Shown: positions 1-35,411 of the stretch, in pieces | How positions within the stretch are numbered: position 1 is the stretch's first letter | Layout: each line of letters starts with the position of its first letter | Assembly (NCBI GenBank): GCA_003388545.1 | Contig: QQVI01000314.1 | Span: 1-35,411 of the forward strand | Origin: Actinomycetota bacterium | Lineage (GTDB): Bacteria; Actinomycetota; Acidimicrobiia; Spongiisociales; ZC4RG35 | Reading direction: 5' to 3' | DNA: 35,411 bases | Notes under the pieces: generated by a model | Told to the model about the DNA's origin: nothing | Database searches by the model: none | Seen by the model: the letters and a program-made list of their open reading frames with translations, nothing else | Translations under genes and position numbers: made by a program

Positions 1-975
1 ACCGACCTCGAGCCTCTGCGGCTGAAGACCAAAGAAGGCCTGGCTCTTCTCAACGGCACAGAGGGCATGACCGCCATGGGCGTGCTGGCCCTCCATCGGG
101 CACGCCACCTGGTTGGTGTCGCCGACGTGGCCTGCGCCCTGTCGGTAGAGGCACTCATGGGCAGCTCGCGACCATTCCGACCCGAGGTGCACCTGCTCCG
201 ACCGCACCCCGGGCAGGCGAGATCGGCCGAGAGGATCGCCGCCCTCATCTCGGGTTCAGAGATCGGATCGAGCCATGCCGACGATTTCGAGCATGCGGTC
301 CAGGACGCCTATTCCCTTCGCTGCGCTCCACAGGTCCATGGGGCGGTCACGGACACGCTGGATCACATGGAGTCGGTCCTGACCAGGGAGATGGCGTCGG
401 TCGTCGACAACCCCATCGTCTTCCCCGACCTTGGCGAAGTGATCTCTGCGGGGAACTTCCACGGCCAGCCGCTCGCGTTTGTCCTCGACTTCGCCGCAAT
501 CGCGGTGGCCGAGCTGGCCTCTATCTCGGAACGAAGGACCGACAGGATCCTCGACCCTGCCCGGTCGGGCGGGCTCCCGCCCTTCCTCGCTGCGGACCCG
601 GGCCTGAACTCCGGATACATGATCGCTCAATACGTCCAGGCGGCTCTGGTCGGGGAGAACAAGGTGTTGACCCACCCCGCCTCGGTCGAGTCGGTGCCCA
701 CGTCCGGCAGTCAGGAAGACCACGTCTCCATGGGTTGGGGGGCAGGCAAGAAGCTCTTCCCGATCCTCGACAATGTGAGGAGGGTCCTTGCGATCGAAGT
801 CCTCTGCGCCGTTCAGGGAATCGAGTACCGGGCGCCTCTGAAGCCGGCGCCGGGAACGGGCGGCATCGTCGAGCTGGTACGCGACATCGTTCCCCCTCTG
901 ACCGAGGACCGGTCCACAAGCGACGAGATCGAAGCCGTCGCCGAGCTCATCGGCGAGGGCCGGCTGACAGCCTGA
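1..975 (+). CDS. hutH: Histidine ammonia-lyase, C-terminal part (5' truncated by window edge)
   Basis: Histidine ammonia-lyase deaminates L-histidine to urocanate, the first step of histidine degradation in the cytoplasm. The frame is open from base 1; translation there reads LKTKEGLALLNGTEG, which is internal HAL sequence, so the ATG at 67 is not the true start. The N-terminal part with the Ala-Ser-Gly motif that forms the MIO prosthetic group lies outside the window. Visible family blocks are QDAYSLRCAPQVHGA, VVDNPIVF, GNFHGQPLAF, ERRTDRILDP, GLNSGYMIAQY and the segment HPASVESVPTSGSQEDHVSMG, which are strongly conserved in HAL. The gene ends in TGA one base before hutI, so the two are very probably cotranscribed and translationally coupled. 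Identification is secure because both the sequence blocks and the hutI neighbour agree. Confidence 0.96.
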   Translation, partial: TDLEPLRLKTKEGLALLNGTEGMTAMGVLALHRARHLVGVADVACALSVEALMGSSRPFRPEVHLLRPHPGQARSAERIAALISGSEIGSSHADDFEHAVQDAYSLRCAPQVHGAVTDTLDHMESVLTREMASVVDNPIVFPDLGEVISAGNFHGQPLAFVLDFAAIAVAELASISERRTDRILDPARSGGLPPFLAADPGLNSGYMIAQYVQAALVGENKVLTHPASVESVPTSGSQEDHVSMGWGAGKKLFPILDNVRRVLAIEVLCAVQGIEYRAPLKPAPGTGGIVELVRDIVPPLTEDRSTSDEIEAVAELIGEGRLTA

Positions 976-976
976 C

Positions 977-2179
977 ATGTCCGGCCTCCTCCTCACCGGA
1001 ATCAGTCATCTGGTCACCAACGCCGGTCCGGTGATCTCCGACGCCGTAGTGGCAGTCGAGGACGGACGGGTGATCTACGCCGGGTCGGATGACGATGCCC
1101 CTGGCCTAGAGGGGCGAATCCACATCGACTGTGCAGGAAAGGCGGTCATACCGGGATTCGTCGACGCGCACACGCATCTCGTCTTCGCCGGTGACAGGTC
1201 AGCCGAGTTCGCCAGACGGCTCGGTGGAGCCACCTACGCCGACATCGCGGCCGAGGGGGGAGGCATCCTCTCCACAGTCGAAGCCACCCGGAGTGCAACC
1301 GAAGAGGAGCTGTTCGATCTGACAGCCGCACGGGTTCGGAGGATGTTGGCTGCCGGGACAACGACGATCGAGATCAAGTCGGGCTACGGCCTCGAGCCCG
1401 AAGCCGAGCTCAAGCTGCTGCGGGTGGCCAGGAGAGTCGGCAGGGAGCTGCCTGTGACTGTCAAAACGACCTTCCTGGGCGCGCACTCGGTGCCTACCGA
1501 GTTCAAAGAACGGCGCGACGCCTACATCCGGCTCCTCATCGAAGAGATGCTCCCTGCCGCCGCGCCCCTATCGGACTATTGCGACGTGTTCGTCGAAGAC
1601 GGTGTCTTCGACGTCGACGAGGCAAGGGAGATCTTCACCGCGGCCTCCCGGCTCGGCCTCGGGGCTCGCGTCCACGCCGAGCAGCTGTCGCGAAGCGGTG
1701 GGGCGATGCTCGCAGCCGAGCTGTCTGCGTCCAGCGCCGACCATCTGGACAACGCCACCGAAGAGGACGCTGCTGCTCTCGAGGAGTCGGGAGTGGCTGC
1801 GGTACTCGTCCCCGGTGCCAGCTACACGCTGCGCTCCTCTCAGGCCCCGGGGCCGATGTTGTGGAGGTCCGGATGCACCGTCGCTCTGGCCACCGACTGC
1901 AACCCGGGTACCTCCTACTTCGAGAGCATGGCGCCGATCATCTCCCTGGCCGTGGTGCAGATGGGCCTGACCCCGGAGCAGGCAATTTGGGCTGCCACCA
2001 GAGGGGGCGCCGTATCGCTCGGCTACGACGAGAAGGGCCTGATCACACCGGGAGTGCCCGCAGACATGGTGGTGCTGGACGCCCCATCGCCCACCCACAT
2101 CCCCTATCGACCGGGGACCAATCTCGTCGACAAGGTGATCTCAGCCGGACGGCTCGTGATCGGCCACATCGATGTCTGA
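977..2179 (+). CDS. hutI: Imidazolonepropionase
   Basis: HutI hydrolyses 4-imidazolone-5-propionate to N-formimino-L-glutamate, the third step of histidine degradation. The 400-residue product is close to the usual family length of about 400. It belongs to the metal-dependent amidohydrolases: the metal-binding HxH is visible in VDAHTHLVFAGDR near residue 65, followed by the family blocks SGYGLEPEAELKLLRVARR, HAEQLSRSGGAMLAAEL with a further His ligand, SADHLDN, and the Asp-containing ATDCNPGTSY near residue 310. The ATG at 977 is one base after the hutH stop (TGACATG), which supports the start. Urocanase (hutU) and a formiminoglutamate-processing enzyme are not in the window. The last 39 bases overlap the 3' end of the convergent transporter gene. 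Confidence 0.97.
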   Translation: MSGLLLTGISHLVTNAGPVISDAVVAVEDGRVIYAGSDDDAPGLEGRIHIDCAGKAVIPGFVDAHTHLVFAGDRSAEFARRLGGATYADIAAEGGGILSTVEATRSATEEELFDLTAARVRRMLAAGTTTIEIKSGYGLEPEAELKLLRVARRVGRELPVTVKTTFLGAHSVPTEFKERRDAYIRLLIEEMLPAAAPLSDYCDVFVEDGVFDVDEAREIFTAASRLGLGARVHAEQLSRSGGAMLAAELSASSADHLDNATEEDAAALEESGVAAVLVPGASYTLRSSQAPGPMLWRSGCTVALATDCNPGTSYFESMAPIISLAVVQMGLTPEQAIWAATRGGAVSLGYDEKGLITPGVPADMVVLDAPSPTHIPYRPGTNLVDKVISAGRLVIGHIDV

Positions 2180-3478
2180 CGCTTCTTCACCGGCCAGATT
2201 CGCTGATCGCAACACGACATCGAGACGCTCGGTCTCCCGAGGACGAACCGGGTGGTCAACGGTCTCGATTCGGGCCGCTCTCACAAGTCCGAACGTGACC
2301 CACGCCGCCGCAGCAAACGCCAGGCTGAGTGGGAGGATCGTCCCGTCGAAGGTTTGATCGATCAGAGCTCCGACTATGGCGGCAAGGCCGGTTGACACGG
2401 TTCCAATGATCGCTGAGGCAATACCGGCGACCTTGCCCATCGGCACCATCGCCACCGTGTTCAGGTTCGGGATGAGAAACGACTGGAAGAGCACGATGGC
2501 GGACAGACTGACGAGGAAAGCCCACAACGGCGGTGTCCCTTGAGTGGCGACTCCGAGCACGGCGAAGGCCGTGCCGGCGGCCACGTAAGCCATCATCACC
2601 ATCTTGATGAGCCGCGTCAGGCCAAAACGTCCCACGGCCCAGCTGTTGGCCAGCATCCCAACACCGAGGACGGCGGCAACTCCCCCGAAGATCAGTGGGA
2701 AGCGCTCCCCTTCGTCAAAAACCTCGGTGAAGATGATCTCGGAGCTGGCGATATAGGAGAGGAAGGCTCCGAAGAGCACCGTCAGGGCCAGCGTGAGCAT
2801 CACAGTGACACGGTTGGTCAGCACGATGCGGGCCGACTCGATGATGCTGCGAAGATGCACGTCTCGGCGGTTCTCCGGCTTCAGGGTCTCGGGCAGGCGA
2901 ATTGCCCAGACGGCGAGTACGAGGGCGATCACCCCAGCAAAGGCGAAGGCGCCCCGCCAGGAGATCCAGTCGGTGAGGAAGGCCCCGATTGTGGGAGCCA
3001 CGACCGGAGCCAGGATGAAGACGGCGAGGATGAACGACATCAACCGGGCCATCTCGCTTCCTTCGTGGGTGTCGCGCACCACTGAGAGCGTCAGCACTCT
3101 CGGCCCGGCAGCGCCGAGACCCCAGACAAACCTGGCAAGCAGCAGGAAACCCAGTGACGGTGCAAGCACGGAGGCCAAGGCGCCGAGGAGATAGACGAAC
3201 AAGCCGGCGTAGATCAGTGGCTTCCGCCCGTAGCGGTCGGAGAGGACTCCATAGACCAGCTGCGAGAGCGAGACTCCCAGTATGTATGTGGTGACAAGGC
3301 CGGCGACCGCGGTCGAGTCGGGTGCGAGGCCGAAGTCCTCCCGGATCGCTCCCAGGGCCGGCAACATCAGATCTACGGACAGAGCCGTGATCGACATCAT
3401 CAGCGCGAGGATCGTGATGAATTCGACTCGCCCAAGTGAGCGACGACCGTCGGTTGCGACGGTGACCTGACCAGCCAT
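2141..3478 (-). CDS. MFS transporter, Bcr/CflA drug-resistance family
   Basis: This is a 445-residue polytopic inner-membrane protein of the major facilitator superfamily, probably a proton-coupled exporter of drugs or small metabolites. It matches the Bcr/CflA subgroup: helix 1 carries the LMLPALGAIREDFG block, the loop between helices 2 and 3 has the MFS motif A as GVLSDRYGRKP, and helix 4 contains ARFVWGLGAAGPRVL followed by VVRD, as in that subgroup. About 12 hydrophobic segments are visible, then a charged C-terminal tail of about 40 residues. The ATG at 3478 is preceded by GAGAGG at good distance. The end overlaps the convergent hutI by 39 bp. The substrate cannot be told from the sequence; its position beside hut genes may be coincidental because it is on the other strand. 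Confidence 0.88.
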   Translation of the reverse strand: MAGQVTVATDGRRSLGRVEFITILALMMSITALSVDLMLPALGAIREDFGLAPDSTAVAGLVTTYILGVSLSQLVYGVLSDRYGRKPLIYAGLFVYLLGALASVLAPSLGFLLLARFVWGLGAAGPRVLTLSVVRDTHEGSEMARLMSFILAVFILAPVVAPTIGAFLTDWISWRGAFAFAGVIALVLAVWAIRLPETLKPENRRDVHLRSIIESARIVLTNRVTVMLTLALTVLFGAFLSYIASSEIIFTEVFDEGERFPLIFGGVAAVLGVGMLANSWAVGRFGLTRLIKMVMMAYVAAGTAFAVLGVATQGTPPLWAFLVSLSAIVLFQSFLIPNLNTVAMVPMGKVAGIASAIIGTVSTGLAAIVGALIDQTFDGTILPLSLAFAAAAWVTFGLVRAARIETVDHPVRPRETERLDVVLRSANLAGEEASDIDVADHEPSG

Positions 3479-3574
3479 GAAACCTCTCAGAACGTCCGGT
3501 GGGCGTGAAACATGGACAACCGCGTGAGTACCCGCGATCTTCCCACCAATCAGCGTTGGAAACGAATCAAACCG

Positions 3575-4414
3575 TCAAGCGAGACGGTGCCACCAGGTGG
3601 GCATCCCCTCGATCACCTCGCCCGGGTCGATGAGGACGCCCGGGCAGCTCGCGACATCAGAGACAATCGCGGCGGCCGGGCCCTGGCTCGGGCCGATCGA
3701 GCCGGGATCCACCGGTATTCCGCATTTGATCAGCTCGACCCCGACCCACACGAATTCCCAGGGCTCAGGGTTGGGGCCTTGCCCGCTGACGTCATCGGGG
3801 TAGGAGGGGATGAAGCCGAATCGCTTGGCGTTGTAGAAGTTGTCGGCTGCGAGCCACTCGTAATCGGGCGTGTACCGGAACTCGCCAAACGTCCCGTTGG
3901 CGTACCTGAAGTCGAGGGCATACCCGCCATGGTGCTTCGAGGTCCCCGGGACCGAATACCAGGTGAGTGCGGCTTCGATCGCCGAATCCGAGGTGCCCTG
4001 GAGCTTGGAGAGGAATTGGGTGCGTTGTGCGGAAGGCGAGCGATAAGCGGAGGAGACGATGAACTGCAGCCCTGCCTCTCGGGCTGCCGCTTTCAGCTTC
4101 GCCCATGCCTCGGCCGCCTGAGGCTGCATCGGCACGCCGTCGATGGTCGCCAGGCCCCCCGTCGCCACGGGGCGAAGAACGTAGCCGCGAGCGAAAGCCA
4201 GCTCCCAGATCCTGGCGTCGAGGGTCGAGTCCCCCGTGATGGTCGTCTGGCCCGTGGGAGCGTCCAGCCTCGGGAGGACATTCTCGGTGGCGTATTCGTA
4301 GAGCTCCGTGAACTGGTCCCCGTCGTACACCGGGTATTCGGACACGTCGGCAGATGCCGCCATCGGAACGGCAATCAGAATGGTGGAGAGCCCAGCGAGC
4401 AGAACGCGCCGCAT
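3575..4414 (-). CDS. Secreted M15 (VanY-like) D-Ala-D-Ala carboxypeptidase family protein with altered zinc motif
   Basis: The 279-residue product starts with a probable Sec signal peptide (residues 1 to about 22, MRRVLLAGLS...AASA) and is predicted to act in the cell wall. Family members are zinc LAS-type peptidases that trim D-Ala-D-Ala ends of peptidoglycan. SSAYRSPSAQRTQF corresponds to the conserved SGYRS block. SKHHGGYALD fits SxHxxGxAxD exactly, giving two zinc ligands. The second motif, normally ExxH as in EPWHFRYVG, reads EPWEFVWVG here, so the third ligand His is replaced by Glu. The protein may therefore be inactive or use a changed metal site. The ATG at 4414 is 8 nt after a TAGCGT -10-like box. 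The gene is downstream of the DUF2207 gene with repeat copy A between them. Confidence 0.85.
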   Translation of the reverse strand: MRRVLLAGLSTILIAVPMAASADVSEYPVYDGDQFTELYEYATENVLPRLDAPTGQTTITGDSTLDARIWELAFARGYVLRPVATGGLATIDGVPMQPQAAEAWAKLKAAAREAGLQFIVSSAYRSPSAQRTQFLSKLQGTSDSAIEAALTWYSVPGTSKHHGGYALDFRYANGTFGEFRYTPDYEWLAADNFYNAKRFGFIPSYPDDVSGQGPNPEPWEFVWVGVELIKCGIPVDPGSIGPSQGPAAAIVSDVASCPGVLIDPGEVIEGMPTWWHRLA

Positions 4415-4422
4415 ACCAGGAA

Positions 4423-4428
4423 ACGCTA
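4423..4428 (-). promoter_or_regulatory. Putative -10 box (TAGCGT) for the M15 gene, leaderless type
   Basis: On the minus strand TAGCGT lies 8 nt before the ATG at 4414. This matches the TANNNT -10 pattern and spacing of leaderless actinobacterial transcripts. No convincing -35 hexamer is visible. It lies just outside repeat copy A, so the gene may be transcribed independently of the DUF2207 gene. Confidence 0.35.
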
Positions 4429-4466
4429 TCCGATCCAGGGCCGTAACCGGGGACTATCTATTCGCG

Positions 4467-4582
4467 TTCCTTAGGTATCAGGTCTCAGATATGAGACGGT
4501 GGGGAAAAGGAACGAGCCCGGTCTGAACCGTTTCTCTACTGATCGTCGTAGCTATCAAATATGAGACGCCATACCTAAGGAA
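4467..4582 (-). repeat. 116-bp inverted-terminus repeat element, copy A
   Basis: On the plus strand the element runs from TTCCTTAGGTAT (4467-4478) to ATACCTAAGGAA (4571-4582). Taking the TTCCTTAGGTATGGCGTCTC end as left, copy A lies in minus orientation. The termini form an imperfect inverted repeat of about 24 bp that includes TCTCATAT-type sequence, and the right end carries the near-palindrome TCTCATATCTGAGA. The 56-bp core aligns without gaps to the core of copy C. The element overlaps the 3' end of the DUF2207 gene and supplies its last 34 codons and stop. No target-site duplication is clear. Length is identical to copies B and C. Confidence 0.85.
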
Positions 4583-6460
4583 GCGGAGTGTCAACGCGGG
4601 TGGTGACCAGGCGCCTCCTCCTCCACCACCACCTCCGCCGCCGCCACCGCCGGAGAAGCCGCCACCGCCGCCGCTCGAGGAGGAGGGCGGGGTGAAGGCG
4701 CCGGAGAGGGCGGACTGGATGCCGGCGAAGGCGTTCTCGGTGCTGCCCCCGGTGTACCCGTGGTTCCCGTACCAGTAGATCGATGAGGTCTGCTCCAGTA
4801 CCTCGGGAGCATGGAGACGGGCCTGTTCCAGCACCTCTTCGGCGACACCAAACCCGATGGCATAGATCAGGTACTGGTCCCAAAGGTCGAGCGAAATAGC
4901 CGGCGCCTCCTCGAGGCGGGAAAAGTCACGCAAATAAGAACGGAAGGCATCCCATCGCGCCGCCTCCAGGGCTCCTTCCTTGCTGCGGCGCACCCGAACC
5001 CTTCGGAAGCTGATCACAACAATGGTGATCACCGTGCCGAGCACCAGCCCGATCAGTGTCAACACCACGATCGTGTCTCCTCCCGGCCGGTCCCGCAACA
5101 AGGCAGGGAGAAGGAAGAAGGCCCCGATCGTCGCCGCGACCAGCGCCACCCCGATGAGGGCAGCTATGGAGCTCCCCTGATCCTGGATCAGGCCAGAACG
5201 CTTCACAGCCGATCGGACTCGCTCGCTGAAGGTCTGATAGGTCTCGGCGTTGGCAGCCGCGTCGTCCCGTATGGCCGACCTGAACTCATGCAGCGGCCGG
5301 GGCCCGGTATCGAGGGCACGACGGACCACTGTCATCACCGACTGCTCGAAGTCCCGCAAGCCGGTCTGTGTCTCCCCCAGGGAGAGAGTCAGGTCGGAGA
5401 TGGTCTCCTGGCGCAACCCCGCCCAGGTACTTCTGACCACTTGCGAGGGCTCCGCCACGATGGCCCCCTTGCGGATGAGATCGAACAGCGTCGCGGTGAA
5501 TTCCCGCTCGGTGACACCGCCCTGGCTGAGCAGAGCTCCGACCTCTGCCGGGCTCAGCTCCGATGGAGGCTCCTGCTCGTACTCGCGGTCGTATGCCACC
5601 CTGGGCTCCCGCCCGAACCCGTAATAGACATATCCCCCGAGGCCGACGACCGGAAGAAGCACCGCCAAGGCTCCCAGGATCACCCCGGTCCGCCCCGCCT
5701 GCCGCGCCTGATTGGCGTCCTCGGCGAACTCCGCCTCCTCGTTGAGGATCGACTCAAGCCCATCGTCGGATATCCGAAGAGCCCCTTCGGTGGAAGCCAG
5801 CGACGAGGTGGGGATGACCACCCTCATCTCGACCCACTGCTCCGACGGAACGCCGCTCGCCGTGAGCGTTGGCGAGACCCCGTCTTCGCCGAGGCTGGTG
5901 ACGCCGTTGACCCCAAATGGATGGCCCCACACCCTGACATCACCCTCGCTCAGGCCGTCCGGAAGATGCATACGGGCATCGAGGCTGTCGAGGCCAACCG
6001 CCCACTGGTCCCCCCACACCTTGATGTTGATGTCGACCACGTCGTCCCACGCCACGGCCAGACCCGTCACCTTGTACGAGAGCCGGAAAGTGCGTTCCTC
6101 GTCAAATGATGAGTGGTGCCAAACGATGCGGACGAAGTTTGGGTACAGCTCTACGCCATAGGTGCCAGGTGGCGAGCTTGTGCAGCCAAGTGTCGTGCAA
6201 CCGCCCGGCTCGTAGTCGATGCGCTCATCGCCCACAGAGATATCACTGATCTCGGCCGAGGTCGACAACGGAATGTCGCGATAGGCGCCGCTGAAGCTGC
6301 CGGAGAAGTCGAAAGTGAGCTGCTCCACGACATCGAGAGAGCCATCGTCGTTGACAGTGATGTCGACGTCAGCGTGGGACATCCAGTACGACTTGGCTTG
6401 GGCCGGCATAGCCGGGATCAGTAGGACCCCGACGAAGAGGACGAGAAAGAGCCGTTTCAT
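4478..6460 (-). CDS. DUF2207 membrane protein with Gly-rich C-terminus (3' end formed by repeat copy A)
   Basis: The 660-residue protein has a Sec signal peptide (residues 1-22), a long extracytoplasmic beta-rich DUF2207 domain (roughly 25-250, containing VDITVNDDGSLDVVEQLTFDFSG), a first transmembrane helix near 257-280, a cytoplasmic region (LSPAEVGALLSQGGVTEREFTATLFDLIRKGAI), two more helices around 425-475, a further soluble part and a Gly/Ser-rich tail near 592-622. DUF2207 proteins have no firmly established biochemical role; they commonly occur next to LemA, as here (14 bp downstream of lemA, same strand). Related proteins usually end just after the Gly-rich tract. Here residues 627-660 are translated from the dispersed repeat, so the native stop was probably lost when the element arrived. 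Confidence 0.88.
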   Translation of the reverse strand: MKRLFLVLFVGVLLIPAMPAQAKSYWMSHADVDITVNDDGSLDVVEQLTFDFSGSFSGAYRDIPLSTSAEISDISVGDERIDYEPGGCTTLGCTSSPPGTYGVELYPNFVRIVWHHSSFDEERTFRLSYKVTGLAVAWDDVVDINIKVWGDQWAVGLDSLDARMHLPDGLSEGDVRVWGHPFGVNGVTSLGEDGVSPTLTASGVPSEQWVEMRVVIPTSSLASTEGALRISDDGLESILNEEAEFAEDANQARQAGRTGVILGALAVLLPVVGLGGYVYYGFGREPRVAYDREYEQEPPSELSPAEVGALLSQGGVTEREFTATLFDLIRKGAIVAEPSQVVRSTWAGLRQETISDLTLSLGETQTGLRDFEQSVMTVVRRALDTGPRPLHEFRSAIRDDAAANAETYQTFSERVRSAVKRSGLIQDQGSSIAALIGVALVAATIGAFFLLPALLRDRPGGDTIVVLTLIGLVLGTVITIVVISFRRVRVRRSKEGALEAARWDAFRSYLRDFSRLEEAPAISLDLWDQYLIYAIGFGVAEEVLEQARLHAPEVLEQTSSIYWYGNHGYTGGSTENAFAGIQSALSGAFTPPSSSSGGGGGFSGGGGGGGGGGGGGAWSPPALTLRFLRYGVSYLIATTISRETVQTGLVPFPHRLISET

Positions 6461-6474
6461 CCGATTGGGTTCGA

Positions 6475-7020
6475 TCAGAAGCTGACGCTGGGCGCTTCCT
6501 CCGCCTCGGGTCCGCCTTCGAAGAACTCCCTCGTCTCGAAGCCGGTGACCGCTGCGACCAGGTTGGTCGGGATCTGCTGGACCCGGTTGTTGTGGGTTAG
6601 AACGGTGTCGTTGTAGATCTGACGTGAAACTGCGATCTTGTTCTCGGTATCCGCAAGATCGGCCTGGAGCGAAGCGAAGTTCTCGGATGCCCGGAGCTCC
6701 GGGTAGTCCTCAGCAACTGCAAACAGCTGCCGCAACGCCGCCGTCAGGAAGTTCTCGGCGCCGGCTTGCTCCTGAGGCCCACTGGCCGCCTGGGCGTTCG
6801 AGCGCGCCTGTGTGACCTGCTCGAACGTGTCCTTCTCGTGGGTGGCGTAGCCCTTCACCGTCTCGACGAGGTTCGGAATGAGGTCATACCGACGCTTCAG
6901 CTGCACCTCCACCTGACCCCAGGCGTTGTCGACCCGGTTCCTCGACTGCACGAGGCTGTTGTAGACGACGATTACGAATATGGCGACGAGGACGGCCGCT
7001 CCGGCGATTATCCATTCCAT
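6475..7020 (-). CDS. lemA: LemA family protein
   Basis: This 181-residue protein has one N-terminal membrane helix (residues 3-22) and a long helical domain facing outwards or peripheral to the membrane. Family hallmarks are YNSLVQSRNRVDNAWGQVEVQLKRRYDLIPNLVETVKGYATHEKDTFEQVTQAR near the N-terminus, the LRASENFASLQADLADTENKIAVSR block, and the YN(D)TV...NRVQQIPTNLVA segment. The molecular role of LemA proteins is not settled; the name comes from an antigen mimic in Listeria. It is the first gene of a two-gene unit with the DUF2207 gene. The ATG at 7020 follows a TAGACT box by 8 nt and has no strong ribosome-binding site, consistent with a leaderless or short-leader message. Confidence 0.95.
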   Translation of the reverse strand: MEWIIAGAAVLVAIFVIVVYNSLVQSRNRVDNAWGQVEVQLKRRYDLIPNLVETVKGYATHEKDTFEQVTQARSNAQAASGPQEQAGAENFLTAALRQLFAVAEDYPELRASENFASLQADLADTENKIAVSRQIYNDTVLTHNNRVQQIPTNLVAAVTGFETREFFEGGPEAEEAPSVSF

Positions 7021-7028
7021 GGCGGCGC

Positions 7029-7034
7029 AGTCTA
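7029..7034 (-). promoter_or_regulatory. Putative -10 box (TAGACT) for lemA-DUF2207
   Basis: TAGACT on the minus strand lies 8 nt before the lemA ATG at 7020, in the divergent gap between lemA and the DUF169 gene. No clear TTGAC-like -35 is seen at 16-19 nt. Confidence 0.4.
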
Positions 7035-7132
7035 AGTGATGGGAGCTCGGGCGCCGGGTCGCAGACCGTAGTTGCTGTGCCTGACCTGAACTCCGCTAGC
7101 GTCATCAGAGCGAGAACAGTGAACGGAGACAT

Positions 7133-7840
7133 ATGACAGCCGCCGCCAGCGCCACCCTGAACGATCTACTCGGGCTCGAGTTCGAGCCAGTAGCGATCAC
7201 CTTCCTCGACGAGACTTCGAGCAATGGCGTGCCTAGATTCGACGCGCCCATGTCGGAGCCGACCGAAGACGGTCGAAGCGGGAGGGCGGCCGCCCCCTGC
7301 GTCTTCTGGATCCACGGCCATGAATCAACCTTTGACACCATGGTCGAGGATCACGGGAATTGCTCCGTGGGGCTCTTCACACACGGGTTTGCCGGGGCCG
7401 AGGACATCATCGACAAGTCAGACGTCGGAGCCCTGCTCGATGTGGGGTGGGTCACGATGGAGGCATTCGCCGGGGTCGAGGCTCTCAACCGGCGCCCTGC
7501 CGGCGTCAGATACGGCCCGTTGAGCGAGGCGTCCTCGGAGCCCGATGTCGTGCTTCTCCGCATCACCCCGAAGCAGATGATGGCCATCAACGACGCGGTC
7601 GAGGTGGAATGGTCCGGCAAGCCTCAATGTCAGATACTCCCCCGCGCCGCCAACAAGGGTGTCATTGCCGCATCGATGGGTTGTGCTCTCTCCAGAGCCC
7701 GGACGGGGATGGGCGACGACGAACTGACTGTCGCCGTGCCCGGGAGCCGGGTCGACGAGCTGGTGGTCGCACTCCAGTCGGTCCGCAACGCCGACTCGGC
7801 AGTCGTGGGCTACGCCACCGCCGACATGGAGAGGTTCTAG
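7133..7840 (+). CDS. DUF169 family protein
   Basis: The 235-residue product matches the DUF169 (COG2043) family: it opens with LNDLLGLEFEPVAITFLDE, then has a Cys-containing block AAPCVFWIHGH, the conserved HGNCSVGLFTHG with a second Cys, and a later segment around LRITPKQMMAINDA and ASMGCALSRARTGMGDDELTVAVPG. No signal peptide or membrane helix is visible, so it is probably cytoplasmic. The biochemical function of this family is unknown; the conserved Cys residues suggest metal or cofactor binding, which is inference. The ATG at 7133 is preceded by CGGAGA at a short distance, supporting the start. It is a single gene, divergent from lemA and convergent with the MDMPI gene. Confidence 0.85.
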   Translation: MTAAASATLNDLLGLEFEPVAITFLDETSSNGVPRFDAPMSEPTEDGRSGRAAAPCVFWIHGHESTFDTMVEDHGNCSVGLFTHGFAGAEDIIDKSDVGALLDVGWVTMEAFAGVEALNRRPAGVRYGPLSEASSEPDVVLLRITPKQMMAINDAVEVEWSGKPQCQILPRAANKGVIAASMGCALSRARTGMGDDELTVAVPGSRVDELVVALQSVRNADSAVVGYATADMERF

Positions 7841-7847
7841 CCCGGGA

Positions 7848-8507
7848 TCACTTCGGGGGCGGAGCGAGGCTGTCGACTGCCGCCGCCCAATCATCGGGCA
7901 ACACCACCGGTGAGGGTCGGCTCATGAGCCGAAGATACAGGTCGGAAGCCGAGCCCTCGACGGTCGCGGCCGGGTCCCCGTCGCCGTACTTCCATTTCCG
8001 TTCGAGGTCGGATGCGATCATCTGCAGTGTCTGAACACCCTCGAGGCGCGGGAACCACATCTCGGGATACTCTTCGAGACCAGCGACCGCCACCTCGTCC
8101 AACAAAGGCTCGGGCTCACCAACCGCTGACTGTGCATCCCAGCGATGGACCCCCGCCTCTATCAGCATGCGACGCACCCAGAACCCGACTGTGGGCTTCG
8201 GGCCGAAACCCCACACGGGGATCTCGTGGTCGGTGGTCTCGAGCAACTCGACCATTCCGGCCAATTGGCCCTCGAACCACTCGATGACGTCGTCGTCCTC
8301 GCCAGGGCGCGGAGAGCTGGGTCGCTCGGTGAGCCGGTCCCGGCACACGAGGGTGGTGCGACCCAGTATCGCCCCAGTGTGGGCGACCAGACCTTCCATC
8401 GTCCATTCCGGGTATTGAGGGATGGGCGCGTCCAGGTTTGCTCTCGCGGTGTCGACAAGGCGCCGACCCTCGGAGACGATTATCTGCAGCGGGTCAGCCG
8501 AGGGCAC
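7848..8507 (-). CDS. Maleylpyruvate isomerase family mycothiol-dependent enzyme (MDMPI/DinB-like)
   Basis: The coding part reads from about [30 protein letters not shown], which matches the MDMPI N-terminal domain: the PxWT..dLvaHxg block contains the first metal-binding His of the DinB-like four-helix bundle. The second block, [15 protein letters not shown], matches the HxxD-containing H(R)WDA motif. Family members are actinobacterial thiol-dependent enzymes, often with unknown substrate. The open frame runs further upstream, but that part is antisense-like Arg-rich sequence inside sucD; the GTG at 8507 gives a 219-residue protein of usual length and a 14-bp overlap with the sucD end, so I chose it. 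It closes the B12-domain/sucC/sucD operon. Substrate cannot be assigned. Confidence 0.82.
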
Positions 8508-9417
8508 GAAGCATCGCCTCCCCCATGTCGGACGGCGTCTCTGCGACCACGATGCCGGCATCCTCCATCGCCGCGATCTTGGCCTCGGCCGTCCCCTTTC
8601 CACCCGACACGATTGCGCCGGCGTGCCCCATCCGCTTGCCGGGCGGGGCCGTAGTGCCCGCAATGAAACCCGCAACGGGAATGCTCACCGCGAGGGTTAC
8701 GAACTCGGCAGCCTCCTCCTCAGCCGTCCCCCCGATCTCTCCGATCATGATCACTCCCTCGGTCTCGTCGTCGGCCTCGAAGAGCTCTAGGACATCCACG
8801 AAGTTGGTCCCATTCACAGGGTCCCCTCCGATCCCGATTGCTGTGGTCTGGCCCAATCCGAGCTGCGTCAACTGATGAACGGCTTCGTAGGTCAGGGTTC
8901 CTGACCTGGACACCACGCCAATCTTGCCTCTCTCGTGGATGTAGCCGGGCATGATCCCGATCTTGCACTCCCCCGGTGTGATGACTCCGGGGCAATTGGG
9001 ACCGACCAGACGGGTATTCCCTCCCTGCAGGTACCGCTTCGCTTTGATCATGTCGGCGACAGGGATGCCTTCGGTGATTGCTACCACCAGATCCACGCCC
9101 GAGGCGGCAGCCTCCATAATGGCGTCTGCCGCAAATGGTGGTGGAACGTAGACGACCGATGCGTTGGCCCCAGTCTCGGCGACTGCCTCCTCCATGGTCC
9201 CGAAGATGGGAAGCTCGACGGAGAACTCGTCATCGCGGCCCGGTACGCCTGAGTGGTCCGTCTCGCCTTCGAAGGTCATGGTCGTCCCGGCGCGTGAGGG
9301 ATGAACGGCACCGACCATGTTGGTCCCGTATGCAATCGCCTTCTCCGTGTGGAATTGGCCCGTCTTGCCCAAGCCCTGGACGATCACCCTGGTGTTCTTG
9401 TCCACGAGAATGCTCAT
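8494..9417 (-). CDS. sucD: Succinate-CoA ligase, alpha subunit
   Basis: SucD carries the CoA-binding site and the active-site phosphohistidine of the enzyme that interconverts succinyl-CoA plus NDP and Pi with succinate plus NTP. Clear blocks are [94 protein letters not shown] and [17 protein letters not shown], the last with the catalytic His. The 307 residues exceed the usual 288-300. Compared with E. coli SucD, about 19 extra residues lie between AGTT and LPIFGT, and the N-terminal CoA-loop GFTGSQGTFH is the shorter GLGKTGQFH. Its ATG overlaps the sucC stop as ATGA. Confidence 0.97.
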
Positions 9418-10646
9418 CGACTCTCCCCCGTCAGCTCGAGGATCTTCTCTGCTCCGTCTTTGAGGCTGTCTGCGCTGACCACCGAGAGATCGGACTCTTC
9501 GATGATCTGTTTGCCGAGCTCGACATTCGTCCCTTCGAGCCGGACCACGAGCGGTACCTGGAGGCCGACCCGCTCCACCGCCTCCACTATCCCGTTGGCG
9601 ATGACATCACATCGCATGATCCCCCCGAAGATGTTCACGAAGATCCCCTTGACGTTCTCGTCTTCAGTGATGATCTCGAAGGCTTTCGACACCTGGTCGG
9701 CGTCTGCTCCGCCACCCACGTCGAGGAAGTTCGCCGGCTCGCCTCCCACGGCCTTGATCGTGTCCATCGTGGCCATGGCGAGACCCGCCCCATTCACCAG
9801 GCAGCCGATGGTGCCGTCCAGCTTGATGTAGCTCAACCCGGCAGCCTTGGCCTCGAGCTCGGCAGGATCCTCCTCGGTCGGATCTCGCATCTCGGCGACA
9901 TCCGGATGGCGATACAAAGCGTTGTCGTCGAAGGCCATCTTCCCGTCGAGGGCCATCACATCGCCTGACGTCGTCACGACCAGCGGGTTGATCTCGATGA
10001 GATCGGTGTCCATCTCAGAAGCCATCTTGGACAAGAGAGTCACGAACTTCCCAAAGTTCTTGGCTGCATCGCCTTCGAGCTCCAGACCCTGGGCCAGGGC
10101 ATTGGCCTGGAATGGCAAGAGGCCGACCGCAGGGTCAATCTCCTGACGCAGGATCTTCTCCGGCGTCTCCTCGGCGACCTTCTCGATCTCGACACCACCC
10201 TCGGTGGAGGCCATGACGATGTTGCGACCAACCGAGCGATCGAGGAGGACGGCAAGGTAGAGCTCCCGGTCGATGTCGATCCCCTGTTCGAGATAGAGCC
10301 GATTGACGACCTTCCCGTCCTCGCCGGTCTGCACCGTGACGAGGGTCGATCCGAGCATCTTGCCGGCGAGGTCGCGCACAGCTTCCTCGGCCGCCTCGAC
10401 GCCCCCATCGATCCCGGCAGTGATCACGTTCACCCCGCGGACGTCGGGATGCTCCTTGAAAGTTCCCTTCCCCCGCCCACCGGCATGAATCTGCGATTTG
10501 AGCACGACGACTGGGTTCCCCGTCGACTCGATCAGCTTGCGGACTGCGCCGACTGCCTCGTCGACGGTCGTGGCCATCTGGCCGTCGGGCACCGGTATGC
10601 CTCTGCCGCCCATCAGCTGTTTGGCCTGATATTCGTGAATCTTCAA
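9414..10646 (-). CDS. sucC: Succinate-CoA ligase, beta subunit
   Basis: SucC is the nucleotide-binding partner of SucD in the TCA cycle. It begins [19 protein letters not shown], the canonical ATP-grasp N-terminus, and contains [44 protein letters not shown] and [15 protein letters not shown]; the C-terminal ligase-CoA domain has FLDVGGGAD and [19 protein letters not shown]. The frame extends upstream of 10646, but TTG at 10646 directly precedes KIHEY and has a strong GAAGGAAGGA ribosome-binding site 5-7 nt before it, so it is the start. The TTG overlaps the TGA of the upstream B12-domain gene as TTGA, indicating translational coupling. The 410 residues are slightly longer than the E. coli protein (388). 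Confidence 0.97.
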
Positions 10647-11056
10647 CTGGTTCCTTCCTTCTCGAGCCTGGACGGGACGTTCTCGGCCACCCACTCGGTG
10701 ATTCGATCGAGGGGTGTGCCAGGTGTGAAGACCATCACGATCCCCGCCTCCCTCAGCATCTCGTGATCCGCATCCGGGATCACACCGCCGCCGAACACGA
10801 CGATGTCACCGGCGTCCCGCGAGGCGAGCTGATTGACCACCTGGGGGAAGAGGGTCTTGTGCGCCCCCGAAAGTGAGGAGAGCCCCACGGCGTCCACATC
10901 CTCCTGGACCGCCGTCTCCGCAATCTGAGAGGGCGTCTGATGCAAGCCGGAGTAGATGACCTCATGACCGGCATCTCGCAGCGCCCTGGCGATGACCTTC
11001 GCCCCGCGATCGTGGCCGTCGAGACCTGGCTTGGCAATAAGAATCCTGCGGGGCAT
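10643..11056 (-). CDS. Stand-alone cobalamin-binding subunit of methylmalonyl-CoA mutase type
   Basis: The 137-residue protein is a single B12-binding domain. [13 protein letters not shown] contains the DxHxxG motif whose His replaces dimethylbenzimidazole as the lower cobalt ligand. [10 protein letters not shown] supplies the Ser-containing SxL segment, and [12 protein letters not shown] the GG motif near the nucleotide tail. Such domains form the small subunit of two-part adenosylcobalamin mutases (methylmalonyl-, ethylmalonyl- or isobutyryl-CoA mutase); the catalytic large subunit must lie elsewhere. Its TTGA overlap with sucC, the enzyme that uses succinyl-CoA, favours methylmalonyl-CoA mutase, but that is inference from context. 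It is the first gene of the operon, with a TACGCT box 11 nt upstream. Confidence 0.9.
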
Positions 11057-11067
11057 TCCGGGTTGGA

Positions 11068-11073
11068 AGCGTA
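11068..11073 (-). promoter_or_regulatory. Putative -10 box (TACGCT) for the B12-domain/sucCD operon
   Basis: TACGCT on the minus strand lies 11 nt before the ATG at 11056, implying a leader of only a few bases. No good -35 was found. It lies between the gene and repeat copy B. Confidence 0.3.
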
Positions 11074-11107
11074 GTTGCCTACCTCTGGCCAGGAGAATCG
11101 TGTCCCG

Positions 11108-11223
11108 TTCCTTAGGTTCTCCGTCTCATATATGAGTCGTCAGGGAAATAGAACAAGACCTGTGGCCGGGGCGCTTGAACCGAACTCCCTGCATATCAAA
11201 TGTGAGACGCCATACCTAAGGAA
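11108..11223 (-). repeat. 116-bp inverted-terminus repeat element, copy B
   Basis: The element runs from TTCCTTAGGTT (11108) to ATACCTAAGGAA (11212-11223) on the plus strand, so it is in minus orientation by the left-end definition. It has the same 116-bp length as copies A and C, the terminal inverted repeat, and the CTCATATATGAG palindrome at its right end. Its core is the most diverged of the three full copies. It fills most of the 218-bp divergent gap between the sucCD operon and tal; the remaining sequence holds the two promoter-like boxes. Confidence 0.82.
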
Positions 11224-11261
11224 TGCTCAAGGGGCCAGCTCGGGGAAGCCCCGCGATCCCC

Positions 11262-11267
11262 TACGCT
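11262..11267 (+). promoter_or_regulatory. Putative -10 box (TACGCT) for tal, leaderless type
   Basis: TACGCT lies 7 nt before the tal ATG at 11275, the expected placement for a transcript starting at or next to the start codon. A GGGGA tract also lies immediately before the ATG but is too close to act as a normal ribosome-binding site. No convincing -35. Confidence 0.4.
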
Positions 11268-11274
11268 TGGGGAC

Positions 11275-12372
11275 ATGACAAAGTCGAATCTTCATGGTCT
11301 GGCCGCAGCTGGTGTGAGCATCTGGTCGGATCAGATCAGCAGGGAGATGCTCGACAGCGCCGAGCTGTCACGCAGGATCGAGGAGGACGCCGTCACCGGT
11401 GTGACGTCGAACCCGTCCATATTCGAGAAGGCGATCGTCGACACAACCGACTACGACGACGAGCTGCACTCGTTGAAGGAGGCCGGAGCCGAGGCCGAAG
11501 ACATCGTCAAGACTCTCATGGCAAACGATCTGCTCAGAGCCTGCGACGAGTTGCTCCACGTCTACAACGAGACGAAAGGCACCGACGGCTTCGTGTCGGT
11601 CGAAGTGTCACCTCTTCTCGCCTACGACACTGAGGCGAGCATCGCCGAAGCCCGCGATTGGTCGAAGCAGATCGGTAGGCCGAATCTCCTCGTCAAGATC
11701 CCGGCCACGCCCGAAGGCATCCCAGCCATCGAGCAATGCATCGCCGAGGGCATCTCCATAAACGTCACCCTGATCTTCGGATTGGAGCGATACCGCGAGG
11801 TCATGGACGCCTATGTAACGGGGCTCGAGAGGTTTCGCGATTCCGGTGGCGACATATCGAAGGTGTTCTCGGTGGCGTCCTTCTTCGTCTCACGGTTCGA
11901 CACCGAAGTAGACAGCCGCCTCGAGGAGCATGGCTCGCATGAGGCCGACGAGCTCCTCGGTGTCACCGCGGTGGCCAATGCCCGGGCAGCCTACGGCGAC
12001 TACGAGGTGTTCTTCTCCTCCGACCGCTTCAAGGCCCTCGAGAGGGAAGGCGCCCGACGGCAGAAGCCGCTGTGGGCATCCACGTCGACCAAGAACCCCG
12101 ACTATTCCGATCTGCTGTATGTCGAGAGCCTCGTTGTCCCTGACACCGTCAACACGATGCCTATCGACACGATCGACGCCTACCAGGATCATGGGGATCC
12201 ATCACCGGAGCGCTTCACCGCCGTCGATATCGAGAAGGCACGTGTCGACCTGGCCCGGCTGCAATCGTTGGGAATCGACTACGCCGACGTGGTTCAGACC
12301 CTGGAAGACGAGGGTGTCGAGAAGTTCTCGAAGAGCTGGAACGAGCTGCTGGAACGGGTGGAGGAGGCCTAG
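11275..12372 (+). CDS. tal: Transaldolase
   Basis: Transaldolase moves a dihydroxyacetone unit between sugar phosphates in the non-oxidative pentose phosphate pathway. The 365-residue product has the actinobacterial/cyanobacterial length. It opens with GVSIWSDQISREML, carries the family signature GVTSNPSIFEKAI near residue 42, and has the Schiff-base Lys in PNLLVKIPATPEGIPAI. Further blocks are GISINVTLIFGLERYREV, VASFFVSRFDTEVD, and LWASTSTKNPDYSDLLYVE. It stands alone, divergent from the sucCD operon across repeat copy B. It converges on pcrA with only 12 bases between stop codons and no visible terminator hairpin there. Confidence 0.97.
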   Translation: MTKSNLHGLAAAGVSIWSDQISREMLDSAELSRRIEEDAVTGVTSNPSIFEKAIVDTTDYDDELHSLKEAGAEAEDIVKTLMANDLLRACDELLHVYNETKGTDGFVSVEVSPLLAYDTEASIAEARDWSKQIGRPNLLVKIPATPEGIPAIEQCIAEGISINVTLIFGLERYREVMDAYVTGLERFRDSGGDISKVFSVASFFVSRFDTEVDSRLEEHGSHEADELLGVTAVANARAAYGDYEVFFSSDRFKALEREGARRQKPLWASTSTKNPDYSDLLYVESLVVPDTVNTMPIDTIDAYQDHGDPSPERFTAVDIEKARVDLARLQSLGIDYADVVQTLEDEGVEKFSKSWNELLERVEEA

Positions 12373-12384
12373 AGAGCCCCTGAC

Positions 12385-14616
12385 TTAGGCCCGCTCCAAC
12401 GGAGCCCAAGCCAGTAGCAGCCGCTTCTTGCCCTGGGTGTCGAACATGACCTCGGCCTCGGCGCGATCGCCCTGACCGACGATCTCCCGAACCGTTCCCA
12501 GCCCCCACTTGTCATGACGGACCCGATCCCCGGCAGCTATCTGGGACGGATCCACCTGGACCCGTGGCCCCTTGGCCGAAGCCCGGTCGACGGGTGAGCG
12601 CCGCTGCCTCTTGCCAGCTTTCTTGACCAGCTCGTCCGGAACCTCCTTGAGGAATCGCGAAGGCGGGTTGTAGTTGGAGCCGCCGAAGAGCATGCGGCTC
12701 CAAGCAGAAGTGAGGAAGAGATGGTCCTGGGCTCGGGTGATGCCGACATAGGCGAGACGACGCTCCTCTTCTAGCTCGGCCGGATCCCCCAGCGAGCGCA
12801 TGTGAGGGAAGACTCCATCTTCCATCCCGACCACGAAGACGATCGGGAACTCCAGGCCTTTGGCGGTGTGCAGCGTCATCAGCGTGACCGCGCCCGCTCC
12901 TTCCTCCCATTCGTCGATGTCGGCGACGAGAGCCGTCGACTCCAGGAAGATCTCGAGTCGGCGCAGATTGTCGAGCTTGTCGAATTCCTCGTCTCCGATG
13001 ATGGCGCCTTCATTCGAGCTCTCGAATTCGGAGGCGACTCCCACCAGCTCACGAAGGTTCTCCACCCTCCCCATGGCCTCGATGGTCTTCTCGGCATCCA
13101 AAGAGGCAACGAGGCCCGTGTCGTCCAGCACCGCCTGAACCGCGCCTTCGACACCGAACTCCTTTGCCTTGTCGCGGATCAGGTCGAGGATCGCGACGAA
13201 CTCGGCGACTGCGCTGTGAGCCCGAGAATTGAGCTGGCTGATCTCGGTGACCCTTCGCAGCGCATCTGCGAAGGTGATCCCATTGGCCTGCGCGAACCGG
13301 TCGACATGGGCCAGGGTCGTGGCCCCGATCCCCCTCCTCGGCTCGTTGATGATCCTCTTCACCGACACCTCGTCGTCGGGGTTGATGATCGCCCTGAGAT
13401 AGGCGACGGCGTCCTTGATCTCCTTGCGGTCGTAGAACTTGACCGACCCGACAACGGTGTACGGGATCCCCCGGCGAACGAATACATCTTCGATGACACG
13501 CGACATGGCGTTCGTCCGGTAGAACACCGCTATGTCGGCGAGGTTGAATCCTTGTTTCTGCAGGCGCTCGATCTCATCGACGACGAAACCCGCCTCGTCG
13601 TGCTCATCCTCGGCCTCGTAGCGGATGATGGCCTCGCCCTGGCCCCGATCGGACCACAGGTTCTTCGGTGTTCGACTGGTGTTGTTGGCGATCACGCTGT
13701 TGGCCGCATTGAGGATCGTCTCGGTCGACCGGTAGTTCTGGTCGAGGATGACCACACGCGCATCCGGATAGTCCTTTTCGAAGTCCCGGATGTTCCTGAT
13801 GTCGGCCCCCCGGAACTTGTAGATCGACTGGTCGGAGTCACCGACGACGCAGAGGTTGCGGTGCTTCCCGGTGAGCTGTTTCACCAGCATGTACTGAGCC
13901 CGGTTGGTGTCCTGGTACTCGTCGACGAGGACGTAGCGGAAGCGCTCCTGGTACTGCTCGAGCACATCGGGGAACGCCCCGAACAGTTCGACCGTGATCA
14001 TGAGGAGGTCGTCGAAGTCCATGGCCGAGGCCGAGAGCAGCCTCTGCTGGTACAGGCGGTAGACGTCGGCGACCTGCTCGTGATAGAACCCGTCGCTCTG
14101 GTCGGCGAACGAGTCGAAGTCCACGAGATCGTTCTTGGCCTTGGAGATGGCGGCCTTGATCTGCCTCGGCGGGAACCGCTTCGTGTCCATGTCGAGATCG
14201 TTGAGCACGATCTTTATGAGCCGCAGCGAGTCTGCCTCGTCGTAAATCGAGAAGCCCGACTTGTACCCGAGACGGGATGCTTCGCGCCTGAGGATGCGGA
14301 CGCAGGCCGAATGGAATGTCGAGACCCACATCGAGTTGACCATCCCGCCGACGAGGTGGCCGACCCGCCCCTTCATCTCGTCGGCCGCCTTGTTCGTGAA
14401 AGTGATCGCCAGGATCGACGAAGGGGCGACGTTGTGGTCGCGGATGAGGTGGGCGATGCGATACGTTAGGACCCGGGTCTTACCGGACCCTGCGCCCGCC
14501 ACGACGAGGACTGGGCCCTCGGTGGCAGCTACTGCCTCGCGCTGGGTCGGATTCAGATCCCGAAACAGCGGCGAGTCAGCCGGCACATCATCGAGGAACC
14601 ACTCTGCCTGCTGCAT
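12385..14616 (-). CDS. pcrA: ATP-dependent DNA helicase, UvrD/PcrA type
   Basis: This 743-residue superfamily 1 helicase unwinds DNA 3' to 5' in nucleotide-excision repair, replication restart and removal of stalled complexes. The motifs are in order: Q-motif LNPTQREAV, Walker A VAGAGSGKTRVL near residue 40, Ia TFTNKAADEM, Walker B VDEYQDTN, III GDSDQSIYKFRGAD, IV LDQNYRST, V TLHTAKGLEFPIVFVVGMEDG, VI RRLAYVGITRAQ. The C-terminal segment GDRVRHDKWGLGTV is typical of PcrA rather than Rep. The ATG at 14616 follows a TACTAT -10 box by 8 nt. It lies 47 nt downstream of the histidine kinase gene, with its own promoter and an inverted repeat in that gap. Confidence 0.97.
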   Translation of the reverse strand: MQQAEWFLDDVPADSPLFRDLNPTQREAVAATEGPVLVVAGAGSGKTRVLTYRIAHLIRDHNVAPSSILAITFTNKAADEMKGRVGHLVGGMVNSMWVSTFHSACVRILRREASRLGYKSGFSIYDEADSLRLIKIVLNDLDMDTKRFPPRQIKAAISKAKNDLVDFDSFADQSDGFYHEQVADVYRLYQQRLLSASAMDFDDLLMITVELFGAFPDVLEQYQERFRYVLVDEYQDTNRAQYMLVKQLTGKHRNLCVVGDSDQSIYKFRGADIRNIRDFEKDYPDARVVILDQNYRSTETILNAANSVIANNTSRTPKNLWSDRGQGEAIIRYEAEDEHDEAGFVVDEIERLQKQGFNLADIAVFYRTNAMSRVIEDVFVRRGIPYTVVGSVKFYDRKEIKDAVAYLRAIINPDDEVSVKRIINEPRRGIGATTLAHVDRFAQANGITFADALRRVTEISQLNSRAHSAVAEFVAILDLIRDKAKEFGVEGAVQAVLDDTGLVASLDAEKTIEAMGRVENLRELVGVASEFESSNEGAIIGDEEFDKLDNLRRLEIFLESTALVADIDEWEEGAGAVTLMTLHTAKGLEFPIVFVVGMEDGVFPHMRSLGDPAELEEERRLAYVGITRAQDHLFLTSAWSRMLFGGSNYNPPSRFLKEVPDELVKKAGKRQRRSPVDRASAKGPRVQVDPSQIAAGDRVRHDKWGLGTVREIVGQGDRAEAEVMFDTQGKKRLLLAWAPLERA

Positions 14617-14624
14617 CCAGCGTG

Positions 14625-14655
14625 ATAGTACCGGCTGGGACCGACTGAATCACAA
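14625..14655 (-). promoter_or_regulatory. Putative pcrA promoter (TTGTGA - 19 nt - TACTAT)
   Basis: On the minus strand TACTAT (14625-14630) lies 8 nt before the pcrA ATG, a close match to the sigma-70 -10 consensus. A TTGTGA (14650-14655) sits 19 nt further up, slightly long for a -35. The arrangement again implies a very short or absent 5' leader. Confidence 0.45.
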
Positions 14656-14664
14656 ACGTGTGAT
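14649..14664. promoter_or_regulatory. 16-bp perfect inverted repeat over the pcrA -35 region (possible operator)
   Basis: ATCACA-AACG-TGTGAT is a perfect 6-4-6 inverted repeat covering the putative -35 and touching the histidine kinase stop codon. Its position is right for a repressor or activator site. It is not the mycobacterial LexA box (TCGAAC-N4-GTTCGA). No further copy was noticed in the window. Confidence 0.35.
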
Positions 14665-15569
14665 CACGGGTTGTTCGCGACGAGGTCGTCCACGTCGACT
14701 TCGGCGCCGCCAAGGGCCTCGGGCTCGCCGGGCCGGCCATCTCCTTCGAACACCCTTCGCTTGAGGGGAAGGGAGTAGCAGAAGCGGGCGCCGGTCGGGA
14801 ACCTCCGCTCGTACCAGACATCGCCGCCCATGGCCCGAGCGAGCCGCCGAGCGATGGGGAGGCCAAGGCCGATACCCGTGCTCTCACGCGCATCACCCTT
14901 GGAGACCTGTTCGAAGTTCTCGAAGACCCTCTTGGTCTCCTCGTCCGGCACGCCCGGACCGTTGTCGGCGATGATCACCATGTACTGGTCCCCCATCACG
15001 AAACCTTCCACCATGATCTGGTCGCCGCCGTACTTCCGGGCGTTCTCGAGGAGGTTTCGCAGCGTCTGCTGCACCCGGCGCTTGTCCGCCTTGACCCGGA
15101 CACCCTCGGGGAGCGTGACCTCGGCGATCTTGCCACCGCCGGTCGGGAACACCATGGCCGAAACGTCTTCGATCAGCTGACCCAGATCGAACAGCTCCGG
15201 GTAGAACCGCATCCGGTTTGCTTCGAGCCTCGGGATGACGAGCACGTCCTCGACCAGGTCTCCGAGATACACGGCCTGGACGTTGATGATGTTGAGGAAC
15301 TCGTCTACTTCGGCCTCGGGAAGCTCCTTCCAGCCATGGACGAGGGTGTCGGCAAAACCTGCGATGGAAGTGAGCGGGGTCCGCAGCTCGTGGCTTACCA
15401 GAGCGACGAAGTCGTTCTTGATGGTGTGGGCCTCCTCGGAGAGCCGCAGGACTTCTTTCTCGCGCTTGCGCCCGGCCGCCGTGATCCGCAGGGCGACGAT
15501 GACCGCAGCGAGACCCACTATCGGGAGTGCGTACGCCACCAGGTCGGGAAGACGCGGCAACTCAAGCAT
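14664..15569 (-). CDS. Membrane sensor histidine kinase
   Basis: The product of about 301 residues has one N-terminal membrane helix (residues 9-31), a short coiled linker, a HisKA domain with phospho-acceptor His60 in FVALVSHELRTPLTSIAGFADTL, and a HATPase domain with N-box LRNLLENARKYG, G1 ADNGPGVPD, F-box VFENFEQVSKGD and G2 GIGLGLPIARRLARAMGG. No extracytoplasmic sensor, PAS or HAMP domain is visible, so it probably senses through the membrane or a partner. The frame is open to 15740, but the extra part is Arg-rich and crosses the end of the CheA-like gene; ATG 15569 (or GTG 15572) before LELPRLPDL is chosen. It follows the CheA-REC hybrid by 44 nt, suggesting a shared operon and pathway. 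No separate response-regulator transcription factor is nearby. Confidence 0.88.
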   Translation of the reverse strand: MLELPRLPDLVAYALPIVGLAAVIVALRITAAGRKREKEVLRLSEEAHTIKNDFVALVSHELRTPLTSIAGFADTLVHGWKELPEAEVDEFLNIINVQAVYLGDLVEDVLVIPRLEANRMRFYPELFDLGQLIEDVSAMVFPTGGGKIAEVTLPEGVRVKADKRRVQQTLRNLLENARKYGGDQIMVEGFVMGDQYMVIIADNGPGVPDEETKRVFENFEQVSKGDARESTGIGLGLPIARRLARAMGGDVWYERRFPTGARFCYSLPLKRRVFEGDGRPGEPEALGGAEVDVDDLVANNP

Positions 15570-15613
15570 CACTATCAGAGTATCGGCAGGCTGGAGACGT
15601 AATTGAGATTTAG

Positions 15614-17641
15614 TCAGCTGGCGTCGGAGCCGTTGGCGGCCGATGCCTCGTCCATGCCTATGAGACGGCGAATCGTGCTGGAGAGGACGCCCTGACGAAG
15701 GTCGAACTTGTCGAGATATGCGTCGACGCCCGCCCGCCAAGCCTCCTGCTTCTCCTCGGCGGTTGCCACGCCTGAGACCATGACGATCGGCACCGTGACG
15801 TCCGCCCCGCGCAACGCGCGCACCAGCTCGGTGCCATTGGACCTCGGCATCGAATAGTCGACGACGAGGGCGTCGAAGTCGAGCTCGGCCATCGCCATGA
15901 CCGCTTCGCGCGCCCCACCGGCCACCGTGACGTCGAATCCTGCGCCGTTGAGCGTGGCCGACAGGAGCTGACGCACGCCTGCTGAGTCGTCGACCACCAG
16001 GACACGGGGCTTGGAGTCGATCGGCCGGGGGCGTCGTCCCGCCACCATGCCCAGGTAGTTCGGGTCCAGGACAACAAGCACCTGACCGGCGCCGAGAAGC
16101 GCCGCACCGGTGACATGGCCCGGGCCTTCGAGGATCGGCCCCAGGTTCTTCACGGCGACCCGACGACGGTCGACGAGCTCGTCAACCGATACGGCGACAA
16201 GGCCGAACCTGGTGTTGACCACCACTATCTCCTGCTCGTCGACCTCCTCGTCGTCTTCGGCCCCCACCGCCTCGGCGAGGGACACATAAGGGACGTCGCC
16301 CGAGGCAAACCGGAGCACCCGGCCTGAAGGGGTCGATTGGATCTCCGCCTTGGACAACGGCATCGACGCCTCGACAGATGCCTCGGGCAGCCCCCAGAAC
16401 TGGTCCCCGGACGCGACGATCACGGCGTTCTGGAGGACCATTGACACAGGAAGGGTCATTACGACCGTGGTCCCCTTGTCACGCTGTGATTCGACTCGGA
16501 TCACCCCGCGGACCTGTTCGATTGCTTCTCTCACCGCAGACAGGCCATCACCGGATCCTGAGAACTCGGTGGGCACATCGATGGTGGAGAAACCTGGGTG
16601 GAAGAGCAGAGGGGTCAGATCGGTGGGAAGAGGGGCCATGCCGCGATCCTCGGCCTCCTTCGAGACCTTGGTCCAATTGATGCCGGCCCCGTCGTCCGAC
16701 ACCGATATCTCGACCTTGTCGTCTACAGACCGAATGGCGACGGTGATCGTGCCTGTGGCGGGCTTGCCCAGCGAGACACGCCGGTCCGGATCCTCGAGCC
16801 CGTGGTCGACGGCGTTGACCAACAGATGCCGAAGCGGCTCCCGCAGCATGTCGACGATCTGACGGTCGAGATGAATGGGCTCGCCACTGAGCTCCAGGCG
16901 CACGTCCTTGCCGATCCGGCGGCCCAGGTACCGAACGAACTGTTGAAACGTGGAGGTCACCTCGCCAAAGCTCACATCGGCGAGGGCGACTGCCTGGTCC
17001 TGGATCTCGGCGATCGATTGGCTCAGCTTCTCGAGTTGTACCCGCCACGCCTGGCGGAACATGTCGGGGTCGGCGCCTTCGATCGACACGAGCGACAGAT
17101 CGGCCAGGGCGTCGGCGTCGAGGGAGACTTCAACGACCCGGTTGATGAGGCGGTACAGGTCGCCGGTGTCGACACGGGTGACCCCTCCGAGGAGTGACTC
17201 CGAGACCGAAGAGAGGAGCCCGCCGAGAGAGCCCGACTCCGGCCCGGGGAGAGTGAGCACTTCTCCCGCCTCCGACGACTCGTCCAGCCCATCGGCAAGA
17301 CGTCTGGTCAGCTTCGAGAGCTCCTCGCCATCGTCATCCAGAGAAGATGGCAGACGACCGGCGGCAGCCTCCATCGCGACCATGACGTCGCTAGAGGGTG
17401 CGCGACCTTCCGAGACTCCGCGCCACAGCTCCTCGAGGCAGGTGGCCGCCTCGCGAATGCGGTTGTGCCCGAGCAGGCCGGAAGAGCCCTTGATGGTGTG
17501 GGCATCCCTGATCAGGTCAGGGACGTCGGCAGCCGCAAGGGTGCGGTCGCGTAGAGATCGAGCCCCCGCGACCAGCCGGTCTGATCGCTGTTGGAGCTCT
17601 TCGCGAAAGATCCGAGTGAGCTCCGGAGTATTCATGTCCAA
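15614..17641 (-). CDS. CheA-type hybrid histidine kinase with C-terminal receiver domain
   Basis: The 675-residue protein has an N-terminal Hpt domain (about 1-110) with phospho-acceptor His48 in DAHTIKGSSGLLG, a dimerisation region, a CheA-like ATPase domain with N-box LRHLLVNAVDHGLEDPDRR, G1 VSDDGAGINW and G2 GSGDGLSAVREAIEQVRG, a CheW-like domain (about 395-540, starting LQNAVIVASGDQFWGLPE), and a receiver domain (about 550-665) with LVVDDSAGVRQLL, the phospho-acceptor Asp in ALVVDYSMPRSNG and the conserved Lys in AYLDK. The CheY-binding P2 domain seems absent. No methyl-accepting receptor, cheR or cheB gene is seen, so it more likely serves a signalling system other than classical chemotaxis. 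TTG 17641 has AGGAAG 7 nt upstream; ATG 17635 is an alternative. Confidence 0.9.
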   Translation of the reverse strand: MDMNTPELTRIFREELQQRSDRLVAGARSLRDRTLAAADVPDLIRDAHTIKGSSGLLGHNRIREAATCLEELWRGVSEGRAPSSDVMVAMEAAAGRLPSSLDDDGEELSKLTRRLADGLDESSEAGEVLTLPGPESGSLGGLLSSVSESLLGGVTRVDTGDLYRLINRVVEVSLDADALADLSLVSIEGADPDMFRQAWRVQLEKLSQSIAEIQDQAVALADVSFGEVTSTFQQFVRYLGRRIGKDVRLELSGEPIHLDRQIVDMLREPLRHLLVNAVDHGLEDPDRRVSLGKPATGTITVAIRSVDDKVEISVSDDGAGINWTKVSKEAEDRGMAPLPTDLTPLLFHPGFSTIDVPTEFSGSGDGLSAVREAIEQVRGVIRVESQRDKGTTVVMTLPVSMVLQNAVIVASGDQFWGLPEASVEASMPLSKAEIQSTPSGRVLRFASGDVPYVSLAEAVGAEDDEEVDEQEIVVVNTRFGLVAVSVDELVDRRRVAVKNLGPILEGPGHVTGAALLGAGQVLVVLDPNYLGMVAGRRPRPIDSKPRVLVVDDSAGVRQLLSATLNGAGFDVTVAGGAREAVMAMAELDFDALVVDYSMPRSNGTELVRALRGADVTVPIVMVSGVATAEEKQEAWRAGVDAYLDKFDLRQGVLSSTIRRLIGMDEASAANGSDAS

Positions 17642-17785
17642 GTGTTCTTCCTGGCCTTTTTTGAGGTATCGGCAAGAGGGGGGATCTCTTGAACGAATCT
17701 GGGGCCTTTGAGGCGCTCGAACCAGGGTTTTTGTTCGATATCAGCCGAACGCCGGGCACGGGCTGGCGAAATAGGGGTTGCGCGC

Positions 17786-19333
17786 CTACTCCCACTCGAT
17801 CGTCGCGGGCGGTTTGCTGGAGATGTCATATGCGACCCGATTGATCCCCGGGACCTCATTGATGATACGTCGCGACATCTTCTCCAAGAGCTCGTAAGGC
17901 AGTCTGGCCCAGTCGGCTGTCATTGCGTCCTCCGATGTGACCGCCCTGATGATGAGGGGATATGCGTAGGTTCTTCCATCGCCTTGGACGCCAACCGTCT
18001 TGACCGCCGGCAGTACGGCGAAGGCCTGCCAGATCTCTCGGTTGAGACCGGCGCGCTTGATCTCTTCTGTGACGATGTGGTCCGCGGCGCGCAGCAGATC
18101 GAGGCGCTCCCTCGTGATGTCGCCGATGATCCGCACGGCCAGGCCCGGGCCAGGAAATGGCTGGCGCCAGACGATGTCCTCGGGCAGACCGAGCTCCTCC
18201 CCCACGGCTCGCACCTCGTCTTTGAACAGATCGCGGAGCGGCTCGACCAGCTCGAGATGCATGTCTTCGGGCAAACCGCCCACGTTGTGGTGGGTCTTGA
18301 TAGTGGCCGCCGTGGCCGAGCCCGATTCGATCACGTCGGGATAGAGCGTTCCCTGGACGAGGAATCCGGCGTCGCCAACCGAAGCCGCTGCCTCCTCGAA
18401 CACCCTGATGAACTCCTCGCCGATTATCTTCCGCTTCTCCTCCGGTTCGGTGACACCGTGCAGCTTCTCGAGGAATCGATCAGCGGCCTTGACATGGACC
18501 AGGTCGACTTCGAAGTGTGACCGAAAAGTCTCCTCTACCTGCTCGGCCTCACCCTCCCGCATCAGGCCATGATCGACGAAGATGCAGGTGAGCTGACCAC
18601 CGACCGCCTCATGCACGAGTGCAGCTGCAACCGCCGAGTCGACCCCGCCGGATAGTCCGCAGATCACCCGCTGCTCGCCGACCTGGGACCTGATCGCCTC
18701 GACCTGAGATTCGATGATCGAGTGGCTCGTCCAATTGGGCGCCAGCTCGCAGACGTCGTACAGGAAGCGTTTCAGGATCTCCGACCCGCGAGGGGTGTGT
18801 CCCACCTCCGGGTGGAATTGGACCCCGTATAGCCGGCGGTCGCGATCTTCCATGACTGCGATCGATGCGCCCGCCGTCGTGGCAACGGCCTCGAAGCCGG
18901 GCGGCGCCACGGTGACTTCGTCGTTGTGGGACATCCAAACCTGCTGCTCCTCGGGGAGCTCGCGGAGGAGGAGGCTGTCGGCTGTTACCTGCAGCATCGA
19001 CTTGCCGAATTCGGCATTGCCGGTGTTCGACACCTGCCCGCCGACGATGCTCGCCATGAGCTGATGGCCGTAGCAAATGCCCAGCACGGGGATGCCCAGC
19101 TCGAGGATGCCGGGATCCATCTTGAGGGCGTCGTTGGAATACACCGATGCCGGGCCTCCGGACAAGATCAGCCCGGCCGGGCGACGCCGCCGGATCTCGT
19201 CGGCAGAGATCTCCCTCGACACGATCTCGGAGTGGACGTGGGCCTCACGGACCCGGCGTGCGATCAGCTGCGCGTATTGAGCGCCGAAATCGAGGACGAA
19301 GACGGACGGGCCGTCGTACTCGATGGCGCTCAT
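17786..19333 (-). CDS. guaA: GMP synthase (glutamine-hydrolysing)
   Basis: GuaA aminates XMP to GMP using glutamine and ATP, the last step of guanine nucleotide synthesis. The 515 residues match the two-domain bacterial enzyme. The class I amidotransferase has the nucleophile Cys in [11 protein letters not shown] and the His/Glu pair in [13 protein letters not shown]. The ATP-pyrophosphatase domain has the P-loop [15 protein letters not shown], and the C-terminal dimerisation domain ends with the conserved [14 protein letters not shown]. The ATG overlaps the guaB3 stop as ATGA, so the pair is translationally coupled. A 144-nt gap separates its end from the CheA-like gene; no clear terminator was seen there. 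Confidence 0.98.
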
Positions 19334-20487
19334 CCCATCCCGACCCGCTGGCTCCTCTGCAGCGACTTTCCTTCCGTCTGCAGTGACGGGGCGATCATCA
19401 CCTCCGCCTTCTGGAACTCCTTCACGTCCGAATACCCGGTGGTCGCCATGGACACCCTCAGGGCACCAAAGAGATTGAGCTTGCCATCGTTCTCATGCGC
19501 AGGACCCACCATGATCTCCTGGAGCGTGCCACGGTCGCCGACCTGGACCCTCGCCCCACGGGGAAGAGTCGGGTGGAAGGTGGCCATGCCCCAGTGGTAG
19601 CCGTGGCCCGGGGCCTCGGTGGCCGAGGCAAGCGGAGAGCCGATCATCACGGCATCGGCGCCACAGGCGATCGCCTTGGAAACGTCGCCGCCGGTACGCA
19701 TTCCCCCGTCCGCGATGACGTGGACATACCTTCCGGTCTCATCGAGATAGCGGATCCGGGCTCCGGCGGCATCGGCAATCGCCGTCGCCTGGGGCACCCC
19801 AACGCCGAGGACCCCCCGGGTGGTGCAGGCAGCACCGGGGCCGACACCGACGAGTATGCCGACTGCTCCGGTGCGCATCAGGTGAAGCGCGGTGGAGTAG
19901 CTGGCACATCCACCGACTATCACAGGCACGGGACATTCGGCTATGTACTCCTTGAGGTTGAGTGGCTCCTCGCGACTGGAGACGTGCTCGGCCGAGACGA
20001 CGGTGCCCTGAATCACCAGGATATCGAGGCCGGCGCCGAGCGCCGCCGGCGCCCAGGCCCTCACCCGCTGCGGGGTGAGCGAGGCTGCCGTGACTATCCC
20101 CGCCTGCTTCATCTCGGCGACACGCTGTGAGATCAGATCGGGGTCGACCGGCGAAAGGTAGATCTCTTGCATCCGCAGAGTTGCCTTCTCGTTGTCGAGC
20201 TCTGCGATCTCCTCGAAATAGGGCGTCGGGTCCTCGTAGCGGGTCCAGAGGCCTTCGAGGTTGAGCACGGCGAGGCCACCCAGCTTTCCTATCGCGATGG
20301 CCGTGTCCGGGCTTATGGCCGAGTCCATGGCCGAGCCCATCATGGGCAGGTCGAATTTGAAGGCGTCCAGCTGCCAGGAGATGTCGACATCGTCGGGATC
20401 CCGGGTGCGCCTCGATGGGACTATTGCTATGTCATCGAAGCCGAATGCTTGACGTCCCGACTTGCCAATGCCGATCTCTATCTCCAC
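19330..20487 (-). CDS. guaB3: GuaB3-family IMP dehydrogenase-related protein
   Basis: This 385-residue TIM-barrel protein belongs to the IMP dehydrogenase/GMP reductase superfamily. It opens with [25 protein letters not shown], the GuaB3 hallmark start, and lacks the CBS pair of classical GuaB. The catalytic-loop Cys lies in [21 protein letters not shown], and [27 protein letters not shown] is the phosphate-binding part. The GuaB3 subgroup occurs in actinobacteria and cyanobacteria; GMP reductase activity has been shown for at least one member, but the role of this one cannot be settled from the sequence. The GTG start at 20487 has GGAGGA a few bases upstream. It is the first gene of the guaB3-guaA unit, consistent with purine metabolism. 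Confidence 0.94.
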
Positions 20488-20559
20488 TACATCCTCCGCC
20501 GATGTGCTGTTCGTCCCACAGTAACAGTGGAGGGTGACAGCCCAGACCCACCCAGGAAG

Positions 20560-20565
20560 TAGTCT
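20560..20565 (+). promoter_or_regulatory. Putative -10 box (TAGTCT) for the CPBP protease gene
   Basis: TAGTCT lies 8 nt before the GTG start at 20574. A GTGACA at 20534-20539 is a possible -35 but the 20-nt spacing is long. The 86-nt gap to guaB3 must hold both divergent promoters. Confidence 0.35.
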
Positions 20566-20573
20566 CTCTCCAC

Positions 20574-21275
20574 GTGATTCGCACGTGGTCGATCATCGAC
20601 TTCGTACTCGTCATGCTCGGCGGTTTCCTCGGTACAGCGGTGTTTGCCGTGATCGGGATCGTCGCAGCGAGCGACGAGTACTTCATCCTGCTCGCTCTGG
20701 CGGGCCAATACGCCGGGCACCTCTTCGTCCTGTGGCTGCTCAACCGCTCCAAGCCCGAGGGGTCGCTCGGCTTCGAGGTCCGGGGTCGTGACGCCGGCTA
20801 CTTGATCGCAGGGCTCGGCCTCCAGTTCGGCCTCTCGCTCCTCTTCCTTCCGCTCGTCCTCTACCTCTTCCCCGAAGGTGGCCCGGCACAAGAGGTCGGC
20901 TCCACCATCTCCGAGCTGGAATCGAGCGGGGCTCGGATTTCCTCGCTACTGATCTCGGTGGTGCTGGCGCCGATCACCGAGGAGCTGGCGTTCCGTGGGG
21001 TCCTCATTCAGACGATGATCAACCGCTCCCGACGCTTCATCATCGTGGTCAGCGCGCTGGTGTTCTCACTCTTCCACGTCCTGGGCCTGGCCACGGACAA
21101 CTTCGGGCCCGCCGCCGCCGTCGTGCTCCCCCAACTGTTCATAGTCGGGATGATCCTGGCCTGGGTCACCCTTCGAAGCGAACGGCTCGGACCCGCAATC
21201 TTCCTCCACGGTGGCTTCAACCTGCTGGCCGCGATAGTGCTCCTCCTGCCTCCAGAGGTGCTCAACGCAGGCTGA
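20574..21275 (+). CDS. CPBP (CAAX-like) family intramembrane metalloprotease
   Basis: The 233-residue protein has roughly six or seven hydrophobic segments and the three motifs of the CPBP/Abi family: EELAFRG (motif 1, paired catalytic Glu and Arg), FSLFHVL (motif 2, FxxxH) and HGGFN (motif 3, HxxxN). Bacterial members are membrane-embedded proteases with roles such as bacteriocin self-immunity or processing of membrane proteins, but most have no known substrate. The GTG at 20574 is the first codon after a TAGTCT box and directly precedes the first membrane segment. It is a single gene, divergent from guaB3 and convergent with trpS with 7 bases between stops. No bacteriocin gene is nearby. 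Confidence 0.9.
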   Translation: MIRTWSIIDFVLVMLGGFLGTAVFAVIGIVAASDEYFILLALAGQYAGHLFVLWLLNRSKPEGSLGFEVRGRDAGYLIAGLGLQFGLSLLFLPLVLYLFPEGGPAQEVGSTISELESSGARISSLLISVVLAPITEELAFRGVLIQTMINRSRRFIIVVSALVFSLFHVLGLATDNFGPAAAVVLPQLFIVGMILAWVTLRSERLGPAIFLHGGFNLLAAIVLLLPPEVLNAG

Positions 21276-21282
21276 GCCGGCC

Positions 21283-22263
21283 TCAGGAGAGCCCGACGGC
21301 CTCCCGAACGGCAACCATCTCGTCCTCGGCTCTTTCCCTCGCAGTGGCGCCGTTACGGGACATCAGCTCTGCGACGTCGGCGTCACTGAGGTCGTGGTAT
21401 CGCTTGGATATCGGTGACAGCCCGTCGGCAATCGCCTCGCCTACGGCGATCTTGAACGCGCCATACCCCGAGTCGGCGTATTCCTCGGCAAGATCGGATA
21501 TCGATCGCCCGGTGAAGAAGGAGAAAAGCTCCAGGAGGTTGGATACGCCGGCCTTCTCCTCCCGGTCGTATGACACGGTCGTCCCGGTGTCCGTCACCGC
21601 CGACTTGACCTTCTTGAGGATCTGGTCGGCCGAGTCGGTGAGGAGGATCCTTGACTTCAGGCTTGGGTCCGACTTGGACATCTTCGAGGTCGGGTCGGTC
21701 AACGACATAACCCTGGCGCCGATCTCCGGTGTTATCCGCTCTGGTATCGGGAACACCTCGCCGAAGCGCTGGTTGAACCGTTCGGCCACGTCGCGGGTGA
21801 GCTCGAGATGCTGCGCCTGGTCATCGCCAACGGGGACCGCATGAACCTTGTGGATGAGGATGTCGGCGGCCTGAAGCACGGGATAAGCGAGGATACCGAG
21901 GTTCTGACCGGCCCGGTCGGCCTTCTCCTTGAAGTGGGTCATTCGCTCGAGCTGCCCGAGCCCGGTGAGGGTGCTCAATATCCAGGAGAGCTCGGAGTGA
22001 GCCGGCACATCCGACTGAAAGTAGAGCAGCGACCGGTCGGGGTCTATCCCCACGGCCAGGAGCATCTTCGCTGTCTCGATCCGCGAGGCACGGAGCTGAT
22101 CGGGCTCATAGGGAATCGTCATGGCGTGCAGGTCGACGACGCAATAGATGGTCTCGTACTCATCCTGCATCGTGACCCAGTTCTTCAGGGCACCGACGTA
22201 GTTGCCCAGGTGCAGCTCACCAGTGGGCTGGATCCCGGAGAACACTCGCTTGTTGTTTGTCAT
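21283..22263 (-). CDS. trpS: Tryptophanyl-tRNA synthetase
   Basis: TrpS charges tRNA-Trp with tryptophan. This class I synthetase of about 326 residues starts NKRVFSGIQPTGELHLGNYVGALKNWV, with the HIGH signature as LHLGN, and has the KMSKS loop as TSKMSKSDPSLKSRI. The blocks VVDLHAMT, AYPVLQAADIL and VGDDQAQHLELTRDVAERFN form the Trp and adenylate pocket. The frame reaches 22284, but the ATG at 22263 has the ribosome-binding sequence GAGGTAGAG immediately upstream and is chosen. The gene is preceded by an intrinsic terminator and a Trp-rich leader peptide, so it is very likely controlled by transcription attenuation in response to charged tRNA-Trp. It ends 7 bp from the convergent CPBP gene. 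Confidence 0.97.
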   Translation of the reverse strand: MTNNKRVFSGIQPTGELHLGNYVGALKNWVTMQDEYETIYCVVDLHAMTIPYEPDQLRASRIETAKMLLAVGIDPDRSLLYFQSDVPAHSELSWILSTLTGLGQLERMTHFKEKADRAGQNLGILAYPVLQAADILIHKVHAVPVGDDQAQHLELTRDVAERFNQRFGEVFPIPERITPEIGARVMSLTDPTSKMSKSDPSLKSRILLTDSADQILKKVKSAVTDTGTTVSYDREEKAGVSNLLELFSFFTGRSISDLAEEYADSGYGAFKIAVGEAIADGLSPISKRYHDLSDADVAELMSRNGATARERAEDEMVAVREAVGLS

Positions 22264-22284
22264 CTCTCTACCTCGAAAACTCAC

Positions 22285-22318
22285 AAAAAAGACCGTCGGG
22301 GCGGCGCCGCCGACGGTC
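22285..22318 (-). terminator. Intrinsic terminator in the trpS leader (attenuator)
   Basis: On the minus strand a 9-bp perfect stem GACCGTCGG/CCGACGGTC encloses a 10-nt GC-rich loop and is followed at once by six T residues. It lies between the Trp-rich leader peptide and the trpS ATG, the position of an attenuator rather than a gene-end terminator. Confidence 0.85.
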
Positions 22319-22338
22319 GGATCGCGCGCGGTGCCAGC

Positions 22339-22377
22339 CTAGGGGTTGGACCACCGGCGCCAGTTCTTCGAAAACAT
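22339..22377 (-). CDS. Trp-rich leader peptide of the trpS attenuator
   Basis: A 12-codon frame on the minus strand encodes MFSKNWRRWSNP then TAG, with two Trp codons (TGG) three apart. It ends about 20 nt before the terminator stem. Ribosome stalling at the Trp codons when charged tRNA-Trp is scarce would alter pairing of the following RNA and let polymerase read into trpS. Its ATG lies exactly 6 nt after a TAGGCT -10 box and has no evident ribosome-binding site, so translation appears leaderless. This is too short for normal gene finding; the call rests on the combination of promoter, Trp codons, terminator and downstream trpS. Confidence 0.82.
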   Translation of the reverse strand: MFSKNWRRWSNP

Positions 22378-22383
22378 GACGTG

Positions 22384-22412
22384 AGCCTACCGAACGAACG
22401 GGAGGGCTTCAA
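22384..22412 (-). promoter_or_regulatory. trpS leader promoter (TTGAAG - 17 nt - TAGGCT)
   Basis: The minus strand has TTGAAG (22407-22412) and TAGGCT (22384-22389) with exactly 17 nt between. The -35 overlaps the stop codon of the upstream DNA ligase gene. Transcription should begin at or within a base or two of the leader-peptide ATG at 22377. Confidence 0.72.
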
Positions 22413-23908
22413 CGGAGGTGGCTCCTCACCGTGTCGATGGTGTCGGCGTCTGCAGGGCCCTTGTCCTCCCGATGACGCTTGACCCGGGCAAACCGCAAAG
22501 CGACGCCACCCGGGTAGCGAGTGCTCCGCTGTACCCCGTCGAATGCGACCTCGTAGACGATCTTCGGCTCGAGGAAGACGATATGGCCTCGCCGCTCCCG
22601 CTCGATCTCGAGAAAGCGTTGGGTCTGCCAGTCGAGCATCTCGTCGGTGAGGCCCTTGAATGTCTTGCCGAGCATCACGAAACCACCCTCGGTGTCTCTG
22701 GCACCGAGATGGAGGTTAGAGAGCCAACCCTGGCGACGCCCCGAGCCCCACTCGGCAGCGAGTATCACCAGGTCGAGAGTGTGTGTTGGCTTGACCTTGA
22801 GCCAGCCCGACCCTCTTCTCCCGGCCTCATACGGCTGCTCGAGGTCCTTGACCACCACTCCCTCGAATCCTCTCGCTACCGACTCCGCGAAGAACGCCTC
22901 GGCCGCATCCGGGTCGCCGGTCACGAGCGAGCCGACCCGCAGCCTCTCCGGAACGGCTCGCTGCAAAGCCGCACGCCGAGCCGTGAGGGGGTGGTCTATC
23001 AGGTCCTCGCCGTCGAGATGGAGGATGTCGAAGAAGAATCCAGTGAGGTTCGTGCCTGATGCCTCCGCGATACCGCTCATGGAGTCCTGAAACGAAAGAG
23101 GCGCTCCTTGGGCATCGATGAGAAGCCCTTCCCCGTCGAGGATCACCGAATCGACATCCAGATCGAGCGTCGCAGACACGACATCGGGCATTCCCGCCGT
23201 GACATCACGAAGGTTGCGGGTGAAGACGGCGACGTCACTTCCGTCACGGTGTACCTGGAGTCTGAGCCCATCGAGCTTCTGCTCGACCACGGCTTCTCCC
23301 AACGCACCGATGGCATCTGATGCTGTCTCTGCGGTCTTGGCCAGCATGGGCTGGACAGGCGTGAGGAGCTGGAGTGATGCCTCTCCGAACGTCTCGACAC
23401 CGAGGGACAGGGCATCGGCTGCCACCGCTACGAGGTCTCCCCGCAGCATTGCGGCTCGCCGCACCCGCGGCGAAGGCACATCGAGGGCAACTGCTACCGC
23501 ATCGGCCATCACTCCCTCGAGGGCGCCCTGGCGGAGGTTGCGGAGGAGAAGCCCCCGAAGGAAGGCCTGTTCGTCTTCGGTCGCCTTCTCGAAGAGGCCC
23601 ATGAGGTGGTCTCGCTTCGCCCCGGTCGATCCCGGCCCGGACATCGAGGCGATCTCAGCGATGACTCGATCGACATCCAGAACCTCGAGGGTGGGCTCAG
23701 CGGCTGGCTCGGCTTCTATCGCGGCCACCGTGGCATAGCCGACTCCAATCGGGCTCTGCCGGGGTGCCCCGCTGAGAAACGAGACGGCCGCAGGCGCCTC
23801 CTCAGGTGTCAGTCTCGCCAGGAGGCCTGCCAGAAGCTCAGTCTTCTTCAACCGGGACCTCGTGCTGGAGACGGCGTCGGAAACCGACACCAAATCGTCG
23901 AGCAGCAT
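22409..23908 (-). CDS. lig: ATP-dependent DNA ligase
   Basis: This 499-residue ligase seals nicks in duplex DNA using ATP. An N-terminal helical DNA-binding domain (about 1-185) precedes the nucleotidyltransferase core, where motif I EQKLDGLRLQVHRDG near residue 210 holds the adenylated Lys. Other motifs are FTRNLRDVT (Ia/II region), LDGEGLLIDA (III), GFFFDILHLDGEDL (IIIa), FEGVVVKDL (IV) and GSGWLKVKPTHTLDLVILAAEWGSGRRQGWLSNLHLGA (V), and the OB-fold has the motif VI region near RYPGGVALRFARVKRHREDK. This is the LigB-type, distinct from the essential NAD-dependent LigA and without Ku or polymerase modules. It follows the molybdopterin gene with a TGATG overlap; its stop lies inside the trpS promoter. 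Confidence 0.95.
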   Translation of the reverse strand: MLLDDLVSVSDAVSSTRSRLKKTELLAGLLARLTPEEAPAAVSFLSGAPRQSPIGVGYATVAAIEAEPAAEPTLEVLDVDRVIAEIASMSGPGSTGAKRDHLMGLFEKATEDEQAFLRGLLLRNLRQGALEGVMADAVAVALDVPSPRVRRAAMLRGDLVAVAADALSLGVETFGEASLQLLTPVQPMLAKTAETASDAIGALGEAVVEQKLDGLRLQVHRDGSDVAVFTRNLRDVTAGMPDVVSATLDLDVDSVILDGEGLLIDAQGAPLSFQDSMSGIAEASGTNLTGFFFDILHLDGEDLIDHPLTARRAALQRAVPERLRVGSLVTGDPDAAEAFFAESVARGFEGVVVKDLEQPYEAGRRGSGWLKVKPTHTLDLVILAAEWGSGRRQGWLSNLHLGARDTEGGFVMLGKTFKGLTDEMLDWQTQRFLEIERERRGHIVFLEPKIVYEVAFDGVQRSTRYPGGVALRFARVKRHREDKGPADADTIDTVRSHLR

Positions 23909-24915
23909 CAGAGGAGCCCTTGCGCCCGCAGGTAGGCCTCTTGATCCTCGAGCAAGCCCCAGGCTCCGTCGAGGACCACCCCTGACACCGATGCACCGCC
24001 GTCAGGTCCGGTGAACCGCGTGGCCGAGAGAGCACAACCCGAAAGATCAGCACCCGTGAGATCGGCCCCGCAGAAGTCGGCTCCCTCCAAATCGGAGGCT
24101 GACAGATCGGCCCCCGATAGGTTTGCACCCCGCAGGTCACTCAGCGACAGATTGGAGCCCCTCAGGTCGGATCCCGACAGGTCGACCCCCCGCAGGTCGC
24201 AATTCTTCAGGTAGAGCCGACTTAGATCGCGCGTCGCTGGAGCCCACTCACGGAGATCGAGACCCAGCATGACCCTGGTTCGATACTTGTCGTAGGAAGG
24301 AGCTTCGAGGAACCGGCGAAGCTGCTCAGGTCGCAGAGATCCGGTTGTGAAGCGCTCGGTGCCTGTGGCCGGATCCGCGTTGTTGTGGTAGCTGGAGTTC
24401 TCCTCCCACCATCCCAGCCGGTCCTCGGCGAGCAGCTCGATCCGCTTGACCCACTTCAGGGATTTGTAGAAGTAACGGCCCGGGGTGACGACCCGTACCG
24501 GGCCGCCGTGCTCCAGAGGCAACGGCTCGCCGTCTACCGAATGGACGAGCCACGAGTTGCTACGGGCCAATTCCAGTGGAAGTGACGTGTGGTGGTCTCG
24601 CTGGCTGTAGGCGACGAAGGAGACGAACCGTGCGTCGGGGGCAACCCCGGCTCGGTCGAGGAGGTTCGACAGTGGGACCCCGGTGAACTCGGTGTCGAAC
24701 CTGGTCCACGACGTGACGCAATGCACGTCGAAGCGGATGCTCTGGTCTGCGTTGGACAGGAACGAGTCGAGGTCGATCTCGAGCGGGCTGGAGACGAGGC
24801 CATCGATGGTGAGGCTCCAAGAAGAAGGGTCGGCCGCCAGGTCCTCAGTGGGTGCTCTCTCCCCAACGATCGGAAATCGCCGGGTCTCTATTTGTCCGGG
24901 TGGCAGTCGGGTCAC
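23908..24915 (-). CDS. Molybdopterin-dependent oxidoreductase (sulfite-oxidase fold) fused to a pentapeptide-repeat domain
   Basis: The 335-residue protein has two parts. Residues about 1-215 match the oxidoreductase molybdopterin-binding domain: WSLTIDGLVSSPLEIDLDSF, then VHCVTSWTRFD with the Cys expected to bind molybdenum, FTGVPLSNLLDRAG, HTSLPLELA and the block LEHGGPVRVVTPGRYFYKSLKWVKRIEL. No Tat or Sec signal is visible, so it is probably cytoplasmic. Residues about 238-305 are a run of pentapeptide repeats of the A(D/N)LxG type (LRGANLSGADLSASDLEGADFCGADLTGADL), which fold as a right-handed beta helix. I know of no common family with this fusion. GTG 24915 overlaps the LCP stop as GTGA. 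The physiological substrate is unknown. Confidence 0.87.
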   Translation of the reverse strand: MTRLPPGQIETRRFPIVGERAPTEDLAADPSSWSLTIDGLVSSPLEIDLDSFLSNADQSIRFDVHCVTSWTRFDTEFTGVPLSNLLDRAGVAPDARFVSFVAYSQRDHHTSLPLELARSNSWLVHSVDGEPLPLEHGGPVRVVTPGRYFYKSLKWVKRIELLAEDRLGWWEENSSYHNNADPATGTERFTTGSLRPEQLRRFLEAPSYDKYRTRVMLGLDLREWAPATRDLSRLYLKNCDLRGVDLSGSDLRGSNLSLSDLRGANLSGADLSASDLEGADFCGADLTGADLSGCALSATRFTGPDGGASVSGVVLDGAWGLLEDQEAYLRAQGLL

Positions 24916-25976
24916 CCGGCGTCGCCGAGGTCACTCTCGGCGGTGGTGGGCGACAGGAATTCGTCGACGAGCTGCTCGGGATCTGCAGTTACGACCAGGA
25001 CGGCCGCTCCAGAGTCGGCGACATAGTCGGTGACCGGAAGCTCGATTTCGACCAACGAATCGTCGTCGAAGCCCCGGAATGTGGTGGCGAGGCCCACGGC
25101 GTCCATCATCGAGAGATTGTCGTCAACGGTCACGAAAGGAGCCACCGCCTGGGCGATGCCGATGATGTCCTGAGGATTGGAGAAGTCAGCGATCTGGCCC
25201 ATCATCGCAATGAGGAACTCACGCTGCCGCTCGTTTCGCACCAGGTCGGAGACGCCTTCCATGGTCTGCCATCCATCGTCGGTGAGCTCCTGGGTGTGTC
25301 GAGAGCGAAGCCACGCCAATGTCTGCTCACCATCGGCATCGGTGCAGCCGGCAGGGAGTTGGAGATCGGCGCGGGAGTCGCGAACCGGGTTCTCTACACA
25401 AATCTCATATCCCCCAACTGCGTCGACAGCATCCTGGAATCCGGCGAGGTCGACCATCGCGAAGTGGTCCACGGGCACGCCGATCAGCTCCTCCACGGTC
25501 TGGACGAGCACGCTTGGCCCGTTGCGCGACCCACAACCTTCAAGGGTCTCGTTGATCCTCCACTGGCCCTCGTCTTCGCAGACGCTGTCGACCCAGAGAT
25601 CGCGCGGAATCGACATGATCCCGGCCTTCTGAGTGGAACGGTCCCTGATCATCACCATGATGACGTCGGCACGCTGACCTTCGAAGTCACCAAAGCCTTC
25701 CGTGTCGTCGAGGCTCTGCCTGGAATCCGAGCCCACGAGGATCGCGACATCGAGCCCGTCACCTGAAGGTGGGACGGTGATCTCACCGTCGGAGTACGAC
25801 GGGTCCCCGGGCTCGAGATCTTCCTGGCCAGGGCCACCATCTTCCGATGCCGCCTGAGGGCGATCGATCGAGACACGCTGCACGTCACCCCAGGTGGACG
25901 CGGCCAAGTAGGCCGCGGCACCGAACAACAGTGCAAGTGCGGCCCCGACGAGAAAGAGAATGCGTTTACGGTTCAA
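24912..25976 (-). CDS. LytR-CpsA-Psr (LCP) family cell-wall ligase
   Basis: LCP proteins transfer undecaprenyl-linked polymers such as teichoic acids, arabinogalactan or capsule to peptidoglycan outside the membrane. After an N-terminal membrane helix (residues 6-25, ILFLVGAALALLFGAAAYLAA) the LCP domain begins near residue 75: LVGSDSR, then GQRADVIMVMIRDRSTQKAGIMSIPRDLWV with the conserved Arg-Asp pair, INETLEGCG, VPVDHFAMVDLAGFQDAVDAVGG and the EQTLAWLRSRH block. The frame is open to 26246, but upstream residues lack membrane-protein character and overlap the NUDIX gene; TTG 25976, just before NRKRIL, is the only plausible start and yields 354 residues. A weak GGTGAT precedes it. The product fits an actinobacterial cell envelope. 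Confidence 0.92.
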   Translation of the reverse strand: MNRKRILFLVGAALALLFGAAAYLAASTWGDVQRVSIDRPQAASEDGGPGQEDLEPGDPSYSDGEITVPPSGDGLDVAILVGSDSRQSLDDTEGFGDFEGQRADVIMVMIRDRSTQKAGIMSIPRDLWVDSVCEDEGQWRINETLEGCGSRNGPSVLVQTVEELIGVPVDHFAMVDLAGFQDAVDAVGGYEICVENPVRDSRADLQLPAGCTDADGEQTLAWLRSRHTQELTDDGWQTMEGVSDLVRNERQREFLIAMMGQIADFSNPQDIIGIAQAVAPFVTVDDNLSMMDAVGLATTFRGFDDDSLVEIELPVTDYVADSGAAVLVVTADPEQLVDEFLSPTTAESDLGDAG

Positions 25977-26037
25977 GAATGAATCACCAGCGCCTGGAGA
26001 GTCTATACCCGTTGCGCCCGCAACTACACCTGGAAGA

Positions 26038-26565
26038 TCAGTCCAAACGGAGCAGAAGTCGGACCATGTGGGCAGTGGCTCCCCACAGTGTGTCACCGCC
26101 CAAGTCGAAGTACCAGGCCTTCCAGGACTGCCAAGGGACAAACGCCCACTGAGCGGAGTCGGCGAGGTCGGACAGCCTGGGGTGATAGATCTTCTCAACT
26201 TCTCGCTCTGAGCGCACCAGGTCGAGCGGAGTGGCGATCCTGGCAACGACCGGAACCACCATCAGAGTGAATTCGACGGTGTCGATCGGCTCGAGGAAGC
26301 CGAGCACCTCCACCTGCTCGGCATCGATCCCGACCTCTTCGTGTGCCTCCCTGATGGCCGTTCCCACGGGTCCATCATCGCCGGGGTCGGGCCTTCCGCC
26401 CGGGAATGAGATATGGCCGGCGTGGGTCGGCATGGTGTCGGGGCGCTTGGTGAGGATCATGCGTATGTCCCCGTCTCCGTCCTCATAGAGCGGGATCAGG
26501 ACCGCCGCTTGAGGCTTGTCTCCGGGCTCGGGATGTGTGTCGACGTGGTGGAGTTGATCCCACAT
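26038..26565 (-). CDS. NUDIX hydrolase, CoA pyrophosphatase type
   Basis: The product of about 175 residues contains MILTKRPDTMPTHAGHISFPGGRPDPGD, which matches the CoA-pyrophosphatase motif that precedes the Nudix box, then REAHEEVGID, the core of the Nudix box that binds Mg2+. Family members split CoA into 3',5'-ADP and 4'-phosphopantetheine, controlling CoA turnover or removing oxidised CoA. The Nudix Glu before the helix is Asp here, as is usual in this subgroup. The frame is open to 26760 but the extra part runs antisense through the divergent GNAT gene. ATG 26565 is chosen; a TATCCT box lies 9 nt upstream. LCP, the next gene, follows after 61 nt. Confidence 0.88.
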   Translation of the reverse strand: MWDQLHHVDTHPEPGDKPQAAVLIPLYEDGDGDIRMILTKRPDTMPTHAGHISFPGGRPDPGDDGPVGTAIREAHEEVGIDAEQVEVLGFLEPIDTVEFTLMVVPVVARIATPLDLVRSEREVEKIYHPRLSDLADSAQWAFVPWQSWKAWYFDLGGDTLWGATAHMVRLLLRLD

Positions 26566-26592
26566 GGATTGATCAGGATACGACGGAGGCGG

Positions 26593-26620
26593 TTGGACAT
26601 CGTCTCTGCTCGGATAGGCT
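26593..26620 (+). promoter_or_regulatory. Promoter of the GNAT-EEP unit (TTGGAC - 16 nt - TAGGCT)
   Basis: TAGGCT (26615-26620) lies exactly 6 nt before the GTG at 26627, the same -10 sequence and spacing as the trpS leader promoter. TTGGAC (26593-26598) is 16 nt upstream. The transcript is expected to be leaderless. The same 61-nt gap holds the divergent NUDIX promoter. Confidence 0.6.
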
Positions 26621-26626
26621 GTTGCG

Positions 26627-27211
26627 GTGCCCGCTTCACGAATCGAGACAGAGCGACTCCTGATCCGCCGGTTTTCCAAGAAGGACACGGGGGCACTCAA
26701 CGATGCGATCAGGGTTTCTCTGCCCGATCTCAACGAGTGGCTTCCCTGGGCGCGCACCAACTACCAGAGCGGCGACGCCAGTGCCTTCATCAGAGACTCG
26801 GTCCAGGCATGGAAGGAAGAGCGGGCCTGGGACTACACGATTCGCCACCAAGACGACCCGGATCGGCATCTCGGGAATATCTCGATGTGGACCGTCTCCA
26901 AGCTCGGCAAGATCGCCGAGATTGGCTATTGGGTGCGCAGCGACGAGACCTCGAAGGGCATCTGCACCGAGGCAGCCGACGCCATCCTTGGCCAGGCTTT
27001 CGGCAACCTCGGCTTCCACAAGGTGATCATGCGGATCGCGGTTGGCAACAACGCCTCTACACGAGTCGCCGAAAAGCTCGGCTTCACTAAGGAGGGGACG
27101 CTTCGCGAAGAGTTGTTGATCAGAGGCAACTGGGTAGACCACACGCTCTGGTCGCTTCTCGACCGGGAGTTCCACACGCTGCATCGTGGCCACATCAGGA
27201 GCAAGGGCTGA
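26627..27211 (+). CDS. GNAT family N-acetyltransferase (RimJ/RimL-like)
   Basis: The 194-residue protein opens with IETERLLIRRFSKKDTGALNDAI, typical of the RimJ/RimL branch of acetyl-CoA-dependent acetyltransferases. IAEIGYWVRSDETSKGICTEAADAILGQAF covers motif A, with SDETSKGICTEA in place of the usual R/QxxGxG/A acetyl-CoA loop, and VIMRIAVGNNASTRVAEKLGFTKEGTLRE covers motif B with the NxxSxxvaeklGF signature. RimJ/RimL enzymes acetylate N-termini of ribosomal proteins, but many relatives act on antibiotics or small amines, so the substrate is open. GTG 26627 directly follows a promoter. The endonuclease-like gene starts 25 nt after its stop and is probably cotranscribed. Confidence 0.9.
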   Translation: MPASRIETERLLIRRFSKKDTGALNDAIRVSLPDLNEWLPWARTNYQSGDASAFIRDSVQAWKEERAWDYTIRHQDDPDRHLGNISMWTVSKLGKIAEIGYWVRSDETSKGICTEAADAILGQAFGNLGFHKVIMRIAVGNNASTRVAEKLGFTKEGTLREELLIRGNWVDHTLWSLLDREFHTLHRGHIRSKG

Positions 27212-27236
27212 GCGGTCGACCGCCCCGTCCATCATC

Positions 27237-27893
27237 ATGACCCGAATCCGCTTGATGACCGCCAATGTGCTCGAAGACGAGTCCGATACCGAACAACTCG
27301 GCGCGTTGATCGATCGGGTGAATCCGGATCTCGTGTTCCTGCAGGAGATGACAGAGGGCCCGTCGAAACTCCTGGAGGAGCGATTCGAGCACCACTTCCT
27401 CTATCCCAGCGAGGAGTACGAGGGCCGGGGGGTCGCCTCGAAGCTCCCCGCTGAGTGCGGCTCGGTGGAGATCCCCTGGCGCCCCGGCACGTACGCCAGG
27501 TTGGAACTCGATGGTCGGACTCTCGTGGCAGGCGGATTTCACATGTCGAACCCGATCCAGTTTCCCTGGTGGCGATCGTTCCGGGAGCGGCGGGATCAGC
27601 TAGAAGCGCTGATGGCTTGGGCCGATCAGGTCGAAGCCGATCATCTGTTGCTCGCCGGTGACTTCAACTCGAGCCCTTCCTGGCCGTTGTACCGCCAACT
27701 CATCGAGCGATGGGACGACCTGGTCGCCGATGCCTCCGAAGATCCGGAGCGAACCTGGAGCTGGCGGCCGGGCTGGCCCAGATTGCTCCGCATCGACCAC
27801 GTCTTTGGTCGCGGCGTACGGCCGATCGGCGCCACGGTCGAACCGGTCTTCGGCTCCGACCACCAAGCGGTCATCGTCGACCTGGAAGTGTGA
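27237..27893 (+). CDS. Endonuclease/exonuclease/phosphatase (EEP) family protein
   Basis: The product of about 218 residues has the DNase I/EEP fold: MTANVLEDESD with the Asn of the first metal site, DLVFLQEMTEG with the metal-binding Glu, LLAGDFNSSPSW with the catalytic Asp-x-Asn, RIDHVFGRG, and the terminal SDHQAVIVDLEV with the Asp-His pair. Members include DNases, phosphatases and sphingomyelinase-like enzymes. No signal peptide is visible, so it is probably cytoplasmic. A longer in-frame version from GTG 27186 would overlap the GNAT gene; ATG 27237 directly before TRIRLMTANV is preferred. The stop lies 33 nt before repeat copy C. Substrate is not predictable. Confidence 0.88.
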   Translation: MTRIRLMTANVLEDESDTEQLGALIDRVNPDLVFLQEMTEGPSKLLEERFEHHFLYPSEEYEGRGVASKLPAECGSVEIPWRPGTYARLELDGRTLVAGGFHMSNPIQFPWWRSFRERRDQLEALMAWADQVEADHLLLAGDFNSSPSWPLYRQLIERWDDLVADASEDPERTWSWRPGWPRLLRIDHVFGRGVRPIGATVEPVFGSDHQAVIVDLEV

Positions 27894-27926
27894 GTGGACT
27901 GCGTGGCCAGCGCTCTCGAGTTGAGA

Positions 27927-28042
27927 TTCCTTAGGTATGGCGTCTCATATTTGATAGCTACGGCGACCAGAAACGGCGCCGGCCGAACCCGTCCCTTTCC
28001 TTTTCCCCACCGCCTCATATATGAGACGTGATACCTAAGGAA
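27927..28042 (+). repeat. 116-bp inverted-terminus repeat element, copy C
   Basis: The element runs from TTCCTTAGGTATGGCGTCTC (27927) to ATACCTAAGGAA (28031-28042), plus orientation. The right end carries CTCATATATGAGAC. Its last 72 bases including four flanking CGCG bases (27975-28046) match copy D with one mismatch. It sits in the convergent gap between the EEP and GNAT genes and reaches 28 nt into the GNAT frame, giving its last eight residues and stop. Copies A and D also have CGCG just outside the right end, copy B has CGGG. Confidence 0.87.
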
Positions 28043-28725
28043 CGCGGATCTGAAGCGGGATCGACTTCTCTGCTCATGATCCACGCATGTTTGCCGACCT
28101 GCCGGATCTTCTCGAAGCCATACTCCTCGAACAACTCGGCCGTGGCGCTGAACAGGAAACGGCCCTGCGCATCCCGCCCTGCCGTGACCTCGGGGATGGC
28201 TTCCACCAGGCCCCCGCCGCGCTTTGAGATCTGGTCGAGTGCGCCTTCGAGAGCAACCCGAGCGATGCCACGCCCCCGGTGCTTCCGGTCGACGAAGATG
28301 CACGTGATGCGCCAGTCGGGTAGAGGCGGCGGATCCTGGTCGTACTTCCGCTTGTGTTTGATGTTGGACAGCTCGTCCGGGTCGCCGTACTGACACCAAC
28401 CCTGAGCTCGACCTCCCTCGTCGATCACCATTGCCGCGTGAGCACGATCGGTTCGGACTCGCTCTTCCTTCACGGTGCGATGGTCTATGTCTCGCCGACC
28501 ACATTCGGGGTGGTAGCCGATACACCAGCAGCCTCCATAGATGCCGTTGTTGCGTTCGACCAATTCCGCGAACTCCTCCCAAGTCGCGGCACTCAGCTCA
28601 TGAACGGTGAATTCGGCTCGGCTCGAAATTGTCGATCTCCACGAGCAGACGATAGGCCGGCAGCCTCGTGGCGCGCACGACCGCGCCCAAGATCGTCTTG
28701 TCCTAGCCGATCCTCGCCATGACAA
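28015..28725 (-). CDS. GNAT family N-acetyltransferase; start unclear, 3' end in repeat copy C
   Basis: From about base 28612 the frame encodes a recognisable acetyltransferase: VHELSAATWEEFAELVERNNGIYGGCWCIGYH, ERVRTDRAHAAMV, QGWCQYGDPDELSNIKHKRKY, and WRITCIFVDRKHRGRGIARVALEGAL with the acetyl-CoA-binding RGRGIA motif, then ELFEEYGFEKIRQVGKHAWIMSREV. The Cys-containing GGCWC block is typical of one GNAT subgroup of unknown substrate. The only in-frame ATG/GTG/TTG before the conserved region is TTG 28725, yet the first 37 codons look non-coding (Arg/Ser/Trp-rich); ATT 28629 is an unusual alternative. The N-terminus may therefore be damaged. The last eight residues (SLGITSHI) come from the repeat element. 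It overlaps the ATPase gene by 23 nt if TTG is used. Confidence 0.72.
   Translation of the reverse strand: MSWRGSARTRRSWARSCAPRGCRPIVCSWRSTISSRAEFTVHELSAATWEEFAELVERNNGIYGGCWCIGYHPECGRRDIDHRTVKEERVRTDRAHAAMVIDEGGRAQGWCQYGDPDELSNIKHKRKYDQDPPPLPDWRITCIFVDRKHRGRGIARVALEGALDQISKRGGGLVEAIPEVTAGRDAQGRFLFSATAELFEEYGFEKIRQVGKHAWIMSREVDPASDPRSLGITSHI
28598..28702 (-). pseudogene. Possible remnant of a CsaA-like tRNA-binding-domain gene
   Basis: Directly after the TAG of the ATPase gene, in the same frame, a 34-codon stretch continues as ILGAVVRATRLPAYRLLVEIDNFEPS and ends in TGA. Its third codon positions are mostly G or C, unlike the GNAT frame over the same bases. GAVVRA...LPAYRL.VEID resembles the RVGTVVRAEP...KPAYKLWIDFG segment of CsaA/tRNA-binding domains, with a short deletion. 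There is no good start codon. It is either a decayed fragment or chance similarity. Confidence 0.3.
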
Positions 28726-29224
28726 ACGCTGCCCTGTCGGCGACCGACGCCCTGGGTAGCTCCAACAAGTCGTAGCCCAGATCCTCGTATGCCGCGACCA
28801 CCTCCCGGTAGAACTTCTCGGCCTGAGCGAAGGTCGCGTTCCTCATATCGTCGGTCGTGTATATCGCCTTCCACGGCGATGCGACGAAAACCGGGCTCCG
28901 ATATCGGTGCGACGATGCGGCTTCCATCGCCGGTGTGACGTCCAGTCCGAAGACTGCTGCATACGCGACGCAGTCGGGCAAGCCTCGATCAAAGAAGGTC
29001 AACGTCGACTCCTTGGCTGCCGAGTATTTCTCGAGAGACCTCGAGATCAGCCTTTCTACGAACAGCTCCGGCCGATCATCGAGCGACTGTTGCCCTGCCT
29101 CGGCTCGATGCTCGGCGATCAACTCGCGCGCCGGCTCCGCCACCGTTTCGAACGTGAGTCCCAGTGCGGCGATGAGGCTGGTCTTTCCGGTGCCCAGCCC
29201 TCCTGTTATGACGTAGCGAGGCAT
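28703..29224 (-). CDS. P-loop ATPase/kinase-like protein (AAA_28 type)
   Basis: The 173-residue protein starts MPRYVITGGLGTGKTSLIAAL, with a Walker A P-loop (GGLGTGKTS) at residues 8-16, then FETVAEPARELIAEHRAEAGQQ, LEKYSAAKESTLTFFDRGLPDCVAYA where FDRG looks like the Walker B/DRG segment, and a short lid region EKFYREVVAAYEDLGYDLLELP near the C-terminus. This layout fits the AAA_28 family, related to NadR-type nucleotide kinases; the substrate is unknown. The ATG at 29224 is only 76 nt from repeat copy D. It and the GNAT gene lie between two same-orientation repeat copies. Confidence 0.82.
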   Translation of the reverse strand: MPRYVITGGLGTGKTSLIAALGLTFETVAEPARELIAEHRAEAGQQSLDDRPELFVERLISRSLEKYSAAKESTLTFFDRGLPDCVAYAAVFGLDVTPAMEAASSHRYRSPVFVASPWKAIYTTDDMRNATFAQAEKFYREVVAAYEDLGYDLLELPRASVADRAAFVMARIG

Positions 29225-29299
29225 CCTCGAGCAAGGCTAGAGAGGAGGCCACGAGTGGCCTCGGGTTGGCGCGCTGCTCGTTTTGCAACGACTGGTAGA

Positions 29300-29371
29300 G
29301 GCGCCGGCCGAACCCGTCCCTTTCCTTTTCCCCACCGCCTCATATATGAGACGTAATACCTAAGGAACGCG
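29300..29371 (+). repeat. Repeat element copy D, right-end fragment
   Basis: Bases 29300-29371 match 27975-28046 of copy C at 71 of 72 positions, including the CTCATATATGAGACG palindrome, ATACCTAAGGAA terminus (29356-29367) and CGCG beyond it. The left terminus TTCCTTAGGTATGG is absent. About 13 bases further left (AACGACTGGTAGAG) weakly resemble the core of copy A, so truncation probably lies near 29288. The fragment ends directly beside the complement of the nuoN stop codon (29372-29374). Confidence 0.85.
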
Positions 29372-30856
29372 CTACCCCCCGGCGGCGATGATCCGGGAGG
29401 CGTCGCCGACGAAGGTGGCGATGGCCGGGAAGAAGCCGATGACGATCGTCAAGGCAGCTGAGATCAGCAGTGCCAACCGCAGAGAGACCGAGGGAGGCGT
29501 CTCGGCGCGGGCGGGGACCTCGGCGGGAGCGTCGTCGAGCCACACCGCCTTGATCACCCTGGCGTAGTAGTACAGGGCGATCACGGCATTGACCGCCGCG
29601 ATCACCGCAAGCACCACGGTCGCCGTGCCGCCTGCGAGGATGACAGCCCGGAACATGGCGAACTTGGCGAACCAGCCGGCGAGCGGGGGGATGCCGGCGA
29701 GGCTGAAGAAGAAGATCCCGATGAGGACGCCGAGCCGGGCATCGATCTTGCCCAGACCTGCCCAGCCGTCGATGTCGCCGGTTGCGGTCCGGTTGGCGCC
29801 GGCGATGACGGTGGCGAAGGCGCCGACGTTCATCAGCGCATAGATCACCAGGTAGATCACCGTTGCAGAGAAACCCTCCTCGATGTTCGTGCCGGCTACC
29901 GCTGCCGCTGCGAAGGGCACGAGCATGAAACCGGCCTGAGCGATCGAAGAGTATGCCAACAACCTGACGATGTTCGACTGACGCAAGGCAGAGAGATTCC
30001 CCAGCGTCATCGAGGCCGCCGCCAGGATCCACAAGGCAGGCGCCCATATCTCGCTCAACTCGGGCAACGCCAGGTACATCACGAGGAGGAAGGCAACGAA
30101 CCCCGCCGCCTTCGAGTTGACCGACAGGTACGCCGTGACAGGCGTGGGTGCACCCTCATAGGTGTCCGGCGCCCAGAAGTGGAACGGTGCTGCAGAGATC
30201 TTGAACGCAAATCCAACGATCACGAAGAGCACGGCCACGATCATCGCCGGCTCGTCAGCCAGGCCAGCGGTCGCCGTGGCCAGGCCGGCAAACGTGATCT
30301 CTCCGGTGAGCCCGTAGAGCATCGACATGCCCCAAAGCAGGATCGCCGTCGACAGGACGCCCAGGATGAAGTACTTCACCGACGCCTCGTTCGACTTGGC
30401 ATCGCCTTTGCGCCAGCCAGCAAGGAGGAACAACGGCCCGGTGGTCAGCTCGAGACCGATGAAGAGAATGATCAGGTCACGGGCCGATGCCATGACGAGC
30501 GAGCCAAGTACTGACGCCAGGAGCAGGAAGTAGTACTCCCCCTGGTAGAACCGCTCCGACTCGATGTAATGGTGCGACAGCAACAACACGAGATAGGCAG
30601 AGACCACGAACAAGCCTTTGAGCACCAATGCGAACTCGTCGACTACATAGCTGCCTTCGAACATCGAGACGTTCTCGCCCTCGACGGCCAGAATCACCAG
30701 CGGGATGGCGGCCAGAGCAGTGCCGGCGACCGCAGCGGTCGCGGTCCAGTACTTGTTCGGCCGGGTCAGGAACAGGTCGAGGGCCAGCACGACGAGCAAA
30801 GTGACCACGATCACAAGCTCGGGCGCCAGCGCCAGGTAGTCGATCTCCCAGGTCAT
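29372..30856 (-). CDS. nuoN: NADH-quinone oxidoreductase subunit N
   Basis: NuoN is one of the three antiporter-like, proton-pumping subunits in the membrane arm of complex I. The 494-residue protein has about 14 hydrophobic segments. The Mrp-type core is visible in FYQGEYYFLLLASVLGSLVMASARDLIILFIGLEL (with the conserved Glu in helix 5), EASVKYFILGVLSTAILLWG (broken helix 7 Lys), FKISAAPFHFWAPDTYEGAPTPVTAYLSVNSKAAGF, and NIVRLLAYSSIAQAGFM. It starts 3 nt after the nuoM stop and is the last gene of the nuo cluster. Its TAG stop directly abuts repeat copy D, so that element lies at the operon's transcript end. Confidence 0.96.
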   Translation of the reverse strand: MTWEIDYLALAPELVIVVTLLVVLALDLFLTRPNKYWTATAAVAGTALAAIPLVILAVEGENVSMFEGSYVVDEFALVLKGLFVVSAYLVLLLSHHYIESERFYQGEYYFLLLASVLGSLVMASARDLIILFIGLELTTGPLFLLAGWRKGDAKSNEASVKYFILGVLSTAILLWGMSMLYGLTGEITFAGLATATAGLADEPAMIVAVLFVIVGFAFKISAAPFHFWAPDTYEGAPTPVTAYLSVNSKAAGFVAFLLVMYLALPELSEIWAPALWILAAASMTLGNLSALRQSNIVRLLAYSSIAQAGFMLVPFAAAAVAGTNIEEGFSATVIYLVIYALMNVGAFATVIAGANRTATGDIDGWAGLGKIDARLGVLIGIFFFSLAGIPPLAGWFAKFAMFRAVILAGGTATVVLAVIAAVNAVIALYYYARVIKAVWLDDAPAEVPARAETPPSVSLRLALLISAALTIVIGFFPAIATFVGDASRIIAAGG

Positions 30857-30859
30857 GGA

Positions 30860-32473
30860 TCAGCCGCCACTGTTGAGGGAAGCGGTGATCTCGGATCCAA
30901 ATACCGTGTCGACCAGTGAGACCACGGTGTCGGTCGTCGATTCGAACACGATCCTCGGGTAGAAGCCGATTATGACGATGAGGATTATCAACGGCACCCA
31001 AGCCGTCATCTCGAACCGGTCGACGTCATGGAACTCCTTGTCGAGCCACTCCTCTTTGGGCTCACCGAGGTTGACCTTCTGCAGCATGTAGAGCATGTAG
31101 CCGGCGGTGAGCACAGTCCCGATTGCGCCGAGCACCATCGAGGTCCGGAACACCCCGAGTGGCAGCCCGTCGAGCGGGTTGTAGGAACCGACGAGGGCCA
31201 TGAACTCGCCCCAGAAGCCGGCGAGCCCGGGAAGGCCCAGCGAGGCCATCGCCGTGAAGGCGAGGATGCCTCCCATGATCGGCATCAGCTTCATGTTGCC
31301 GCCGAGACGGGCCATCTCCCTCGTGTGGTAGCGGTGCGACATCGATCCGGCCAGGAAGAAGAGCAGGCCGGTGATCAACCCGTGAGCAACCATCCCGATG
31401 ATCGCGGCGTTGATCCCGATGTCGGTCATCGTTGCGATGCCCAGCATGACAAAGCCCATATGGCCGACCGAAGAGAAGGCGATCAGTCGCTTCATGTCGG
31501 TCTGGGCCAAACATGCCAGCGAGCCGTAGATGATCCCGATGACCGCCAGGATCGCGATCGCAGGGGCCCAGCTCGCCGCCTCCTCGGGGAGGATGGGGAT
31601 GGAGATCCGGATGAACGCGTAGGAGCCCAGCTTCAGGAGGATCGCAGCCAGTAGCACCGAGCCCACAGTGGGTGCCGCGGTGTGGGCGTCGGGCAGCCAC
31701 GTGTGAAGGGGCCACATGGGGACCTTGACGGCGAACCCGAGGAACATCGCTCCGAAGACGAGGAAGGCGAAGGTGCCGGTGAAGGCTCCCATCCCGCCCA
31801 ACTCGGTGAGCTGGATGATGTCGAACGTGCGATCGCCGAACTCACCCGATCGGAAGTAGAGGGCGAGGAATCCCAAGAGCATGAACGCCGACCCGAAAAG
31901 AGTGAACAGGAAGAACTTGATCGAGGCGTAGAGCCTCGTCTCGATCTCCCGACTGAAACCGGGGATCTTCCTCGGTGTCCGATCACCCCAGATCCCGATC
32001 ATGAAATACATCGGGAGCAACACGACCTCGAAGAAGATGAAGAACAGCACCAGGTCGAGTGCGACGAAAGTCCCGTTCATGCCGGTCGCGAGGATCAGCA
32101 TCAAGATCAGGAAGCCCTTGGGGTTATAGGGCTCCTCCCAGTGATTCCAGGAGTAGATCACGGAGAGGACCATCACGAAAGTCGAGAGGACGAGGAGAGG
32201 CAGGCTGATCCCGTCGACGCCGATGTGATAGTTGGAGTTGATTGCACCGATCCACGTCTCGTTGACCTCGAACTGATAGGTGTTGTAGCTGCCGCCACCG
32301 AAGTCGTATTGGGTGATCATCAAGAGGGAGAGGCCGAATGCAGCGAGCGTCACCACGAGGGCGGTCCCCTTGAGCGCGTCCTCATTGTCTCTCGGGAGCA
32401 ACCCCAGGAGAAGGGCGCCGGCCAGGGGCAGGAAGACGATGAGCGTCAAACCCCAGGTGTCGAACCATTCCAT
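30860..32473 (-). CDS. nuoM: NADH-quinone oxidoreductase subunit M
   Basis: NuoM is a proton-pumping membrane subunit of complex I. The 537-residue protein has about 14 membrane segments and the family blocks YHIGVDGISLPLLVLSTFVMVLSV, LFFIFFEVVLLPMYFMIGIWG (helix 5 Glu), IKFFLFTLFGSAFMLLGFLAL (helix 7 Lys), FAVKVPMWPLHTWLPDAHTAAPTVGSVLLAAILLKLGSYAF and DMKRLIAFSSVGHMGFVMLG. The segment HTWLPDAHTAAPT is highly diagnostic. It lies 16 nt after nuoL and 3 nt before nuoN, with which it is surely cotranscribed. Confidence 0.97.
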   Translation of the reverse strand: MEWFDTWGLTLIVFLPLAGALLLGLLPRDNEDALKGTALVVTLAAFGLSLLMITQYDFGGGSYNTYQFEVNETWIGAINSNYHIGVDGISLPLLVLSTFVMVLSVIYSWNHWEEPYNPKGFLILMLILATGMNGTFVALDLVLFFIFFEVVLLPMYFMIGIWGDRTPRKIPGFSREIETRLYASIKFFLFTLFGSAFMLLGFLALYFRSGEFGDRTFDIIQLTELGGMGAFTGTFAFLVFGAMFLGFAVKVPMWPLHTWLPDAHTAAPTVGSVLLAAILLKLGSYAFIRISIPILPEEAASWAPAIAILAVIGIIYGSLACLAQTDMKRLIAFSSVGHMGFVMLGIATMTDIGINAAIIGMVAHGLITGLLFFLAGSMSHRYHTREMARLGGNMKLMPIMGGILAFTAMASLGLPGLAGFWGEFMALVGSYNPLDGLPLGVFRTSMVLGAIGTVLTAGYMLYMLQKVNLGEPKEEWLDKEFHDVDRFEMTAWVPLIILIVIIGFYPRIVFESTTDTVVSLVDTVFGSEITASLNSGG

Positions 32474-32489
32474 AGCTATCTGCCTCTCT

Positions 32490-34535
32490 CTAACTCACCA
32501 ATACGAAGACCACGGCCAGCACGATCGCCCCTGCAACGAAAGACGCCGCGTACTGCTGGATGCGTCCGGTCTGCAGCTTGCGCAGCCCGGAACCGGCGCT
32601 GTCGGCGACCGCCGAAAGCCCGTTGAAGATCCCGTCCACTCCCCGCTGGTCGAGGATCCCGTAGACGAATGTCCCCAAACCTCTCGTCAGGGCCCCGACA
32701 CCGTTGACGATCCCGTCGATGATGTAGGTGTTGGTCCAGTCGACGAACCGGGCCAGCGGCCCTGTGGTGGCCCCCACGATCCCGAGGGCGGCGTGATCGA
32801 TGTAGTACTTCTGTCGAAGAAGGGGATAGAGCACAGGCACGGCGAAGCTGTCCCTCTCCTCCTGCGTCTTGCGGTCTGCGCCCCAGATCATCCAGCCGAC
32901 GACGATGCCCAGCAATGCTGCGGCCAAGCCGACTGCTGCCAGACCGAAGTCAACCGATTCGGGGTGATAGTCGCCCATCGCCACGACTCGTACGCCTAGC
33001 CACTCGGTGAAGTTTCCGATTCCGGGCCAATCGACACCCGGGATGTTGAGGACCCCGACGAAGATCGACGGAATGGCGAGACCGATGAGTGGCCGCGCCA
33101 TGAGCTTCCCCGACTCGTGTGGCTTGCCATGACCCTTGTACTCCCCGAAGAAGGTCAGAGCGACGGCGCGGGTCATGTAGAACGCTGTGACGAAGGCGCC
33201 GGCGATGGCGATCCACATGACAGTCGTGTAGCCCTCATGTCCCAGCGTTGCCAGGATCTCGTCCTTCGACCAGAAGCCCGCCAAGGGGAAGATCCCGGCG
33301 AGCGCGAGCGACCCCACGATGAAGGTCCAGTAGGTCGTCGGCATGTACTTGCGCAACCCGCCCATGTCCTTCATGTCGTTGGAGTGAACGGCGTGGATCA
33401 CCGACCCGGCTCCGAGGAAGAGGAGTGCCTTGAAGAAGGCGTGTGTGAACAGGTGGAAGAGGCCGGCGGTGTATCCGCCGGCTGCGACGGCAGTCATCAT
33501 GTACCCCAACTGGGACACGGTCGAGTAAGCAAGGACCTTCTTGATGTCGTTGGCGACCAGAGCCAGCAAACCGATGGCGAAGAGGGTGATGGCCCCAATG
33601 GCGATCATCCATGGTCGTGCGTCCTGCGCCATGTTCTGGAAGAGGGGGAAGACCCTTGCCATCAGGTAGATGCCGGCGGTGACCATCGTCGCAGCGTGCA
33701 TCAAGGCCGAGACGGGCGTCGGGCCCGCCATCGCATCGGGCAGCCAGATGTGGAGAGGGAACTGGGCACTCTTGCCCATCGCTCCGAAGAAAAGGAGGAA
33801 CCCGCCGGTTAGGGCTACGGCGTTGAGCTCGACGTTGCCGGCGACGGCTGCCTCGCTGAGGTGACCGAAGTCGAAATCGCCGATGGCCAGACCGAGCAGG
33901 ATCGCACCGAGGATCAGCCCGACGTCGGCCACCTTGTTCGTCATGAAGGCCTTGTTGCCGGCCTTGACGTTGTCCATGTCCTCCCAGTAGTGGCCGATCA
34001 ACAGGTAGGAGGCGAGGCCGACTCCTTCCCATCCGACGATCAACTGGATGAGGTTGGGGGCGCCGACCAGGACCAGCATCGCCCCGGCGAAGATCGAGAA
34101 CGAGGCGAAGAAGTTGGCGACCCGCACGTCGCCCTCCATATAGCCGAGGGCATAGATGAAGACGAGAAGGCCGACAAAGTTGACCAGGAAATACATCATG
34201 ATCGACAGCCCATCGACCACCCATCCCAGCTCGAACACGAGGTCGCTGCCGATTCGGGCGATCTCGAACGTCGTCTGGTCGAGCACTCCCCCGGTCATGT
34301 TCATGACGAAGAGGACCGTCGCCCACAGCAGGTTGATCGCCAGTGCTCCGACGGCGAACTCGCCTCCCTGGTACTTGAGTCTCTTGCCGAAGAAGATGAT
34401 CAGGAGATAGGCGACAAAGGGAAGGATGAGCATGATCCCGGCGGTGTCGGCCCACCAGCCGCCGTCGCCGGCGTGGATCTCGGCGTGCTCCGCCTCCTCG
34501 GCGGCGATCAACAGAAGGTCGCTGAAAGCTCCCAT
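32490..34535 (-). CDS. nuoL: NADH-quinone oxidoreductase subunit L
   Basis: NuoL is the distal proton-pumping subunit whose long amphipathic C-terminal helix spans the membrane arm of complex I. The product is about 681 residues, somewhat longer than the E. coli protein (613). Family blocks include DGLSIMMYFLVNFVGLLVFIYALGYM, GWEGVGLASYLLIGHYWE with the helix 5 Glu, KAFMTNKVADVGLILGA with the Lys, GKSAQFPLHIWLPDAMAGPTPVSALMHAATMVTAGIYLMAR and DIKKVLAYSTVSQLGYMMTA. After residue 560 a charged segment and a final hydrophobic helix follow. Possible starts are GTG 34541, GTG 34538 and ATG 34535; the ATG is chosen because GATGAGG lies just upstream and it overlaps the nuoK stop as TGATG. Confidence 0.97.
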   Translation of the reverse strand: MGAFSDLLLIAAEEAEHAEIHAGDGGWWADTAGIMLILPFVAYLLIIFFGKRLKYQGGEFAVGALAINLLWATVLFVMNMTGGVLDQTTFEIARIGSDLVFELGWVVDGLSIMMYFLVNFVGLLVFIYALGYMEGDVRVANFFASFSIFAGAMLVLVGAPNLIQLIVGWEGVGLASYLLIGHYWEDMDNVKAGNKAFMTNKVADVGLILGAILLGLAIGDFDFGHLSEAAVAGNVELNAVALTGGFLLFFGAMGKSAQFPLHIWLPDAMAGPTPVSALMHAATMVTAGIYLMARVFPLFQNMAQDARPWMIAIGAITLFAIGLLALVANDIKKVLAYSTVSQLGYMMTAVAAGGYTAGLFHLFTHAFFKALLFLGAGSVIHAVHSNDMKDMGGLRKYMPTTYWTFIVGSLALAGIFPLAGFWSKDEILATLGHEGYTTVMWIAIAGAFVTAFYMTRAVALTFFGEYKGHGKPHESGKLMARPLIGLAIPSIFVGVLNIPGVDWPGIGNFTEWLGVRVVAMGDYHPESVDFGLAAVGLAAALLGIVVGWMIWGADRKTQEERDSFAVPVLYPLLRQKYYIDHAALGIVGATTGPLARFVDWTNTYIIDGIVNGVGALTRGLGTFVYGILDQRGVDGIFNGLSAVADSAGSGLRKLQTGRIQQYAASFVAGAIVLAVVFVLVS

Positions 34536-34840
34536 CACCACCTCATCAGGTTGAGATCGCTGACGTCGGCCGAGCGACGATTACGGAAGATCATCAGGAC
34601 GATGGCGAGGCCGATCCCCACTTCGGCTGCCGCCACCGTGATGATGAAGATGGTGAAGATCTGGCCGGTAGCGTCGGCCGATCGGATCATCGACTCGAAG
34701 GCGACCAAGTTGATGTTCACAGCGTTCAGCATCAGCTCGACGGAAAGAAGGATCAGCACGATGTTGCGACGGACCAGGAGGCCGTAGACGCCCAGGGAGA
34801 AGAGGGCGGCAGCCAGGATCAGGAACTGGTTCACCAGCAT
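34535..34840 (-). CDS. nuoK: NADH-quinone oxidoreductase subunit K
   Basis: The 101-residue NuoK has three membrane helices and joins the antiporter-like subunits to the quinone module. NIVLILLSVELMLNAVNINLVAFE carries the conserved membrane Glu of helix 2 (in SVELMLNA), and a second conserved Glu is in VAAAEVGIGLAIVLMIFRNRRSADVSDLNLMRW. The length is exactly that expected. It starts 19 nt after nuoJ ends and overlaps the nuoL start by one base. Confidence 0.97.
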   Translation of the reverse strand: MLVNQFLILAAALFSLGVYGLLVRRNIVLILLSVELMLNAVNINLVAFESMIRSADATGQIFTIFIITVAAAEVGIGLAIVLMIFRNRRSADVSDLNLMRW

Positions 34841-34859
34841 GACACACCCCGATTCGATG

Positions 34860-35411
34860 TCATACCGAAGCCCTCTCTTCCTCTTCGAGCGGCGTCAGGT
34901 CGCGACGGGCGATTGTGATGCCACCGATGAGGGCGGCGAGCAGGACGAAGGAGACCACCTCGAACGGTATGACGAACCGGCCGATGAGGCTGGTGGCGAT
35001 CGTCTCGGTTGACGTTGGCTCTCCGAGAGACGCCACCTCCTCGCCACCGAAGGCCGCTACGGAGGACCAGGCGAGCAGGACGAAGAGGCCCAGGGAGAGC
35101 AATGCCGGCAGGGCCTTGTTGTCTGAGTCGAGACCCTCGTCGAGCCCGGTGGGCGCCCGGGTGATCATGATCCCGAACAGGAAGAGCACGATCACCGCTC
35201 CGATGTAGACGAGAACCAGGACCCAGGCGACGAATTCGGCAGACAGCATCAAGAAGAGGCCGGCGGTCCCGGCCAGCGCCCCCACAAGGAACAGTGCGGC
35301 GTGGACGACGTTCTTCGACGTGACGACGCGAAAGCCGGACAACAGCACGATGAGGCCGATGGCGAGGAACACCCAATTGACGGGCGCGGAAATCCAATCC
35401 CCAAGGGTCAC
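34860..35411 (-). CDS. nuoJ: NADH-quinone oxidoreductase subunit J (start at or beyond window edge)
   Basis: NuoJ is a five-helix membrane subunit of complex I. The visible 183 residues include SGFRVVTSKNVVHAALFLVGALAGTAGLFLMLSAEFVAWVLVLVYIGAVIVLFLFGIMI, in which EFVAWVLVLVYIGAVIVLFLF is the characteristic pi-bulge helix. The frame is open to the last base. The final codon read is GTG, which could be the start since nuoJ homologues begin close to this point, or the gene may continue beyond the window. Further nuo genes are expected upstream on this strand outside the window. Confidence 0.94.
   Translation of the reverse strand: MTLGDWISAPVNWVFLAIGLIVLLSGFRVVTSKNVVHAALFLVGALAGTAGLFLMLSAEFVAWVLVLVYIGAVIVLFLFGIMITRAPTGLDEGLDSDNKALPALLSLGLFVLLAWSSVAAFGGEEVASLGEPTSTETIATSLIGRFVIPFEVVSFVLLAALIGGITIARRDLTPLEEEERASV

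Follow-up and report, generated by a model that had tools for sequence, protein, structure and literature searches.

We predict that trpS, the gene for the tryptophanyl-tRNA synthetase, is controlled in this genome by a ribosome-mediated transcription attenuator of the classical, trpL type (probability about 0.87). That the region acts as an attenuator is very likely, and its leader message is likely to be leaderless, i.e., to start on the leader ATG or within a few bases of it. We infer where exactly transcription starts, that the leader is translated, that termination occurs and which way trpS responds from the sequence elements, their conservation and the mutually exclusive folds predicted across a set of related leaders. 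The original prediction of Trp attenuation at trpS is supported by the joint retention of TGG codons and terminator in relatives, by the alternative pairing of the leader with the terminator and by a second Trp leader before trpE of the same genome.

Anatomy of the trpS leader

In the window, i.e., the whole analysed stretch of 35,411 nucleotides, trpS is preceded by a compact series of elements (Table 1). Each part of the predicted arrangement, namely TTGAAG-N17-TAGGCT, the ATG, the peptide with two Trp residues, the 9-bp stem, the T6 run and trpS itself, was matched base for base on the minus strand, as was the claimed overlap with the upstream ligase gene, the stop codon of which sits within TTGAAG. 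This upstream gene codes for an ATP-dependent DNA ligase (PRK03180 model, 692 bits). The leader reads ATG TTT TCG AAG AAC TGG CGC CGG TGG TCC AAC CCC TAG, with its TGG codons at 22362-22360 and 22353-22351, and 20 nt separate its stop codon from the hairpin; the region from the ATG to the T run takes up less than 100 nt (about 93 nt).

Table 1. Features of the trpS leader region and of the second Trp leader (positions are those of the window, except in the last row, which gives its own locus)
Feature	Position	Strand	Basis or remark
-35-like hexamer TTGAAG	22412-22407	minus	sequence; 4/6 match
DNA ligase stop codon TGA	22411-22409	minus	inside the -35-like TTGAAG
-10 hexamer TAGGCT	22389-22384	minus	actinobacterial TAnnnT type; 17 nt after the -35
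Leader ORF MFSKNWRRWSNP*	22377-22339	minus	ATG 22377-22375; two TGG codons
Putative regulatory codons TGG CGC CGG TGG (Trp 6, Trp 9)	22351..22362	minus	sequence
Segment 1 (over the Trp codons), 5' strand of helix 1:2	22352..22362	minus	predicted minimum-energy fold of the free leader
Segment 2 GGCACCGCGCGCG	22323..22335	minus	predicted to pair with segment 1 (as 22322-22333) or segment 3
Segment 3, 3' strand of the antiterminator	22303..22315	minus	predicted nascent fold with a ribosome stalled at Trp6, -16.1 kcal/mol
Terminator hairpin (3:4) GACCGTCGGCGGCGCCGCCCCGACGGTC	22318-22291	minus	9-bp main stem, -21.4 kcal/mol
Terminator T6 tract	22290-22285	minus	sequence
GAGG, likely trpS Shine-Dalgarno	22274-22271	minus	7 nt ahead of ATG 22263
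trpS, tryptophan--tRNA ligase, 326 aa	21283..22263	minus	TIGR00233, 332 bits (cut-off 176.75)
trpE leader, leaderless-type	G000:C148 about 1812-1950 (L144:513-650)	+	sequence

A profile search with PF00579 recovered a single copy of trpS in the genome. The same profile also covers tyrosyl-tRNA synthetase, yet trpS was its only match in this genome; TyrS may be absent from the incomplete assembly. The mechanically called trpS reading frame opens at GTG 22284, immediately 3' of the terminator T run. The start of trpS is most likely ATG 22263 instead, since the relatives start there, GAGG stands 7 nt ahead of it and GTG 22284 abuts the T run. A start call at GTG 22284 in automatic annotation may thus conceal the leader.

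The 6-nt spacer cacgtc between TAGGCT and the leader ATG places the predicted +1 on the A of the ATG by the usual spacing, and the sequence ahead of the ATG displays no Shine-Dalgarno motif. Together with the counterparts in Streptomyces lividans, which are leaderless by RNA-seq (PMC8079986), these features speak against a Trp attenuator that is not strictly leaderless, with transcription starting several bases 5' of the ATG or with the leader also being read from ligase transcripts. We regard this variant as unlikely, while giving it some weight: the distance from the -10 to the start codon ranges from 6 to 10 nt among the trpS leaders, such that some transcripts may carry extra 5' bases, and the leader promoter is situated where the ligase gene ends.

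The arrangement is rare by chance. Scanned on both strands, the 35-kb window holds a single match to TAnnnT followed after 5-10 nt by ATG or GTG and a short ORF containing two or more Trp codons, namely the trpS leader. When the 260 nt ahead of trpS were subjected to 20,000 dinucleotide shuffles, 0.06% of the shuffled sequences had such a reading frame with at least two Trp (p 0.0006) and 0.34% had one with at least one Trp. A generic promoter and terminator scanner flagged neither the promoter nor the terminator of the trpS leader; the promoter escaped it because the -35 matches only 4/6 positions and the -10 is not TATAAT-like, as its strict consensus demands, and the terminator because its loop exceeds the length that this scanner permits.

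Conservation in the order

We found trpS in 57 of 60 relatives and read the upstream regions. A uniform filter (TAnnnT, 5-10 nt, ATG or GTG, and a short ORF with Trp), into which the -10 is thus built, was passed by 29 of the 56 trpS upstream regions from the same order; one of these (L070) was excluded as apparently accidental, leaving 28 leaders, including that of the window, spread over six of the eight families of the order. The remaining orders of the class contributed 42 trpS upstream regions, none of which passed the same filter (28/56 versus 0/42, Fisher p = 6e-9, uncorrected for kinship). After dinucleotide shuffling, sequences of the order set pass it at 1.6% with one Trp and 0.25% with two. 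The trpS genes in named records that are more distant (37-55% identity) were also scanned, and none of them shows a comparable Trp leader.

The leader peptides of the order have 11-14 residues and 1-3 Trp, which are kept in the second half of peptides that otherwise differ in sequence (e.g., MSTRRKWWSTSI, MQTNRWWWPGER and MRTNDLGWWRHDR; further examples are MSCRRNWWWRSEPS, MRGLVSLAWWWHF, MKSLVHVWWSRR and MMELVGSWWWRQR). The -35 is variable and weak in most relatives. The TGG codons, the spacing from -10 to ATG and the terminator co-occur in the 28 leaders, which speaks for an attenuator. Among the upstream regions listed, all of them read by eye, those devoid of TGG codons do not have the arrangement intact either, and we encountered no case in which the TGG codons were lost while the terminator was retained, the pattern that would have spoken against Trp control. 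Half of the order has no leader before trpS. Four relatives that lack the leader (L002-L004 and L020) carry half-terminator-like remnants, such as GTCGCCGCCGGAGC, just before trpS, which look as if they were decayed attenuators.

The genes upstream of the leader vary, being the ligase in the window and the ends of unrelated reading frames in other genomes, and we therefore assign the terminator to trpS rather than to the preceding gene. It is barely credible that the hairpin with its T6 run does no more than terminate the ligase gene, with trpS served by another promoter and the short ORF accidental: the terminator does lie just 3' of the ligase stop codon, and the many relatives without a leader must express trpS by other arrangements, but the 21 nt from the T run to the trpS ATG provide no space for a promoter, the hairpin also sits between Trp leader and trpS in relatives with different upstream genes, and a Trp ORF at this place is improbable by chance.

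Predicted switching of the leader RNA

The free leader RNA is predicted to fold into the 1:2 helix and the terminator. With a ribosome stalled at the first Trp codon and the 3' arm of the terminator not yet made, the segment past the stop codon pairs wholly or partly with the 5' arm of the terminator in the predicted folds; a ribosome that has advanced to the stop codon masks it instead, which allows the terminator to form. The alternative pairing between leader and terminator, which the original prediction had proposed to look for, is thus present in the folds predicted for this RNA. Antiterminator and terminator would be mutually exclusive since segment 3 overlaps both the 5' arm and the loop of the terminator. 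Segment 2 occupies the nucleotides 3-16 past the leader stop codon in the window, and that of the relatives mostly starts only a few nt from the stop codon and ends at most 17 nt after it; the stop codon hence appears to be positioned for a terminating ribosome to cover segment 2. Terminator hairpins are present in all 28 leaders, about 20-36 nt after the leader stop codon; 25 were placed automatically and three (L022, L024 and L055) by hand on the conspicuous GC-rich hairpin, the automatic choice being wrong or truncated.

These features suggest the following course of events. Transcription would begin at the leader ATG or a few bases off, and a ribosome would initiate on the leaderless message. 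With ample charged tRNA-Trp, this ribosome would reach the leader stop codon and cover segment 2, the terminator would form and trpS would not be transcribed. When charged tRNA-Trp is short, through low Trp or too little of the synthetase itself, the ribosome would stall at Trp6 or Trp9, leaving segment 2 free to pair with segment 3, which would block the terminator and let transcription proceed into trpS. A leader that is not translated would adopt the 1:2 helix and the terminator, and transcription would end.

Over the whole set, the energies of the 1:2 and 2:3 helices exceed those of shuffled linkers (Fisher p = 9e-10 and 4e-8, respectively, uncorrected for relatedness). A MAFFT alignment of the leaders misplaced the TGG and stop codons; for this reason, we relied on swap tests and linker shuffles in place of column-wise covariation and a covariance model. 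When segments were exchanged between leaders, the cognate 2:3 pairing outperformed the swapped one (17 groups, one representative each, p = 3e-4) and the cognate terminator arms (3:4) were far better than swapped ones (p = 5e-5); the swap test for the 1:2 helix was not significant (p = 0.11). The helices vary in sequence from leader to leader, yet the pairing of terminator and antiterminator persists over the set. Taken alone, the window has a 2:3 antiterminator no stronger than that of shuffled linkers (z = +0.7, p = 0.76) and a 1:2 helix that likewise does not stand out (p = 0.19), so that the case for its antiterminator depends on the relatives. Alternative helices are easily found in GC-rich sequence such as this, and related leaders are non-independent samples.

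The statistical weakness of the 2:3 helix in the window could point to another route of control, such as a T-box, a tRNA- or ligand-binding RNA, Rho-dependent termination or translational coupling; the Trp codons would then be incidental or cause stalling without a hairpin switch. Several actinobacterial leaders without clear terminators may work otherwise (PMC1262725). We consider this very improbable. From its ATG to the T run, the leader is shorter than 100 nt; it has a strong U-tract terminator, and it is the Trp codons that are conserved in the peptide. At the gathering score, Rfam yielded no Trp_leader (RF00513), T-box or other relevant family in the whole window, and a permissive search (E up to 10, positions 22200-22480) gave chance-level sRNA matches, with neither a T-box nor a trp leader among them. 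As no Rfam family matched, the trpS leader, which we take forward as a ribosome-mediated attenuator, is likely to escape annotation.

The trpE leader and related systems

The same genome has a second leader of this type before trpE, with TTGACT-N17-TACGGT-N9-ATG, the peptide MTAYRLSQPTHTWWWGWSAPEVASSG (WWWGW) and a terminator with T6. Similar trpE leaders occur at 12 further loci of the order, and no such leader was seen at 30 trpE loci of relatives. A thirteenth candidate (L187) was not counted, having neither a clear -10 nor a U-tract terminator. The trpE genes with a lower PF04715 score (L176-L179, L181-L186, L191 and L193) mostly carry WW or WWW leaders, and the 30 higher-scoring trpE loci carry none; the order perhaps holds two kinds of trpE under different control. 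Tallied by hand over the genomes in which both regions were read, leaders are present before both genes in four, before trpS only in 20, before trpE only in nine and before neither in 14, which amounts to no significant trade-off between the two (p = 0.11, without phylogenetic correction). Only tentatively, and with more doubt than belief, do we suggest that the trpS attenuator of this order originated independently of that of Streptomyces and was gained and lost against a second attenuator on a distinct type of trpE, with Trp sensing shifting between synthesis and charging.

Seven of 67 trpS upstream regions from elsewhere in the phylum passed the filter and four were judged real. One of them (L236), whose genome measures 9.2 Mb and has trpS in two copies, encodes the leader peptide MTTRTCTQLWWAA, which is nearly that of S. 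lividans trpL2; the other three (L206, L207 and L210), from one family, encode MVVVEPSARSRWWPL-type peptides ending in RRWPL or RWWPL(P). Candidate trpS leaders of such design are thus found in at least three actinobacterial groups. Leaderless short ORFs with a regulatory role are also said to occur in mycobacteria, where the polycysteine ORFs described by Canestrari and colleagues in 2020 (cited in PMC13236596) reportedly respond to an amino acid, cysteine. These polycysteine ORFs are not known to work through a terminator switch of the trpS-leader type.

A leaderless leader before trpS had been put forward as a less usual design, and this part of the original prediction does not hold as it is already known: in S. 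lividans TK24, trpL2 (MMTRTCTQLWRAA) precedes trpS, is leaderless by RNA-seq and has been proposed to act by ribosome-mediated attenuation (PMC8079986), and a trpS2 attenuator was predicted in Streptomyces avermitilis from sequence only (Seliverstov et al. 2005, PMC1262725). A leaderless leader is likewise known before ilvB in Corynebacterium diphtheriae (PMC5784534). As predicted for the genome studied here, S. lividans has a leaderless Trp leader directly before trpS and a second leader before trpE (trpL1, WWW) (PMC8079986). Its trpL2, however, has one Trp and two hairpins with no U-rich stretch reported, whereas the leader in the window has two Trp and a clear U6 terminator; the two peptides have no evident sequence relation and would belong to different classes. 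The S. avermitilis prediction likewise concerns a classical Trp attenuator before an actinobacterial trpS gene, one named trpS2, whereas a single trpS was found in the window genome. The attenuators of the trp operons of Corynebacterium and Streptomyces share with the leader in the window a short leader ORF with 2-3 TGG codons, a GC-rich U-tract terminator and a competing antiterminator, which in the window is a predicted one (PMC1262725, PMC8079986), but govern Trp synthesis rather than tRNA charging; the window genome has one of these too.

Mechanism and target gene are therefore already known together, and the novelty lies in the lineage, in the conservation data and in the clear U-tract terminator. 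Leaderless Trp control of the tryptophanyl-tRNA synthetase would not be peculiar to Streptomyces, recurring with unlike sequences in a little-studied order. The roughly 28 leaders of this order are natural variants of a very compact putative attenuator that appears to use leaderless initiation in place of a ribosome binding site.
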